From NCBI RefSeq assembly GCF_009695875.1, contig NZ_VUNC01000001.1:496001-560000 (forward strand): a stretch of DNA of 64,000 bases. The letters are read 5' to 3'. The DNA comes from Olsenella porci (GTDB taxonomy: Bacteria; Actinomycetota; Coriobacteriia; Coriobacteriales; Atopobiaceae). Numbering within the stretch: the first letter of the stretch is position 1; each line of letters opens with the position of its first letter. Below, piece after piece: positions 1 through 64,000 of the stretch. A program made the position numbers and the translations under genes. A model generated the notes under the pieces. The model worked only from the letters and a program-made list of their open reading frames with translations, was not told where the DNA came from and ran no database searches.

Positions 1-2402
<2,402 letters not shown>

Positions 2403-2662
2403 GGTCAATTCGGGTTTCTGCATCGGATGCGCAAGGTTCGCTTTGGGCTTGGTCCCAATGGGCTAAGCCCTCTGCCGTATGAGGCCTCATCGGGACGGAG
2501 TAAGGGCAGCCACGGTCCGGCGGGTCAGGGGCGATGCCGTGGCGGACGCATGGACATGGGGCAAGTTCGAGAAATGTAAATTCAGCTCCCTAAAAATGCA
2601 TATTGAGATATATCGTCAGGAAATCATGAACGTTACGGAAAGGTTGTGAAGCATGAGCTAAA

Positions 2663-2699
2663 TTGTTGATATTATAAACAATAATCGAATCATCAACAA
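2663..2699. promoter_or_regulatory. Inverted repeat, possible operator
   Basis: TTGTTGAT (2663-2670) and ATCAACAA (2692-2699) are exact inverted copies. Between them lies a second small dyad, ATTAT-aaaca-ATAAT (2671-2685). The TATTAT within it could be a -10 element, 20 bp from a TTGTGA at 2644-2649; long spacers of that kind are typical of MerR-activated promoters, and a MerR gene lies in this operon. Function is inferred only from position and symmetry. Confidence 0.35.
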
Positions 2700-2829
2700 A
2701 CGTGAGACATAGTCAGATGCCATCAGAGTAGATAAAGCACTCTTTGTACCAGCTTAATCTAGGTGCTACTTGGACGAGAGGGAAAGAGAATTCCCCAAAC
2801 ATGCTTTGCAAGATGACGTTGCAGTACTT

Positions 2830-2859
2830 TTGCGTGACAATTGTGGCTTAACTTATAGT
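2830..2859 (+). promoter_or_regulatory. Candidate sigma-70 type promoter for the microcompartment operon
   Basis: TTGCGT (2830-2835), an 18-bp spacer and TATAGT (2854-2859). It would give a transcript with a leader of about 240 nt before the first gene at 3108. The AT-rich background makes chance matches likely. Confidence 0.3.
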
Positions 2860-3033
2860 AATTATTCCAATACAATCTCATATCCAATAATTAGCAAATA
2901 TTTTCCAAACGCAGAATTTCACGACACAACCATCACAACGAGAAAACCGTGAGCGGTAGAAAAATTTCCGCAGAGGGAATTCCTATGCCGTCAGACCAGT
3001 TAAACGCGCCATTCGCCTTGGAAGACACTCGAC

Positions 3034-3048
3034 CTTCCGCAACGGAAG
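3034..3048 (+). promoter_or_regulatory. Small hairpin in the operon leader
   Basis: CTTCCG-caa-CGGAAG, a perfect 6-bp stem with a 3-nt loop, 60 nt before the first start codon and followed by an AT-rich stretch. It could be an attenuator or an mRNA-stabilising element. Nothing more can be said from sequence. Confidence 0.25.
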
Positions 3049-3107
3049 ATTCGCATTATTTCCGGAGCATGAAAACCTAGGCACCGGTTCAAAGGGAAGG
3101 TGATGGC

Positions 3108-4202
3108 ATGGCAGAGGCGTCCGCAGCTTCTTCCGCTCGCAGCATTGCCGAGCAGAAGAAAAAGGAGCTTGATGCGAGCTTCTTCAAGAAGGGAATCCTC
3201 GTCGCATTGTTCTCCAGCCTCATGTACGGCTTTTACACGGCGTTCATCACCGCCGGTGAGAGCTCGCAGCTGTGGCTCAGCTGGGTTAGCGCGGTAAGCC
3301 CCACGGCGTTCCTCGCCGTGTTCATCCTGCCCACCGTGGCGAGTGCCATCAATGACACCTGCAGCGCGCTGTGGGCGCTTGGCATCACCGCCAAGGAGGG
3401 CAAGCTTGCCGACTTCGGCCGCACCATCAACACCAAGCCCGGTCGCATCCTCATCATGAGCGCCCTTGTTGGTGGCCCCATCGCCACCGTCGCGTACATC
3501 ATCGCCCTCTCTCAGGCGGGCACCATCGTGGTTCCAATCGCGGCGCTCAACCCTGCGATCGGCTCCATCCTCTCCCGCATCCTCTATAAGCAGGAGCTTG
3601 GTCCTCGCAAGATCGCCGGCATCGCCATCTGCGTCTTCGCTGGTCTCATGATTGGCTCCGCAAGCCTTACCGGCGACTCCTCCTCCAATATGGTCCTCGG
3701 CCTCGCGCTCGCGTTCGTGGCTGCCCTTGGTTGGGGCGCCGAGGGCTGCATCGCCGGTTATGCATCCTGCATGATCGACACCCAGATCGGCATCACCATC
3801 CGTCAGTGCGTCTCCGGTGTCGTCGAGCTGCTGGTGCTCCTCCCGATCTTCTCCATCGTCGGTGGCGTGTCCATGGGCCAGACCTTTGGCTACGTTGGTG
3901 CCGCGATTACCGACCTGCCCACCATCATCTGCTTCATCGTCGCGGGCTTCTCCGCCTATAAGTCCTTCGCAAGCTGGTATCGCGGCAACTCCATGTGCGG
4001 CACCGCCCTCGGCATGGCCTGCAATGGCACCTACACCTTCGTTGCCCCGCTGGTCACCTGGATCGTCGTCGGCCTGATCATGGGCGTCGACGGCTACGCC
4101 CTGGCCCCCATCGCCTGGGTCGCCGCCGTCGTGATGATCCTCGGCATCCTCGTGATTGCCGTTGACCCCAAGGAGCTCTTCGGAAAGAAGGAGGAGGCCT
4201 AA
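3108..4202 (+). CDS. DMT-superfamily membrane transporter heading the choline microcompartment operon
   Basis: A 364-residue integral membrane protein with a charged cytoplasmic N-terminus (about residues 1-30), then about ten hydrophobic helices, as in drug/metabolite (EamA-like) transporters. Start ATG 3108 has AAGGGAAGG (3091-3099) as ribosome site; a second ATG five bases upstream is in another frame. As first gene of the operon, and with its stop overlapping the next start (TAATG), it is probably the uptake system for choline or an exporter of trimethylamine. Many proteobacterial cut clusters carry a small EmrE-type transporter in this role; here the protein is the full ten-helix type. 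Substrate is inferred from context only. Confidence 0.75.
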   Translation: MAEASAASSARSIAEQKKKELDASFFKKGILVALFSSLMYGFYTAFITAGESSQLWLSWVSAVSPTAFLAVFILPTVASAINDTCSALWALGITAKEGKLADFGRTINTKPGRILIMSALVGGPIATVAYIIALSQAGTIVVPIAALNPAIGSILSRILYKQELGPRKIAGIAICVFAGLMIGSASLTGDSSSNMVLGLALAFVAALGWGAEGCIAGYASCMIDTQIGITIRQCVSGVVELLVLLPIFSIVGGVSMGQTFGYVGAAITDLPTIICFIVAGFSAYKSFASWYRGNSMCGTALGMACNGTYTFVAPLVTWIVVGLIMGVDGYALAPIAWVAAVVMILGILVIAVDPKELFGKKEEA

Positions 4203-4465
4203 TGCGCCCGCTCAACTACGCGATGCTCAAGTACTTCACCACGGTGGACGAGGCCAGCGTGGACGACGTCATGGACGCCCTTAAGGGCGACTACTCCGAC
4301 TTCACAGCCTTCAAGCGCGACAAGATGCAGGAGGCGCTCATGACCGCCGAGAAGAACGGTCTTATCGGCGAGTCGCGCGTGGACCTGGACAAGAACGGGG
4401 ACCTGCGCGTGTTCTACAGCGCAACCCCCGAGCAGCGCGACACGATCAATTCCTACATCAAGTAG
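4202..4465 (+). CDS. Small conserved protein of the choline microcompartment operon
   Basis: 87 residues, mostly helical by composition, with alternating acidic and basic stretches and no signal peptide or membrane segment. The layout (helices followed by a short beta-hairpin-like end, DLDKNGDLRVFY) is reminiscent of a small winged-helix fold, but I do not recognise a family with certainty. Its start overlaps the transporter stop (TAATG) and the first shell gene follows 12 bp later, so it is translated as part of the operon. Role unknown; it could be an assembly or regulatory factor. Confidence 0.7.
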   Translation: MRPLNYAMLKYFTTVDEASVDDVMDALKGDYSDFTAFKRDKMQEALMTAEKNGLIGESRVDLDKNGDLRVFYSATPEQRDTINSYIK

Positions 4466-4477
4466 AGGGGGTATGCC

Positions 4478-4777
4478 ATGCGCTACAAGGGTGAGGAGGC
4501 CATCGGCCTCATCGAGACCATCGGAATGGTCCCCGCGCTCTATGCGGCCGATGCGATGCTCAAGGCTGGCGACACCGAGCTGATCAGCTACGAGAACATC
4601 GGCTCCACGCTGGTCACGATCATCGTCAAGGGTGACGTCGCGGCCTGCGAGGCGGCTGTGAAGGCAGGCATGGAGGCCGCATCCAGCATTGGGAAGCTCA
4701 CGGCCCACAACGTCATGAAGCGTCCCGTGCCGCCCATCGGCGATGTCGTATCCGTCCACGACGTCGACTACAACTAG
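4478..4777 (+). CDS. BMC-H microcompartment shell protein
   Basis: 99 residues with a single BMC fold (EEAIGLIETIGMVPALYAAD near the N-terminus), expected to form flat hexamers that tile the shell facets. The pore-loop segment reads NIGST (in SYENIGSTLVTI), different from the KIGSG loop of PduA and from the VGGG loops of the three BMC-H proteins further down. A C-terminal tail (about 15 residues, PPIGDVVSVHDVDYN) follows the fold. Preceded by a good ribosome site (GAGGGGG). It pairs with the adjacent BMC-H gene, 12 bp downstream. Confidence 0.93.
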   Translation: MRYKGEEAIGLIETIGMVPALYAADAMLKAGDTELISYENIGSTLVTIIVKGDVAACEAAVKAGMEAASSIGKLTAHNVMKRPVPPIGDVVSVHDVDYN

Positions 4778-4789
4778 GGAGGAGGAGCA

Positions 4790-5101
4790 ATGGCAAGCGA
4801 GGGCATGAACGCTCTGGGAGCCATCGAGACCTTTGGTCTCGTCTGGGTGCTTGAGGCCGGCGACGCCATGTGCAAGGCGGGCGACGTCGAGCTTATCGGC
4901 TACGAGAACACCGCCTCCGGCTACATCTCGATTCTGGTCCAGGGTGACGTCGCCGCATGCAAGGCTGCCGTCGAGGCGGGCGTCAAGGCTGTAGAGGCGC
5001 TGGGTGCCGAGGTCTACAGCTCCGTCGTGATCCCCAGGCCGCATCCCAGCCTCAAGAAGATCACCGATAAGTACACCGTCGAGAAGCTCCTTCCCTACTA
5101 A
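4790..5101 (+). CDS. BMC-H microcompartment shell protein with unusual pore loop
   Basis: 103-residue single-domain BMC protein (LGAIETFGLVWVLEAGDAMC) that should assemble as shell hexamers. The pore-loop position reads NTASG (GYENTASGYISI), with bulkier and more polar residues than the glycine-rich loops of the later BMC-H genes, so its pore probably has different selectivity. Ribosome site GGAGGAG lies just before ATG 4790. It follows the first BMC-H by 12 bp and precedes the degenerate aldehyde dehydrogenase by 11 bp. Confidence 0.93.
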   Translation: MASEGMNALGAIETFGLVWVLEAGDAMCKAGDVELIGYENTASGYISILVQGDVAACKAAVEAGVKAVEALGAEVYSSVVIPRPHPSLKKITDKYTVEKLLPY

Positions 5102-5112
5102 GGGGGTGTCCC

Positions 5113-6648
5113 ATGTCTCTCATCGATAACGACCTTCTCTCCATACAGGAGGCGCGCATCCTCCTGGAGCACGCGGCGGATTCCGCCGAGGTCCTCGAGG
5201 GGCTGCCGGGGACGCTTGTCGACGATTTCCTGACCCATCTCCGCGAGGGTCTCCTTCCCAAGGCGCAGGAGTACGCCGAGGAGGCGTTCGCGGAGAGCGA
5301 CTACTGCTCACCCGAGGACGAGGCCGGGCTCACCAAATGGGTCGTGACGGACCTCCTTGACGACGTCTGCTCCCAGACGCCCGTCCAGCGGATCGTGCCC
5401 TCGCGCAACGGGTCCGCCGAGGTATGCCTCTCCAAGGGCGTCGTGGTCTCGCTCCTTCCCGATTGGCTCGCGGTCCCGACCATGCTGAGCCAGCTCTTCA
5501 TGGCCGTTCGCTCCAAGAGCCCCATCGTCTTCTCTGCAACGGCCCGCATCCATGGCACGTGCGAGAAGGTCATGGGCGATGTGCTGCAGATCGCCGAGTT
5601 CTGCCACTATCCCACAGAGGCGATTGGCTTTCTCAGCATCTTCTGCCCGGAGGGGGAGGAGTGGGTCTGCTCCCAGCCCTGCGTGCGCGTGGTCATCGAC
5701 TCGCGCGAGGATGCAAGCGTGCGCTCCTTCGACGCGGTGGGTAGGGACGTGTACTACGCGACGCTGGGGAACAACCCGGTATTCGTGGAGTCTACGGCAG
5801 ACCTCGCCCTCTGCGCCGACGAGGTCGTGCTGGGGAAGTCCTACTGCTACGGCATGCTTCCCGGTGCCGAGCAGAGCGTGGTGGTCGAGAGGGCCGTGGA
5901 TGCCAGCTTCCAGACGGAGCTCCGTCGGCGTGGGTGTCACTTCCTCTCCGACGAGGAGGCCGACCGCCTGGTCCGCACGCTCTTCATGGACGACGGTCGC
6001 CCGTACCGTGAGCTCATCGGTAAGAGCGCCTTCGACCTGGCGCGTCGCGCCGACATCGTGGTACCCGAGACCACCAAGGTGCTTGTGGTGGAGAAGCCCT
6101 ACGTCAGCGACCGCAGCTTCTTCTCCAAGGCAAAGTACGGCCCGGTCCTCTCGTACTACGTGGAGGACAGCTGGCGCACCGCCTGTGAGAAGTGCATCGA
6201 GCTGATCCTGAACAGTGGGCACGGCAACGCGCTCGCGATCTTCTCCAAGGACCCCGAGGTCGTGAGGCAGTTCATCCTCAAGAAGCCCGTGGGAAGGGTG
6301 CTCGTCAACGTGAGTACCGGCCTGGGTTGCATCGGATGTCACAGCGACCTGCCCAAGACGCTCACCGTCACCGGGTGGGATTGCGCCACCACCTCCGAGC
6401 TCGGCGTCACCTATGGCGACTTCGTGCGTAGGCGCCAGGTTGGCATTGGCGGCAGCGCCTCCGCCAAGGATCTCCTGGAGCGTGCGAGCTCGTGCGACCA
6501 TACCCCGGTCGCGATCAAGGTTCACCTTCCCGAACCCAAGACGGTCCGGGAGGGCCGGGGCGAGGGATCCGACAGCGTTGGCAAGGAGCCGGGGGATTGG
6601 TTCTCCGGTGTGGTTGAGGCAATGAAGAACGATTCTGAAGAGGAGTGA
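5113..6648 (+). CDS. Degenerate acylating aldehyde dehydrogenase homologue lacking catalytic residues
   Basis: 511 residues, alignable over most of its length with the intact aldehyde dehydrogenase at 14293 in the same operon (both begin with L.SIQ.AR.L). Two essential positions are lost. Where the active enzyme has KTFDNGTIC (nucleophilic Cys) this one has KSYCYGMLP, with Pro250 in place of Cys. Where the active one has PSTNPTS (oxyanion Asn) this one has PDWLAVP, with Leu119. The N-terminal 60 residues and the charged C-terminal tail ([13 protein letters not shown]) are also distinct. It is probably not an enzyme but a structural, regulatory or encapsulation partner of the real dehydrogenase. 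The stop lies 2 bp before the cutC start. Confidence 0.85.
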
Positions 6649-6650
6649 GA

Positions 6651-9194
6651 ATGGACATTAAGGAGTTCGCAAAGGAGCTGTCCGAGGCTACCAAGGACAT
6701 GTCCGACGAGCAGCGTGCCACCGTCCGCAAGATGTTCGAGAAGGTGGCGGACCAGCTCGACGCCCCCGCCCCCAGCGCACACGCGGCCGTGAGCGTTGAC
6801 ACCCCCTACGACGTGCCCGACGGCCCCACCGACCGCCAGGTTCGCCTGAAGGACAACTTCCTCAAGCAGGTCCCGAGCATCACCATGTACCGCGCCCGTG
6901 CGGTCACCGAGATCATGAAGGCCAACCCCGGCATGCCCAAGATCGAGCTGCGCGCCAAGGCCTTCCGCCACTGCTGCGAGACCGCGCCCCTCGTCATCCA
7001 GGACGACGAGCTGGTCGTGGGCGCCCCCTGCGGCGCACCTCGCGCCGGCGCCTTCTCGCCCGACCTCGCCTGGCGCTGGCTGCGCGACGAGCTCGACACC
7101 ATCGGCGATCGTCCCCAGGACCCCTTCTACATCTCGGAGGAGGACAAGCAGTACTGCCGCGACGTCCTGTTCCCGTTCTGGGAGGGCAAGTCTCAGGACG
7201 AGATCTGCGAGGACCAGTATCGCGAGGCGGGCGTCTGGGAGCTCTCCGGCGAGTCCTTCGTCTCCGACTGCTCCTATCACGCAATGAGCGGTGGCGGCGA
7301 CTCCAACCCCGGCTACGACGTGATCCTCATGCACAAGGGCATGCTCGACATCCAGCAGGAGGCCAAGGATCACCTGGCAGAGCTTGACTACGCCAACCCC
7401 GACGACCTGGACAAGATCTACTTCTACAAGAGCGTCATCGACACCACCGAGGGTGTCATGATTTACTCCAAGCGCATGAGCGACCACGCCAGGGAGCTCG
7501 CCGCCAAGTGCGCTGACCCCAAGCGCAAGGCCGAGCTGGAGCAGATCGCCGACATCCTGGCCTACGTCCCGGCACACAAGCCCCGCACATTCTGGGAGGC
7601 CGTGCAGTCCGTCTTCACCATCGAGAGCCTGCTCCCGGTGGAGGAGAACCAGACCGGCATGTCGCTGGGCCGTGTGGACCAGTACATGTACCCGTTCTAC
7701 AAGGCTGACATCGAGGCTGGCCGCATCACCCCGTACCAGGCCTTCGACATCGCGGGCTGCATGCTCATCAAGATGAGCGAGATGATGTGGGTCACCTCCC
7801 GTGGCCAGTCCGAGTTCTTCGCCGGTTATCAGCCCTTCGTCAACATGACGCTGGGTGGCGTCACCCGTCAGGGCCACGACGCGACCAACGAGCTCACCTA
7901 CTTGCTCATGGACGCCGTCCGCCACGTCAAGGTGTACCAGCCCTCCATCGCCTGCCGCATCAACAACAAGTCCCCCGAGAAGTACATGCGCAAGATCGTC
8001 GACATCGTGCGCTCGGGCATGGGCTTCCCTGCGTGCCACTTTGACGACACGCACATCAAGATGATGCTCGCCAAGGGCGTGAGCGTCGAGGATGCCCGCG
8101 ACTACTGCATGATGGGCTGCGTCGAGCCCCAGAAGTCTGGTCGCCTGTATCAGTGGACCTCCACCTCATACACCCAGTGGCCCATCTGCATCGAGCTCAC
8201 CCTCAACCACGGCATCCCCCTGTGGTACGGCAAGCAGGTCACGCCTGACTACGGTGACCCTGCGCAGTACAAGACCTACGAGGAGTTTGACGCCGCGGTC
8301 AAGAAGACCATCTACTACGTGACCAAGTGGACTGATGTCGCAACCGTGATCTCGCAGCGCGTTGCCCGCGACGTCGCCCCCAAGCCTCTCATGTCCATCA
8401 TGTACGAGGGGTGCATGGAGCACGGCAAGGACGTCTCGGCCGGTGGCGCTATGTACAACTACGGCCCCGGCGTCGTGTGGACGGGCCTTGCGACCTACGC
8501 CGACTCCATGGCCGCCATCAAGAAGCTCGTCTTCGACGAGCACAAGTACACCCTCACCCAGCTTGCCGAGGGTCTCAAGGCCGACTTCGAGGGCTACGAG
8601 CAGATGCAGCAGGACTGCCTCAACGCCCCCAAGTATGGCAACGACGATGACTACGCCGACAGCATCGCGGCAGACATCATCGACTACACCGAGCACATCC
8701 ACCTGGACTTCAAGACGCTGTACTCGCACATGTCCACCGGTACGCTCTCCATCTCCAACAACACGCCCTTCGGCGAGATGACGGGCGCCACGGCGAACGG
8801 CCGCAAGGCCTGGACGCCGCTGTCCGACGGCATCAGCCCCACCCAGGGCGCCGACCACAGGGGACCCACTGCCATCATCAAGTCCGTCTCCAAGCTGTCG
8901 AACGATTCCATGAACATCGGCATGGTTCATAACTTCAAGCTCATGAGCGGCCTGCTCGACACCCCCGAGGGCGAGAACGGCCTCATCACGCTGCTGCGCA
9001 CCGCCTCGATGTTCGGCAATGGCGAGATGCAGTTCAACTACCTGGACAACAAGACGCTCATCGATGCCCAGAAGCACCCCGAGAAGCACCGCGACCTGGT
9101 CGTGCGCGTCGCCGGCTACTCCGCGTTCTTCAACGAGCTCTGCAAGGACGTCCAGGACGAGATCATCAGCCGCACCATGCTCACCAAGTTCTAA
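6651..9194 (+). CDS. cutC: Choline trimethylamine-lyase, glycyl radical enzyme
   Basis: 847 residues; cleaves choline to trimethylamine and acetaldehyde inside the microcompartment. Key residues, numbered from ATG 6651: thiyl Cys490 and general base Glu492 in GCVEPQKSG, and glycyl-radical Gly822 in RVAGYSAF. The choline-pocket residues of D. alaskensis CutC (Tyr208, Asp216, Phe395, Thr502, Tyr506) are all conserved here at +1: Tyr209, Asp217 ([10 protein letters not shown]), Phe396, Thr503 and Tyr507 ([11 protein letters not shown]). This separates it from propanediol, glycerol and isethionate lyases. The N-terminal 50 residues before the catalytic barrel are helical and Ala/Pro-rich, probably for encapsulation. 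ATG 6651 is chosen over an in-frame GTG at 6645, which overlaps the ribosome site GAAGAGGAG. Confidence 0.96.
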
Positions 9195-9263
9195 TTCGCA
9201 CAGGGGTTCGAAGGTCAAAGAGGAGCCGCACGCCGCGGTACGTCGTCGAAGGGAGAGGTTGCA

Positions 9264-10208
9264 ATGAGCCATGAGCAGGGAAGCGTGGAGCGCAAGGCAC
9301 GCATCTTCAACCTTCAGAAGTACAACATGTACGACGGGCCCGGCGTGCGCTCCATGGCCTTCCTCAAGGGTTGTCCGCTCCGTTGCAAGTGGTGCTCGAA
9401 CCCAGAGAGCCAGCTGCGTGGCCACGAGGTCATGTTCAAGAGTGCCAATTGCGTAAACTGCGGGGCGTGCGTCGCCGTTTGCCCGGTGGGCGTGCACAAG
9501 ATGGTCGATGGCGAGCACGTGGTCGACCACAACGTGCAGTGCATAGGTTGCCGCCAGTGCGAGCAGGCATGCATGTATAGCGCCCTTCAGGTGATGGGTG
9601 AGGACCGCCCCATAGACGAGATCATCGAGTTCTTCGATGAGGACCAGGACTTCTATCGCATGTCCGGGGGCGGCATCACGCTCTCTGGCGGCGAGGTCCT
9701 GGCCCAACCCGAGGCGACCCTGTCGATCCTCATGGCATCGAAGGCGCGTGGGTACCATACCGCGATCGAAACCTGCGGGTACGCGCCCACCGAGACGATC
9801 ATGAAGGTTGCCCAGTACGTGGACCTCTTCCTGTTTGACATCAAGCAGATGGACCCCGTCAAGCACAAGTACTGGACGGGCGTCAACAACGAGCAGATCC
9901 TCTCCAACGTGAAGAACCTGCTCGAGAACGGCTACAACGTGAGGGTCCGTATGCCCCTGCTCAAGGGGGTCAACGACTCGAAGGAGGAAATCGACGCCGT
10001 CATCGAGTACTTCAAGCCCTACCGCTACCAGAAGAACTTCGATGGCGTGGACCTTCTCCCATACCACAAGCTGGGCGTCGGCAAATATGCGTCGCTCGGC
10101 AGGGACTACGAGATCAAGGACGACCCGTCGCTCTCCGAGGATGACCTCAACCGTGTCGAGGGGTGGATCAAGGACGCGGACTTCAAGGTCAACCTCGTCA
10201 GGCACTAG
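9264..10208 (+). CDS. cutD: Choline TMA-lyase activating enzyme, radical SAM
   Basis: 314 residues. Generates the Gly822 radical of CutC by reductive cleavage of S-adenosylmethionine, releasing methionine and 5'-deoxyadenosine. The radical-SAM cluster motif CPLRCKWC lies near residue 38. Two ferredoxin-type 4Fe-4S motifs follow (NCVNCGACVAVCPVG and QCIGCRQCEQAC), as usual for glycyl-radical activases, then the SAM-binding GGE-like segment SGGEVL. It follows cutC by 69 bp and is preceded by GGGAGAGG. The 5'-deoxyadenosine it releases may feed the aldolase/MtnA/phosphorylase operon at 50655-53222. Confidence 0.95.
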   Translation: MSHEQGSVERKARIFNLQKYNMYDGPGVRSMAFLKGCPLRCKWCSNPESQLRGHEVMFKSANCVNCGACVAVCPVGVHKMVDGEHVVDHNVQCIGCRQCEQACMYSALQVMGEDRPIDEIIEFFDEDQDFYRMSGGGITLSGGEVLAQPEATLSILMASKARGYHTAIETCGYAPTETIMKVAQYVDLFLFDIKQMDPVKHKYWTGVNNEQILSNVKNLLENGYNVRVRMPLLKGVNDSKEEIDAVIEYFKPYRYQKNFDGVDLLPYHKLGVGKYASLGRDYEIKDDPSLSEDDLNRVEGWIKDADFKVNLVRH

Positions 10209-10267
10209 ACGGGAAGCCAGAGACGCCCCGGTAGCACGGGGCAAGGGAAATCAGAGGGGAGGAAGGC

Positions 10268-10891
10268 ATGCACTACGTAACCGAGGACGAGCTTCGCGAG
10301 GCCTATGCCAAGGCGCCGTTTGGGACCTATGAGCTCCCCGAAAATGCGCGCCTCACGCCGAGCGCCCGCCAGTTCCTGATCGACTTCAGGGTCGACTTCG
10401 ACTCAGGCGAGGGCGAGCAGGCACCCAGGGCACACGGCCAGGCGGCGGCGAAGGGCGTTCGCGGCGAGGGCCCCTGCGATCTGGGGGCGCTCGTGCACGA
10501 CGCCAACCTCCTGGGCGCAAGGCTCCGCCTCCTGGCACGCAGGTCGCTCGGCATCGACAATGCCGTGGCCCGCAGGGCAGAGGCGCTCGGCCGCAGGTGG
10601 CAGGAGGCGCGTACCCCGGCGGACCTGGTCGCCGACCAGCCCAAGGGTGACGTCGTCGCAGAGCCGCCCGGTCCGCCGCCAGCACCGGCCTTCGATGCCG
10701 CCGTGCACCCCGTCTTCTTCGAGATGGCCTACGTGCACGCGCAGCTAGGCCGGTATGCCCGGGCATGGGACAACGCCCGTGGCACGGCGGGGCCAGAGGA
10801 AGCCCGGACGATAGGCACCTGGGTGTCGCAGGCGGCACTCATGTGCAAGGAGTTGGAAGAGGCAGTTTCTAGAGCAGAGGGGGAGGTGTAG
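10268..10891 (+). CDS. EutT-like accessory protein of the microcompartment operon
   Basis: 207 residues. The first 45 (YVTEDELREAYAKAPF, then ARLTPSARQFL) match the N-terminal segment of the EutT/EutQ families, where ITE...LTPSAR is typical. The middle is Ala/Gly/Pro-rich; the C-terminal part is helical (VHPVFFEMAYVHAQLGRYAR). EutT is an ATP:cob(I)alamin adenosyltransferase, but this glycyl-radical pathway needs no cobalamin and I see no convincing Cys/His metal cluster, so an enzymatic role is doubtful. A scaffold or targeting role is more likely. It lies between cutD and the EutJ-like gene (3-bp gap). Confidence 0.6.
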   Translation: MHYVTEDELREAYAKAPFGTYELPENARLTPSARQFLIDFRVDFDSGEGEQAPRAHGQAAAKGVRGEGPCDLGALVHDANLLGARLRLLARRSLGIDNAVARRAEALGRRWQEARTPADLVADQPKGDVVAEPPGPPPAPAFDAAVHPVFFEMAYVHAQLGRYARAWDNARGTAGPEEARTIGTWVSQAALMCKELEEAVSRAEGEV

Positions 10892-10894
10892 GCG

Positions 10895-11743
10895 ATGGTC
10901 GATCTGGAGGGTGCAAACCAGAGGCTCGAGGAGCTCCTGGCCTGCGTCGACCACCCCAAGGCAGTCAAGGAGGGCCAGAGGCTCTACTGCGGGCTGGACC
11001 TGGGCACCGCCTTCATCGTCCTCGTCGTCCTGGACGAGGACGGCAACCCCGTCGACTGCAAGTACCAGTTTGCGAGCGTGGTCAAGGATGGCATGGTCGT
11101 CGACTACGTGGGCGCCTGCGACATCGCCCGCAAGCTCAAGGGACAGATAGAGGAGGAGCTTGGGGTCGAGCTGGAGGAGTGCGCCGTCGCTATCCCGCCC
11201 GAGACCGGGTCGCTCGACGGCGGTGCCGTCCGCAACGTCGCCGAGAGCACGGGCATGGAGTGCATCGCCGTGTTCGACGAGCCCACCGCTGCCAACCTTC
11301 TCATAGGTACCAAGGACGGCGCCGTCGTGGACATCGGCGGAGGCACCACGGGCATCTCGGTCTTCGAGGACGGGAAGGTCGTGGAGTGCATCGACGAGTC
11401 CACGGGCGGTACGCACTTCTCGCTCGTCCTGGCGGGTGCCAAGGGGATGACCTTCGACGACGCCGAGCGCTACAAGAGGCAGCCGGAGAACCATCGCGAG
11501 GTCCTGCCCATCGTGGCACCCACCATCGACAAGGTCACCTCGATCATCCAGCGTGCATGCAGCGGCTACGACGTCCCCGAGGTGATTCTGGTGGGCGGCA
11601 CGGCTGAGCTCACGGGCATCGAGGACAGGGTGCGCAAGCACCTTGGCATCGAGGTCCACAAGCCCAACCACCCCATGTTCGTCACGCCTATGGGCATAGC
11701 CCTTGGCTGCAGGCTCAAGGCCAGGGAGCTTGAGAATGGTTGA
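10895..11743 (+). CDS. eutJ: EutJ-like ASKHA (Hsp70/actin-fold) chaperone
   Basis: 282 residues with the full set of ASKHA nucleotide-binding motifs: phosphate-1 (GLDLGTAFIVLVVLD, about residues 30-44), phosphate-2 (VVDIGGGTTGISVF) and adenosine (ILVGGTAELTGI). This is the EutJ/PduK-neighbour class of ATPases found in ethanolamine and glycyl-radical microcompartment operons, presumed to act as a chaperone or reactivase for cargo. The exact client is unknown; with no B12 enzyme present it is unlikely to be a cobalamin-enzyme reactivase. ATG 10895 follows the previous stop by 3 bp, and its end overlaps the next gene by 8 bp. Confidence 0.88.
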   Translation: MVDLEGANQRLEELLACVDHPKAVKEGQRLYCGLDLGTAFIVLVVLDEDGNPVDCKYQFASVVKDGMVVDYVGACDIARKLKGQIEEELGVELEECAVAIPPETGSLDGGAVRNVAESTGMECIAVFDEPTAANLLIGTKDGAVVDIGGGTTGISVFEDGKVVECIDESTGGTHFSLVLAGAKGMTFDDAERYKRQPENHREVLPIVAPTIDKVTSIIQRACSGYDVPEVILVGGTAELTGIEDRVRKHLGIEVHKPNHPMFVTPMGIALGCRLKARELENG

Positions 11744-12041
11744 CATCAAGGTGATCAAGGCCCCGGCGCCAGGGACCATGCAGATCATCCGGCAGAGGAG
11801 TGGGGCGCGCTGGAGCGAGGACTTTCGCCCCGCGGCGGTCGGCCTGGTGCAGGGCAAGCTGATCGAGATGGTCGTGGCGAGTGACATCGCCGAGAAGACC
11901 GCAGGAGTGACGGTGACCGACGTCAGGGGTTCCTGCCCCCAGAACATGGTGATGCTCGCCATAGCCGGCGAGACGGCGGAGGTCATGGAGTGCCTGCAGA
12001 AGATCAGGGACGGAGGGGACGGAACGCATGATTGTCGGTAA
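11736..12041 (+). CDS. Atypical BMC-domain shell protein
   Basis: 101 residues from ATG 11736, inside the 3' end of the EutJ-like gene (an upstream in-frame start at 11703 would lie deep within that gene and is rejected). After a distinct N-terminal segment of about 34 residues (IKAPAPGTMQIIRQR), the core AVGLVQGKLIEMVVASDIA and AEKTAGVTVTDVRGSCPQNM reads like a BMC fold in which the ADIA.K...V helix is preserved. It is probably a divergent single-domain shell protein used in this class of microcompartment. Its 3' end overlaps the EutN gene by 14 bp. Confidence 0.7.
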   Translation: MVDIKVIKAPAPGTMQIIRQRSGARWSEDFRPAAVGLVQGKLIEMVVASDIAEKTAGVTVTDVRGSCPQNMVMLAIAGETAEVMECLQKIRDGGDGTHDCR

Positions 12042-12297
12042 GCTCATCGGCTCCATTTGGGCCACCCGCAAGTACGACGAGCTCAACGGCATGAAGCTCA
12101 TGCGCGTGGAGGTCGTTGCGGGAGACGATGCCGGAAAGCAGCTGATTTGCGTCGACACCATCAGCGCGGGCGTCGGCGACCGGGTCATCGTCACCACCGG
12201 TGCCTCCGCGTACCTCTTCATGAGGGACGAGTTCCAGAAGAACGCCCCGGTTGACGCAGTGATCGTAGGAATCATCGACGAAGACGTGAGTCTTTAG
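12028..12297 (+). CDS. eutN: EutN/CcmL-type pentameric vertex protein (BMC-P)
   Basis: 89 residues, normal for the family. Forms pentamers that cap the vertices of the polyhedral shell. Diagnostic features are the start MIVGKLIGSIWATRK, the central DTISAGVGDRVIVTTG and the end DAVIVGIID. It is the only BMC-P gene in the window, so it probably supplies all vertices. Start ATG 12028 lies within the end of the preceding gene, which implies translational coupling. Confidence 0.95.
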   Translation: MIVGKLIGSIWATRKYDELNGMKLMRVEVVAGDDAGKQLICVDTISAGVGDRVIVTTGASAYLFMRDEFQKNAPVDAVIVGIIDEDVSL

Positions 12298-12311
12298 GAA
12301 AGGAGGATGGG

Positions 12312-13250
12312 ATGAAGAGGCTGATCAGCGCCCAGGACGTCATCGCGGCCGCAGAGCGTCACGAGAACCTCGTCGTGGACGGGAACACCATCGTGACCGC
12401 CCAGGCGCGTGACGTCGCCAAGGAGCGCGGGGTCCTCCTCGAGACGGCTTCCGCCGCCGCGAAGTCCGCACCTCACGCAGAGGCGGCGCCCGTGGCGGAG
12501 CACCACGAGGAGGCCCATCACGAGGAGCACCACGAGGAGGTGCACCACGAGGAGGCCAAGGCCGTGCAGCCCGCGCTCTCCGCGGACGAGCTGGAGCGCG
12601 TCATCTCCGCTGCCTTTGAGAAGGGCATCTGGACCAAGGAGGAGGTCGAGGCCCTCTTCAAGCCCAAGGCGGCGATTGACGCCAACATCGTTCCCGTGGG
12701 TGTCTCCGGCCGTCACATCCACCTCTCCCAGGAGCACCTGGAGCAGCTCTTTGGCACCGGTTACCAACTCACCCCGATCAAGGACCTGAGCCAGCCGGGG
12801 CAGTTTGCCGCCAAGGAGTGCGTCACGCTCGCCGGCCCCAAGGGAGTCATCCAGAAGGTGCGCGTTCTTGGCCCCGTGCGTCCCAAGACGCAGGTTGAGG
12901 TCCTCGCGGGCGATACCTTCAAGCTCGGCATCCCCCAGGCGATCAGGCTCTCGGGCCACCTGGAGGGCACTCCGGGCGTGACCGTGATCGGGCCCAAGGG
13001 CACGGTCGTCCTCGACGAGGGCGTCATCGTCGCCGCCCGGCACATTCACATGAACCCCGCGCAGGCCGCTGAGCGCGGCTTCCACGACGGCCAGGTCGTC
13101 TCTCTCAAGGTCGGCGGGGAGCGCGGCGGAATGCTCGACAACGTCATCATTCGCGTGACGGAGAGTGGCAACCTCGATTGTCACATCGACACCGAGGAGG
13201 CCAACGCCCTCCACATCAAGTGCGGCTCAACGGTTGAGGTAGTTAGGTAG
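12312..13250 (+). CDS. pduL: PduL-type phosphotransacylase with EutQ-like N-terminal module and His/Glu-rich linker
   Basis: 312 residues. Converts acetyl-CoA made by the aldehyde dehydrogenase to acetyl-phosphate, recycling CoA within the shell. The catalytic part (about residues 115-312) has the two PduL halves, each with its zinc motif (GRHIHLS and ARHIHMN). It is preceded by a 45-residue module (KRLISAQDVIAAAERHEN, then VTAQARDVAKERG) that resembles the N-terminus of EutQ. A linker at about residues 60-78 is built of HHEE-type repeats. Ordinary PduL is about 210 residues, so both additions are extra; the module is probably an encapsulation or docking segment. Preceded by AAAGGAGGATGGG. 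No acetate kinase gene is in the window. Confidence 0.93.
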   Translation: MKRLISAQDVIAAAERHENLVVDGNTIVTAQARDVAKERGVLLETASAAAKSAPHAEAAPVAEHHEEAHHEEHHEEVHHEEAKAVQPALSADELERVISAAFEKGIWTKEEVEALFKPKAAIDANIVPVGVSGRHIHLSQEHLEQLFGTGYQLTPIKDLSQPGQFAAKECVTLAGPKGVIQKVRVLGPVRPKTQVEVLAGDTFKLGIPQAIRLSGHLEGTPGVTVIGPKGTVVLDEGVIVAARHIHMNPAQAAERGFHDGQVVSLKVGGERGGMLDNVIIRVTESGNLDCHIDTEEANALHIKCGSTVEVVR

Positions 13251-13294
13251 TGCGGGCGCCGAGGCGTAGGCACTAGACCCAGGGAGGAAGAATC

Positions 13295-13582
13295 ATGGCA
13301 AGCACGACTGAGGCACTCGGGATGATCGAGACCAAGGGTATGGTCGGCTCCGTCGAGGCGGCGGATGCGATGGTCAAGGCGGCCAACGTCCGCCTGATCG
13401 GCAAGGAGCTCGTGGGCGGCGGCCTGGTCACCGTCTTCGTCCGCGGCGACGTGGGAGCGGTCAAGGCCGCCACGGACGCCGGCGCGGCTGCCGCGCAGCG
13501 CGTGGGCGAGCTCCTCTCCGTCCACGTGATCCCGCGCCCGGACGGCATGGTCGAGTCGATCCTGCCCCACGCCGAGGCGTAG
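13295..13582 (+). CDS. BMC-H shell protein, PduA/EutM type
   Basis: 95 residues, a canonical single BMC domain ([20 protein letters not shown]; pore loop [14 protein letters not shown]). It should form the major facet hexamer. The last 162 bp of coding sequence (13411-13572) is identical at DNA level to the end of the next gene (14081-14242), so the two genes arose by recent duplication or have been homogenised by gene conversion. Start ATG 13295 has GGGAGGAAG. Confidence 0.95.
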
Positions 13583-13586
13583 GTAG

Positions 13587-14249
13587 ATGGCCGCGCAGAA
13601 GTCCGGGCAGGAGGGCGCTCCCAAGCGCACCTCCTCCCGCAGGGGGGCGGGCCAGGCGGCCGAGGCGGGCAAGCAATCTGCGGACGCCCCCAAGGCCACC
13701 CCGTCCAGGAGGGGCGCCAGCCGTCCCTCCACCCCCCGCAAGGAGCAGGCGACCGCAGCCGACAAGGCTAAGCCCGCGGCGGCGGTGGTCGCAAAGCCGG
13801 AGGCCAAGCCCGTCTCGGCCCCCAAGGCAAAGGCGGCGGAGCCCAAGCCGGCACCAACGCCCAAGGCAGCACCCGAAGCCCAGGAGCAGAAGGCTCCCGA
13901 GGCACCCAAGACGGAGGCCCAGCCCACCAAGGCGGAGCCCCACCCAACCAAGGAGGTAACCACAATGGCAAACGCCATCGAGGCACTCGGGATGATCGAG
14001 ACCAAGGGAATGGTCGGCGCCGTCGAGGCGGCCGATGCCATGGTCAAGGCCGCAAACGTCAGGCTCGTGGGCAAGGAGCGCGTGGGCGGCGGCCTGGTCA
14101 CCGTCTTCGTCCGCGGCGACGTGGGAGCGGTCAAGGCCGCCACGGACGCCGGCGCGGCTGCCGCGCAGCGCGTGGGCGAGCTCCTCTCCGTCCACGTGAT
14201 CCCGCGCCCGGACGGCATGGTCGAGTCGATCCTGCCCCACGCGGAGTAG
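13587..14249 (+). CDS. BMC-H shell protein with long basic Ala/Pro/Lys-rich N-terminal extension and a possible internal start
   Basis: 220 residues from ATG 13587. Residues 1-126 are low-complexity and basic (Lys, Arg, Ala, Pro, Glu; no predicted fold). Residues 127-220 form a canonical BMC-H domain nearly identical to the preceding gene. A strong ribosome site (AAGGAGGT, 13950-13957) sits just before an in-frame ATG at 13965, exactly where the BMC domain begins. The upstream ATG has only a weak site. Two products are therefore likely: a plain 94-residue shell protein and a smaller amount of an extended form carrying a disordered tail, perhaps to tether cargo or nucleic acid. The extension shows GC-rich repetitive codon use. 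Confidence 0.85.
13950..13967 (+). promoter_or_regulatory. Strong internal ribosome-binding site and start codon
   Basis: AAGGAGGT followed by 7 bases and ATG (13965), in frame inside the extended BMC-H gene. It is the best Shine-Dalgarno match near either BMC-H start and decides that a short shell protein is probably made from the same message. Confidence 0.65.
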
Positions 14250-14292
14250 CGTCACCGTCCCAGTACCAACCGTCAGCTAGCCGGAAAGAGGC

Positions 14293-15963
14293 ATGATGCA
14301 GGAATTCGATTACGATCTCCAGAGCATTCAGGCTGCGCGTGACCTGGCTCGCAAGGGACAGGTTGCCGCCAACCAGATTGCCAACTACAGCGTCGAGCAG
14401 ATCGACCGCATCCTCCGCTCCATGGTCGAGGTCGCGGAGAAGAACGCCGAGAAGCTTGCACAGATGGCCGTCGAAGAGACCACCTTTGGCAACGTCCACG
14501 ACAAGATTTACAAGAACCACATGGCCTCCGGCCTGCTCTACGAGCAGATCAAGGACAAGAAGACCATTGGCGTCATTGACGTGGACGAGAAGAACCAGGT
14601 CATCACCATCGCCGAGCCCGTCGGCCTGGTCATGGGCATCGTGCCCTCCACCAACCCGACCTCGACGGTGCTCTACAAGTCGATGATCGCACTCAAGTCG
14701 CGCAACGCCATCGTCTTCTCCCCGCACCCCAAGGCCGCCAAGTGCACCAACCTCGCCATCAAGCTCATGAACGACGCCGCCGTCGCCGCGGGTGCGCCCG
14801 AGAACATCATCCAGGGCATCTCGATGGCGACCATCGCCGCCACCAACGAGCTCATGCACGCGCCCGAGGTCAAGATGATCATCGCCACCGGTGGCCCCGG
14901 CATGGTCAAGGCCGCCTACAGCTCGGGCAAGCCCGCCCTGGGCGTCGGCGCCGGCAACTCGCCCTCGTACATCGAGCGCACCGCCAACGTGAAGCAGGCC
15001 GTCCGCCAGATCGTCGCCTCCAAGACCTTTGACAACGGCACCATCTGCGCGTCCGAACAGAGCGTCATCTGCGAGACCTGCAACCACGACGAGGTCGTCG
15101 CCGAGTTCAAGAAGCAGGGTGGCTACTTCATGTCCGAGGAGGAGTGCGCCAAGGTCTGCAAGATCCTGTTCCGCAACGGCCACTCCATGAGCCCCAACTT
15201 CGTGGGTCACGCCGCACTCGACATCGCCAAGGCAGCCGGCATCAGCGTTCCCGCCGACACCAAGATCCTCATTGGCGAGCAGCACGGCGTTGGTCCCGAG
15301 TGGCCCCTCTCCTACGAGAAGCTCACTACCGTCCTCGCGTTCTACACCGTCGCCGACTGGCATGAGGCATGCGACCTCTCCATCGCACTCCTCCAGAATG
15401 GCATCGGCCACACCATGAACATCCACACCGAGGACAAGGAGATCGTCCGCAAGTTCTCCGTCAAGCCCGCCTCCCGCATCCTCATCAACACGGGCGGAAC
15501 CCAGGGCGGCACGGGCCTCTCCACCGGCCTCGAGGTCGCGCTCACGCTGGGTTGCGGCACCTGGGGCGGCAGCTCGGTCTCCGAGAACGTTGGCCCCCAG
15601 CACCTCATCAACATCAAGCGCGTCGTCAACGGCCTGGTGGAGCCCGATGAGGTCGCCGCGAAGGACGAGACCTTCGCCAAGTGGCACCCCGAGCTCGCCG
15701 CGCAGTACGGCTGCGCCCCCCACGCCGAGGGCGGCTGCGGCTGCTCCGAGGCGCACTGCGAGCCCGCGCACGAGACCCAGGAGACGGGCATCGAGATGCC
15801 CGTGGGTCACGGCACCAGCGGCATCAGCTACTCCGTGGGCTGCAACTGCTGCGGTGGCCAGACCGTCACTCAGGAGGACCTGCAGCACCCCAGCGACGCT
15901 ATCGACGCCGAGGAGCTCAAGAAGATGGTCAACGAGCTCGTCGCCGCGTTCCGTGGCGAGTAG
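14293..15963 (+). CDS. cutF: CoA-acylating acetaldehyde dehydrogenase with Cys-rich C-terminal tail
   Basis: 556 residues. Oxidises the acetaldehyde released by CutC to acetyl-CoA with NAD+. The active-site cysteine is Cys252 in DNGTICASEQS; the oxyanion asparagine is Asn121 in VPSTNPTS; the cofactor region includes ATGGPGMVKAAYSSGKP. EutE/PduP enzymes are about 460-470 residues. Here an 86-residue tail (471-556) follows, with seven cysteines (474, 482, 484, 489, 517, 519, 520) and ending in an amphipathic helix (DAEELKKMVNELVAAF) typical of encapsulation peptides. The Cys-rich insert may bind metal or form disulfides. Either of two adjacent ATGs (14293, 14296) could be the start. Confidence 0.93.
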   Translation: MMQEFDYDLQSIQAARDLARKGQVAANQIANYSVEQIDRILRSMVEVAEKNAEKLAQMAVEETTFGNVHDKIYKNHMASGLLYEQIKDKKTIGVIDVDEKNQVITIAEPVGLVMGIVPSTNPTSTVLYKSMIALKSRNAIVFSPHPKAAKCTNLAIKLMNDAAVAAGAPENIIQGISMATIAATNELMHAPEVKMIIATGGPGMVKAAYSSGKPALGVGAGNSPSYIERTANVKQAVRQIVASKTFDNGTICASEQSVICETCNHDEVVAEFKKQGGYFMSEEECAKVCKILFRNGHSMSPNFVGHAALDIAKAAGISVPADTKILIGEQHGVGPEWPLSYEKLTTVLAFYTVADWHEACDLSIALLQNGIGHTMNIHTEDKEIVRKFSVKPASRILINTGGTQGGTGLSTGLEVALTLGCGTWGGSSVSENVGPQHLINIKRVVNGLVEPDEVAAKDETFAKWHPELAAQYGCAPHAEGGCGCSEAHCEPAHETQETGIEMPVGHGTSGISYSVGCNCCGGQTVTQEDLQHPSDAIDAEELKKMVNELVAAFRGE

Positions 15964-16012
15964 GACAAGCGACCTTTCGGGAAACGTCTGCCAAGAGGCA
16001 AGGAGCTGAACT

Positions 16013-16291
16013 ATGAACGAGGCACTGGGAATGGTCGAGACCGTGGGCTGCGTTGGTGCAGTCGAGGCCTCCGATGCCATGGTCAAGGCCGCCGAGGTCA
16101 CCCTCGTGGGCAAGGTCAACGTTGGCGGCGGCATCGTCACCACCTTCGTGCGCGGTGACGTCGCCGCGGTCAAGGCTGCCACCGACGCCGGTGCGGCTGC
16201 GGCCGAGCGCGTGGGCGAGCTCCGCTCCGTCCACGTGATCCCGCGTCCGCACTCCGACGTGGAGCTGATCATCCCGCACCTGAACGCGTAG
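16013..16291 (+). CDS. BMC-H shell protein, PduA/EutM type
   Basis: 92 residues, compact single BMC domain ([20 protein letters not shown]; pore loop [13 protein letters not shown]), similar to the BMC-H pair at 13295-14249 but diverged at DNA level. Expected to form shell hexamers. Preceded by CAAGGAGC. The next gene begins 4 bp after its stop. Confidence 0.95.
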
Positions 16292-16295
16292 GACC

Positions 16296-17093
16296 TTGGA
16301 TCTCTCGGTCTTCTACACCGAGCTTGACCGTCTGTACGGCGAGCCGGGGTCGGACGTCGCGGGCTTCCTTCGGGAGGCCCTGCGGCGCGCCCGGCTCGCC
16401 GGGGACGGGCGGGGGGTCGCTGCCGCGGCCAACGAGCTCGAGAGCGTCCTGCGCCTCCGTGGCGAGCTGGACGAGGCCGAGGCGCTGTGCGAGGAGGTCC
16501 TTCGCGTGCTGGGGCGCGAGGGTGCCGGGGACGACGAGAGGGCGCGTGCCCTCATCAACCTTGGCGACGTCTACGTTGCCCAGGGGCGCTACGCCACTGC
16601 AGTCGATGCCTTCGACCGTGCCGAGGCGCTCCTGGGGAGCGGAGACGCCCACCCCTACGAGGTGAGCGCGATCTGCAACAACCGCAGCAGTGCGTATCGC
16701 GGGCTCGGGCGCTTTGCCGATGCTCGCTCGGACCTCAGGCGGGCGGGGCGGCTCCTGGAGCGCGTCCCGGGCTCCGAGGGAAGGCGGGCGACCAACGCGA
16801 TCAACCTCGCGCAGGTCCTTTTGGACGAGGGACGCGTGGAGGAGGCCGCCGAGGCCATCGGGCCCGCTCTTGAGGCGTTCCGTACCCTCGGCGGAGGACG
16901 CGACGTCCACAGGCCCCACGCCCTGGCGACCGCGGCGCAGATCGCCTACCTGCGCGGGGACTACGCGGAGGCGGCGCGTCTCTACCGCGAGGCCGCGGGC
17001 GTGATGCGCGACAAGCTCGGCGACGCCCCCAACGTAGGCGCCCTGGAGGCATCCGCGGCGCGCATGGAGGGCCTGGCGGCAGCCGGCGCGTAA
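16296..17093 (+). CDS. Tetratricopeptide-repeat protein
   Basis: 265 residues with several TPR-like helix pairs (for example ARALINLGDVYVAQGRYATA, then NNRSSAYRGLGRFADARSDL, then ATAAQIAYLRGDYAEAARLY). No signal peptide or membrane segment, so it is a cytosolic protein-interaction scaffold. The start is TTG 16296, 4 bp after a shell gene, which ties it to the microcompartment operon. It is the first of three consecutive genes (TPR, DUF4037, DUF4125) whose role is not known to me. The partner could be a microcompartment protein or the DUF4037 protein that follows. Confidence 0.75.
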   Translation: MDLSVFYTELDRLYGEPGSDVAGFLREALRRARLAGDGRGVAAAANELESVLRLRGELDEAEALCEEVLRVLGREGAGDDERARALINLGDVYVAQGRYATAVDAFDRAEALLGSGDAHPYEVSAICNNRSSAYRGLGRFADARSDLRRAGRLLERVPGSEGRRATNAINLAQVLLDEGRVEEAAEAIGPALEAFRTLGGGRDVHRPHALATAAQIAYLRGDYAEAARLYREAAGVMRDKLGDAPNVGALEASAARMEGLAAAGA

Positions 17094-17144
17094 GGGTCCC
17101 ACGGAGCCTTCGTGGGATGGTGAGAGAAGATCGGGAGGTGCGGC

Positions 17145-18077
17145 ATGAGGGGCATGGAGCTGGCAAGGCGGTACTTCGGGGCCTACGAGCCCACCCTCGT
17201 GTTTGGGCTCCCGTACTCCGTGGAGCGGAGGCTGGCCTTTGGCCTCGTCGGCCCCGGCTCCGAGTGCCTTGGATTTGACGACGAAGCCTCGCAGGACCAC
17301 GACTTTGGCCCCGGCTTCTGCGTGTGGGTCCCGCGTGAGCTCTATGCCGACTGGGGAGAGGAACTCGCGCGCCGCTACGACGCGCTCCCCAAGGAGTTCA
17401 TGGGCAAGAGGCGCGTCGAGACCGCCCTCGCGGGCCAGCGCGTCGGGGTGTTCGAGACCGAATCGTTCTATCGCACGTTCACCGGCTTGGAGCGCGAGCC
17501 CCAGGGTGTGGCGGAGTGGCTCCGCATCCCCGAGCAGTTCCTGGCCACCGTCACCGACGGCGAGGTCTTCAGCGACGCGAGCGGGCAGTTCTCCCGCATG
17601 CGTCGTGCGCTCCAGGGCTTCTATCCCCAGGACGTGGTGAGGAAGAAGGTCGCGGCCAACATGGCGGTCATGGCCCAGTCGGGCCAGTACAACCTCTGGC
17701 GCTGCCTGCGCAGGGGGGACGTAGTCGCTGCCGGCACCGCTCGCACCGAGTTCCTGCAGGCTTCCATGGCGGCGCTGCACCTGCTGTCTGGAACATACAT
17801 GCCGTTCTACAAGTGGTCGTTCCGCTCGCTGTCCGATCGCGCCCATGTGCCCGAGCCCATCTGCGCGCTCGTCTCCCGTATCGCGGCCGCTCCGGTGGCG
17901 GATGTGGCGCAGACAGACGTCGAGGCCCTGTGCGGCGTGGTCCTCGCGACCGTGCAGGCACTGGGATGGGCCGCCGGGGACTCCGACTTCCTGCTCGATG
18001 CCGCGACGGCCGCGTGGCAGGGCATCCCCAACGACTACCTCAGGGAGCGGCCGCTCAACGAGGGGGCGTATCGCTGA
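17145..18077 (+). CDS. DUF4037 nucleotidyltransferase-fold protein
   Basis: 310 residues, matching the DUF4037 family. Near the N-terminus it shows a nucleotidyltransferase-like signature: Gly38-Ser39 followed by Asp51-His52-Asp53 (GPGSECLGFDDEASQDHDFG). That fits the GS...DxD metal-binding pattern of the pol-beta superfamily. The remaining 250 residues are mostly helical. Possible activities include nucleotidylation of a protein or small molecule; the substrate is unknown. ATG 17145 is used; ATG 17154 is an alternative. The stop overlaps the next start (TGATG), so the two proteins are probably made in equal amounts. Confidence 0.75.
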   Translation: MRGMELARRYFGAYEPTLVFGLPYSVERRLAFGLVGPGSECLGFDDEASQDHDFGPGFCVWVPRELYADWGEELARRYDALPKEFMGKRRVETALAGQRVGVFETESFYRTFTGLEREPQGVAEWLRIPEQFLATVTDGEVFSDASGQFSRMRRALQGFYPQDVVRKKVAANMAVMAQSGQYNLWRCLRRGDVVAAGTARTEFLQASMAALHLLSGTYMPFYKWSFRSLSDRAHVPEPICALVSRIAAAPVADVAQTDVEALCGVVLATVQALGWAAGDSDFLLDAATAAWQGIPNDYLRERPLNEGAYR

Positions 18078-18793
18078 TGGGCACCTGCGCTTGCACCTGC
18101 CGTGAGGGCTCCGGCTCCTACGGCCGCCGCCTGGAGCGTCGCAGGGCGATGGATGCGCTCTTCTCCGCGCCCGCCGTCGTGGACGTGATGGCGGGGGAAG
18201 GGCTTGGCGAGTCTGGCCGCGCCGACCTCCGGAGGCTCGTGGGGCTGGAGTGGGAGCAGTTCGACGCCGTCCTGGGCATGAACGGACGTGCCGGCTGCCA
18301 GGACGACCTCCGCTCGTTCCTCTCGTACCGCTGCGCCCAGTACCTGGCCTTTCCGCACCCCCTCATCCCCCTGGTGCTGGGGGAGTACGTGGAGGCAGAG
18401 CGCACGGGCAGAAACCTCGTGGAGGAGAAGTACGCGCGCATGATGGCCGTGACCGATCCCGACGGCTACCAGCGCGACTGGGCGCGTAGGCTCGGCACCC
18501 CCTCTCCCGTGCGGGCAGCGGCGCTGCGTCAGATTCGTGCGCTCCTTTCGCCGGCCCTCGAGTCGGCCGCCCGCGAGCTGCCGCAGTCCCATCGGCATGC
18601 CCGGCCCGACGAGTCGGTGCCCGGCAGGGTCTCGGCGCTCGACTACTTCGAGGCCGAGGTGGCCGGCTATTCGCTGGGAACGCTGTTCGCCCTCAGGGAC
18701 GCGCTGGGGGAGCAGCTGAAGCACACCAACCCAATTGCCCTGAGCTACGTCCTGGCGGCGCGTCTCGGTAAGGCTACGGAGGCGATATCTTGA
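18077..18793 (+). CDS. DUF4125 family protein
   Basis: 238 residues from ATG 18077, which overlaps the DUF4037 stop. Longer upstream readings in this frame run through the DUF4037 gene and are not coding. The sequence matches my recollection of DUF4125 (MDALFSAPAVVDVMAGEGLG, EWEQFDAVLGMNGRAGCQDD, EKYARMMAVTDP). It has a short Cys-containing N-terminus (GTCACTC) and is otherwise helical and soluble. DUF4125 commonly travels with DUF4037, so the two probably act together. Its stop overlaps the TTG start of the MerR regulator by 4 bp. Function unknown. Confidence 0.72.
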   Translation: MGTCACTCREGSGSYGRRLERRRAMDALFSAPAVVDVMAGEGLGESGRADLRRLVGLEWEQFDAVLGMNGRAGCQDDLRSFLSYRCAQYLAFPHPLIPLVLGEYVEAERTGRNLVEEKYARMMAVTDPDGYQRDWARRLGTPSPVRAAALRQIRALLSPALESAARELPQSHRHARPDESVPGRVSALDYFEAEVAGYSLGTLFALRDALGEQLKHTNPIALSYVLAARLGKATEAIS

Positions 18794-19647
18794 ACTTGCA
18801 CGGAAGGCAGGACAGGTGCGACCTCTACCAGATAGGGGAGGTCAGCAAGATCGGCGGAATCTCGCAGCGCACGCTGAGGCACTACGACGAACTCGGCCTC
18901 ATGGAGCCCGACGTGGTGGGCGACAACGGGTACCGCTACTACAGCCGCCAGACCATGCTCAAGATTCCGGTGATTCACTACCTCAAGATGATGGGCTTCT
19001 CGCTCGACGAGATCGCCTCCATGCAGCAGCACTCCAACCTGCTGGAGGCCAAGGAGCTCTTTGCCAAGCACCTCGTCACCTGCGACGAGGAGGCGCGGCT
19101 GCTCGCCGAGAGGCGCGAGGCAATCATCGACTGGACGGAGCTGGTGGACGAGGCAAACATGGTGCTTCGCGTACGTCCCACCGCGGTGAGCGTGAAGTAC
19201 CTCGCCCCCCGTGACCTGCTGTGCCTGCACTCTCGCTTCACCGGCGGGTTTGCCGAGTTAATCGTGAGCCTTGACTTCGCCTCCTACGTGAGCAGCCTCG
19301 ATAACGCCATCACGGGACCCGTCGTCATAGGCTTCGACACGGTCGAGGACGCGGTCCTCGCCGCCTCGCAGGGATGCGAGTGCGACGTGCTCCTGCTGCA
19401 GAAGGCAATCCGTCCCATCTCCAAAGAGAACGCGTGGGCCATGCCCGGTGGCATGTACCTCTCCACCTACCACATAGGTGCCTTCGAGGAGATGGGATCG
19501 GCTTACCAGAGGCTCCTCAAGTTCGCGCGCGACAACGGCTACAAGGTCACCGGCATGGCGCTCGAGCGCTTTGTGACCGACTTCTGGACCACCGACAACC
19601 CCGAGCTCTTCGTTACCGAGATCCTGCTTCCAACAGAAACGGAGTAA
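18790..19647 (+). CDS. MerR-family transcriptional regulator of the microcompartment operon
   Basis: 285 residues. A MerR helix-turn-helix and wing lie at about residues 13-80 (YQIGEVSKIGGISQRTLRHY, NGYRYYSRQTM, LKMMGFSLDEIASM), then a dimerisation helix, then a C-terminal effector domain of about 150 residues resembling GyrI-like ligand-binding domains. Such regulators distort promoters with long spacers and activate on binding a small molecule, here plausibly choline, trimethylamine or acetaldehyde. It starts with TTG 18790 overlapping DUF4125 and is followed 2 bp later by the alcohol dehydrogenase, so it is co-transcribed with the genes it probably controls. Confidence 0.85.
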   Translation: MNLHGRQDRCDLYQIGEVSKIGGISQRTLRHYDELGLMEPDVVGDNGYRYYSRQTMLKIPVIHYLKMMGFSLDEIASMQQHSNLLEAKELFAKHLVTCDEEARLLAERREAIIDWTELVDEANMVLRVRPTAVSVKYLAPRDLLCLHSRFTGGFAELIVSLDFASYVSSLDNAITGPVVIGFDTVEDAVLAASQGCECDVLLLQKAIRPISKENAWAMPGGMYLSTYHIGAFEEMGSAYQRLLKFARDNGYKVTGMALERFVTDFWTTDNPELFVTEILLPTETE

Positions 19648-19649
19648 AG

Positions 19650-20741
19650 ATGAACGAGTTCTATCTCAAGGCAAAGCTGTTCTTCGGTCCCCAGGCGGTT
19701 GAGCACCTGGGCTCTCTCAAGTGCTCAAACGTCCTCGTCGTCACCGACGGCTTCCTGCAGGAGTCGGGCATGGTCAACAAGATGACCCAGTATCTGCCCG
19801 CGGGGGCTCACGTCACCGTATACTCCAACGTCAAGCCTGACCCCAGCCAGGAGCTGGTGGATGCCGGCGTCGAGATGATCTTTGACGTCAAGCCCGACCT
19901 GGTGATTGCCTTTGGCGGCGGCTCGTGCATCGACGCCACCAAGGCCATCCTCTACTTCGCGGGGGAGAAGGGCATGGAGCGCCCGTACTTCCTGGCCATC
20001 CCCACCACGGCGGGGACCGGCTCCGAGGTTACGAACTTCGCGGTCATCACGCGCGGCACCACCAAGGTCGCGCTGATTGACGACGCGCTTGCGCCCGATG
20101 GCGCCCTTCTCGACGCCAGCTTCACGCGCTCCGTCCCCCCCAAGATCACCGCCGACACCGGTATGGACGTCCTCACCCACGCGCTCGAGGCCTACGTGAG
20201 CAACAAGGCCACCACCTTCACCGATGCCATGGCCGTAAAGGCACTCCGCATCGTCTTCGAGGACCTTCCCGTGGTCTTTCACGACGGCGACGCCATGAGG
20301 GCGCGCGGCCGCATGGCCGAGGCCTCCTGCGTGGCGGGCATCGCCTTCACCAACGCCGGCCTGGGCATCAACCACAGCCTGGCGCACGCGCTGGGCGGCC
20401 GCTTCCACGTTGCCCACGGGCGTCTCAACGCCATCCTCCTGCCCTACGTGATGCGCTTCCACATGGCCGAGGCAAAGTACCGCGAGCCCTACGACCGCCT
20501 CGCGCACGAGCTGGGCATGGCTGACGCAGACGAGCTGCTGCAGCGCGTCATCGACCTGCGCCACGAGCTTGGCATCGAGAACACCCTGGCAGACCTGGGC
20601 ACCATCGACCCCGCCGCGTTCGAGGAGCACGTGGGTGACATGGCCGAGGCGGCGTCCCACGACCGCTGCACTCCCACCAACCCGCGCCCGGTGTCGAAGC
20701 AGGACCTCGTGAACCTCTATCGTGACGCCTACAACGGCTAG
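19650..20741 (+). CDS. cutO: Iron-dependent (class III) alcohol dehydrogenase
   Basis: 363 residues from ATG 19650; longer readings overlap the MerR gene. Reduces acetaldehyde to ethanol and regenerates NAD+ for the acylating dehydrogenase. NAD-binding GGGSCIDATKA and the iron-site region are visible: DTGMDVLTHALEAY and INHSLAHALGGRFHVAHG supply the Asp and three His ligands. The active-site helices are complete. It closes the long operon begun at 3108 and is followed by a strong hairpin. Confidence 0.94.
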   Translation: MNEFYLKAKLFFGPQAVEHLGSLKCSNVLVVTDGFLQESGMVNKMTQYLPAGAHVTVYSNVKPDPSQELVDAGVEMIFDVKPDLVIAFGGGSCIDATKAILYFAGEKGMERPYFLAIPTTAGTGSEVTNFAVITRGTTKVALIDDALAPDGALLDASFTRSVPPKITADTGMDVLTHALEAYVSNKATTFTDAMAVKALRIVFEDLPVVFHDGDAMRARGRMAEASCVAGIAFTNAGLGINHSLAHALGGRFHVAHGRLNAILLPYVMRFHMAEAKYREPYDRLAHELGMADADELLQRVIDLRHELGIENTLADLGTIDPAAFEEHVGDMAEAASHDRCTPTNPRPVSKQDLVNLYRDAYNG

Positions 20742-20826
20742 GGACGTCGCCTGGCGGTGCGGAGCCTTCCCTGGGTCGCCGCACGGCCGGGCGTGACCGC
20801 CCGCATTTCCTCTCCTCCCCCTGGGT

Positions 20827-20860
20827 GGGCCGTCCTCCACGTACGTCAGGAGGACGGCCC
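20827..20860 (+). terminator. Perfect 12-bp hairpin after the alcohol dehydrogenase gene
   Basis: GGGCCGTCCTCC (20827-20838) pairs exactly with GGAGGACGGCCC (20849-20860) around a 10-nt loop (ACGTACGTCA). No U-run follows, so it would be an intrinsic terminator of the U-poor kind seen in actinobacteria, or a processing site between the two parts of the locus. Confidence 0.55.
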
Positions 20861-20882
20861 GTGCCGTTTAGCGATGGCTGGA

Positions 20883-20912
20883 TTGACATTCACAAGAGGT
20901 AAGCCCTTAAGA
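20883..20912 (+). promoter_or_regulatory. Candidate promoter for the second shell-gene cluster
   Basis: Consensus TTGACA (20883-20888), 18-bp spacer, TTAAGA (20907-20912), 40 bp upstream of the first EutS-type gene. With the hairpin just before it, this suggests the three genes from 20952 form a separate transcription unit. Confidence 0.45.
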
Positions 20913-20951
20913 AATGAACCGAGTGACTGAACTATCCGTGAAACGGAGGTC

Positions 20952-21320
20952 GTGAGCGTGGACAACGATCAAGGCCAGATTCGTGTTGTGCAGGAGACCG
21001 TCTCGGGCAAGGAGATTACCCTTGCCCATGTCATCGGCGGGCCGGAGCCCATCATCTACACCAAGCTGGGCCTGAACCCGTCGGTCGACTATGGCACGAG
21101 TGCGCTGGGAATCATGAACATCACCCCGCCGGAGTCGGCGGTCATCGCCTCGGACATCGCCGTCAAGAGCGGTGCCGTGTACCTTGGCTTCGCCGACCGC
21201 TTTACGGGCACCATGATCATCACGGGCGAGATCGCCGACGTCACCACCGCCATCACCGAGGTCGTGGAGTTCTTCCACGACACCCTTGGGTACGTCACCT
21301 GCAAGGTAACGAAGCGCTAG
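20952..21320 (+). CDS. eutS: Circularly permuted BMC-H shell protein, EutS/PduU type
   Basis: 122 residues. The order of elements (SGKEITLAHVIGGPEP first, then SALGIMNITPPESAVIASDI, then LGFADRFTGTMIITGEIADV) is that of the permuted EutS/PduU hexamer, in which an N-terminal segment forms a small beta-barrel over the pore. GTG 20952 is used, with ACGGAGGT before it; a second GTG at 20958 is possible. It is a paralogue of the next gene, 9 bp downstream. Confidence 0.9.
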   Translation: MSVDNDQGQIRVVQETVSGKEITLAHVIGGPEPIIYTKLGLNPSVDYGTSALGIMNITPPESAVIASDIAVKSGAVYLGFADRFTGTMIITGEIADVTTAITEVVEFFHDTLGYVTCKVTKR

Positions 21321-21329
21321 GGGCTCCCG

Positions 21330-21761
21330 GTGGGCGAGAGAATCACAAGGCAGCAGTACCTCGAGGACTTTCTCAAGGAGAAGGTTCGGCGTGACGAGAG
21401 GGGAGAGTACCGCTTCACCCGCGTGCGCGTGCCCGGCCGCGAGATCGACCTAGCCCATGTGATCGGCACGTCCGACCGGTCGACCTGCTGGACGCTCGGC
21501 TTGGACATAGGTACCCACGAGGGCGAGGACCACACGGGGGAGGCCATCGGCTTCATGCGCTTCACCCCATGGGAGGCCGTCGTCGTCGCGGCAGACATAG
21601 CGGTGAAGCATGGCTCCGTCGACATCGGCTTCATGGACCGCTTCAACGGGTCCCTCATCCTCACGGGCGAGATCGCCGAGATCGAGAGTGCCGAGCGGGA
21701 GATCCTCGACTACTTTGGCAACGAGCTCAACTTTCACGTATGCAAGATGACCCGCAGGTAG
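21330..21761 (+). CDS. Second EutS/PduU-type permuted shell protein
   Basis: 143 residues with the same permuted BMC order (PGREIDLAHVIGTSDR, EAIGFMRFTPWEAVVVAADI, IGFMDRFNGSLILTGEIAEI). Compared with its neighbour it has 20 extra N-terminal residues and a longer loop rich in Asp/Glu/His after LGLDIGTH, near the expected barrel. Having two different permuted shell proteins side by side suggests mixed hexamers or two pore types. GTG 21330 is the likely start. Confidence 0.88.
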   Translation: MGERITRQQYLEDFLKEKVRRDERGEYRFTRVRVPGREIDLAHVIGTSDRSTCWTLGLDIGTHEGEDHTGEAIGFMRFTPWEAVVVAADIAVKHGSVDIGFMDRFNGSLILTGEIAEIESAEREILDYFGNELNFHVCKMTRR

Positions 21762-21773
21762 GGAGGGGGAGAG

Positions 21774-22283
21774 ATGAAGCGCCTGTTCCTGATGGGCCGC
21801 AGCGAGGCGGGAAAGACCTCCCTCACCCAGGCCCTGCGCGGAGAGAAGCTCCACTACCACAAGACGCAGTACACCTACACGGACGACGACACCATCGACA
21901 CCCCGGGGGAGTACTCCGAGTCCAAGCAGGTGGGCGTGGGTTTGGCCTGCTTCTCGTTCGAGTCGGACGTCGTAGCGCTCCTGATAGCGGCAAACGAGCC
22001 GTTCACGGTGTTCGCCCAAGGCTGCAACAACTTTCTCAACCGTCCCTTCATCGGCATCATCACCAAGATCAACGAACCCAACGCCAACATCCCCATGGTT
22101 CGCCAGTGGCTCGAGCTCAGCGGGTGCCAGCGCATCTTCCTCGTGGACAACGCCACGGGGGAGGGTATCCCCGAGCTCCGCGCCTACCTCGCGGAGGACA
22201 TCCCACCCATCACCCTGGAGCAGGCCATGGAGCGTCAGAGGCTGGGCCTGACCGACTGGGAGACCACGCCTGCCGGCGCGTAG
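21774..22283 (+). CDS. eutP: EutP/PduV-like small GTPase
   Basis: 169 residues with P-loop GRSEAGKTSL (about residues 8-17), a DTPGEY switch-II motif and TKIN in the NKxD position. EutP/PduV proteins are Ras-like GTPases linked to microcompartment positioning or to acetate kinase activity; their precise role is debated. It is the last gene of the locus, preceded by GGAGGGGGAGAG. About 780 bp of mostly non-coding DNA follows. Confidence 0.9.
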   Translation: MKRLFLMGRSEAGKTSLTQALRGEKLHYHKTQYTYTDDDTIDTPGEYSESKQVGVGLACFSFESDVVALLIAANEPFTVFAQGCNNFLNRPFIGIITKINEPNANIPMVRQWLELSGCQRIFLVDNATGEGIPELRAYLAEDIPPITLEQAMERQRLGLTDWETTPAGA

Positions 22284-22461
22284 GGTCGGGCCCATGGCCG
22301 AGGCTTTTCTCGCCCGGTCTCGCCCATCGCCACCTGCAGATTGGGTCGCACCGCAAGGTGGGCTGCACCGCTGGCTGGGTCGCTCCACCTGCCGGGACGG
22401 GCGGTCCGCCGGGGCGTCTCGTAAGATTTTGCGCGCTTAGGCACCGGCCGGGTGGCCAGCC

Positions 22462-22569
22462 CTACAGCGCGTGCCTCCTGCGCTCGAGCGCGGCGTGTAC
22501 CATGGCGTGCTCGGTGCGGTACGTGAGCAGCATGTAGCCCCCGTACACGACCACGAAGATCCTTGCCAT
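22462..22569 (-). CDS. Possible small protein (35 residues)
   Basis: Reads MARIFVVVYGGYMLLTY followed by a charged tail ending RRRHAL. The first half is hydrophobic enough for a single membrane helix, the second half is basic. It has an excellent ribosome site (GAGGGGAGGG, 4-5 bases before ATG), unusual for a chance frame. No family is recognised. It is divergent from nrdD and convergent with the EutP-like gene. Confidence 0.35.
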   Translation of the reverse strand: MARIFVVVYGGYMLLTYRTEHAMVHAALERRRHAL

Positions 22570-22901
22570 CTGCCCTCCCCTCGGGAACGCCGCCCGCATG
22601 GCGGCCCTGGCCACTCATGGTAGTACGTAACCGGGCGCCCTCCTGGCGCTCCCATGGTCGCGACATGCCCCCGCCGACACTTCGCCGCTGCCATCCTCTG
22701 GCATAACCAGTTATAAATTTTCTTATCTCATCCAGTCCCTAGCACAAAACTCGTTTTGGGGGAGTCTGGTTCTTGTGGAGCTTTGGCGTTTGCCGAATTG
22801 TCGATAAGTGGGGAATAAGGTGAAATGTTGTTCTGGGTGGCAATTTGCCACCTGCGGCGATGTCGGTTATCGACAAGGTTTCAACGCTTTCGACCAGCAA
22901 T

Positions 22902-22949
22902 CAACAATATCTTGTGCCGACTCGCGGGAAAAAACACTACGGATTGTGT
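22902..22949 (+). promoter_or_regulatory. Tandem NrdR-box operator of nrdD
   Basis: Two 16-nt elements, CAACAATATCTTGTGC (22902-22917) and ACACTACGGATTGTGT (22934-22949), both resemble the NrdR consensus ACACWATATNTWGTGT. Their starts are 32 bp apart (16-bp gap), the three-helical-turn spacing typical of NrdR repressor sites. NrdR represses ribonucleotide reductase genes when dATP is high. They lie 110 bp before the nrdD start, matching that role. Confidence 0.65.
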
Positions 22950-23059
22950 CATAGTGAGGCACGTCAGATAGAGCCGACCTGTTGTCGCGAGCTGGGGGAA
23001 TACCCCGGAAAGCGGCGAGTGGGCGGCGTGGGAGACCAGAACAGCGGGGGATGCACGAG

Positions 23060-25282
23060 ATGAAGATCATCAAGCGCAACGGCTCGGAGGTCCAGTTCGA
23101 CCTCTCCAAGATTAGGAACGCCATCAAGGCGGCCAATGCCGAGGTGCCCGAGGACGATCGCCTCACCGACCGCGAGGTCGAGTTTGCCACCCTCAACGTG
23201 CAGGACCTTTGCGCCGACGCCGGCCATACCGTCACGGTTGAGGAGGTCCAGGACATGGTGGAGGACCAGCTCATGGCCCTCGACCGCTTCGTCGTGGCCC
23301 GCCACTACATCATCTACCGCTACGTGCAGAACCAGAAGCGCCGCAAGAACACCACCGACGACCAGATCCTCTCGCTCATCGAGTGCAACAACGAGGAGGT
23401 CAAGCAGGAGAACTCCAACAAGAACCCAACGGTCGTCTCCGTCCAGCGCGACTACATGGCAGGTGAGGTGAGCAAGGACCTCGCCATGCGCACGCTGCTT
23501 CCCGCCGACGTGGTTGAGGCCCACCGCGAGGGCATCATCCACTTTCACGATGCGGACTACTACGCGCAGCACATGCACAACTGCGACCTCATCAACCTCG
23601 ATGACATGCTGCAGAACGGCACGGTCATCTCGGGCACGCTCATCGAGAAGCCCCACAGCTTCAGCACCGCGTGCAACATTGCCACGCAGATCATCGCCCA
23701 GGTTGCCTCGTGCCAGTACGGCGGCCAGTCCATCTCGCTCACCCACCTGGCCAAGTTCGTGGACGTGAGCCGCAAGAAGATTCGCCGCCAGGTCTATGCC
23801 GAGATGGAGGTCATCGACGCCCATCCCAGCACCGACAAGATCGAGGCCATGGTGGAGAAGCGCCTGCGCGAGGAGGTCGCCCGCGGCGTCCAGACCATCC
23901 AGTACCAGGTCGTCACGCTCATGACCACCAACGGCCAGGCACCCTTCATCACCGTGTTCATGTACCTCAACGAGGCGGAGAGCGAGCAGGAGAAGCACGA
24001 CCTCGCCCTCTGCATCGAGGAGATGCTCAAGCAGCGCTACCAGGGCGTCAAGAACGAGAAGGGCGTCTGGATCACCCCGGCGTTCCCCAAGCTCATCTAC
24101 GTGCTCGAGCCCGACAACATCACGCCCGACGGCGAGTACTTCTACCTCACCAAGCTTGCGGCCAAGTGCACCGCCAAGCGCATGGTGCCCGACTACATCT
24201 CAGAGAAGAAGATGAAGGAGTACAAGCTCAGCAAGGGCGAGACCGAGGGCAACGGCGACTGCTACACCTGCATGGGCTGCCGCAGCTTCCTCACGCCCGA
24301 CCGCTCGGGCAACGGCTATGGCAACGTGGCCAACGCCAAGAACTACGACCCGAACAAGCCCAAGTACTACGGCCGCTTTAACCAGGGGGTCGTCACCATC
24401 AACCTCCCGGACGTGGCCCTCTCCTCGGGCGGCGACATGGACAAGTTCTGGCAGATCTTCGACGAGCGCCTGGAGCTGTGCCACAAGGCCCTGCGCTGCC
24501 GCCACGACCGCCTCTGCGGCACGCTGTCGGATGCAGCTCCCATCCTGTGGCAGTACGGCGCCCTCGCACGCCTCAAGAAGGGCGAGACCATCGACAAGCT
24601 GCTCTACGGCGGCTACTCCACCATCAGCTTGGGCTATGCCGGCCTCTACGAGTGCGTCAAGTACATGACCGGTCACAGCCACACCGATGCCGAGGCCACG
24701 CCGTTCGCGCTTGCCGTGATGCAGCACATGAACGACAAGTGCTCCGAGTGGAAGGCCGCGGAGGACATCGACTACTCCATCTATGGCACCCCGCTGGAGT
24801 CCACCACGTACAAGTTCGCAAAGTGCCTGCAGAAGCGCTTTGGCATCGTGAAGGGCATCACCGACCACGGCTACATCACCAACTCGTACCACGTCAACGT
24901 GCGCGAGAAGATCGACGCCTTCACCAAGCTCAAGTTCGAGAGCCAGTTCCAGCGTCTCTCGCCCGGCGGCGCCATCAGCTACGTCGAGGTCCCCAACATG
25001 CAGGACAACCTCGAGGCGGTCGTGCGCGTGATGCAGTTCATCTACGACAACATCATGTACGCCGAGCTCAACACCAAGAGCGACTACTGCCAGGTGTGCG
25101 GCTACGACGGCGAGATTCGCATCGTGGAGGACGACGGCAAGCTGGTGTGGGAGTGCCCCAACTGCGGCAACCGCGACCAGAGCAAGATGAACGTCGCTCG
25201 TAGGACCTGCGGCTACATTGGCACCCAGTTCTGGAACCAGGGTCGCACGCAGGAGATCAAGGACCGCGTGCTGCACCTGTAG
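23060..25282 (+). CDS. nrdD: Anaerobic (class III) ribonucleoside-triphosphate reductase
   Basis: 740 residues from ATG 23060, chosen because GGGGG lies 9 bases upstream; ATG 23051 is too close to it. Reduces ribonucleoside triphosphates to deoxy forms under anoxia by glycyl-radical chemistry. An ATP-cone (about residues 1-95) provides allosteric activity control. The C-terminus carries a zinc site (Cys677, Cys680, Cys699, Cys702) and the radical glycine Gly718 in RRTCGYIG. The activase gene nrdG, usually adjacent, is not present in this window. It is regulated by the NrdR-like boxes upstream. Confidence 0.97.
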   Translation: MKIIKRNGSEVQFDLSKIRNAIKAANAEVPEDDRLTDREVEFATLNVQDLCADAGHTVTVEEVQDMVEDQLMALDRFVVARHYIIYRYVQNQKRRKNTTDDQILSLIECNNEEVKQENSNKNPTVVSVQRDYMAGEVSKDLAMRTLLPADVVEAHREGIIHFHDADYYAQHMHNCDLINLDDMLQNGTVISGTLIEKPHSFSTACNIATQIIAQVASCQYGGQSISLTHLAKFVDVSRKKIRRQVYAEMEVIDAHPSTDKIEAMVEKRLREEVARGVQTIQYQVVTLMTTNGQAPFITVFMYLNEAESEQEKHDLALCIEEMLKQRYQGVKNEKGVWITPAFPKLIYVLEPDNITPDGEYFYLTKLAAKCTAKRMVPDYISEKKMKEYKLSKGETEGNGDCYTCMGCRSFLTPDRSGNGYGNVANAKNYDPNKPKYYGRFNQGVVTINLPDVALSSGGDMDKFWQIFDERLELCHKALRCRHDRLCGTLSDAAPILWQYGALARLKKGETIDKLLYGGYSTISLGYAGLYECVKYMTGHSHTDAEATPFALAVMQHMNDKCSEWKAAEDIDYSIYGTPLESTTYKFAKCLQKRFGIVKGITDHGYITNSYHVNVREKIDAFTKLKFESQFQRLSPGGAISYVEVPNMQDNLEAVVRVMQFIYDNIMYAELNTKSDYCQVCGYDGEIRIVEDDGKLVWECPNCGNRDQSKMNVARRTCGYIGTQFWNQGRTQEIKDRVLHL

Positions 25283-25306
25283 GGCACGGGGGAGAAGCGA
25301 CAGACC

Positions 25307-25340
25307 GGAGGGGCTCGGTGCGATGGCGTCGGGCCCCTCC
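25307..25340 (+). terminator. Putative terminator hairpin of nrdD
   Basis: GGAGGGGC (25307-25314) pairs with GCCCCTCC (25333-25340) 25 bp after the nrdD stop; loop 18 nt, no clear U-run. The following 230 bp to the next gene (25341-25573) are non-coding; they hold a weak 9-bp inverted repeat (25395-25403/25449-25457) and nothing else recognisable. Confidence 0.45.
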
Positions 25341-25573
25341 TCCTGCGTGAGGGCAAACCCCTGCCTGGCCAGTCCAGTGGTGCAGGAGGTGTGCACGAGT
25401 TGCCTTCACGTAGCCCCAAGATGTGTGGGTGGTGTGTCCCCCGCGTGTGCAACTCGTCCCGTTTGCGTCAGGTGGTTGCGATGTGAGAACGTTCACCCAA
25501 GCCCCTCTCCTATAATGCCCCCGCTCAACGAGCGAGGTATTGAATACGCACCCAACCCAATGGGAGAGGAAAT

Positions 25574-26377
25574 ATGCCACTCTGGAACACTCCGGGCGAG
25601 GTCAAGGCCGCGTTCTTTGACGCGGATGGAACACTCATCTCGCCCAGCACCAACCATCGGATTCCCGAATCCACGCAGGTCGCCATCTCGGAGCTGCGCA
25701 AGGAGGGCGTCAAGTGCTTCCTGGCAACGGGCCGCCCCCCGTACCAGTGCGACGAGATCCCCATCGACAACTTTGAGGGCTTCATCCTCTTCAACGGCCA
25801 GCTTGTGCTGACGCGCGACGAGATTCTGTTCAGCGAGTGCCTTGATCCCGACGATGTTGCCACGGTGGTGCAGCAGGTACATGAGGGCAAGTACCACTGC
25901 CTGTTCATGGAGCGTGGCCGCTGCTACATCGACAGCCACGACGGCCTGGTGCGCTCGGCCGAGGAGTTCGCCGGTCTCACCTACGAGGAGGGCAACATCG
26001 ATCAGGCGCTCCACAACGACATCTACCAGCTCAACGTCTTTTTGGGGCCGGGCGAGACGGGCGTCCTCACCGAGGCCACCAACAGCTTCAAGGTGACCAG
26101 GTGGAGCCCCAACTTTGTGGACGTGTTCCCGCGCCACGGCGGCAAGGCCCGAGCGGTCCGTCGCGTGCTCGAGCTGTATGGCATCTCGCCCGAGGATGCC
26201 ATTGCGTTTGGCGATGGCGGCAACGACCTCGAGATGTTTGGCACCGTGGGCACCTCCATCGCCATGGGCAACGGCAACCCTGAGGTCAAGGAACAGGCGG
26301 ACTACGTCACGGACGACATCGCCCAGGACGGCATCTACAACGCCTGCTTCAAGCTTGGCCTGATCAAGGGCGCATAG
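25574..26377 (+). CDS. Cof-type HAD-superfamily phosphatase
   Basis: 267 residues. Motif I is FFDADGTLI (nucleophile Asp16, acid/base Asp18) and motif IV is IAFGDGGNDLEMF, with a C2-type cap between them, as in Cof/YidA sugar-phosphate phosphatases. It probably dephosphorylates sugar phosphates or related metabolites; the substrate cannot be read from sequence. Start ATG 25574 with GGGAGAGGA. A single-gene unit. Confidence 0.9.
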   Translation: MPLWNTPGEVKAAFFDADGTLISPSTNHRIPESTQVAISELRKEGVKCFLATGRPPYQCDEIPIDNFEGFILFNGQLVLTRDEILFSECLDPDDVATVVQQVHEGKYHCLFMERGRCYIDSHDGLVRSAEEFAGLTYEEGNIDQALHNDIYQLNVFLGPGETGVLTEATNSFKVTRWSPNFVDVFPRHGGKARAVRRVLELYGISPEDAIAFGDGGNDLEMFGTVGTSIAMGNGNPEVKEQADYVTDDIAQDGIYNACFKLGLIKGA

Positions 26378-26594
26378 AGTCTTGCGGGACATGGGCCCTC
26401 GTCCCTGCGAAGGCCTCGGACGTGGCTGCCGCGTGGCGACCGCATGAGGCGTATCCCCGTCCCCACCGCCCCGCGCCTACCGGGCGAGAGGGGCGGTCTG
26501 CCATCGCGGGACATCCGGGCCACGGGAGTGGGTATCTCTCCCACTTGAGGGGGCGCGGATTCCCATGGCGTGCGCCCCGGGAAGGGGAATGCCC

Positions 26595-27179
26595 ATGACT
26601 GGCGGCGAGTTCCATGACCTGGTGCGTTCGTCTCGCACCTTCCGACGCTTTGACGAGGGGAGCCGCGTCACGCGAGAGCAGTTGCTCGGCCTGGTCGACA
26701 CGGCGCGATTTGCCCCCACGGGGAACAACACACAGCTGCTGCGATTCCATGTGGTCGACGATCCCGCGACGGTCGAGCACTGCGCGGCAAGTCATGGCTG
26801 GGCCGCCCTCTTCAGGGACTGGGACGGTCCCAAGCCGGGGGAGAGGCCCACGGGCTACATTGCCGTATGCGGTCCCACCGGCGCGGGCGGCAGTGCGATC
26901 CGCAACCTGGATGCCGGCATCGCCGCGCAGACGATCATGCTCGCCGCGCGGAGCGAGGGCCTGGGTGGGTGCATCATCAAGAGCTTCAAGCCGAGCCTGG
27001 CCGACGACCTTGGCATCTCACAGCAGGGGTACGAGATCCTGGTGCTTCTCGCCATCGGCGTCCCGGCGGAGCGCGTGGTGCTGGAGGAGGTTGATTCCGG
27101 CCACGGCACGCACTACTGGCGAGACGACCAGGGCACCCACCATGTCCCCAAGCTGCCGCTGGATGACCTGCTGATTTAG
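26595..27179 (+). CDS. Nitroreductase-family FMN oxidoreductase
   Basis: 194 residues from ATG 26595 (AGGGG at 26583-26587; ATG 26589 and 26565 are in frame upstream but less well placed). The nitroreductase fold is shown by VRSSRTFRRFDEGS, ARFAPTGNNTQLLRF and the dimer/FMN segment AARSEGLGGCIIKSF. Such enzymes reduce quinones, nitro compounds or flavins with NAD(P)H. It has no ferredoxin domain. Physiological substrate unknown; it stands alone. Confidence 0.88.
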   Translation: MTGGEFHDLVRSSRTFRRFDEGSRVTREQLLGLVDTARFAPTGNNTQLLRFHVVDDPATVEHCAASHGWAALFRDWDGPKPGERPTGYIAVCGPTGAGGSAIRNLDAGIAAQTIMLAARSEGLGGCIIKSFKPSLADDLGISQQGYEILVLLAIGVPAERVVLEEVDSGHGTHYWRDDQGTHHVPKLPLDDLLI

Positions 27180-27346
27180 CTGGGGTCGACGGGTGCCCCG
27201 CATCTCGGGTCGTCTGCGCATGCGGAACCCACTTCGGACGTGCCCAAGCTCGCTGGGTACTCCCGCTTGCGGGACCGATGCCTCGCATGACCGACATCTG
27301 GCTGAAAGTGGAGCCACGTCGCATGCCATTGCGAGGGTGATGTCCC

Positions 27347-28123
27347 ATGGGAACCAGTCTCGAGAGCGGGTGGGCCCACTGCCACAGGCGCAGGGTCGCT
27401 GTCGCGGTCGCCATCGCCTGTCTTGTCGCCCTCGTGGCGGGTGCCGTCTACCTTCACCAGCGGGATTACTACGTCCCCGCTGGGGAGGCGCGCATCGTTC
27501 TGGTGGGGGAGGAGCACGGCAAGAAGTCCCAGTACGACGAGGAGCTGCGCGTGTGGAAGGCGCACTACTCGTCTGGGAGCCGCGACCTCTTCGTGGAGCT
27601 TCCCTACTACACCGCCCAGTACCTCAACCTGTGGATGTCCGCGAACGACGACGCAATTCTCGACCAGCTCTGGAAGGACTGGGACGGCACGGCGGCCCAG
27701 AACGCCGACTACTTCGAGCTGCTGCGATCCATCAAGCGCGAGTGCCCCCAGACCGTCTTTCACGGGACCGACGTGGGTCACCAGTACCAGACCACGGGGG
27801 AGCGCTACCTTGCCTATGCGAGCAAGAGGTATGGGGCTGCCTCGGAGGAGGTGGCCCTCGCGCGGGAGTGCGTGAACCAGGGCATCCACTACTACGAGCA
27901 GACCAACTGCGATGACGACTACCGCGAAGGCCAGATGGTCGCCAACTTCGAGCGGGCCTACGACGCCCTGGGTACCAAGGAAGTGGTCGTGGGGTTCTAC
28001 GGGGCGGCCCACTCCGATCCGCGCGGCAAGAGCTTCAGCGGCCACGTGGACAGCATGGCCAACCAGCTGCGACAGCACTACGGGGACGTGGTGTCGTACC
28101 AGTTTGCGGGGGCGATCGTGTAG
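27347..28123 (+). CDS. Membrane-anchored TIKI/EreA-like hydrolase-fold protein
   Basis: 258 residues. Residues 15-36 (VAVAVAIACLVALVAGAVYL) form a signal anchor, so the rest is probably extracellular. The soluble part begins with IVLVGEEHG and later has DLFVELPYYTA, FHGTDVGHQYQ and VVVGFYGAAHSD. His/Glu-rich motifs at strand ends in this arrangement are seen in the TIKI/TraB/EreA/ChaN superfamily of metalloproteases, esterases and haem-uptake proteins. Family assignment is by eye and tentative; catalytic function is unknown. Preceded by GAGGGTGATG. Confidence 0.55.
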   Translation: MGTSLESGWAHCHRRRVAVAVAIACLVALVAGAVYLHQRDYYVPAGEARIVLVGEEHGKKSQYDEELRVWKAHYSSGSRDLFVELPYYTAQYLNLWMSANDDAILDQLWKDWDGTAAQNADYFELLRSIKRECPQTVFHGTDVGHQYQTTGERYLAYASKRYGAASEEVALARECVNQGIHYYEQTNCDDDYREGQMVANFERAYDALGTKEVVVGFYGAAHSDPRGKSFSGHVDSMANQLRQHYGDVVSYQFAGAIV

Positions 28124-28222
28124 CGCGGCTGGGATGAGTCGACAACGACCGCTCCGCGCTTGAGCCATTGGGGCGGCCCATCCGAAGTCAAGGAAGGGGG
28201 AGGGGTGTGACTCCGTGGGCGG

Positions 28223-28285
28223 CCCCTGTGGGGAGGTGCCACAGGGGAGAGGCCTGCGACATCGTGGCCCCGGACCTCTCCCCTG
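28223..28285. terminator. Two mutually exclusive hairpins between convergent genes
   Basis: CCCCTGTGG (28223-28231) pairs with CCACAGGGG (28239-28247). The latter also overlaps CAGGGGAGAGG (28242-28252), which pairs with CCTCTCCCCTG (28275-28285). Both stems are perfect (9 and 11 bp) and share bases, so only one can form at a time. Their position between the plus-strand gene ending at 28123 and the minus-strand gene ending at 28293 suggests a bidirectional terminator. Confidence 0.5.
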
Positions 28286-28292
28286 ACAGTGT

Positions 28293-30101
28293 CTATCCCT
28301 GCTGCAGCGACTCCAGTCCCAGCAGCGCCGCTCCGATGGCGCCGCACAGCTGGGAGTCCTCGTGGGTGGCGACCGGCGCGCCCAGCACGTTGGTCAGTGC
28401 CTGCACCACACCGGCGTTGTTGGCGACGCCGCCGGTCATGAGGTAGGGGGCCTCTCCATTCACGCGGCGCGCCAGGGTCGCGGTCTTGCGAGCCACGCTC
28501 TCGCACAGCCCGTGGATGATGTCGGGCGTGGGGGTGTCCTCGGCCACCAGCGACACCACCTCGCTCTCGGCGAACACCGTGCACATGCTCGAGATCTTGA
28601 CCTCGTGCTTCCACTCCAGACCGGTGCGGCAGAAGTCCTCCAGCGACATCTCCAGCGTCCTGGCCATCATCTCCATGAAGCGGCCGGTGCCCGCCGCGCA
28701 CTTGTCGTTCATCACAAAGTTGAGGACGTTGCCCCTGTCGTCCAGGTGGATGACCTTGGAGTCCTGCCCGCCGATGTCGATGATCGTGCGTGCCTCGGGC
28801 ATGAGGAAGTGCGCACCCTTGGCATGGCAGGTGATCTCGGTGATCGCCGTGTCCATGTCTGGGATGTTGTCGCGCCCATAGCCGGTCGAGACCTTGAGCG
28901 CCATGTCCTCCTCGCGCAGCCCGGCCTTCTCCAGCACCTCCGCCTTGGCACGGCGGGCGCTCTCTGTCGCCTTTGCGCCGGTGGGGAGAATGACCGTGGC
29001 GACGAGGTTGCCCCTCTCGTCCATGATCGCGGCGTCCGTGGAGGTGGAGCCAGAGTCCACGCCCATCACGTACCCGCGGCCAAGGCCCTCCCTGCTGCCG
29101 GCGGCCTCCCGTGCGACATCGGCTCCGTGGAGCGTCTCGCCAAATGCCTCGAGCCTGGTGCGAAGCTGCCCCAAGCTCTGCGAGGTGCCGTCCGTCTCGA
29201 TCTTGACCATGGGAAGGTCCTCCTCCTTTGTCGCCAGGGCGTACTCAAACCCGTAGTAGTCGCAGAACTTCATGGTGTGGTAGATCACGCCGCGCTGCCC
29301 CTTGCCGCCGTGCAGCTTGGCACGCTGGCTCACGTCGTCCATGCGCATGCAGGGCATCTGGTTGAGAAGCGCGCCGGCGTACCAGTCCAGGAACGTGTCC
29401 AGGGTGCCGCCCGCCCTTCCTACGCCCGCGCCCGCATCGTCGCCGCAGGCGGAGCAGTCGCCCTCCGACGCGGCGCGCGCGAGCTCCGGAGGGGGAGTCA
29501 CGAGCAGGTGCCGCTCGGTGCACGTGCCGTTCTCCACCGGGTAGCCCACGCCCTCGCCCACGTTGTCCAGGAGCGCCCGCGTGGCATGGGCGCCAAGCAG
29601 GGTCACATGGTCTCCCGTGCTGCGCACGGGTGGCTCGAAGGCTGCCAGCGCCGCGCCCACGTCAAAGCTCCTGCCGCTGTACTCCGCGTAGCGATCTGCG
29701 AGGTCGGCGAGACGCGCACGGAACAGCCTTCGCTCCGCCTCGCCTCGCTTGTGGGGCAGGTCCAGCAGGTATATGAAGTCGAAGTCACCCTGCTCGCGCA
29801 GCACGTCGTAGGCACGCTTGATCACGTCGCAGCAGGTAATGAGCACCACCTCGCGCACGTCGTCGCGCAGCAGGCGCTCTATCAGGCCCTTGCCGTAGCC
29901 GCACAGGTTGGGGTGCGCCAGCCGGTCGGCCTCGTCAAACGACGAGACGTCCGCCTCGGCAAGCTCCGACCTCGCGCCAAAGCCCGCCAGCAGCTCCACG
30001 GGCGTGTACTTGCAGGCGTAGTAGACCACGTGCCCACCGTCACGACGCGCCTCGACCCGGTCGCCCGTGCTTCTCTCCACACTCACGCTATTGGGAGTCA
30101 T
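28293..30101 (-). CDS. Fusion of 2-hydroxyacyl-CoA dehydratase-type domain with its ATP-dependent activator
   Basis: 602 residues from ATG 30101; the 75 residues encoded further upstream belong to another gene. The N-terminal 330 residues resemble the HgdA/B-type iron-sulfur domain (YYACKYTPVELL, CGYGKGL, ITCCDVIKRAYD, MPCMRM). The C-terminal 260 residues are an ASKHA activator: VMGVDSGSTSTDAAIMD, DIGGQDSKVI, the 4Fe-4S cysteines in NDKCAAGTGRF and SSMCTVFAESE, and LMTGGVANNAGVV. Such activators use ATP hydrolysis to drive low-potential electron transfer into a dehydratase. Having both in one chain is unusual. The start overlaps the upstream gene by 14 bp; no CoA-transferase or lyase gene is near to name a substrate. 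Confidence 0.8.
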   Translation of the reverse strand: MTPNSVSVERSTGDRVEARRDGGHVVYYACKYTPVELLAGFGARSELAEADVSSFDEADRLAHPNLCGYGKGLIERLLRDDVREVVLITCCDVIKRAYDVLREQGDFDFIYLLDLPHKRGEAERRLFRARLADLADRYAEYSGRSFDVGAALAAFEPPVRSTGDHVTLLGAHATRALLDNVGEGVGYPVENGTCTERHLLVTPPPELARAASEGDCSACGDDAGAGVGRAGGTLDTFLDWYAGALLNQMPCMRMDDVSQRAKLHGGKGQRGVIYHTMKFCDYYGFEYALATKEEDLPMVKIETDGTSQSLGQLRTRLEAFGETLHGADVAREAAGSREGLGRGYVMGVDSGSTSTDAAIMDERGNLVATVILPTGAKATESARRAKAEVLEKAGLREEDMALKVSTGYGRDNIPDMDTAITEITCHAKGAHFLMPEARTIIDIGGQDSKVIHLDDRGNVLNFVMNDKCAAGTGRFMEMMARTLEMSLEDFCRTGLEWKHEVKISSMCTVFAESEVVSLVAEDTPTPDIIHGLCESVARKTATLARRVNGEAPYLMTGGVANNAGVVQALTNVLGAPVATHEDSQLCGAIGAALLGLESLQQG

Positions 30102-31410
30102 GCACCCTCCCCTTCCTCTCTTGCAGCAGCTCCAGAAACGCCGAGAATCGCGTGGACATCTGGCCCTCCATGCAGTTGGCCCGGTCCACCGCGTCGCCGT
30201 CCAGCACCAGCGTGGGGAAGCCCGCACCCTCAAGCCGCCCTCGGATGAGCTGCGCCGCCCCCGAGGTCTCCTTGCACCCCCAGTGGCAGAACACCACGGC
30301 GCCGTCCGCGCCCGTGCGTTCCGCAAGCCTCACGAGCGTCTGGGCCCTTCTGGTGGCGGGCCCGTTGAAGCAGTTTCTCACGACCCTCTCGGCCATGGCC
30401 TCAAAGGGGTGCGTCTCGTCATACAGACGCCCCTCCGGCGGGGTCAGGCAGTCGAACATCATGTCTCCCGCCACGACCTGGGCGGTCTGGCTGCAGTCGA
30501 CGAGCGAGCCTATGGACCCCAGGAAGTAGGGGGAGACATGCGCCCACACCAGCTTGGCACCGTCATACGCTGGCTGTCGGGCAAGGTCGTCCCCCATGCC
30601 GCGCGCCAGGCCCAGGGCCTCGTCGGTCCCCAGCAGCAGGTGGAGGTCGAGCATCTCCATCATGTCCAGGGTCATGGTGTTGGCCAGGTAGCGCTCCCCC
30701 CTGTGGGGAAGGGTCGCCTCGAGCGCGTCCTGCGTGGCAAGCGAGCGCGCGACCATCTGACGCAGCAGCGACTCGTCCAGGCTCCTGCCAAAGATGTCCT
30801 CTGCCTGGTGCGTCACGTCCCTCAGCTGGTCCGCCACGTAGGCGATGCCGTCGCGCGTGACGTCGTAAGGGACGTCTACGTAGGCGCTCTGGGCTCCCCA
30901 CCTGCGGGCGAGCGACTTGAAGCTGAGGTTGTTGGCATCGCACGCCACGGAGGTGCTCGCGAGGAGCCTGCGTGGGCGCAGCACGCCCGACTCCGCCATC
31001 CCCATCAGGGCGCGGTGGTACGAGCAGTACGTCTCGGGGATTCCCGCCCCCTCGGCGCACCCCAGGAACGCCCCTTCGGCCTGCGCCCCGCTCACGAACG
31101 ATGCTATCGCCTCTGACGTCACGGGCTTGAGACCCAGCGCGCGCAGGGACTCGGTGGGCATGAAGACGCTCGTGAGCACCGAGTTGTCGGGGTCTGCCAT
31201 TGCGTCGACCATGGAGCGCATGAACAGGGCATAGCCGCGCCTGCCGGAGGGGAGGAACCTGCCGTCGGGCGCGAACTGGGACTTTCTCGCCATCAGCCGG
31301 AACCCGGCCATGAGCCAATGGCGCACCGCATCTGGGTGCGAGTCCAGCCCACGCGCGGCGACGTCGCCGTACCAGCCGATGACCGAGTCGCCCAGGGAGC
31401 GCCCCGCCAT
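30088..31410 (-). CDS. 2-hydroxyacyl-CoA dehydratase / double-cubane cluster family subunit
   Basis: 440 residues from ATG 31410, overlapping the upstream stop by one base. Family motifs: PETYCSYHRALMG, CDANNLSFKSLARRWG, VFCHWGCKETSGAAQLI and a C-terminal CMEGQMSTRFSAFLE, with cysteines placed as iron-sulfur ligands. It is paralogous to the gene upstream; the two probably form a heterodimer carrying [4Fe-4S] or double-cubane clusters and receive electrons from the fused activator downstream. The substrate is unknown; it could be a 2-hydroxyacyl-CoA or another hard-to-reduce compound. Confidence 0.82.
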   Translation of the reverse strand: MAGRSLGDSVIGWYGDVAARGLDSHPDAVRHWLMAGFRLMARKSQFAPDGRFLPSGRRGYALFMRSMVDAMADPDNSVLTSVFMPTESLRALGLKPVTSEAIASFVSGAQAEGAFLGCAEGAGIPETYCSYHRALMGMAESGVLRPRRLLASTSVACDANNLSFKSLARRWGAQSAYVDVPYDVTRDGIAYVADQLRDVTHQAEDIFGRSLDESLLRQMVARSLATQDALEATLPHRGERYLANTMTLDMMEMLDLHLLLGTDEALGLARGMGDDLARQPAYDGAKLVWAHVSPYFLGSIGSLVDCSQTAQVVAGDMMFDCLTPPEGRLYDETHPFEAMAERVVRNCFNGPATRRAQTLVRLAERTGADGAVVFCHWGCKETSGAAQLIRGRLEGAGFPTLVLDGDAVDRANCMEGQMSTRFSAFLELLQERKGRVHDSQ

Positions 31411-32723
31411 CACGCGGCCTCCCGGCGGGCGCGCAGCATCTCGAGGAACGCCGAGAAGCGCGTGGACATCTGGCCCTCCATGCAGTTCCCGCGGTCGCAT
31501 CCGTCTCCGTCCAGCACCAGGGTGGGGAACCCCTGAGACTCGAGCTGCCGGCGCATGAGCTGTGCCGCCCCTGCGGTCTCCTTGCAGCCCCAGTGGACGA
31601 AGACCACGGCCCCGTCAGCCCCCGTCTGTCTCGCCAGGGAGCAGAGCCGGTCCGCGCGCCTGGTTGCGGGCCCGTTGAAGCAGTCGTCCAGCAGGCGCTC
31701 GGCCATGGCCTCGAAGGGATGGTCGGCGTCGTAGCGGGGCTCGTCCGGCCCTACCTGGTCGTAGAGCATGTCGGTCGCGATGATCTGCGCGTCTCTGCTC
31801 TGGCTGGTGGGCTCGGCGATGGAGCGGAGGAAGAACGGTGGGATGTGCCCCCACACGATCGAGACGCCGTCGAAGTCCTGCGCGTCGGCGAGGTCGCGCT
31901 CCATGTGGCGTGCCATGCGCAGCGTGTCGTCGGTTCCCAGCCACAGGTGGGTCGCCAGGGCAAGCTGCATCTCGTTACCCATGTCGCTACGCATGAAGTG
32001 GCCGCGACGCAGGGGGAGCGACCTGCGCAGCGAGGCGAGCGTCTCCTGGCTGTTGGCAACGTGCCGGCGCAGCTCCTCCTCGTCCAGGTCGGTTCCGTAG
32101 GCGCGCTCGGCGGCGTGTGCCAGGGAGCGGAGCTGGTCCGCCACGTAGGACACGGCCGCGGCGTCGTCCGCCGTGGAGTAGGGCACGTCCACGTACACGT
32201 GCGGGGTCCCCCACACGTGAGAGAGCGCCTTGAAGCTGAGGTTGTTGGCATCGCAGGGGACCGAGCAGCTGGCAAGGAGCCGCGGTGCGGGGAGCACCCC
32301 TGACGTTGCCAGGCCCATGAGCACCTTGTGGAACGAGCAGTAGGTCTCGGGCACGCCCATGCCCTCGGCCTCGCCCACAAAGCCCGTCTCGGCGTGCGCG
32401 GCGGTCACGAAGCCGCTCAGGGCCTCGGCGGTCACGGGGTGGACCCCCATCGAGAGGAACATCTCGCTGGGCAGGAAGATGCTCGTGACCACGCTCGAGC
32501 CAAAGTCGTTGAGGGCGTCGGTCACGCTCCTGAGGGCGATGCTGGCGGCATCGCGGGAGAAGGGATGGACCTTGAGCTCGGGGAGGATCGTCACCTTGGC
32601 GCGCTCCACGTTGAAGGCGACGCTGAGCGCCTGCCGCACCCCCTCGGGGGCATCGTCGATGTGCTGTGCTATGAGGTCGCCGTACCCGTCGAGGATGCGG
32701 CCACCCAGGCTCTGCTCTGCCAT
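31410..32723 (-). CDS. 2-hydroxyacyl-CoA dehydratase / double-cubane cluster family subunit
   Basis: 437 residues, similar throughout to the next gene (PETYCSFHKVLMG, CDANNLSFKALSHVWG, VFVHWGCKETAGAAQLM, CMEGQMSTRFSAFLEML), so the pair arose by duplication and has diverged enough to suggest distinct alpha and beta roles. Its start ATG 32723 overlaps the stop of the M16 protease gene by one base and its stop overlaps the following start, giving a tightly coupled operon. No signal peptide; cytosolic. Confidence 0.82.
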   Translation of the reverse strand: MAEQSLGGRILDGYGDLIAQHIDDAPEGVRQALSVAFNVERAKVTILPELKVHPFSRDAASIALRSVTDALNDFGSSVVTSIFLPSEMFLSMGVHPVTAEALSGFVTAAHAETGFVGEAEGMGVPETYCSFHKVLMGLATSGVLPAPRLLASCSVPCDANNLSFKALSHVWGTPHVYVDVPYSTADDAAAVSYVADQLRSLAHAAERAYGTDLDEEELRRHVANSQETLASLRRSLPLRRGHFMRSDMGNEMQLALATHLWLGTDDTLRMARHMERDLADAQDFDGVSIVWGHIPPFFLRSIAEPTSQSRDAQIIATDMLYDQVGPDEPRYDADHPFEAMAERLLDDCFNGPATRRADRLCSLARQTGADGAVVFVHWGCKETAGAAQLMRRQLESQGFPTLVLDGDGCDRGNCMEGQMSTRFSAFLEMLRARREAA

Positions 32724-35683
32724 CAGTCCCTCTCACCCTCGTCCTGCAGGGTCACGACCTCAAAGTCCACGGCGGACGAGTCGATCGCCTCGCGCGGGCC
32801 AAAGACCACGACGTCGCGGTTGCTCGCAAGCCCCTCAACCTGTGGGGCAAGCTCGCGCAGCGAGTCCGCGGACACGTCCAGGATCTGCTCCCTCACCCGG
32901 TCGCGCCAGCCCTCGGGCCTGAGCGAAATCAGGTCGCCGTCCTGCTGGCGTGCGAGCGCCCGAGGCTTCACGGGCGAGTCGTGTGCGGCCACGCACGACA
33001 CCACGTAGCCCTCCAGCTCGTCCTCGCCGCCGTCCCAGGAGCGCAGCCAGGGGCCGGCTCCCTCAAAGCGGGCGAGCGTGGGGTCGATGGCGGGGTCGCG
33101 GTACGACCAGAACGCCGGCAGCCCGTTGAGGGCGTGGCGGAAGCCGACGCCGTAGGCGCCGCCCTTCACGCGGACCTCGTTCCACAGGTAGTCGAGCGAG
33201 AGGGCGCGCGAGGCAACCTGCCAGGCGCCCACCTGGTCCTCGTCGCGCACGCCCGACATGCCCTCGGCGCAGAAGCACACGTCGGAGGGGATCACGAACG
33301 CCTCGTCGCGGGTCACCGGCTCGGGGATCAGCAGCCTCTGGGCAGCACCCTCGACCGCGGGCGAGAGGCCCAGGCTGCCGCCCGCTGCCCAGAAGCGCTC
33401 CATGTCGTCGCACGAGCAGGTCAGGCTCACCAGCACGTCGTCGCTCGTGAAGATGGCGCGCGCCAGCTCGGCGAGCCTCTTCGAGACATCCCCCTTGCGC
33501 TCGCCCCAGTCGGCGATGAGCTCCTTCACAAAGAGGTAGTAGCCCACCCCCGCGCCCAGCGAGTCCGAGACCAGCGCGGCACTCGAGTGGTGGGACGCAA
33601 GGCGTGCCGCGGCCGCCGCGTGGCCGGACGACTGAAAGTACTGCTCCAGCTCGATGCGGCGCTGCTGCAGCATGGCGAGCATGCGGTCGGTATCCGCGAA
33701 CGAAGTGGTGCCCCAGACCTCCGCGGGCAGGGTCGCCAGCGCGTCCACGTTCTCGCTCAGGGAGCTTGCGCCAACCACGAGCTTGGGCACGGCGGAGCCA
33801 AGGTCGTCGTGCTCGCTGTAGGTCTCGCAGAAGAAGCTCAGGTTGCCCAGGCTCCTCTCGACCAGCGTGTCTAGCTCGGAAGCGGTGTGGTCGCGCGTGT
33901 CGAGCTTGCCCAGGAAGTCGGTCAAGAGCGCCACGTAGGGCAGGTCCTCAAAGGCGACGCGCCTAAGGTCAAAGTAGTGATACGCATACACGATGCGGTG
34001 CGTGGGGAGGTCGTGGAACACGCAGGGGAGAGGGGCGTCCACCCTGCTCGCGGGAGTCACCTCTGGGGTGTCCTCGATGTCCGAGAGGTGCAGGCGGGGG
34101 AGCGTCGCGAGGGCCTCGGGGGAGTCGGGCGCCTCCTGCTCGGAGCGCAGCGCCGCGACCTCGTCTCGTATGCCCTGAACCTGCTCCGGCCCCATCTCGT
34201 CGCGCAGCTGCGCCAGCTCGCGCGCCTCCTCGCTCGCCGCGCCGTCCGCGAGGGGCACCAGCTCCACCTCGGCGCTGTGGGACGACTCGCATACCAGGGA
34301 GCCCAGGAGACGCTCGAAGTAGCCGTTGTCCAGGCCACTCCGCATGGACGCGATGGCATCCTCGTAGCGCAGGTAGTCCACGGGCCTGCCGTCGTCGTAG
34401 AGCCAGCTCGAGAGCGCGACCATCGAGATCGCGACGCCGTCGGCATACGATCCCCAGTCGCCCTCGCGCAGGTTGAACTCCGCCTGGGCCAGTGACGCCT
34501 CAAGCCGGTCGCGACCGATGCCGTTGCGCGCGAGGTCCGCGCACGTTTGCTCCAGCAGCTCGCGGAAGCGGTTCGCCACGTCGGGCTTTGACCCTCGCAG
34601 CTGAAAGGCCACGAGCGGCTGCTGCGTGCCGTCCAGCAGGATCGCGTCAAAGTCGTCCGCCAGGCCGGAGTCCAGCATGGCGCGCTTGAGGGGTGCCTCG
34701 TTGGAACCGGCGATCGCGTCGAGCAGGATGCTCGTGGCAAGCACTCGCTCGCGGTCGGCGTAGGTGCCGATCACGTAGCCCGCGGCGACGGATGCGTTCT
34801 GGGGCGTCGTCGCCATGGTCACGCGCGAGAGGCCCGCACGCACGGCGGGCTGGAGCGGCAATGGGTTGGGTTCGCCGGCGTCGCGACGGGTGGCACCACG
34901 GAACCTCTCGTCCACAAACGTCAGCTCGCGGTCAACGTCCAGGTCGCCGTAGAGGATGGTGTAGCTGTTGGAGAGGTCGTAGTGGCGCGCATGGGTGCGC
35001 AGGAACTCCTCGTAGGTGAGCGTGGGGATGGCGCGGGGGTCGCCGCCCGACTCGTAGCGGTACGGAGTCTGGGGGAACAGCGCGCGGTACAGCGCGTGGA
35101 ACAGGACGTCGTCGGGGTCGCTCATGGCGCCCTTCATCTCGTTGAGGACCACGCCGTTGTAGCTCAGGCCACCGTCGTCGGCAACCTCAAGGTGCCAGCC
35201 CTCCTGCTCGAAGATGCGCTTGCGATGGTAGATCGCGGGATGGAGCACCGCGTCAAGGTACACGTCCATCAGGTTCTCGAGGTCGGCCACGTTGGTCGAC
35301 GCCACGGGGTACATGGTCTTGTCCGGGAACGTGAGCGCGTTGAGGAACGTCTGCATCGACGTCTTGAGCAGGTTGACGAAGGGCTCCTTCACGGGGAAGC
35401 GGTCGCTGCCGCACAGCACGGAGTGCTCCAGGATGTGGAACACGCCCGTGTCGTCCGCGGGTGGCGTCTTGAACGCGATTGCGAACGACTTGTTGTTGTC
35501 CGGGACGGCGATCCACATGGCGCGTGCTCCCGTCGCGGGGTGGGAGAACACGTAGGCGGTGCCGCCAAGCTCCGGGATGGGCTCGACGGCGGTGACGGTG
35601 AACCCGGCGTGCGTGGACCCAACGCCCAGGCGCGGGTCGGGCTTTGAGAACGGCGCGTTGGCGCCGGTGCTGGTATCGGTCAT
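32723..35683 (-). CDS. M16C zinc metalloprotease, PreP/Cym1-like
   Basis: 986 residues from ATG 35683 (13 upstream in-frame codons lack a ribosome site). It has the inverted zinc motif HILEH in VFHILEHSVLCGSDRFPVKE and the M16C architecture of four homologous domains. Family size is about 970-1000 residues, so it is full length. Presequence-type proteases degrade peptides within a closed chamber. It heads an operon with three 2-hydroxyacyl-CoA dehydratase-type genes; whether they share a function or only a promoter is unclear. Divergent from the EamA transporter. Confidence 0.92.
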   Translation of the reverse strand: MTDTSTGANAPFSKPDPRLGVGSTHAGFTVTAVEPIPELGGTAYVFSHPATGARAMWIAVPDNNKSFAIAFKTPPADDTGVFHILEHSVLCGSDRFPVKEPFVNLLKTSMQTFLNALTFPDKTMYPVASTNVADLENLMDVYLDAVLHPAIYHRKRIFEQEGWHLEVADDGGLSYNGVVLNEMKGAMSDPDDVLFHALYRALFPQTPYRYESGGDPRAIPTLTYEEFLRTHARHYDLSNSYTILYGDLDVDRELTFVDERFRGATRRDAGEPNPLPLQPAVRAGLSRVTMATTPQNASVAAGYVIGTYADRERVLATSILLDAIAGSNEAPLKRAMLDSGLADDFDAILLDGTQQPLVAFQLRGSKPDVANRFRELLEQTCADLARNGIGRDRLEASLAQAEFNLREGDWGSYADGVAISMVALSSWLYDDGRPVDYLRYEDAIASMRSGLDNGYFERLLGSLVCESSHSAEVELVPLADGAASEEARELAQLRDEMGPEQVQGIRDEVAALRSEQEAPDSPEALATLPRLHLSDIEDTPEVTPASRVDAPLPCVFHDLPTHRIVYAYHYFDLRRVAFEDLPYVALLTDFLGKLDTRDHTASELDTLVERSLGNLSFFCETYSEHDDLGSAVPKLVVGASSLSENVDALATLPAEVWGTTSFADTDRMLAMLQQRRIELEQYFQSSGHAAAAARLASHHSSAALVSDSLGAGVGYYLFVKELIADWGERKGDVSKRLAELARAIFTSDDVLVSLTCSCDDMERFWAAGGSLGLSPAVEGAAQRLLIPEPVTRDEAFVIPSDVCFCAEGMSGVRDEDQVGAWQVASRALSLDYLWNEVRVKGGAYGVGFRHALNGLPAFWSYRDPAIDPTLARFEGAGPWLRSWDGGEDELEGYVVSCVAAHDSPVKPRALARQQDGDLISLRPEGWRDRVREQILDVSADSLRELAPQVEGLASNRDVVVFGPREAIDSSAVDFEVVTLQDEGERD

Positions 35684-35826
35684 GTCAAGTCTCCTTCTGG
35701 CGCCGCGCCACGGGGCCGGCACCTGCGGTTAACGGGCACTAATTTACCCCTCGGCGCCGCCGCGGATAACCCGTTGGATGTTACAGTCCTATGTGCTTGC
35801 TCAAAACGTCGCAAAGGGGGCACCAA

Positions 35827-36795
35827 GTGGGGGAGAGGGACGTCGTCGCCCTCGAGAGGGTTGACAGGGACGACGGGGACTCCGTCTCCGGGGGAGAGAC
35901 GCGTGGGCAGCAGGCTCGCAAGCCCTCCCTCATGAGGGGAGTCATCCTCACCCTCGCGGGAGGGACGCTCTGGGGCCTCAACGGCACGCTCTCCAAGGTG
36001 CTCATGGGCACCTACGGCGTTGACCCGCTCTGGCTTGCCTGCGCGCGCGAGCTCACTGCCTGCTGGCTGTTCCTTGCCGTGGCGGGCACCCACAGCCCCT
36101 CAAGGCTCAAGGGCTGCCTTCGCAGCGGCCGGGCACTGCTCGGCGTGGCGTCCGTGGGCATCTGCTCGATCCTGCTATCGCAGGTGGCCTACCTCGAGGC
36201 CATCGACTGGACCAACTCCGCCACGGCAACGGTGCTCCAGAGCCTCTCGGTGGTCATCGTGATGCTCTTTGTGTGCCTGGTGAACAGGCGCCTGCCGCGC
36301 AAGCGCGAGCTCGTGGGGGTGGCGCTGGCGTTCGCCGGCACGTACCTGGTGGCGACTGGTGGCGACCTGGGGGCGCTCAGGCTCCCGCCCATGGGGCTCG
36401 CCTGGGGCCTCACCTGCGCCATAGCGGCGACCATCCTGGCCATCCAACCCATTCGCCTCATCGAGCGCTGGGGCAACTTCACCGTCAACGGCCTGGCATT
36501 CCTGATCTCGGGCGTCGTGCTCTCGGCCTTCGTCCGCCCCTGGGCGCACATGCCGGCGCTTGACGCCATGGGCTGGACGCTCGTGGTGCTCTCCATTGTG
36601 TTCGGCACCTTTGGGGCCTACGCCCTCTACCTGCAGGGCGTCAAGGAGGTCGGGTCCATGCGCGGCGCAATGCTGGGAACCAGCGAGCCCGTCATGGCAA
36701 CGGTCAGCTCGGTCGTTCTGCTCGGGGCGGTGTTCTCGCCTGGCGACCTCCTTGGCTTCGCGATGATCATCGCGATGGTGTTCCTCACGGCGTAG
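35827..36795 (+). CDS. EamA/DMT-family transporter
   Basis: About 322 residues from GTG 35827, which has AAAGGGGG (35813-35820) in front; a longer reading from 35791 lacks a site. After a charged 35-residue N-terminus come ten hydrophobic helices arranged as two EamA repeats (first ILTLAGGTLWGLNGTLSKVL, second LAWGLTCAIAATILAIQPI). Such proteins export amino acids or metabolites. Substrate unknown. The intergenic DNA 35684-35826 should hold divergent promoters for this gene and the M16 operon. Confidence 0.88.
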   Translation: MGERDVVALERVDRDDGDSVSGGETRGQQARKPSLMRGVILTLAGGTLWGLNGTLSKVLMGTYGVDPLWLACARELTACWLFLAVAGTHSPSRLKGCLRSGRALLGVASVGICSILLSQVAYLEAIDWTNSATATVLQSLSVVIVMLFVCLVNRRLPRKRELVGVALAFAGTYLVATGGDLGALRLPPMGLAWGLTCAIAATILAIQPIRLIERWGNFTVNGLAFLISGVVLSAFVRPWAHMPALDAMGWTLVVLSIVFGTFGAYALYLQGVKEVGSMRGAMLGTSEPVMATVSSVVLLGAVFSPGDLLGFAMIIAMVFLTA

Positions 36796-36801
36796 GGATG
36801 G

Positions 36802-36819
36802 CGGCGGGGCGTCCCGCCG
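36802..36819. terminator. Hairpin between convergent EamA and UspA genes
   Basis: CGGCGGG-gcgt-CCCGCCG, 7-bp perfect stem with 4-nt loop, 7 bp after the transporter stop. No U-run. Confidence 0.4.
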
Positions 36820-36909
36820 TGGAGCCGCACACAAGAGGGCGGCGCCGACCAGGTGCCATCGCCCAGCCAGCGCCGTCCGCCACAACCCGCAGGGGACCTC
36901 TTTTCTCCG

Positions 36910-37365
36910 CTATCGCTTCACCACCAGCACGTCGCACTTTGCGTTGCGGGTGAGGTATGTCGAGATCGAGCCCAGCAGCGCATACTTGATGGACGAGAGA
37001 CCACGTGCGCCACAGACCACGAGGTCGGGCTCGATGGCGTCGAGCATCTCCTCCTTCAGGGTCTCGCGGATGCGGCCTGCCTTCACGATGACCTCGATCT
37101 TCTTGATCTGGTTGTTCTCCTCTTCGGCCTTCTTGACCTTGTCGGCGATCGAGGCGCGGAAGCTCTTCTCCAGGTCGTTGATCAACTCGAAGGGGTAGGT
37201 CCCCGCCGTCTCGAGCGCGGTCGAGTCGATAACGTGGCCAATGTAGAGCTCTGCGTTGTTGTTTGCCGCCACGATGATGGCTCGGTCGAGCACCTTGTCC
37301 TGTTGCTCGCTGCCATCCAGGGAGACGAACACCTTGTCATACCCAAGGTCCTGATACACCGTCAT
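36910..37365 (-). CDS. Universal stress protein (UspA family)
   Basis: 151 residues from ATG 37365; the in-frame GTG three codons earlier overlaps the GGAGG ribosome site and is not used. Usp fold: VFVSLDGSEQQDKVLDRAI at the start, and an ATP-binding loop GARGLSSIKYALLGSIS near the end (GxxGx9GS pattern), so it probably binds ATP. UspA proteins help survival under stress or growth arrest. Single gene; convergent with the EamA gene. Confidence 0.92.
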   Translation of the reverse strand: MTVYQDLGYDKVFVSLDGSEQQDKVLDRAIIVAANNNAELYIGHVIDSTALETAGTYPFELINDLEKSFRASIADKVKKAEEENNQIKKIEVIVKAGRIRETLKEEMLDAIEPDLVVCGARGLSSIKYALLGSISTYLTRNAKCDVLVVKR

Positions 37366-37606
37366 GTCAAACACCTCCGGAATCGTGTGGTAGCGCCATC
37401 CGTTGCCTGCAATCTACCCGTTTGAAACCCGCCGACGGGGGAGGCATCCGCAAACGGCCCTCACGGTCGCCTCGTGGTCTGTGGGAGGGGACCGTGCCCG
37501 CGGCATTGCCGCCAACCTGCGGACTTCATGGTTTCTCGCCCTGCCGCCCCCGGGCGTAGGGGTGGCGCATCACTATTGGTAGGCTGCCTATCTGAGGAGG
37601 AGATCC

Positions 37607-38542
37607 TTGAATCTGATCGAATTGCTCAAGGCCGCGCTGTACGGCGTGGTGGAGGGAATCACCGAGTGGCTTCCCATTTCGTCGACGGGGCACATGCTCC
37701 TGCTCGACCAGTTCGTCAAGCTGGACGTGTCCAAGGACTTCTGGGACATGTTCCTCGTGGTGATTCAGCTGGGCGCCATCCTTGCCGTGTGCGTGCTCTT
37801 CTTCCACCAGCTCAACCCCTTCTCGCGGTCCAAAACCGCAGATGAGCGCAAGTCCACCTGGGGACTCTGGGCAAAGATTATCGTGGCGTGCCTGCCCGCG
37901 GCGGTTATCGGCATCCCGCTGGACGACTGGATGGAAGAGCACTTGGGCAGCCCGTTCGTGATCGCCGCTGCCCTCATCGTCTACGGCGTCATCTTCATCG
38001 TCATCGAGAACGTGCGCGAGCACAGGGCGCTCGAGATCGCCGAGTCGGGTACGCGACCCACAGGCCCCAAGCACCTCTCCCGTCCGAGCGTCGAGGACGA
38101 CGCGAGTCTTGCCTCCCTCGCCGACGCCGAGGCACCCGTGCAGGACGTCGACTCCATCGGCTGGGGTACCGCGATCGGCATCGGCCTGTTCCAGGTTCTG
38201 AGCATGGTCCCTGGCACGTCCCGCTCTGGCTCCACCATCATCGGCGGCCTGCTCCTGGGGTGCTCCCGCACCGCTGCCGCGGAGTTCACGTTCTACCTGG
38301 CCGTCCCCGTCATGGTCGGTGCCAGTGGCCTGCGCCTGGTCAAGTACTTCATCAAGGGCAACGTCTTCAGCGCCAACGAGACGGCGATCCTGCTCACGGG
38401 CTGCATCGTGGCCTTCGTGGTCTCGCTGCTGGCCATCCGCTTCCTCATGGGCTTTGTGAAGAGGCACGACTTCAAGCCCTTCGGCTGGTACCGCATCGTC
38501 CTGGGCGTCGCGGTCATCGCATACTTCGCCCTTGTGGCATAG
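37607..38542 (+). CDS. uppP: Undecaprenyl-diphosphatase
   Basis: 311 residues, multi-spanning membrane enzyme that recycles undecaprenyl pyrophosphate to the monophosphate for cell-wall synthesis; confers bacitracin tolerance. The two active-site motifs are present: GITEWLPISSTGH (about residues 15-27) and VPGTSRSGST (about 205-214). A hydrophilic insert of about 45 residues lies between helices (around residues 145-185), longer than usual. The start is TTG 37607 with AGGAGGAGA 5 bases before it. A GC-rich hairpin in 38564-38597 may terminate it. Confidence 0.95.
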   Translation: MNLIELLKAALYGVVEGITEWLPISSTGHMLLLDQFVKLDVSKDFWDMFLVVIQLGAILAVCVLFFHQLNPFSRSKTADERKSTWGLWAKIIVACLPAAVIGIPLDDWMEEHLGSPFVIAAALIVYGVIFIVIENVREHRALEIAESGTRPTGPKHLSRPSVEDDASLASLADAEAPVQDVDSIGWGTAIGIGLFQVLSMVPGTSRSGSTIIGGLLLGCSRTAAAEFTFYLAVPVMVGASGLRLVKYFIKGNVFSANETAILLTGCIVAFVVSLLAIRFLMGFVKRHDFKPFGWYRIVLGVAVIAYFALVA

Positions 38543-38637
38543 GCTTTGCCAAATGGTGTCGTGACGCCCGCCGGTGGGTTCCCTCCCGCCGACGGGCGCC
38601 TCTCGTCTCTGCCGCATCGACAAAAGGGAGTGCTGAT

Positions 38638-39168
38638 ATGACCAGGATCCTCTACGTGTGTCACGGAAACATCTGCCGCTCGACCATGGCCCAGTTCGTG
38701 ATGGACGAGCTCGCCCGGCGCGCGGGCATGTCGGGCGAGGTGTCGTGCGACAGCGCCGCCACCAGCACGGAGGAGCTGGGTAACGACGTCCATCCCGGCA
38801 CGCGGGAACAGCTCCGGTGGGTGGGGATTCCGTGTGGGCACCATCGCTCGCGCCAGATGGGGCCGCGGGACTACCGCGACTTCGACCTTATCGTGGGGAT
38901 GGACGCGGACAACATGGATGGCATCACGCGTCTCCTCCTGGGCGAGACGGGCCCGGGCTGGTCGTGGCGGCCCACCACGGAGGAGCAGCGCCGCCGTGCG
39001 GACCCCGAGTGCAAGGTGTCGAGGCTGCTTGACTGGGCTGGCCTCGACCGAGACGTAGCCGACCCCTGGTACACGGGCGACTTCGTGGCGACCTACCATG
39101 ACGTGCTGGCTGGCTGCCAGGCGATGCTGGACGCGATTAAGGAGGGCCGCACCTCTCCCCTGGGGTAG
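38638..39168 (+). CDS. Low-molecular-weight protein tyrosine phosphatase
   Basis: 176 residues from ATG 38638 with AAAGGGAG. The phosphate-binding loop is Cys8-HGNIC-Arg14-Ser (CHGNICRS), and the general-acid Asp is in DPWYTGDF near residue 142. Related enzymes dephosphorylate BY-kinases or arginine phosphate; which applies here is not visible. A loop of about 25 residues (TGPGWSWRPTTEEQRRRAD) between the core and the acid motif is longer than in small family members. Confidence 0.92.
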   Translation: MTRILYVCHGNICRSTMAQFVMDELARRAGMSGEVSCDSAATSTEELGNDVHPGTREQLRWVGIPCGHHRSRQMGPRDYRDFDLIVGMDADNMDGITRLLLGETGPGWSWRPTTEEQRRRADPECKVSRLLDWAGLDRDVADPWYTGDFVATYHDVLAGCQAMLDAIKEGRTSPLG

Positions 39169-39261
39169 CATTCCGCAGAAAGCGCGACGGTGCCGATGGT
39201 GTGTCCCGGGGTCCCAAACGCTACCATGGTGGGGCATGGTACCTCGAGGATTGGTGGAGAC

Positions 39262-39744
39262 ATGCCGGGCAAGCGTTCTAACGTCATCTCGTGGGACGAG
39301 TTCTTCATGCGGGTCGCGATCGCGGCCGCGCTGCGTAGCAAGGATCCCAAGACGCAGGTTGGCGCCTGCATCGCGGACACCAACAACCGCATCCTCTCCG
39401 TGGGCTACAACGGCACCCCCTCGGGCATCAACGACGACGAGTTCCCCTGGGGCACGTCGGACGACCCGCTCTTTGACAAGCACAACTACGTGATCCACGC
39501 CGAGGCAAACGCGATTCTCAACTACCGAGGTTCGCTCAAGGACATGCAGGGCGGACGCGTGTACGTCACGCTCTTTCCCTGCCAGGAGTGCGCCAAGATG
39601 CTGGTCCAGGCGGGGATAGGCGAGGTCGTGTACCTGGACGACAAGTACGAGGGGACCACCGGCAACCTGGTGGCGCGCTCGGTGTTCGACCGCTGCGGCG
39701 TGGACTACCGGCAGATCCACCTTCGCGAGCAGGCGCTCGAGTAG
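39262..39744 (+). CDS. Deoxycytidylate deaminase (ComEB-like)
   Basis: 160 residues from ATG 39262 (longer readings start within an unlikely leader). Zinc-dependent deaminase: HAEANAIL supplies the His and catalytic Glu, PCQECAKML the two cysteines. It converts dCMP to dUMP, the precursor of dTMP, linking to the thymidylate kinase gene further on. The N-terminal WDEFFMRVAIAAALRSKDP and the GYNGTPSGI segment are typical of dCMP deaminases. The next gene starts 2 bp after its stop. Confidence 0.93.
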   Translation: MPGKRSNVISWDEFFMRVAIAAALRSKDPKTQVGACIADTNNRILSVGYNGTPSGINDDEFPWGTSDDPLFDKHNYVIHAEANAILNYRGSLKDMQGGRVYVTLFPCQECAKMLVQAGIGEVVYLDDKYEGTTGNLVARSVFDRCGVDYRQIHLREQALE

Positions 39745-39746
39745 GG

Positions 39747-40922
39747 ATGGAGCTCCTCTCTCCCGCAGGCGGTCCCGAGCAGCTGGCACTCGCCATCCAC
39801 TTTGGCGCCGACAGCGTGTACCTGGCGGGAAGGCGCTGGGGCATGCGGTCGCGTGCCGCCAACTTCGACGACGAAGGTCTTGCCCGGGCGGTCGCCTATG
39901 CCCATCGGCATAGCGCGCGCGTGCATGTGACGGTCAACACCGTGATGCGCGACCGTGACGTGGACGAGCTGCCTGCGTTCCTCCGTCTTCTCGATGACAT
40001 CGGGGTCGACGCGGTCATAGCCGCAGACCTCGCAGCGATTTCGCTCGCGCGGGAGTTTGCGCCCCACGTCGCCATCCACGTCTCCACGCAGGCGAGCGTG
40101 ATGAGCGCACGAGCCGCCGAGGAGTACGCGCGACTGGGTGCCACCAGGGTGGTCCTGGGGCGAGAGATGACCCTCTCCCAGATTGCCGAGCTGCGTCGTC
40201 GGGTCACTGACGAGCTGGAGCTCGAGTGCTTCGCCCATGGCTCGATGTGCATGGCGTACTCGGGCCGCTGCCTGCTCTCCGCGCACCTCATGGGTCCCGG
40301 GCGCTCCGCGTCGGACGGTTCCTGCGTACAGCCCTGCCGCTGGGCGTGGAGGCTGGGGGAGGAGAGGGACCCGTCCGTCTCCGCCACGCTGGAGAGCGAC
40401 GGCGAGGCTAGCTACCTCCTCTCGTCCAACGACCTCTGCATGATTGACCACCTGGGCGAGCTGCGCCAGGCGGGCGTGGACTGCATCAAGCTTGAGGGGC
40501 GGAACAAGGGCGCGTACTATGCCGCGGCGGTCACCAACGCGTACCGGCACGTGCTCGACGGCGACCCGGTGCTACCCTGGCGAGACGAACTCGACCTCGT
40601 GAGCCACCGACCCTACTCCACGGGCTTCTACCTGGGCGAGCCCACGCAGAACCCCGGGCGGCAGGACTACGCGCGTGACCGTCGGCTCGTCGCGGTCGTG
40701 GAGGGGTGCGAGAGGCGCGAGGAAGGCTGGCTGGCGACCGTTCGGTGCCGAAACCGTGCGGAGGCTGGCGCGAAAGTCGACGTGCTGTCTCCGGGGGAAC
40801 CCGTCCGCTCTGCCGTGCTTGGAGAGGCCCTCGTCACCAACGGACAGGCCTACGACGTGCCGCTCCCGTTCTCGGTGGAGCCCCTTGATCTGCTCTGCGC
40901 GCGAGAGGACCGTGGCGACTGA
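39747..40922 (+). CDS. U32-family protein (TrhP/RlhA-like)
   Basis: 391 residues from ATG 39747. The N-terminal barrel begins MELLSPAGGPEQLALAIHFG, typical of peptidase U32/collagenase-like proteins. Conserved cysteines (CFAHGSMCMAYSGRCLLS and CVQPCRW) are those that bind an iron-sulfur cluster in the tRNA- and rRNA-hydroxylating members TrhP and RlhA. A small C-terminal beta-domain follows. RNA hydroxylation from prephenate-derived chemistry is the probable role, though older annotation calls it a protease. Followed immediately by a strong hairpin. Confidence 0.88.
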   Translation: MELLSPAGGPEQLALAIHFGADSVYLAGRRWGMRSRAANFDDEGLARAVAYAHRHSARVHVTVNTVMRDRDVDELPAFLRLLDDIGVDAVIAADLAAISLAREFAPHVAIHVSTQASVMSARAAEEYARLGATRVVLGREMTLSQIAELRRRVTDELELECFAHGSMCMAYSGRCLLSAHLMGPGRSASDGSCVQPCRWAWRLGEERDPSVSATLESDGEASYLLSSNDLCMIDHLGELRQAGVDCIKLEGRNKGAYYAAAVTNAYRHVLDGDPVLPWRDELDLVSHRPYSTGFYLGEPTQNPGRQDYARDRRLVAVVEGCERREEGWLATVRCRNRAEAGAKVDVLSPGEPVRSAVLGEALVTNGQAYDVPLPFSVEPLDLLCAREDRGD

Positions 40923-40950
40923 GCCGACGGTTCCCAGGGAACCGTCGGCT
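40922..40950 (+). terminator. Perfect 13-bp hairpin after the U32 gene
   Basis: AGCCGACGGTTCC (40922-40934), loop CAG, GGAACCGTCGGCT (40938-40950). It begins at the last base of the stop codon. Very stable, no U-tract. Confidence 0.6.
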
Positions 40951-41655
40951 GAGGGGCCGGCTTCCGCTGGCTGTCAGCGTCGCGGGGAACGGCGCAGTTC
41001 GCCATTGTGCGGAAAAGAGCTCAAGGAAGGGATGCGGGCAGCCCATCCCGTGCCGCCGGGAAAACAGTTTCCCGTGATGGGTGACTATCAGGATTCAAAC
41101 CATGGCAACAAACTCCCGACGTGAGTGCACATATCGGGGATTTGCTGCCAACCGCTGGCCTCTGGAATCTCGTGTGACCCAACTACCTGCATAAACTCGG
41201 TATTGGCCTGAATGCCAGGAAGGGATGATGCCGACAATGGCGCTCATATCGGGCTTCTGCCGCCATGGTACGAACCTTGATGCATGGCACGTGTGGTTTT
41301 GGAGGTCCCGGGGAAGGTGGCACTCGTTGGCCGCACGTTCCCGCTATCGGGCGCTCGTGCCTGAAATCGCGTCCCGTGTGTACACGCGGGATGGGCTTTC
41401 TGACAACGTGGAGCTGCTGATGCCCCGCCAACAGGGGGAAGGCGTTGGGGGTGACGGTTCCATGTCAATAATCTCGTGGTGCGTGTACACACAGGACGCG
41501 ATTCCTGGCACGAGGGACCCCTTCCCTTCTTTGACCTTGAGGGGCCTCATGTGCTGTTGAAACGGGAATCCGTAGCTCACCTGCGTATGAGCGCCATGGG
41601 GTTCAGTCAGGTACCTGGCCCACTGTGTCCCGAGTACGCCGGTAGCACCCCAGCG
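40951..41655. other. Non-coding region with inverted repeat
   Basis: About 700 bp lacking a plausible gene: short frames on both strands have no ribosome sites, no recognisable domains and overlap one another. The main structure is the inverted repeat at 41354-41514. The rest shows no promoter, RNA gene or element I can identify. Confidence 0.6.
41354..41514. repeat. Imperfect 35-nt inverted repeat flanking 91 nt
   Basis: Left arm 41354-41388 and right arm 41480-41514 are reverse complements at 31 of 35 positions. Each arm contains the palindrome GTGTACAC. The arms enclose a 91-nt spacer. It could be two copies of a dispersed intergenic repeat in opposite orientation, or a small non-autonomous element. 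No target-site duplication is obvious. Confidence 0.6.
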
Positions 41656-42837
41656 CTACTTGGCGGGAGAAACGTACCCACTGTCCACGGTGATCTGGCA
41701 TCGGGCCTCGGGGACGCGCTCCCTCACTGCGGCGCACACGCGCTCGCGCAGCTCGTCGTCGCTCATGCCAAGGTCGTCCGGCCTCACCACGTCCAGGGTC
41801 ACCAGGTGGTCGCTGCTGTCCCTCCCGTGCTCGGTGTCCACGTCGTGGACGGAGAGGCGCGGGTCTATCTGCCGAACGCGTACGTTGAGCCAGTTCATGA
41901 GGTCGCGCCCGCCAGCATCCATCTCCACTGGGTCGCAGTGCAGCACGATCCTTAGGTTGTCCTGCTCCAGCAGGTCGCGCTCGATCTGGTCGAGCACGCG
42001 GTGGCTCTCGCGCACCGTGGTGTCGGCGTTCATCTGCACATGCGCGCTCGCAAACTGGCGACCGGGGCCGTAGTCGTGGATTAGGAGGTCGTGCGTCCCC
42101 AGCACGCCGGGGTAGCTCAGGATCTTGTCGTGGACCCTCTGCACCAGCTGCTCGTTGGGGGTGTCGCCCAGGAGGGGGTTCACGGTGTCGCCCAGCAGGC
42201 CAAAGCCACTCCACACGATGAAGGCGGCGACCGCCAGGCCCATCCAGCCGTCCAGGTCCAGGGGCGTGGTGGCAGAGACGATCGCGGCAACCAGGACCGC
42301 GGAGCTGGTTATCACGTCGTTGCGCGAGTCTACCGCCGTGGCCTCGAGCGTGACGCTGTCAATGTGGCGCGCGAGCGTGCGGTTGAAGTGCGCCATCCAC
42401 AGCTTCACCCCGATGGAGAGGAGCAGCGCCAAGACGGTCGCCACGCCAAACTCTGCCGGGCTGGGGCTCATGATGCGCTCGATGCTGGAGCGTCCCAGCT
42501 CCACGCCCACCAGGATGATCATGACCGAGACGAGCATGCCCGCCAGGTACTCGTAGCGCCCGTGGCCGTAGGGGTGACCCTGGTCGGCGGGTCGGCTCGC
42601 GAGCTTGAAGCCGACGAGGCTTACGATGTTGCTCGAGGCATCGGAGAGGTTGTTCACGGCATCCGCCACGATCGAGACCGATCCCGAGAGCACGCCCACA
42701 AGGCCCTTGGCGGCACAGAGTACCAAGTTGAGCACGATGCAGGTCATGCTCGAGAGAAGCCCGTAGCTTGCGCGCACGCGGGGGTTGCCCACGTCGTCGG
42801 AATCCCTCACGAACGTCCTCACCAGCCAGGAGACCAT
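41656..42837 (-). CDS. Cation diffusion facilitator (CDF) metal transporter
   Basis: 393 residues. Six membrane helices in the first 210 residues carry the metal-site residues DAVNNLSDASSN (helix 2) and DSRNDV (helix 5), and the conserved HPYGHGRYEY loop. A C-terminal cytoplasmic domain of about 180 residues follows. It is longer than in zinc exporters such as YiiP (about 300 aa), with an extra 90 residues at the end. Metal (Mn, Zn or Fe) not determinable. Start ATG 42837 with GGAGAGAAG. Confidence 0.92.
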   Translation of the reverse strand: MVSWLVRTFVRDSDDVGNPRVRASYGLLSSMTCIVLNLVLCAAKGLVGVLSGSVSIVADAVNNLSDASSNIVSLVGFKLASRPADQGHPYGHGRYEYLAGMLVSVMIILVGVELGRSSIERIMSPSPAEFGVATVLALLLSIGVKLWMAHFNRTLARHIDSVTLEATAVDSRNDVITSSAVLVAAIVSATTPLDLDGWMGLAVAAFIVWSGFGLLGDTVNPLLGDTPNEQLVQRVHDKILSYPGVLGTHDLLIHDYGPGRQFASAHVQMNADTTVRESHRVLDQIERDLLEQDNLRIVLHCDPVEMDAGGRDLMNWLNVRVRQIDPRLSVHDVDTEHGRDSSDHLVTLDVVRPDDLGMSDDELRERVCAAVRERVPEARCQITVDSGYVSPAK

Positions 42838-42918
42838 GGTCTTCTCTCCTTCCCCGAGCCCAGACGGCGAGTGTAGCGCTTTTCCCGTCCTCGCTGGAGC
42901 CGTGCGCCTCGAGTGATG

Positions 42919-43206
42919 CTACTCCCGCTCCCTGACGCGCAGATGGACGCTGTCGCCGGGCTTCTTCCCAAGCTTCTCGCGAATCGACTTGAGCATCCCG
43001 ATGATGTAGCAGACGCTTCCGTCCTCGTTCCTCACGCCCATGTTCACGATGCTGCCGTCATAAGGGATGCCGTCGAACTCCACGTGCACCTTCACTCGTC
43101 CTCGGCCGAACTCGTCGCGGATGTTCCAGGGAAACGGGACGTAGGCCCCGCCCTTGTCCGGAACGTCCCGGATGACTGCGTCGTACTCGTAGGCGCGCTC
43201 GTTCAC
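42919..43206 (-). CDS. DUF1905 family protein
   Basis: 95 residues matching DUF1905: YEYDAVIRDVPDKGGAYVPFP at the start, then GRVKVHVEFDGIPYDGSIV and GMLKSIREKLGKKPGD at the end, a small beta-barrel. Some members bear a C-terminal YdeI-like domain; this one does not. Function unknown. GTG start with GGGAGG upstream. Confidence 0.85.
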   Translation of the reverse strand: MNERAYEYDAVIRDVPDKGGAYVPFPWNIRDEFGRGRVKVHVEFDGIPYDGSIVNMGVRNEDGSVCYIIGMLKSIREKLGKKPGDSVHLRVRERE

Positions 43207-43376
43207 GACTGCCTCCCAGCCCCGTTAGCTGCCCCAAGATTCCACCATCATAGGGGAGGGGTGCCCGTGCTCCGCCCATCGCACTCCGCTCATCGTCTGG
43301 AGTCCTCGCGGGAGGGGCGCCTTCGTCCGCGGTCACGGCTAGACTCTTCACGGACAAACCAAGACAGAGGAGACGC

Positions 43377-45857
43377 ATGCCCAGCACATTCCAGACCACG
43401 CTCTTTCCGTCGCCCGTGCCGTCCGACAGTAGCGCGGACAACCTCGCGCCGGCGCCCCACGTCGACCTGAGCGGTCTCAACCCCGCCCAGCGCAAGGCGG
43501 CGGAGTGCACGCACGGGCCCCTTCTGGTGCTCGCGGGTGCGGGTTCGGGAAAGACGCGCGTGCTGACCTACCGAATCGCCCACATGATCCAGGACGAGGG
43601 GGTCCGCCCCTGGCAGGTCCTGGCAATCACCTTCACCAACAAGGCGGCGGCAGAGATGCGCGAGCGCCTGGGCAAGCTGCTTCCCGGTGGTACCAGGGGT
43701 ATGTGGGTCTGCACCTTCCACGCCATGTGCGTGCGCATGCTGCGGGAGGACGCCGACCTGCTGGGTTACACCTCCAACTTTACGATCTACGACGACGACG
43801 ACTCAAAGCGTCTGGTCAAGTCCATCATGGCGGACCTCGACATCGACCCCAAGACCAGCCCGGTCCAGACCATCCGTGCGCTCATCAGCAAGGCCAAGAA
43901 CGCCATGGTGTACCCGGACCAGATGCTCGACCAGGCAAAGTCGCCCGCCGAACGTGCCGCGGCACGCGTGTACGACGTCCTCCAGAGGAGGCTCGCCCGC
44001 GCCAACGCCATGGACTTCGACGACCTGCTGGTCAAGACCTACGAGCTCCTCTCCAAGAACCCCCAGGTGCTGGACAACTACCAGGAGCGCTTTCGCCAGA
44101 TCAGCGTGGACGAGTACCAGGACACCAACGGCGTGCAGTACGCCCTCACCAACCTGCTCGCGCACAAGTACCAGAACCTCATGGTCGTGGGCGACGACGA
44201 CCAGTCCATCTACAGCTGGCGAGGCGCCGACATCACCAACATCCTGAGCTTTCGCAAGGACTATCCCGGCGCCACGGTGGTCAAGCTCGAGCAGAACTAC
44301 CGCTCGACCGGGCACATCCTCAACGCCGCGAACGCCGTCGTGCGCCACAACTCGCGGCGCGAGGAGAAGCGCCTGTTCACCGACCGTGGCGACGGGGAGA
44401 AGATCGAGGTGTTCCAGGCCTCGGACGAGCGCGACGAGGGGCGCTGGATCGGCTCCGAGATCGAGAAGCTGCACGATGCTGGCACCAGCTACGACGACGT
44501 CGCCGTGTTCTATCGCACCAACGCCCAGTCGCGCATCCTCGAGGACATGTTCCTGCGCGCCGGCGTCCCGTACAAGATCGTGGGCGGTACGCGCTTCTTC
44601 GACCGTGCCGAGATTCGCGACGTGATGGCGTACCTCAAGCTCGTGGTCAACCCCAACGACGACGTGAGCGCACTCCGCGTTGTCAACACCCCGCGTCGCG
44701 GCATCGGCAGCACGTCCATCGGCAAGATCCAGGCGTACGCCGCGAGCCACGGCCTCTCGTTCTTCTCCGCCGCCGAGGCGTGCGTGGCGGAGGATGGGCT
44801 CCTCTCGCCCAAGGCACGCACCTCGCTCGCGTCGTTCACCAACACCATCGAGACCGCACGCCACTACGACGGAGAACTCGACCAGGTGGTCCAGATGATC
44901 GTGGAGCACGCCGGCCTGATCAAGGCGTACGAGGCGGAGCAGAGCGTTGAGGCGGACGGTAGGATCGAGAACATCAAGGAATTCTTTGGCGTGGCCCAGG
45001 AGTTCGACGAGAGTCACGACGACGCGGTCGAGACGCTCGAGAGCCTCCAGCAGCTGAGGGCCGCCGGGGCCCTCGACGCCTCCGGGGAGACGCCAGCAGA
45101 CGCCCAGACTGCCGCGACGGTCCCGACGGGTGACGCCCTCCCGCCCACCGCGTCCGCCAAGCTCCCCGCGTTCATGGAGTGGCTCGCCCTCAGGAGCGAC
45201 CTCGACTCCCTGGCGGGGCAGTCCAGCGCCATCACGATGATGACCGTGCACTCCGCCAAGGGCCTGGAGTTCCCCGTGGTCTTCGTCGCCGGCATGGAGG
45301 AGGGAATCTTCCCCCACCGCGGCCACGAGGACGACCCCTCGGGGATAGAGGAGGAGAGGCGCCTGGCCTACGTCGCCATCACCCGCGCCGAGCGCAGGCT
45401 CTACCTCACCTATGCCACCACGCGCCACATGTTCGGCAGCGTCTCGAGCAACCCCAGGAGCCGCTTCCTCAACGAGATCCCCGCGGAGGACGTCCACGCC
45501 ATCGGGGTGGGCAGCTCCGGCTTCAGCGGCGTGGGCTGGGAGAAGCGCGGCGACCGCCATGGCACGTACGGCTCCGGTCGTGGCAGCCAGGTATACGGCG
45601 GGCACGTGTTTGGCTCCCGCACGCGCTCCACGGGAGGGTCGCCCTCCGCGCGTCCCACCGCCCCCGTCCCCATCAAGCGCGACCGCGCCAAGGCTGCCGA
45701 GACCTTCGCACCAGGCGATCGCGTCTCCCATAAGACCTTTGGTCCGGGCGTGGTGCGGGCTGCCTCGGGCGACACGATCGAGGTGTTCTTCACGCGCACC
45801 GGCAAGACCAAGAAGCTCATGAAGGGCTTTGCCCCCATCGTCAAGGTTGAGGGGTAG
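43377..45857 (+). CDS. pcrA: UvrD/PcrA-type DNA helicase
   Basis: 826 residues. Superfamily-1 3'-5' helicase acting in repair and replication. Motifs: Walker A GAGSGKTR at about residues 54-61, Walker B VDEYQDTN near 244, QNYRSTGHI, TVHSAKGLEFPVVF and AYVAITRAERRLYL. After the helicase core, residues about 690-755 are low-complexity (Gly/Ser/Arg), followed by a Tudor-like C-terminal domain (DRVSHKTFGPGVV) that in PcrA contacts RNA polymerase. Start ATG 43377 with AGAGGAG. Confidence 0.96.
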   Translation: MPSTFQTTLFPSPVPSDSSADNLAPAPHVDLSGLNPAQRKAAECTHGPLLVLAGAGSGKTRVLTYRIAHMIQDEGVRPWQVLAITFTNKAAAEMRERLGKLLPGGTRGMWVCTFHAMCVRMLREDADLLGYTSNFTIYDDDDSKRLVKSIMADLDIDPKTSPVQTIRALISKAKNAMVYPDQMLDQAKSPAERAAARVYDVLQRRLARANAMDFDDLLVKTYELLSKNPQVLDNYQERFRQISVDEYQDTNGVQYALTNLLAHKYQNLMVVGDDDQSIYSWRGADITNILSFRKDYPGATVVKLEQNYRSTGHILNAANAVVRHNSRREEKRLFTDRGDGEKIEVFQASDERDEGRWIGSEIEKLHDAGTSYDDVAVFYRTNAQSRILEDMFLRAGVPYKIVGGTRFFDRAEIRDVMAYLKLVVNPNDDVSALRVVNTPRRGIGSTSIGKIQAYAASHGLSFFSAAEACVAEDGLLSPKARTSLASFTNTIETARHYDGELDQVVQMIVEHAGLIKAYEAEQSVEADGRIENIKEFFGVAQEFDESHDDAVETLESLQQLRAAGALDASGETPADAQTAATVPTGDALPPTASAKLPAFMEWLALRSDLDSLAGQSSAITMMTVHSAKGLEFPVVFVAGMEEGIFPHRGHEDDPSGIEEERRLAYVAITRAERRLYLTYATTRHMFGSVSSNPRSRFLNEIPAEDVHAIGVGSSGFSGVGWEKRGDRHGTYGSGRGSQVYGGHVFGSRTRSTGGSPSARPTAPVPIKRDRAKAAETFAPGDRVSHKTFGPGVVRAASGDTIEVFFTRTGKTKKLMKGFAPIVKVEG

Positions 45858-45860
45858 CCT

Positions 45861-46670
45861 GTGGAGGCGCAGTCGGTCGACAAGGTGGTGGACGTCGCGG
45901 GAGAGCTCCTGGGCAAGGGGATCTTCCTCGCCGTTGTCATCGTCGTCGCCTACCTGGTGCAGCGCGTCCTCGTCCGTATGCTCCGTCGCGCGTTCAAGAG
46001 CGCCGACCTCCCTAACGTCTCGCTCTGGGTCAACCTGCTGAAGGTCCTCATCTGGGTGTTCGCCCTGCTCGTGGTGCTCGAGCCCGTGTTTGGGATCAAG
46101 CCCACCGCCGTGGTCGCCGCCCTGGGTGTGACCTCTGTTGCCGTCTCCCTTGGCATGCAGGAGACCATCTCCAACGTGGTTGCCGGCTTCGCGCTCACGG
46201 CCAATCACGTCATCCGACAGGGCGACGTGATCAGCGTGGGAGACGTCACGGGCACGATTACCTCGCTCACCCTCCGTCAGACGGTCATCCACACCTTTGG
46301 CGGCGACGACGTGGTCATTCCCAACTCGGTGCTCAACTCCACGTCGCTCACGCGCCTCTCCGACGCCAGTGCCTGCCTCACGGTGGTGCCCATCATGGTC
46401 AAGCCCAACGCCGACCAGGCGGTCGTGGTGGCGGACATCCGCCGCAAGGTGGGAGAGGCGCTTTCCGACTCGCTCCGTCCCGACCTCGGCTGCCAGGCGT
46501 TCTACGCCCAGGTCGACGGCCTGGGGGTGCGCGTCAACATCCGCCTGTTCCTGCAGTCGGGCGTGTTCCCCTCGGTCGCCGCGGACAAGGCGCTTCGCGC
46601 CATCGCGGGCTCCCCCTGGCTCGTTGGGGTCCCGGGGGACGCGACCGACGGGGACGAAGGCCGCAGGTGA
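45861..46670 (+). CDS. Small-conductance mechanosensitive channel (MscS family)
   Basis: 269 residues. A leading amphipathic helix, then three membrane helices (about 12-35, 55-80, 88-118), the third being the pore-lining segment VAALGVTSVAVSLGMQETISNVVAG. The beta domain follows (GDVISVGDVTGTI, VIPNSVL), then the C-terminal cytoplasmic part. Opens under membrane tension to release solutes. GTG 45861 starts 3 bp after the helicase stop. Confidence 0.93.
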   Translation: MEAQSVDKVVDVAGELLGKGIFLAVVIVVAYLVQRVLVRMLRRAFKSADLPNVSLWVNLLKVLIWVFALLVVLEPVFGIKPTAVVAALGVTSVAVSLGMQETISNVVAGFALTANHVIRQGDVISVGDVTGTITSLTLRQTVIHTFGGDDVVIPNSVLNSTSLTRLSDASACLTVVPIMVKPNADQAVVVADIRRKVGEALSDSLRPDLGCQAFYAQVDGLGVRVNIRLFLQSGVFPSVAADKALRAIAGSPWLVGVPGDATDGDEGRR

Positions 46671-46725
46671 ACGCGCCGGCGGACGCTATCATGGTTCGGT
46701 CAAACCCTATGAGAGGAGCCTCCAA

Positions 46726-47220
46726 GTGGAGAAGATAGCAAGCTTCACGGTCGACCACCTGCGTCTTGAGCCCGGCGTCTACGTCTCGCGCGTGGACTCC
46801 TGGCAGGGCGTGGACGTCACGACCTTTGACCTGCGCCTCACGGCGCCCAACCGCGAGCCGGTCATGGACACCGCCGCGGTCCACGCCATCGAGCACCTGG
46901 GCGCCACCTTCCTGCGCAACGACCCCGAGTGGGCCTCCCGCACCGTGTACTTTGGCCCCATGGGATGCCGCACGGGCTTCTACCTTGTCCTCTTTGGCAA
47001 GCTCGAGCCCAAGGACGTCATCCCCCTGGTTCGCTCGCTGTTCTCCTTTGTCGCCGGGTTTGAGGGAGAGGTGCCCGGCGCCCGGCCCGAGGACTGCGGC
47101 AACTGGCATGACAGCGACCTGCCCATGGCGCGCTGGTGGGCCACGCGCTACCTGCGCAACACGCTGGACGGTATCGACGAGGCTCACACCATCTACCCCA
47201 CGCGCGGGGGAGAGGAGTAG
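46726..47220 (+). CDS. luxS: S-ribosylhomocysteine lyase
   Basis: 164 residues from GTG 46726 with AGGAG (46714-46718). Converts S-ribosylhomocysteine to homocysteine and DPD, the precursor of autoinducer-2. Zinc ligands lie in HAIEHLGAT (HxxEH) and in the later CGNWHD segment; the catalytic cysteine is in GPMGCRTGFY. Paired with the Pfs nucleosidase that follows, it completes the detoxification of S-adenosylhomocysteine. Quorum-sensing use cannot be concluded from sequence. Confidence 0.96.
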   Translation: MEKIASFTVDHLRLEPGVYVSRVDSWQGVDVTTFDLRLTAPNREPVMDTAAVHAIEHLGATFLRNDPEWASRTVYFGPMGCRTGFYLVLFGKLEPKDVIPLVRSLFSFVAGFEGEVPGARPEDCGNWHDSDLPMARWWATRYLRNTLDGIDEAHTIYPTRGGEE

Positions 47221-47281
47221 GGTCCGTCTCGCCCAAGGAGGCACCAACGGCACAAACGGCATCACGGCTGATGGGAGACAT

Positions 47282-47977
47282 GTGAAGATCGGAATCATCG
47301 GGGCAATGGAGGTCGAGGTCAGGCACCTCGTGAGCCATGTGGAGGGCGACCGCGTCACCACGATGGCGGGCATGGAGTTCCACGAGGGAACCCTCCTGGG
47401 CAAGGACGTGGTCGTGGTTCGCTGCGGCGTGGGCAAGGTCAACGCCGCCGTGTGCGCCACCATTCTGTGCGACACCTTCAACGTCACCCATGTCATCAAC
47501 ACCGGCGTGGCGGGGTCGCTCGACGCCTCGCTCGACATCGGCGACATCCTCGTCTCGACCGACGCCGTGCACCACGACATGGACGTGACCAACCTTGGCT
47601 ACGCCTACGGCGAGGTGCCGGGCATGGGCGTCATAGCGTTCCCGGCCGACCCCACGCTCCGCGCGGCGGCCGTTAAGGCGGTCCGCACGTCAGACCTGGG
47701 CGTCAACGTGGTGGAGGGGCGCGTTGCCTCGGGTGACCAGTTCGTGTGCCGGCAGGACCAGAAGGACCGCATCGCCCAGACCTTCCAGGCAAGCTGCTGC
47801 GAGATGGAGGGCGCTTCCATCGCCCACGCCTGCTACCTGGCGAACGTCCCCTTTGTGGTCGTCCGTGCCATCTCCGACAAGGCGGACGGCTCCTCCAGCG
47901 TGGAGTACCCCACCTTCGAGCGCAAGGCGGCGCACGACTGTGCCCGCATCGTCCGCGCCATGGTGAGCGCGCTCTAG
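47282..47977 (+). CDS. mtnN: 5'-methylthioadenosine/S-adenosylhomocysteine nucleosidase
   Basis: 231 residues from GTG 47282. Hydrolyses SAH, MTA and 5'-deoxyadenosine to adenine and the corresponding ribose. Family marks: GIIGAMEVEVRHLV at the start, NTGVAGSLD, and the active-site CEMEGASIAHAC (ribose-binding Met-Glu) and SDKADG (catalytic Asp). Together with luxS, 61 bp upstream, it makes AI-2 precursor; its 5-deoxyribose products have no kinase visible here. Confidence 0.96.
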   Translation: MKIGIIGAMEVEVRHLVSHVEGDRVTTMAGMEFHEGTLLGKDVVVVRCGVGKVNAAVCATILCDTFNVTHVINTGVAGSLDASLDIGDILVSTDAVHHDMDVTNLGYAYGEVPGMGVIAFPADPTLRAAAVKAVRTSDLGVNVVEGRVASGDQFVCRQDQKDRIAQTFQASCCEMEGASIAHACYLANVPFVVVRAISDKADGSSSVEYPTFERKAAHDCARIVRAMVSAL

Positions 47978-47992
47978 CCGTGGCCTCGCTCC

Positions 47993-48976
47993 CTACGCGG
48001 GAACGGCAAGCTCGTTCACGGCGTCTGTCGGGCGCCTCCCGTCGAGTGCCTCCAGGACGTTGTGCAGCGCCCTGGAGCGCATCTCGCGATACGAGTCCGA
48101 GCTGTGGTAGGCGGCGTGGGGTGTGACGATGCAGTTGTCCAGGCCGATGAGGGGGCTCCTCCCGTGGGCCTCGTCGCGGATCACGTCCACGGCGGCCGCC
48201 CGTATGGTGCCGTCGCGGAGCGCGGCAGCCAGGTCCTCCTCCACCACGCACCCGCCGCGGGCGGTGTTCACCAGGAACGCGTCGGGCTTCATGAGCGAGA
48301 GGGTCCGCTCGCACACCAGGTCCTCGGTCTGGGGGACCAATGGGCAGTGCAGGCTTATCACGTTGCTCGTCTCAAACAGCTCCTCCACCGTCGGGACCTT
48401 GACGCAGCCGTAGCGCGCCAGGCAGTCCTCGTCCTTGGTGGGGGCCCACACGGCGACCTCCATGCCGATGGCTTGGAGCATGGGCGCAAGGGCCTGGGGT
48501 ATCGACCCAAAGAACACCAGCCCGGCCCGCTTCCCCTGGGGGCGAGGTGGCTCGTAGCCCTGCATGTCGTCCCAGGTGCCGGCCCTCACTTGGCGGTCAA
48601 ACCAGGTGATCTTCTTGTACAGGTCCACGATCAGGCCAAGGGTGTGGAGCGCCACGTCGTAGGTGCAGTACCCGGGGACGTTGCTCACCCACACGCCCTC
48701 CTGCGAGGCGGCGGCAACGTCCACAAAGTCGTAACCAATGGCCATGATGCCCACGGCCCTGAGCGACGGGGTCGCCCGCAGCGTCGCGGCATCGACCCTT
48801 CCCCACTCCAGAACCAGGGCGTCTGCCCCGTCCAGCTCGCCCGGGAGGGGAATCCCATTCCCGTCTGCCTGGGCGTCGTACAGTTCCACCCCGTCGACGC
48901 CCCACTCCCGGAGAAGCGATCGGTCAAAGTCGAGTGGCCTCGAGCTTCCCAGGTAGGCAATCCTGTGCGTGGTCAT
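47993..48976 (-). CDS. D-2-hydroxyacid dehydrogenase family protein with altered nucleotide loop
   Basis: 327 residues. Catalytic triad positions are intact: Arg in NTARGG, Glu in DVIRDEAH and His in TPHAAYHS. The NAD-binding loop is unusual: GLVFFGSIPQALAP stands where GxGxIG is expected, so the first Gly is Phe and the third is Pro. NAD(P)H binding may be altered or the enzyme may act with a different cofactor geometry. Start ATG 48976 with GGGGGACC. Likely a 2-ketoacid reductase or a phosphoglycerate-dehydrogenase relative; substrate unknown. Confidence 0.85.
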   Translation of the reverse strand: MTTHRIAYLGSSRPLDFDRSLLREWGVDGVELYDAQADGNGIPLPGELDGADALVLEWGRVDAATLRATPSLRAVGIMAIGYDFVDVAAASQEGVWVSNVPGYCTYDVALHTLGLIVDLYKKITWFDRQVRAGTWDDMQGYEPPRPQGKRAGLVFFGSIPQALAPMLQAIGMEVAVWAPTKDEDCLARYGCVKVPTVEELFETSNVISLHCPLVPQTEDLVCERTLSLMKPDAFLVNTARGGCVVEEDLAAALRDGTIRAAAVDVIRDEAHGRSPLIGLDNCIVTPHAAYHSSDSYREMRSRALHNVLEALDGRRPTDAVNELAVPA

Positions 48977-49020
48977 TGCCGGGTCCCCCTTTCAGGGCGT
49001 GGGATGGGCGAGAGGTGCGT

Positions 49021-49057
49021 CGGCCTCCCGTCCGTGCCCATTCCGGACGGGAGGCCG
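49021..49057 (-). terminator. Perfect 13-bp hairpin after the aminotransferase gene
   Basis: CGGCCTCCCGTCC (49021-49033) and GGACGGGAGGCCG (49045-49057), 11-nt loop, 30 bp downstream of the aminotransferase stop on the minus strand. No U-run. Confidence 0.55.
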
Positions 49058-49087
49058 TGCCCTGCGGGCACCAGGGACGCGCGCGGG

Positions 49088-50371
49088 CTAGTAACCCAGC
49101 TCGGTCATGGAGCGATCGAGGATGTCGACGCCCTCGTCCAGCACGTCAGTGGTCACGTTGAGGGCGGTGGCAAAGCGCATGCCGTTGCCGTGGACGCCGC
49201 AGTTGAGCGTGATCATGTGGTGCTCCAGCGCCTTGGCCTTGATGGCCTGCCACAGCTCGGGGGCGGGAGTCCCGTCCTCGTGGTCAAACTCGATGGCACG
49301 CATCAGGCCGATGCCGCGGACGTCGCCCACCACGGGGTGGTCGGCGGCAAGCTCCTTGAGCTTCTTGCCCAGGTAGTCGCCCATCTTGTTCACGTTGGAG
49401 AGGATGTCCTGGCGCTCGAACTCGTCCAGGACGGCAAGCGCCGCCGCGGCTGCCACCGGGTTGCCGCCAAAGGTGCCGCCATGCATGCCCGGGTGCCAGC
49501 GGCTCATGATCTCGTGGGTGCTCACGACGGCGCTCATGGGCATGCCGCCGGCGATCGCCTTGCCCAGGTTCATGATGTCGGGGGTCACGCCAAAGTTCTG
49601 CCCCGCCCACATCTTGCCGGTGCGCCCGTAGCCGCTCTGGATCTCGTCGAAGATCAGCAGGATGCCATGCTCGTCGCACATCTTGCGGACGCCCTGCACA
49701 AAGCTCGCGGGGGGCACGAAGTAGCCGCCCTCGCCCTGGACGGGCTCCATGATGATCGCGGCGACCTCCTCGGGCGAGACCAGGTAGTCAAAGATCTGCT
49801 GCAGGTCGCTCAGGCAGTACTCAGAGCGCTGCTCCTCGTCAAAGCCCTTGGGACACAGGTCCTTCTGGGGGTAGGTGGCAAAGTAGACGCCGCCCATGCA
49901 GGGCTGGTACGAGTGGCGGTATTTGGCGGCAGAGCCGGTCACCGACATGGCACCCCAGGTGCGCCCGTGGAACGAGCCGCGAAAGGCGATGATGCACGGG
50001 CGACCGGTGTAGGCGCGGGCGAGCTTGAGGGACCCGTCCGTTGCCTCGGCGCCTCCGTTGGAGAAGAACGTGCATCCCAGGTCGCCTGGGGCGATCTCTG
50101 CCAGCCGCTCCGCCAGCGTGAGGGTGGTGGGGAAGTTGACCATGTTGAAGCTGCCGTTGATGAGCTTCTCCACCTGTTCGTGGATGGCCGCCTTCACGGC
50201 CGGGTTGTTGTGCCCGAGCGCATTCACCGCAATTCCCTGGACAAAATCCAGGTACCGGTCGCCGTTGACATCGTACAGGTAGCTTCCCTCGCCACGCTCG
50301 ATGACCAGGTCGGTGGTCTTTGCGAGTGCGGGGGAGAGGTACCGCTCGTAGTCCTCGTAGCGCATGGGCAT
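49088..50371 (-). CDS. Class III PLP aminotransferase (4-aminobutyrate/ornithine type)
   Basis: 427 residues. Pyridoxal-phosphate site: FSNGGAEATDGSLKLAR, FRGSFHGRTWGA, FDEIQSGYGRTGK and the Schiff-base lysine in LGKAIAGGMP. Closest by motif to 4-aminobutyrate and related omega-amino acid transaminases (EPVQGEGGY, GGTFGGNPVA). Start ATG 50371 has AGAGGAAG. This ribosome site lies inside a 10-bp inverted repeat (50373-50442) that could hide it. Not in an operon with the phosphorylase gene 284 bp upstream. Confidence 0.93.
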   Translation of the reverse strand: MPMRYEDYERYLSPALAKTTDLVIERGEGSYLYDVNGDRYLDFVQGIAVNALGHNNPAVKAAIHEQVEKLINGSFNMVNFPTTLTLAERLAEIAPGDLGCTFFSNGGAEATDGSLKLARAYTGRPCIIAFRGSFHGRTWGAMSVTGSAAKYRHSYQPCMGGVYFATYPQKDLCPKGFDEEQRSEYCLSDLQQIFDYLVSPEEVAAIIMEPVQGEGGYFVPPASFVQGVRKMCDEHGILLIFDEIQSGYGRTGKMWAGQNFGVTPDIMNLGKAIAGGMPMSAVVSTHEIMSRWHPGMHGGTFGGNPVAAAAALAVLDEFERQDILSNVNKMGDYLGKKLKELAADHPVVGDVRGIGLMRAIEFDHEDGTPAPELWQAIKAKALEHHMITLNCGVHGNGMRFATALNVTTDVLDEGVDILDRSMTELGY

Positions 50372-50372
50372 G

Positions 50373-50442
50373 ATGGCTTCCTCTCGTCGGGTCCTGACCT
50401 CGTCCGTACCTCCGTGCGAACGTCTCTAAGGTAGGAAGCCAT
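50373..50442 (-). promoter_or_regulatory. Possible ribosome-site-sequestering hairpin
   Basis: On the transcript of the aminotransferase gene, ATGGCTTCCT (50442 to 50433) can pair exactly with AGGAAGCCAT (50382 to 50373), which contains the Shine-Dalgarno sequence and ends 1 nt before the start codon. The 50-nt loop is GC-rich. Formation would block translation. Further upstream, 50443-50654 is non-coding, with CATGTGA/TCACATG half-sites around 50493-50533. Confidence 0.4.
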
Positions 50443-50654
50443 CGTTGCCCTGAGGTTGCGCCTTCAATTCGCACGTGATGCCCTCGCGTTGCATGTGAGT
50501 TAGTGAAATGTGCACGATCATGTTTCACATGTGCGGTGCCGAGGGAGCGCATGCATAGACAGGGGGTGACGGCAAAACCTCCGTACACCCCCGTGGTTGA
50601 CCCTATGTCTTGTTTCGTTGGCCCTCGAGCGCCGTCCCCGATGAGCTTGGCCTC

Positions 50655-51377
50655 CTAGGCGTAGGGGAGCGCCGTCTCGAGCGAGACCTCCATCATGTTG
50701 GTGAAGCTCCTCTCACGCTCGTCTGCGGAGAGGGACTCGCCGGTAAAGAACGTATCGGAAACCGAGAGGATCGAGATCGCCTTCTTGTGGCTGGCCTGGG
50801 CCTCGATGTAGAGCCCCGCCGTCTCCATCTCGACGCACAGGAGTCCGAGGTCGCGGTAGCGCTGGGGCGCGTCCTCGCGGGGGTTGTAGAACACGTCGGA
50901 GCTCACGACCTGGCCCACCTGGTAGCCGTACCCCAGTGCCTCGCAGGACCTCACTGCGTCCCGGAGCATGTCCCAGCTCGCCGTGGGGGCAAGCTTCACG
51001 GGGGAGTCGTACAGGCTCGCGATGGACGAGTTGGTTGCGGCGCTCTGGGCGATCACGATGTCACCTGCGTGCAGGTCGTCTTGCAGCCCACCCGTGGTGC
51101 CCACGCGGATTATCGCGTCCACGCCCACCTGGGTGTAGAGCTCGTGCGCGTACAGGCACATGGAGGGGATGCCCATGCCCGAGCCCATCACGCTCACACG
51201 CCTGCCCTTGTAGGTGCCCGTATAGCCAAGCATGTTACGAACGTCGTTGAAGAGTATGGGGTCTTCCAGGTAGTGCTCGGCGATGAACTTGGCGCGCAGC
51301 GGGTCGCCGGGCATGAGGACGACCTTGGCGACGTCCTCCTTGTTGCAGCGGATGCAGGCAGAGACCGACTCGAACAT
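50655..51377 (-). CDS. DeoD-type purine-nucleoside phosphorylase, possibly specific for 5'-deoxy nucleosides
   Basis: 240 residues, hexameric PNP type: VVLMPGDPLRAKFIAEHYLE, VMGSGMGIPSMCLYAHELYT, VEMETAGLY and VSDTFFTGE (catalytic Asp). Aligned with E. coli DeoD, the position of His4 (which holds the ribose 5'-OH from the neighbouring subunit) is Cys8 here. That would permit 5'-deoxy- or 5'-methylthio-nucleosides. It is the last gene of an operon with mtnA (20 bp) and a class II aldolase, which supports phosphorolysis of 5'-deoxyadenosine or MTA. Ordinary purine salvage is the alternative. Confidence 0.88.
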   Translation of the reverse strand: MFESVSACIRCNKEDVAKVVLMPGDPLRAKFIAEHYLEDPILFNDVRNMLGYTGTYKGRRVSVMGSGMGIPSMCLYAHELYTQVGVDAIIRVGTTGGLQDDLHAGDIVIAQSAATNSSIASLYDSPVKLAPTASWDMLRDAVRSCEALGYGYQVGQVVSSDVFYNPREDAPQRYRDLGLLCVEMETAGLYIEAQASHKKAISILSVSDTFFTGESLSADERERSFTNMMEVSLETALPYA

Positions 51378-51397
51378 GGGGATTCCCTTCTCCTTGG

Positions 51398-52516
<1,119 letters not shown>

Positions 52517-52532
52517 CGTGTTGTCTTCCCTC

Positions 52533-53222
52533 CTAGGACCTGCCCTCGCTCCCGCTGGCGTCGTTCCTCGCCGAGGCTCGTCTGCGGTAGAAGTCGTGCA
52601 TCCCCTGCAGGCGGCTGACCTGGTCTGGGTCAAGCTCCACGCCGCCTCCCAGGTCGTGAACCACCTTGTAGACCTTTGCGCTGTGCTCGATGGTCTCCAT
52701 GAGGTCGAACGCCTTCCAGACGCCCCCACCCCAGGCGACCGCGCCGTGGTTGGCGAGGAGCACGCCATTGTAATCGTGGACGAAGGGGAGGATGCTCCGG
52801 GGCACCTCATCGGTGGAGAGCATCGCAAAGTCCGTGACGGGAATCCTCCCAAAGTTGAGGATTAGCTCGGGGAGGTAGGGCTCCGACAGTTCGCGCCGGC
52901 AGATGGCGAAGGCAGTCGCAAAGACGGGGTGGGCGTGCACCACCGCCCGCACGTCGGGCCGCTCGCGGTACACGGCAAGGTGCATCTTGACCTCCGACGA
53001 GGGGAATCGCCCCGACTCGTCATCGGGCAGGACGTTCCCGTCCAGGTCGCAGCGTACGAGCATGTCGGGCGTCATGCGGCCCTTGCTCACCCCCGAGGGG
53101 GTCACGACAACTTCGTTCGCCCCGACCCTCACAGAGACGTTCCCGTCGTTCGACGCGACGTAGCCGCGGTCGTACAGGAGCCTTCCCACCTTGCAGATGT
53201 CATCGCGCACGTCCTCGTGCAT
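52533..53222 (-). CDS. Class II aldolase, FucA-like (probable 5-deoxyribulose-1-phosphate aldolase)
   Basis: 229 residues from ATG 53222 with GGGAGGAA. Zinc aldolase: catalytic Glu in SSEVKMH, zinc ligands in VVHAHPVF and LLANHGAV. FucA-type enzymes split 1-phospho-ketoses to DHAP plus an aldehyde. Next to mtnA and the phosphorylase it would cleave (methylthio)ribulose-1-phosphate or 5-deoxyribulose-1-phosphate. MtnB dehydratases are the same superfamily, so methionine salvage is the alternative; lack of later salvage genes argues against it. Confidence 0.88.
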
Positions 53223-53235
53223 GGTTCCTCCCAAT

Positions 53236-53278
53236 GAAAAAGACGAAGGGCGCCGGGGAGGTTGATCCCCTGACGCCC
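53236..53278 (-). terminator. Rho-independent terminator of the degV gene
   Basis: On the minus strand: GGGCGTCAGGGG, 8-nt loop, CCCCGGCGCCC, then TTCGTCTTTTT. The stem (with a small internal mismatch) and U-tract are the most classical of the window. It lies 12 bp after the degV stop and before the aldolase start. Confidence 0.7.
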
Positions 53279-53289
53279 CGCTAACACGG

Positions 53290-54159
53290 CTATCCCACCT
53301 CGACCGCCTGCGCTCCCATGCCAACCAGGTCGGGGCCAGTGTGCACGAGCAGGTCGGGCGAGATGCCCGACCTCTGCACCTCGACGAGGCCGGGAATCGC
53401 GGCACGCAGCCTCTCCTCCAGGCGGTCGAACAGCTCCGAGGTGTTGGACGAGCAGCATATGCCCACCCGCGAGCGGGCAAACTGGTTGGCCTGCTGAGAG
53501 CAGAGCGAGACCATCGTGTCGAGCGCCTTGTTCCAGCCGCGCGCCTTGCGCGCGACCACGTAGTACCCGGCGTCATCGCACATCAGGACCGGCTTGATGT
53601 TGAGGGCGTTGCCCAGTCGGTACACGGTGCCGTTGATGCGCCCGCCGCGGTAGAGGTACTCAAGCGACTTAACCGCAAAGAACACGCTCGTCTCGCGCGC
53701 GCAGCGACGTAGGCGCGAATCCAACAGGGAGAAGGGCACGCCGGATTCCACCAGCTCCACGGCGCGCTGGACCACCATGCCCGCCATCAGGCCAATTGAC
53801 TTGGAATCGACGACGGTGACGGGGAAGTCCTCCATCTGGCCTGCGACCAGGCGGCAGGTCTGGTTGGTGGCGGAGAGGCCGGCGGAGATGGTCACTATGA
53901 CCGCTGCCACGTACCCGTCTGCCCTGGCGCCCTCAAGCGCCGAGAGCACCTGCTGGGGAGAGGGGAGGGAGGTCTTGGGAATCTCCTGCCCAAAGCGACG
54001 GATGACCTCGTCGCTCGTGATGTCGACGCCACTCTGGAACGAGCTGCCGTCCGAGTAGTTGATGCGGAGCGGCACCACGCGCACGTCGTGCTCGCTTGCA
54101 AAGGTGCTTGGAACATCCGTGCCCGAGTCGGTGATGATTGCAATGCGCTGCTCGTTCAT
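53290..54159 (-). CDS. DegV family fatty-acid-binding protein
   Basis: 289 residues. Two-domain DegV fold, recognised by IAIITDSGTDVPSTFA, VVPLRINYSDGSSF, TSLPSPQQVLSAL and VTISAGLSATNQ. DegV (FakB-like) proteins hold a fatty acid for phosphorylation by FakA; no fakA is in the window. ATG 54159. Monocistronic with its own terminator. Confidence 0.92.
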   Translation of the reverse strand: MNEQRIAIITDSGTDVPSTFASEHDVRVVPLRINYSDGSSFQSGVDITSDEVIRRFGQEIPKTSLPSPQQVLSALEGARADGYVAAVIVTISAGLSATNQTCRLVAGQMEDFPVTVVDSKSIGLMAGMVVQRAVELVESGVPFSLLDSRLRRCARETSVFFAVKSLEYLYRGGRINGTVYRLGNALNIKPVLMCDDAGYYVVARKARGWNKALDTMVSLCSQQANQFARSRVGICCSSNTSELFDRLEERLRAAIPGLVEVQRSGISPDLLVHTGPDLVGMGAQAVEVG

Positions 54160-54351
54160 TGCGCCCTCTCGCTTTCCGCCTTGTGGGTGAGAACATTCTG
54201 TCTCTCTTATGGTGGACTATATGCCCATTCGAGGCCCCCTCGCCCAAAGCGGATACCATATCATTCGTTGCTTTCACATCTTGCCCCCGCGGACGTGTGC
54301 CTACCTGCGGCGCCCCGCGTGGTGCGATGTCCGAAAGGAGGCCGATTAGGC

Positions 54352-55815
54352 ATGTCCGACCTGTCTGAGATGACCCCCGAGCGGCGCGAGAGGGTGCTTC
54401 GAAAGCGCTCGGCGATAATTGGTGAGCCGGCGGTTGTGAGGAGGATGTCGCGCAGGACCTCCCTCCAAAAGGTGACCTCCAACGGCACCATCGCCGCAGC
54501 GGTGATGGTCGCGGCGGCGCTCCTTGCCGTCATCGTCGCCAACTCACCGGCATACGAGGCCGTCGAGCACGTGCTCCAGGCGCCACTCTCCATCACCCTC
54601 GGGGGTCTCGTCGCGTCGATGAGCGTCGAGGCGTTCGTGAACGACTTCCTGATGTCGATCTTCTTCCTCCTCGTGGGGATCGAGCTCAAGTACGAGATGA
54701 CCGTGGGTCAGCTCAGGAAGCCGCGCCAGGCGGCGCTCCCCATGCTCGCCGCGGTGGGTGGCGTCGCGTTCCCCGCGATCATCTATCTGCTGTTCAACCA
54801 CGCCACCGCCCCGCACGGGTGGGCGATTCCCATCGCAACCGACATCGCCTTCGCACTGGGCGTCATGTCGCTTCTGGGCGACCGCGTGGCTCCCGAGACC
54901 AAGGTCTTCTTCCAGACGCTCGCCATCGCCGACGACATCCTGGCCATCGTGGTCCTGGCCCTCTTCTACGGGCAGACGCCCGACATCGCTTGGTGCGCAG
55001 CCACGCTGCTGGTCGTGCTCGTCCTCGCCGGCCTCAACCGCAGGAAGGTGTACTCTGCCAGGCCGTACCTGCTCGTTGGCCTGGTGCTGTGGGTCTGCAT
55101 GTACAACTCGGGCATCCACGCGACCCTCGCGGGCGTCATCCTCGCCTTCTTCCTCCCTGCGCGCTCCGACGTCAGGCTGGGGCGCCTGCGTGCGTGGCTC
55201 GGGGTGCAGGCGAGGCTGCTCGACGACACCTACGACGACGAGTCCCACGTGCTGGGCCAACACGACTTCACCGCCGCGGCCGAGAGGATCGAGGGCATCA
55301 TGCACCACGTGACCCCGCCGCTCGAGCGCGTCGAGCGCTCCATCTCGGTCCCCGTCAACTTCGTGATTCTCCCGCTCTTCGCCTTCGTCAACGCCCAGGT
55401 GCGCCTGGTGGGGGTCGACCCCATGGCGATCGTCTCCGACCCGGTGACGCAGGGTGCGTTCCTCGGTGCCGTGCTCGGCAAGCCGGTGGGCATCATCCTC
55501 GTGACCTGGCTGCTCGTGAGGGTCGGCTTCGCCAAGCTGCCCAGGCACGTCACCTGGGACCAGGTCATCGCCGTCGGCATCATGGGCGGCATGGGCTTCA
55601 CCATGTCGATTCTCATCGCGGGGCTCGCCTTCAGCTCCCCCCAGGAGGTCATGGCGGCAAAGTGCGCCATCCTCGCCGGCTCGTTCTGTGCCGGTGCCCT
55701 GGGCGTTGCCTACGTACACCTGGACGGCCACTTCCGCTCAAAGAAGCCCGGGGGAGAGAAGGGCGGCGACGCCGCCGCGGCTGCTCCCGCTGGCAGTGAC
55801 GGAGCGGGGGAGTGA
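54352..55815 (+). CDS. nhaA: Na+/H+ antiporter NhaA
   Basis: 487 residues from ATG 54352 with AAAGGAGGCC; the same frame extends upstream but lacks a site. Twelve predicted helices; the ion-binding aspartates are in TLAIADDILAIVV, and the assembly motif ATDIAFALGV is present. A cytosolic segment between helices (about residues 280-325, GVQARLLDDTYDDE) is longer than in E. coli NhaA (388 aa), and the C-terminal tail is Ala/Gly/Lys-rich. Exports Na+ or Li+ using the proton gradient. Confidence 0.94.
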   Translation: MSDLSEMTPERRERVLRKRSAIIGEPAVVRRMSRRTSLQKVTSNGTIAAAVMVAAALLAVIVANSPAYEAVEHVLQAPLSITLGGLVASMSVEAFVNDFLMSIFFLLVGIELKYEMTVGQLRKPRQAALPMLAAVGGVAFPAIIYLLFNHATAPHGWAIPIATDIAFALGVMSLLGDRVAPETKVFFQTLAIADDILAIVVLALFYGQTPDIAWCAATLLVVLVLAGLNRRKVYSARPYLLVGLVLWVCMYNSGIHATLAGVILAFFLPARSDVRLGRLRAWLGVQARLLDDTYDDESHVLGQHDFTAAAERIEGIMHHVTPPLERVERSISVPVNFVILPLFAFVNAQVRLVGVDPMAIVSDPVTQGAFLGAVLGKPVGIILVTWLLVRVGFAKLPRHVTWDQVIAVGIMGGMGFTMSILIAGLAFSSPQEVMAAKCAILAGSFCAGALGVAYVHLDGHFRSKKPGGEKGGDAAAAAPAGSDGAGE

Positions 55816-55900
55816 GCCCGGTCCTCTCCCGCGAACGCAGCTCTCGTGGAGCCGACGGTCGCGCCGCGGCTCCCGCCCGGCTGCTGGTACCATTACCCGC

Positions 55901-56221
55901 ATGACGAGCTATGACTACAACCCCTTCGCGTACGAGCCCCTTGGGCGCAAGGCCCCCGTCACGGGCAGCTACACGCCAGCGCCCGAGTTCGGCGAGCTGC
56001 AGCGTCTCGTGGACGAGGTGTTCGAGGCGTCCGCCGCAGGCGGCACCGTCGCCAAGCTCGACCTTGTGATGCGGGCCGAGATCGACGACATGGCGGCCGA
56101 CCTCCAGGAGGTCATCGACCTCCTGCCCGGCGGGCGCTACGACCGTCATCGGCTCTGCGACCAGATGAACTCGATTATCACGGCGCATGGGTGGGGCTAC
56201 CTCTACGGCACCGTGGAGTAG
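55901..56221 (+). CDS. Conserved small protein of unknown function
   Basis: 106 residues from ATG 55901. N-terminal Tyr/Pro-rich segment (YDYNPFAYEPLGRK), then predicted helices (ELQRLVDEVFEAS, MRAEIDDMAADLQEVIDLLP) and a final MNSIITAHGWGYLYG. No membrane segment or known motif. I recall similar proteins in coriobacteria but cannot name a family. Good third-position GC bias supports coding. Ribosome site weak. Confidence 0.6.
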   Translation: MTSYDYNPFAYEPLGRKAPVTGSYTPAPEFGELQRLVDEVFEASAAGGTVAKLDLVMRAEIDDMAADLQEVIDLLPGGRYDRHRLCDQMNSIITAHGWGYLYGTVE

Positions 56222-56354
56222 CTTGCCAAGGGTCTCGTATCGGCCGGGGCGCCTACGCGGGTGACGGCCCGTGTACGTATCCCGCTCCGGGGGCTCCTCG
56301 CATCGGGCACACACTATACTTGCGGATGATGCCGACCCGACGGAGGAGGACCCC

Positions 56355-57641
56355 ATGCCCAACGCATACCAGTCCATGTCAACCGAGTCCCTGGACGAGG
56401 AGATCAAGCACCTCGAGACCGAGGTCGCCCACCTGAGGGACCAGCACCTCAAGCTCGACATGGCCCGTGGCAAGCCCTCCCCGCAGCAGACCGCCCTCTC
56501 AAAGCCCATGCTCGACGTGCTGGACTCCTCCACGCCGCTCGTCGACGGCGATGCGATCGTGGACAACTACGGGACCCCGGAGGGGCTTCCCTCCGCGCGG
56601 CGCCTGGCGGGGCAGATCCTGGGCGTCGACCCCAAGAACGTGGTGGTGTCGGGCTCCTCGAGCCTCAACCTCATGCACGACCTCGTCGCCCACGCCTTCA
56701 TCAACGGCGTCGCCGGCGCCGAGCCCTTCTACAGGCAGGGCGAGGTCAAGTGGCTCTGCCCCGCACCAGGCTACGACCGCCACTTCAAGGTGACCGAGTC
56801 GATGGGCATCAAGAACGTCCCCATCCCCATGTGCGAGGACGGGCCCGACATGGACACGGTGTGCGAGCTCGTTGAGGGCGATCCCACGGTCAAGGGCATC
56901 TGGTGCGTGCCCAAGTACGCCAACCCCACGGGCATTACCTACTCCGACGAGGTCGTCCGCGCGTTCGCCTCGCTCAAGCCCGCCGCCCCCGACTTCCGCA
57001 TCTACTGGGACAACGCCTACGTGGTCCACTGCTTCGGCGGGACGGACGACCAGCTCCTCGACATCTTCCAGGCGGTGCGCGAGGCGGGCAACCGCAACCT
57101 CGTGTACGAGTTTGGCTCCACTGCCAAGGTGACCTTCCCCAGTTCGGGCATCGCGTTCGTGGCGGCGAGCGACGACGACATCAGCGAGGTTCGCAAGGCG
57201 TTCTCGGTGGAGCGCGTGAGCTCCGAGAAGATGAGCCAGCTAGCGCACGCCCTCTACCTCCGCGACCTCGACGGGGTCCGCGCGCACATGCGCAAGCACG
57301 CCGCCATCGTCGCGCCCCGCTTCGCCCTGGTGCAGAGCAAGCTCGGCGAGGGACTCGGCAGCCTGGGGGTCGCCACCTGGTCCAACCCGCACGGCGGCTA
57401 CTTCGTGAGTTTCGAGGGGCCCAAGGGGTCCGCCAAGAGGATCGTCGCGCTGATGGCAGACCTTGGGGTCAAGCTCACCCCCGCCGGCGCCACGTGGCCG
57501 TATGGAAAGGACCCCAACGACTCCAACATCCGCATCGCGCCCACGTATCCGTCGCTCGAGGACCTCGGACAGGCGCTGGACGTCTTCGTGGTCGCGGTAA
57601 AGCTCGTGAGCGCCAAGATCGCCCGCGAGGAGCGGGGCTAG
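56355..57641 (+). CDS. Class I PLP aminotransferase (aspartate-aminotransferase-like, 1c type)
   Basis: 428 residues from ATG 56355. Resembles the Asp_aminotransf (1c) subgroup: LKLDMARGKPSPQQTALS, DNYGTPEGLPSARRL, VPKYANPTGITYSD, and the PLP lysine region EFGSTAKVTFPSSG. A C-terminal GGYFVSFEGPKGSAKRI and RIAPTYPS complete the fold. It probably makes aspartate or another amino acid from its keto acid. A GC-rich hairpin follows the stop. Confidence 0.92.
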   Translation: MPNAYQSMSTESLDEEIKHLETEVAHLRDQHLKLDMARGKPSPQQTALSKPMLDVLDSSTPLVDGDAIVDNYGTPEGLPSARRLAGQILGVDPKNVVVSGSSSLNLMHDLVAHAFINGVAGAEPFYRQGEVKWLCPAPGYDRHFKVTESMGIKNVPIPMCEDGPDMDTVCELVEGDPTVKGIWCVPKYANPTGITYSDEVVRAFASLKPAAPDFRIYWDNAYVVHCFGGTDDQLLDIFQAVREAGNRNLVYEFGSTAKVTFPSSGIAFVAASDDDISEVRKAFSVERVSSEKMSQLAHALYLRDLDGVRAHMRKHAAIVAPRFALVQSKLGEGLGSLGVATWSNPHGGYFVSFEGPKGSAKRIVALMADLGVKLTPAGATWPYGKDPNDSNIRIAPTYPSLEDLGQALDVFVVAVKLVSAKIAREERG

Positions 57642-57652
57642 CGTTTGCCTTG

Positions 57653-57680
57653 GGGGCGGGGCCGATGGGTCTCGCCCCCT
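57653..57680 (+). terminator. Putative terminator after the aminotransferase
   Basis: GGGGGCG (57653-57659) pairs with CGCCCCC (57674-57680), loop 14 nt, followed by pyrimidine-rich TCCCTTCTC. Twelve bp after the stop. Confidence 0.5.
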
Positions 57681-57781
57681 CCCTTCTCGGGGAAGAGAGG
57701 TGCGAATATGGCGCCCGGCCGCCTTGCCATGGGCGTGCGAGGATGCCGCGAGCGTACCTATATATAGCTGCCAGATGGCGG

Positions 57782-57829
57782 CATCCACACTTGGGATGGC
57801 TTGCGAGTGTGGATGTGACATGCTTGACA
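57782..57829 (+). promoter_or_regulatory. 10-bp inverted repeat and TTGACA -35 element
   Basis: CATCCACACT (57782-57791) and AGTGTGGATG (57806-57815) are exact inverted copies with a 14-nt spacer. TTGACA (57824-57829) follows 8 bp later. A fitting -10 is weak (TGTAGC at 57846, 16-bp spacing). Probably an operator/promoter region of the TPR membrane protein operon. Confidence 0.45.
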
Positions 57830-57916
57830 GGTTTGGTTTGTAGAATGTAGCTTTGCGTTCGTTGCAAGGGCGTCACGCCCTCGCCGGGCGGCACGATGAA
57901 TCGAAGGGATGGGCGG

Positions 57917-58825
57917 ATGTCGGGAAACAAGGGAACTTCGGGAAAGCGCCTCGCCCGGGCAAAGGTTGCCTCGGGGTCAAACGACAAGGGCGCATCCGAC
58001 AAGGCCGCCAAGGGCACGGCAAGGCGCGACGGGGGCAAGAAGCCCGGCAAGCGCGGCAAGGGCACCCAGATCGCCATCGTTGTCTTCGGCATCGTGATGG
58101 CACTCTCCATGATGCTCCCGTCCCTCTCCGCCATCTTCGCCGGCAGCTCGTCGTCCAGCTCGCAGTCGAGCCAGAAGGCTGACTCAGCATCCACCACGGA
58201 CTCGTCCGACTCCTCCTCGTCCACCACGTCGAGCATGGCAAGCGTTGACGCAAAGTACTCCTCGACGGTGTCAGAGCTCGAGGCGAAGCTCAAGGAGAAG
58301 CCCAAGAGCCTCGCGACCCTGCTCAACCTGGGTAACGACTACATGGCCTGGGCCTACTCCGCAAGCACGTACGCCACGGACGACACGTCCAAGCAGCACG
58401 TGAACGACCTCTACCAGAAGGCGATGGGGTACTACGACCAGTACCTCGCCCTCAACGACTCCAGTGCGGTGCGGGTCAACCGTGCGCTCTGCCAGTACTA
58501 CTCCGGTGACGCGGACGGCGCCAAGTCCGCCCTCCTCGAGCTCACCCAGAGCGACTCCACCTATGGTCCGGCATGGGCCAACCTCGGTCTCATGTACGAG
58601 TCCTCCGGAGATACCGCCAACGCAAAGTCCGCCTACCAGAAGGCGGAGGAGGCGGACGCCAACGACGAGTACGGCGCCAAGTCCTTTGCCGAGCAGCGCC
58701 TCTCGGTCATCGCGAGCCAGGAGGCGGAGGCGAGCGACTCGTCTTCCTCCTCGACCACGACCTCCGGCTCGACCACCCAGGGCCTGTCCGAGACGCTCGC
58801 TAACTCCAGCGGAACCAACCTCTAG
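57917..58825 (+). CDS. Membrane-anchored TPR protein
   Basis: 302 residues from ATG 57917 (GAAGGGAT 8 bases before; ATG 57896 is an in-frame alternative). A basic Lys/Gly-rich N-terminus (about 45 residues) precedes one membrane helix (QIAIVVFGIVMALSMMLPSL). Then comes a Ser/Thr-rich linker, then TPR-like repeats (LATLLNLGNDYMAWAY, AVRVNRALCQYYSGDADGAK, PAWANLGLMYESSGDTANAK), then a Ser/Thr tail. The repeats probably face the outside. It lies upstream of a STAS protein and the Tat genes, so a role in envelope assembly is possible. Function unknown. Confidence 0.75.
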   Translation: MSGNKGTSGKRLARAKVASGSNDKGASDKAAKGTARRDGGKKPGKRGKGTQIAIVVFGIVMALSMMLPSLSAIFAGSSSSSSQSSQKADSASTTDSSDSSSSTTSSMASVDAKYSSTVSELEAKLKEKPKSLATLLNLGNDYMAWAYSASTYATDDTSKQHVNDLYQKAMGYYDQYLALNDSSAVRVNRALCQYYSGDADGAKSALLELTQSDSTYGPAWANLGLMYESSGDTANAKSAYQKAEEADANDEYGAKSFAEQRLSVIASQEAEASDSSSSSTTTSGSTTQGLSETLANSSGTNL

Positions 58826-58851
58826 GACAACAAGAAACGGAGCATCATCCC

Positions 58852-59163
58852 ATGAGCCTCGAAATCACATCAAGCAAGAACGGGTCCAAGACCCTCGTGA
58901 AGGTCGTCGGGGAGGTCGACGTGTCCAATGCCCCCCAGCTCCGTCAGGAGCTTGAGGCGGCACTCGGCGAGGCGACCCCGCAGGTCGCCGTGGACTTCTC
59001 AGAGGTGCCCTACATCGACTCCACGGGGATTGGCGTGCTGGTGGGTGCCGCCCACCGCGCCAAGGAGGCGGGCGGGAGCCTGACCCTGAGCAACCCGCAG
59101 AAGAACGTCGCCCGCGTGCTCTCGCTCCTGGGCGTTGACAAGGAACTGGTGGCGGGGGAGTAG
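58852..59163 (+). CDS. STAS-domain anti-sigma factor antagonist
   Basis: 103 residues, whole protein one STAS domain (VVGEVDVSNAPQLRQEL, VDFSEVPYIDSTGIGVLVG). The serine in YIDSTG is the usual phosphorylation site of SpoIIAA/RsbV proteins, which control anti-sigma kinases. No kinase or sigma factor is adjacent, so its partner is elsewhere. ATG 58852, AACGGAGCAT upstream. Confidence 0.92.
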   Translation: MSLEITSSKNGSKTLVKVVGEVDVSNAPQLRQELEAALGEATPQVAVDFSEVPYIDSTGIGVLVGAAHRAKEAGGSLTLSNPQKNVARVLSLLGVDKELVAGE

Positions 59164-59193
59164 TCCCCCTCCTGCGGCACTGGAGGTGCGCGC

Positions 59194-59829
59194 GTGTTTG
59201 GCATTGGCGAGACAGAGCTGTTCCTGATCGTGCTCTTCGGCTTTCTGCTCTTTGGGCCTGACAAGCTCCCCGGCATGGGCAGGACCATCGGCAAGGCGCT
59301 GAGGCAGTTCAGGCAGGCCCAAGAGGGCTTCACCGAGGTCGTTCAGAGCGAGGTAATGGACCCGCTGAGCAACGCGGTGAGCGAGGGTATGGGGGACGAC
59401 CCCAAGAGCAAGGACGCGGCAGCCAAGCGCGCCGCCGCCATGGACGAGGACTCCGACCTCGAGTCCGCCGACGGCGCCCCCACGGACCGCAAGCGCGAGA
59501 CCTTTGCGCAGCGCAAGGCACGCCTCGAGGCGGAGAAGGCCAAGCGTGAGGCCAATGCGGCACCGAAGACACAGCAGGACGCAGCAGCGCAGGCGTCGGG
59601 CGCAGACTCCGACGATGACGCGCCGGAGCAGGAGGCGCCTGCTACCGAGCCGCAGCCAAAGGAGGAGCCCAAGGTCGCGAGCGCGGCATCCCTCTATGCG
59701 ATGAGGCCCAAGCGCCACGAGGCGGAGGCCAAGGCAGATGCCGGTGCCAACGCTGACGCCGACGAGCAGGCCGCGACGCAGGACGACACCGAGCCCTCTG
59801 CTGACGGCGCATCCAAGGAGGAGGACTAA
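59194..59829 (+). CDS. tatB: Twin-arginine translocase subunit TatA/TatB
   Basis: 211 residues, GTG 59194. An N-terminal membrane helix (ETELFLIVLFGFLLFGPDKLP) with the FGPDKLP hinge, then an amphipathic helix, then a long acidic Ala/Glu/Lys-rich cytosolic tail (residues about 60-211) that is low-complexity. It forms with TatC the receptor and pore for folded proteins with twin-arginine signals. The FG.xKLP hinge fits both TatA and TatB; the length (211) points to TatB. Stop overlaps the tatC start (TAATG). Confidence 0.88.
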   Translation: MFGIGETELFLIVLFGFLLFGPDKLPGMGRTIGKALRQFRQAQEGFTEVVQSEVMDPLSNAVSEGMGDDPKSKDAAAKRAAAMDEDSDLESADGAPTDRKRETFAQRKARLEAEKAKREANAAPKTQQDAAAQASGADSDDDAPEQEAPATEPQPKEEPKVASAASLYAMRPKRHEAEAKADAGANADADEQAATQDDTEPSADGASKEED

Positions 59830-60632
59830 TGCCCGTAGGACCAGCACGCATGCCGCTGATGGATCACCTTGGCGAACTCAGACGGCGTCTCACCATCATC
59901 GTCGTGTCCGTTCTCATCACCGCGATCGTGGTGTACGAGGCGACGCCGACGCTGATCCAGATCCTGATGGATCCCATCCGCTCCGTCATGCCGGCGGGCT
60001 CCAAGCTCACCGTCCTCTCGGTCCTCGGCGGCTTCACCATCCGCTTCAAGGTGGCGTTCTTCGTGGGCGTGATTATCTGCACGCCCATCATCATCTGGGA
60101 GATCATGGCCTTCTTCCTCCCCGCTCTCAAGCCCAACGAGCGCAAGTGGGTCGTCCCCACGGTTGCGGCGATGGTCATCCTGTTCGCCCTCGGCATGGTC
60201 TTCTGCTACTTCGTGGCCCTGCCCGCGGCAATCGGGTGGATGGTGCAGCAGTCGGTTGACTTCGCCAACGTCATCGCCGACGCGGAGGACTATCTCAACA
60301 TCATCATGCTGCTCGAGATTGGCTTTGGCATTGCCTTCCAGATTCCCCTCGTGATCTTCTACCTCTCAGTCCTCCACCTGGTCCCCTACAAGACCTTCCG
60401 CGCCCAGTGGCGCTACATCTACGTGGGCCTCATGGTGCTCTCGGCAGTGGTCACGCCCGATGCCTCGCCCGTCACCATGCTGCTCATGTTCACCGCCCTC
60501 GTGCTGCTGTACGAGATAGCTCTGGCGGTGGCCCGCTACGTCCTCGTCGCACGCGACGGCAAGGAGTCCCTCAAGTGGACGAGGGAGGACTACGAGGAGC
60601 ACGAGCTCCAGAAAGACGAAGAGGACGACTAG
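59829..60632 (+). CDS. tatC: Twin-arginine translocase subunit TatC
   Basis: 267 residues with six membrane helices, beginning MPLMDHLGELRRRL with the conserved cytosolic segment that binds the signal peptide. The first periplasmic loop and the FxxPxL-type stretch EIMAFFLPALKPNERKW are typical. Receptor for twin-arginine signal peptides. It overlaps the TatB-like gene by one base and is followed without a gap by topA. Confidence 0.95.
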   Translation: MPVGPARMPLMDHLGELRRRLTIIVVSVLITAIVVYEATPTLIQILMDPIRSVMPAGSKLTVLSVLGGFTIRFKVAFFVGVIICTPIIIWEIMAFFLPALKPNERKWVVPTVAAMVILFALGMVFCYFVALPAAIGWMVQQSVDFANVIADAEDYLNIIMLLEIGFGIAFQIPLVIFYLSVLHLVPYKTFRAQWRYIYVGLMVLSAVVTPDASPVTMLLMFTALVLLYEIALAVARYVLVARDGKESLKWTREDYEEHELQKDEEDD

Positions 60633-63245
60633 TTGAAGCTTGTTGTAACCGAGAAGAACGACGCGGCACAGCAGATAGCGCGGCTCCTCTCCACCTCGGG
60701 CAAGCCCAAGGCGGACAAGGTGTACGACACGCCTGTGTACCGGTTCTCGCATGACGGCGAGGAGTGGGTGACCATCGGCCTGCGCGGCCACATCATGGCC
60801 CCCGACTTCCCGCCCGAGCTCAAGTACGACCGCAAGGAAGGGTGGTACGGCCTCACCACAGAGGGGGAGCACCTGCCCGCGCGCCTTCCCGACGACCTCG
60901 CCAAGCCGCCCTACGAGACCAAGCGCAAGCCCTTCCTCAAGGACGGCATCGACATCAAGGGGTGGAAGGTCCCGAGCCTTCCGTACCTCGTGTGGGCGCC
61001 CATCGAGAAGCTGCCGGCGGAGAAGGGCATTATCCGCGCGCTCAAGAACCTCGCCAAGAAGGCGGACTCCATCGTCATCGGCACGGACTTCGACCGCGAG
61101 GGCGAGCTCATCGGCTCGGACGCCCTGAGGCAGATGCGCCAGGTGGCGCCCGACACGCCTGTCTCGCGCGCCCGCTACTCCGCCTTCACCAAGGCCGAGA
61201 TCGACCATGCCTTCCAGAACCTCGTGGAGCTTGACCAGGACCTGGCAGATGCGGGCGAGAGTCGCCAGTACATCGACCTCATCTGGGGCGCGGTTCTCAC
61301 GCGCTACCTCACCATGGCCCGCTTTGGCGGCTTTGGCAACGTGCGCAGTGCCGGTCGCGTCCAGACCCCCACGCTCGCGCTGGTGGTGCAGAAGGAGCGT
61401 GAGCGCCAGGCGTTCGTTCCCGAGGACTACTGGGTGCTGTGGGGCATGCTCGCCCCTAAGGGCTCGGCATCGGAGGACGACTCCTTCAAGGCGACTCACG
61501 CAACCGCTCGCTTCAAGGACAAGGCAGCGGCGGACGCTGCGTTCGCGCGCGTGAGGGATGCGAGCGAGGCCAGGGTCCTCTCCGTCGAGAAGAGACGCCG
61601 CACCACCAACCCGCCCGCCCCGTTCAACACTACGACCATGCAGACCGCCGCGGCGGCGGAGGGGATCAGCCCCGCCCGCGCCATGAGGCTCGCCGAGTCG
61701 CTCTACATGGACGGCCTCATCAGCTACCCGCGCGTGGACAACACCGTCTATCCCAAGTCGCTCGACCTCAAGGCCTGTGTGCGCACGCTCTCCGAGGTGC
61801 CCCAGTACCGGCCCACCTGCCAGGCGCTCCTCTCCGGGGGGCCGCTCCACGCCACGCGCGGCAAGCAGGAGACCACCGACCACCCGCCCATCTACCCCAC
61901 GGCGGCGGCAGACCCCGGAAGCCTCCAACCCGCCGAGTGGAAGCTGTACAACCTCATCGCGCGCAGGTTTCTCGCCACCCTTGGCGACCCCTGCGTGACC
62001 GAGGGGACCAAGCTCACCTTCGACGTGGAGGGCGAGCGCTTTACCAGCTCCGGCACCGTGGTGGTTGAGCCTGGGTTCCGCGCCATCTACCCCTACGGGC
62101 AGCGCAAGGACGAGCAGCTTCCCATGCTCTCGGAGGGCGACGTGTGCGACGTTCGCAAGATGACGCTCGACGCCAAGCAGACCGAGCCCCCCGCCCGCTA
62201 CAGCCAGGGCCGCCTGATCCAGGAGATGGAGAAGTGCGGCCTGGGCACCAAGTCAACCCGCGCCTCGATCATCCAGCGCCTGTACGACGTGAAGTACCTC
62301 AAGAACGACCCGGTGGAGCCCAGCCAGCTGGGCATGGCGGTCATCGACGCCCTCACCGAGTACGCGCCTCGCATCACCAGCCCGAGCATGACCTCCGAGC
62401 TCGAGGACGACATGACCAAGGTCGCCGAGGGGGCCGATACCCAGGAGGACGTGGTCACGCACTCCCGCGCGCTGCTCTCCGGCGTGATGGGTGCCCTGAT
62501 CGAGCACAAGGACGACCTGGGGAACGCCATCGCCGACGCCGTGACGGCAGACGCCAAGGTGGGCGTGTGCCCCAAGTGCGGCAGGGACCTTGTCATGAAG
62601 ACCTCTGCCAAGACGCGCGGGAGCTTCATCGGCTGCATGGGCTGGCCCGACTGCGACGTGACCTATCCCGTCCCGTCCAAGGTCAAGGTCGAGCCCATCG
62701 AGGGCGAGGCGGGCGTGTGCCCGGTGTGCGGCGCCCCGCGCATCAAGTGCAAGCCGTTCCGCTCAAAGGCGTACGAGATCTGCGTGAACCCGGCCTGCCC
62801 CACCAACCGGGAGCCCGACATCGTGGTGGGCACCTGTGCTGTCTGCGAGGCTGACGGGCGCCACGGGGACCTGGTCGCCCACAAGAGCGAGAAGACAGGT
62901 AGGCGCTTCATCCGCTGCACCAACTACGACGTGTGCGGAGTGAGCTACCCGCTGCCCCAGCGCGGCGAGCTGCACGCCACGGGCGAGACCTGCCCCGACT
63001 GCGGGGCGCCCATCGTGGAGGTCGTGACCGCCAGGGGCCCCTGGCGCATCTGCGTCAACATGAACTGTCCCGGCAAGGAGAAGAAGGCCGCCTCCCGGGC
63101 CGGGAGGGGCCGTGGCACCTCCGCGTCCGCGAAGGCGTCGGGCGCCAAGCGCGGCACGAGGGCCAAGTCGACCAAGTCCGCCAAGACCAAGTCCGCGGGC
63201 GGCAAGTCGTCCAAGGCCAAGTCCCCAGCCAAGGGGGAATCGTAG
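60633..63245 (+). CDS. topA: DNA topoisomerase I (type IA)
   Basis: 870 residues. Relaxes negative supercoils. TOPRIM domain at the start (KLVVTEKNDAAQQIARLL, GTDFDREGE), nucleophile Tyr365 in GLISYPRVDNT. The C-terminal part has several Cys-rich zinc modules (CPKCGRDLV, CPVCGAPRIKC, CAVC, CPDCGAPI) and then a Lys/Ser/Ala-rich tail of about 45 residues, as in actinobacterial TopA proteins. TTG start 60633 directly abuts the tatC stop, an unusual arrangement implying coupling. Confidence 0.95.
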   Translation: MKLVVTEKNDAAQQIARLLSTSGKPKADKVYDTPVYRFSHDGEEWVTIGLRGHIMAPDFPPELKYDRKEGWYGLTTEGEHLPARLPDDLAKPPYETKRKPFLKDGIDIKGWKVPSLPYLVWAPIEKLPAEKGIIRALKNLAKKADSIVIGTDFDREGELIGSDALRQMRQVAPDTPVSRARYSAFTKAEIDHAFQNLVELDQDLADAGESRQYIDLIWGAVLTRYLTMARFGGFGNVRSAGRVQTPTLALVVQKERERQAFVPEDYWVLWGMLAPKGSASEDDSFKATHATARFKDKAAADAAFARVRDASEARVLSVEKRRRTTNPPAPFNTTTMQTAAAAEGISPARAMRLAESLYMDGLISYPRVDNTVYPKSLDLKACVRTLSEVPQYRPTCQALLSGGPLHATRGKQETTDHPPIYPTAAADPGSLQPAEWKLYNLIARRFLATLGDPCVTEGTKLTFDVEGERFTSSGTVVVEPGFRAIYPYGQRKDEQLPMLSEGDVCDVRKMTLDAKQTEPPARYSQGRLIQEMEKCGLGTKSTRASIIQRLYDVKYLKNDPVEPSQLGMAVIDALTEYAPRITSPSMTSELEDDMTKVAEGADTQEDVVTHSRALLSGVMGALIEHKDDLGNAIADAVTADAKVGVCPKCGRDLVMKTSAKTRGSFIGCMGWPDCDVTYPVPSKVKVEPIEGEAGVCPVCGAPRIKCKPFRSKAYEICVNPACPTNREPDIVVGTCAVCEADGRHGDLVAHKSEKTGRRFIRCTNYDVCGVSYPLPQRGELHATGETCPDCGAPIVEVVTARGPWRICVNMNCPGKEKKAASRAGRGRGTSASAKASGAKRGTRAKSTKSAKTKSAGGKSSKAKSPAKGES

Positions 63246-63266
63246 GGACACGTGCCGCGCGATGCC

Positions 63267-63303
63267 AACGCCTCCGCTGCCGAGTGCGGCGGGGGCGTTT
63301 CTC
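63267..63303 (+). terminator. Terminator of topA
   Basis: A stem of 12 pairs, two of them G-U, from 63267 to 63299, followed by TTTCTCTCC. It lies 22 bp after the topA stop and has both stem and U-rich run. Confidence 0.65.
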
Positions 63304-63397
63304 TCCCCATCCCCGGCGTGCGTCCGCGACCACGGGCGCGCCACACCAACCTGCTAGAGTAAGCTGTCCCAAACCGTCAGCACACCATGGAGCCGCC

Positions 63398-64000
63398 ATG
63401 CCAAGCACCAGCACCGCACCAGGCACGTCGCATGAGCGCGGCGCGTTCGTGACGCTCGAGGGGATCGACGGCTGCGGCAAGTCGACGCAAGCCACGATCC
63501 TGGCGGCCAGGCTGCAGTCTGAGGGCAGGGAGGTCGTGCGGCTTCGAGAGCCCGGTGGCACGGTCATAGGCGAGAAGGTGCGTGCGGTCCTCCTTGACCC
63601 CGCCAACGCCGGCATGTGCGACCGCGCCGAGCTTCTTCTGTACGAGGCATCGCGTGCCCAGCTGGTGTGCGAGGCCATCATCCCCGCGCTGGAGCGTGGC
63701 GCCGTGGTGGTGTGCGACCGGTTCCACGACTCCACGTTCGCCTACCAGGCGGGGGGCCGCGGGCTTTCGGAGGGCCTGGTGGACGAGGCGAACCGCCTGG
63801 GCACCTGCGGCGTGACGCCCGACGTCACGATCGTGCTGGACCTGGATCCCCAGGTCGCCTTCGCGCGCGCCACCAGGGGAGGGGCCGATCGCCTGGAGGC
63901 GGAGGGCCTAGCCTTCCAAGAGCGCGTGCGCGCGGGCTACGCCAGGCTCGCCCGGCGCGAGCCCGACCGCGTCCGCATGGTGGACGGCGCGGGGGACGTA
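63398..64000 (+). CDS. tmk: Thymidylate kinase, 5' part
   Basis: First 201 residues; the gene runs off the right edge. Phosphorylates dTMP to dTDP. P-loop LEGIDGCGKST at about residues 21-31, dTMP-binding LREPGGT, and DRFHDSTFAYQAGGRGL. The variable N-terminus (13 residues, Ser/Thr/Pro-rich) precedes the fold. Start ATG 63398. It follows the topA terminator, so it has its own promoter, probably within 63304-63397. It connects with dCMP deaminase at 39262 in dTTP synthesis. Confidence 0.94.
   Translation, partial: MPSTSTAPGTSHERGAFVTLEGIDGCGKSTQATILAARLQSEGREVVRLREPGGTVIGEKVRAVLLDPANAGMCDRAELLLYEASRAQLVCEAIIPALERGAVVVCDRFHDSTFAYQAGGRGLSEGLVDEANRLGTCGVTPDVTIVLDLDPQVAFARATRGGADRLEAEGLAFQERVRAGYARLARREPDRVRMVDGAGDV

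Follow-up and report, generated by a model that had tools for sequence, protein, structure and literature searches.

In every GRM1 (type I) choline microcompartment locus with two aldehyde dehydrogenases (AldDHs), one AldDH was found to have Ser or Pro in place of its catalytic Cys, and a scaffold or regulatory role was suggested for this Cys-less protein (Axen et al. 2014, PMC4207490). The GRM1 carriers named there include Olsenella uli, which is closely related to the organism considered here. A putatively inactive second copy was later marked in both GRM1A and GRM1B (Sutter et al. 2021, PMC8217296), and a CoA-acylating aldehyde dehydrogenase (ALDH) named CutB appears beside CutF (PMC6620236). 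The existence of dead ALDH copies in GRM1 loci is therefore already known from 2014 and 2021; the literature searched, whose coverage left out most subscription papers, contained no experimental work on the inactive second AldDH. In Clostridium ljungdahlii, an ALDH gene in the position of cutB is up by 7.2 log2 on choline, and the GRE1 gene alongside by 7.9 (PMC12016505), the likeness of this ALDH to CutB being one of gene position. In the GRM2 (type II) systems, the long CutC has a degenerate N-terminal domain that is required for the entry of CutF into particles, and CutF cross-links full-length CutC (PMC6971018). Dedicated adaptor proteins were reported to be lacking in metabolosomes (PMC6971018).

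The locus analyzed in this study lies in a stretch of 64,000 nucleotides of the Olsenella porci genome (contig NZ_VUNC01000001.1, positions 496,001 to 560,000), hereafter the window; all coordinates are window positions unless another locus is named, and all genes and sites described with coordinates in cutB, cutC, cutD, cutF, and the adjoining shell gene pair are on the forward strand. The locus is of the GRM1 type, encoding a CutC of about 848 aa that lacks the N-terminal extension of about 350 aa, together with cutD, PduL, and shell genes. The cutC gene (6651-9194) encodes the short (GRM1) form of choline trimethylamine-lyase, with the PFL-like and Gly_radical domains of Pfam and a TIGR04394 score of 1641.8 bits (cut-off 1050). 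It is followed by cutD (9264-10208), encoding the activating enzyme, which has a Radical_SAM Pfam match and 52% identity to the annotated Enterococcus cutD. The cutF gene (14293-15963) encodes an intact acetylating acetaldehyde dehydrogenase scoring 718 bits against TIGR02518, above the cut-off, in which N121, G200-G201, C252, E342, and H373-T374 are all present. The subject of this analysis is cutB (5113-6648), a 511-aa acylating-ALDH paralogue that, judging by alignments, an AlphaFold model, and a TIGR02518 score below the cut-off, is catalytically dead. Two BMC shell genes (4478-5101) lie immediately 5' of cutB, and the same order, with cutB 3' of two BMC genes and next to cutC, is found in the plasmid locus of Enterococcus raffinosus.

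CutB is the inactive second aldehyde dehydrogenase of the GRM1 choline microcompartment. It follows the published rule of Cys replacement, here by Pro250, and does not differ in kind from the second AldDH of GRM1, GRM1A, and GRM1B loci: the locus type is the same, there are two AldDHs, and in one of them the Cys is replaced. What the present analysis adds to the published picture is the loss of the Asn, Glu, His, Thr, and NAD-loop residues in Coriobacteriia, the one-for-one co-occurrence with CutC, the coupled translation, a selection estimate, and a structural model for CutB.

The original prediction that CutB aligns with the dehydrogenase at 14293 over hundreds of residues was borne out by BLASTP (26% identity over 403 residues, E 4e-41) and by profile-profile alignment (447 columns, probability 100, E 7e-73). 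The solved structures closest to CutB by sequence are the acetylating ALDHs 3K9D and 5J78. CutB has no Pfam match, and its score against the EutE-type NCBIfam family TIGR02518 is 211.7 bits, well below both the cut-off of 620.1 and the score of CutF. An AlphaFold2 run with 13 sequences gave a pLDDT of 54; after addition of five AdhE-type sequences from viral contigs, the resulting 18-sequence model, used here, had a mean pLDDT of 79 and a pTM of 0.82. Its top PDB match is the acetylating ALDH 5J7I (TM-score 0.92), and, as modelled, CutB is shown to keep the acylating-ALDH fold. A chance alignment of CutB with ALDHs is ruled out by the agreement of the BLASTP, profile-profile, and structure matches. 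CutB shares with the EutE/CutF-type ALDHs (TIGR02518; 5J7I, 3K9D) a fold of about 445 residues (TM-score 0.91-0.92), the N-terminal DxDLxSIQ helix, and the C-terminal tail, but differs from them by the lost catalytic residues and NAD Gly-Gly and by its low family score. The human pseudoenzyme ALDH16A1 likewise has an ALDH fold without catalytic residues (PMC10650815), but belongs to an unrelated lineage and context with no microcompartment. Scans of viral contigs with CutB queries found nothing, and neither did three more scans made to deepen the alignment; phages yielded just ordinary ALDH or AdhE matches. One further match, with 28% identity, in genome G040 turned out to be an ordinary intact ALDH.

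Two substitutions had been noted previously, that of the nucleophilic Cys by Pro250 and that of the oxyanion Asn by Leu119, and both are exact in the alignment with CutF. Pro250 (codon 5860-5862) stands at the position of Cys252, where CutF has GTICASEQSV, and the EQSV motif firmly fixes the register of this column. Leu119 (5467-5469) replaces Asn121 (LLPDWLAV versus IVPSTNPT). Several other losses had been overlooked: Glu342 is replaced by Ala340 (6130-6132), His373 by Asn372 and Thr374 by Ala373 (6226-6231), and Gly200-Gly201 of the NAD loop by Arg198-Glu199 (5704-5709), the segment next to the latter being modelled as coil up to residue 211. By residue spacing rather than direct alignment, the residues concerned correspond to N138, C269, E357, and H387 of Cphy1178 (PMC4762007), the Glu and His columns being those of E357 and H387, and to Cys330, Glu419, and His449-Thr450 of the R. 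palustris enzyme (PMC5311937).

The residue alignment comprised 13 CutB proteins (12 coriobacterial and one from Enterococcus), 11 CutF proteins, and 10 other ALDHs; the sequence of locus L102 (genome G577) was left out of the counts. All 12 coriobacterial CutB have Leu for Asn, Pro for Cys, Asn-Ala for His-Thr, and Arg-Glu for Gly-Gly, and the Glu is replaced by Ala in 11 of them and by Thr in one. The losses agree in a thirteenth coriobacterial CutB, added afterwards. All 11 CutF are intact at the catalytic positions. The catalytic Cys column holds Pro in 13/13 CutB and Cys in 21/21 other aligned ALDHs, whereas the Asn is lost in the coriobacterial proteins and kept in E. raffinosus CutB, which has the Cys to Pro and Glu to Ala replacements and retains the Asn, His, and Thr. 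Of the two losses noted originally, that of the Asn does not generalise and is coriobacterial. The pseudoenzyme assignment, already published (PMC4207490, PMC8217296), is well supported by these residue losses as read from the alignments.

The fold is kept and several Cys residues are conserved in coriobacterial CutB, so one could imagine an enzyme with some other chemistry, for instance one that uses a different Cys or whose former pocket now carries out a non-oxidative reaction. We consider this very improbable: in Coriobacteriia the nucleophile, the oxyanion Asn, the Glu, the His, and the NAD loop are all lost, and there is no active-site Cys column in common with Enterococcus. No other Cys occupies the catalytic position. 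The nearest one, Cys245, was considered as a replacement nucleophile and rejected, since it is absent from the Enterococcus CutB.

The cutB gene is closely tied to cutC. Its stop codon (6646-6648) is followed by the cutC ATG at 6651, which gives the 2-bp gap originally described, and AGGAG (6641-6645), read from the sequence as the apparent Shine-Dalgarno site of cutC, lies within the final cutB codons, 5 nt ahead of the ATG. In several relatives, as in the window, the cutC ribosome-binding site overlaps the end of the cutB coding sequence; in others it is found just past the stop codon. Because of this overlap, the site at least partly dictates the Glu residues with which the window CutB ends. 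The gap and the site within cutB support probable coupled translation of the two genes and nothing beyond it; accordingly, of the suggestion that CutB controls stoichiometry, the coupling is supported and the control itself is not.

Among 399 Coriobacteriales genomes, CutB is present in 14, CutC scores above the cut-off in 14, and these are the same 14 genomes, none having CutB without cutC. The pairwise dN/dS of cutB against the window gene is 0.13-0.32, with a median of 0.20 over all pairs, these values being approximate because dS is high for some pairs. In the same genomes, the dN of CutB is 1.54 times that of CutF. Given that the substitutions are uniform in coriobacterial CutB and that the gene is under purifying selection, the losses are not due to chance. 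One might still see CutB as a functionless, decaying remnant of a gene duplication, as its catalysis is gone and it is the fastest-changing core protein between phyla: the window and Enterococcus proteins are about 31% identical for CutB, 64% for CutF, and 77% for CutC. This reading is scarcely credible in view of the dN/dS of about 0.2, the presence of the gene in 14/14 cutC genomes and in none lacking cutC, and the single clade that includes Enterococcus. A pseudogene is ruled out by the same dN/dS and co-occurrence.

In the tree, all 13 CutB sequences fall on one side of a branch with support 100/99, and their branches are very long; the single-clade result rests on these long branches and on one non-actinobacterial CutB, that of E. 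raffinosus. With this one sequence representing the other phylum, orthology of CutB across phyla is indicated by the tree branch, the invariant columns, and the gene order shared with Enterococcus. If the CutB proteins have a single origin, the nucleophile and the Glu would have been lost before the lineages split, and the remaining residues later in the actinobacterial line.

The identity profile along CutB differs from that along CutF. The N-terminal 20 residues (5113-5172) are the most conserved stretch, with a mean pairwise identity of 0.93 (0.84 in CutF), and are 65% identical between the window and Enterococcus proteins against about 30% for the whole protein. Identity is also high in the catalytic-domain core (residues 341-400, 0.87-0.91) and in the C-terminal oligomerisation strand (411-446, 0.84). 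By contrast, residues 201-220 have an identity of 0.55 among CutB versus 0.99 among CutF, and residues 197-211, right after the former Gly-Gly, are hypervariable and coil in the AlphaFold2 model. The oligomerisation hairpin 93-108 is at 0.53 in CutB versus 0.80 in CutF. There are 22 invariant columns specific to CutB. With residues 201-220 low and the N-terminus, core, and C-terminal strand high, constraint is gone from cofactor binding and persists in the N-terminal helix, in the core of the catalytic domain, and in the C-terminal strand.

This profile bears on the proposal that CutB is a hetero-oligomer partner of CutF, that is, a regulatory subunit forming mixed ALDH dimers or tetramers that tune the activity or location of CutF. 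The full ALDH fold and the conserved C-terminal strand would suit such a subunit, and an intact ALDH paralogue is present in each examined GRM1 locus for which both regions were available, in the window as the 14293-15963 protein with C252, N121, E342, and H373. The proposal is nevertheless weakened by the poorly conserved hairpin 93-108 and the variable coil 197-211. Further, cutB adjoins cutC and not cutF, and CutB has diverged between the window and Enterococcus far more than CutF. A canonical CutB-CutF heteromer is thus possible but not favoured, and we regard the regulatory-subunit role as unlikely.

The strong constraint on the catalytic-domain core despite the lost catalysis could also mean that the pocket, now remodelled, has choline, acetaldehyde, acetyl-CoA, or a shell protein as its ligand, CutB serving as a sensor or buffer that signals the filling of the compartment. 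Cys245, unique to and conserved in coriobacterial CutB, would agree with such a role, but it is missing in the Enterococcus orthologue, and no new conserved motif is recognisable as a ligand site. We hold this role to be quite unlikely, while noting that a regulatory or ligand-binding function fits most of the facts cited below for an adaptor.

The C-terminal tail (6598-6645) follows a variable linker of 43-55 aa (31% identity in the linker region), an architecture resembling that of encapsulation peptides. The first nine residues of this WFSGVV-type tail have 62% mean pairwise identity, and a short helix is modelled at 497-504 with low confidence. The hydrophobic moment of 0.51 is not above background and was discarded as proof of an encapsulation peptide.

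Our preferred reading, to which we assign slightly less than an even chance, is that CutB is a non-catalytic core-assembly adaptor. CutB would be made together with CutC, with translation in step; it would dock on CutC and/or CutF via the conserved N-terminal helix, catalytic-domain core, and C-terminal oligomerisation strand; and its tail on the flexible linker would hold the core together or fasten it to the shell. In GRM1, CutB may thereby do what the long CutC of GRM2 achieves by its degenerate N-terminal domain. This model is drawn from the comparison of the two types: the GRM1 CutC lacks the N-terminal domain but has CutB adjacent, and in GRM2 that domain is needed for encapsulation of CutF. 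The structural or cargo-docking role originally proposed is thus plausible and becomes the leading view, on the indirect evidence of the strict co-occurrence with CutC, the coupled translation, the linker and tail, and the complementarity with type II. Against an adaptor stand the ordinary hydrophobic moment of the tail and the weakly conserved oligomerisation hairpin. The remaining probability falls to roles that we have not thought of.

The evidence for the complementarity consists of two type II loci, from Proteus and Klebsiella, and of published work. Both loci encode a long CutC (that of Klebsiella has 1128 aa) and contain one ALDH and no CutB; the additional N-terminal portion of CutC in Proteus aligns with residues 154-453 of the CutC encoded in the window at 29% identity. 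CutB and the GRM2 domain are alike as dead copies of a core enzyme tied to CutC (PMC6971018, PMC6325248), but the GRM2 domain is of the PFL type and fused to CutC, whereas CutB is a separate protein with the ALDH fold, so the likeness is functional and hypothetical. It is conceivable, though we think it doubtful, that types I and II each turned a dead core-enzyme copy into a CutC-linked adaptor, a free pseudo-ALDH in GRM1 and a fused pseudo-PFL in GRM2; CutB would in that case be a dedicated metabolosome adaptor protein.

Whatever its exact function, the role of CutB is narrowed: it is under selection, inseparable from CutC in Coriobacteriales, and not kept for catalysis or cofactor binding, and type II loci without it carry a different dead domain. 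If the adaptor reading is true, CutB would explain the packing of the GRM1 core and could provide a target against gut trimethylamine and a part for synthetic compartments.

Several additional observations were made in the compared loci. The E. raffinosus locus (NZ_CP081847.1) is a complete GRM1 choline operon on a plasmid of about 1 Mb; one of its shell proteins is 90% identical to that of the window, and its cutC is the 77% identical gene mentioned above. This likeness fits a published account in which Actinobacteria obtained cut genes from Firmicutes by horizontal transfer (PMC6620236). In one more genome, G028 (locus L092, about 6330-9000), which is not among the 14, the cut operon is collapsed: just the C-terminal 26 residues of CutB remain, beside a transposase-like sequence, cutC is broken, and there is a fusion involving the end of eutP, the operon being lost as a whole. 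Genome G024 (locus L106, 7104-9332), which has a single CutB, encodes a second CutC-like glycyl radical enzyme beyond eutP, where its cut operon ends; this enzyme shares 55% identity with the window CutC and scores above the CutC family cut-off.

In the window, the PduL-type phosphotransacylase (12312-13250) has an N-terminal extension of about 125 residues with a His/Glu-rich run (HHEEAHHEEHHEEVHHEEA). In a BMC shell ORF (13587-14249), about 125 Lys/Ala/Pro-rich residues precede the BMC domain; since relatives have sequence that aligns with part of this extension, it may be translated, or the true start may be the internal ATG. Finally, the cut operon contains consecutive genes for TPR, DUF4037, and DUF4125 proteins (16296-18793), flanked by a shell gene and the MerR regulator gene. 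Homologues of the TPR and/or DUF4037 proteins are absent from the Enterococcus locus and present in four coriobacterial loci (L033, L089, L090, and L091); one paper linking DUF4037 and microcompartments was found, on limonene degradation.
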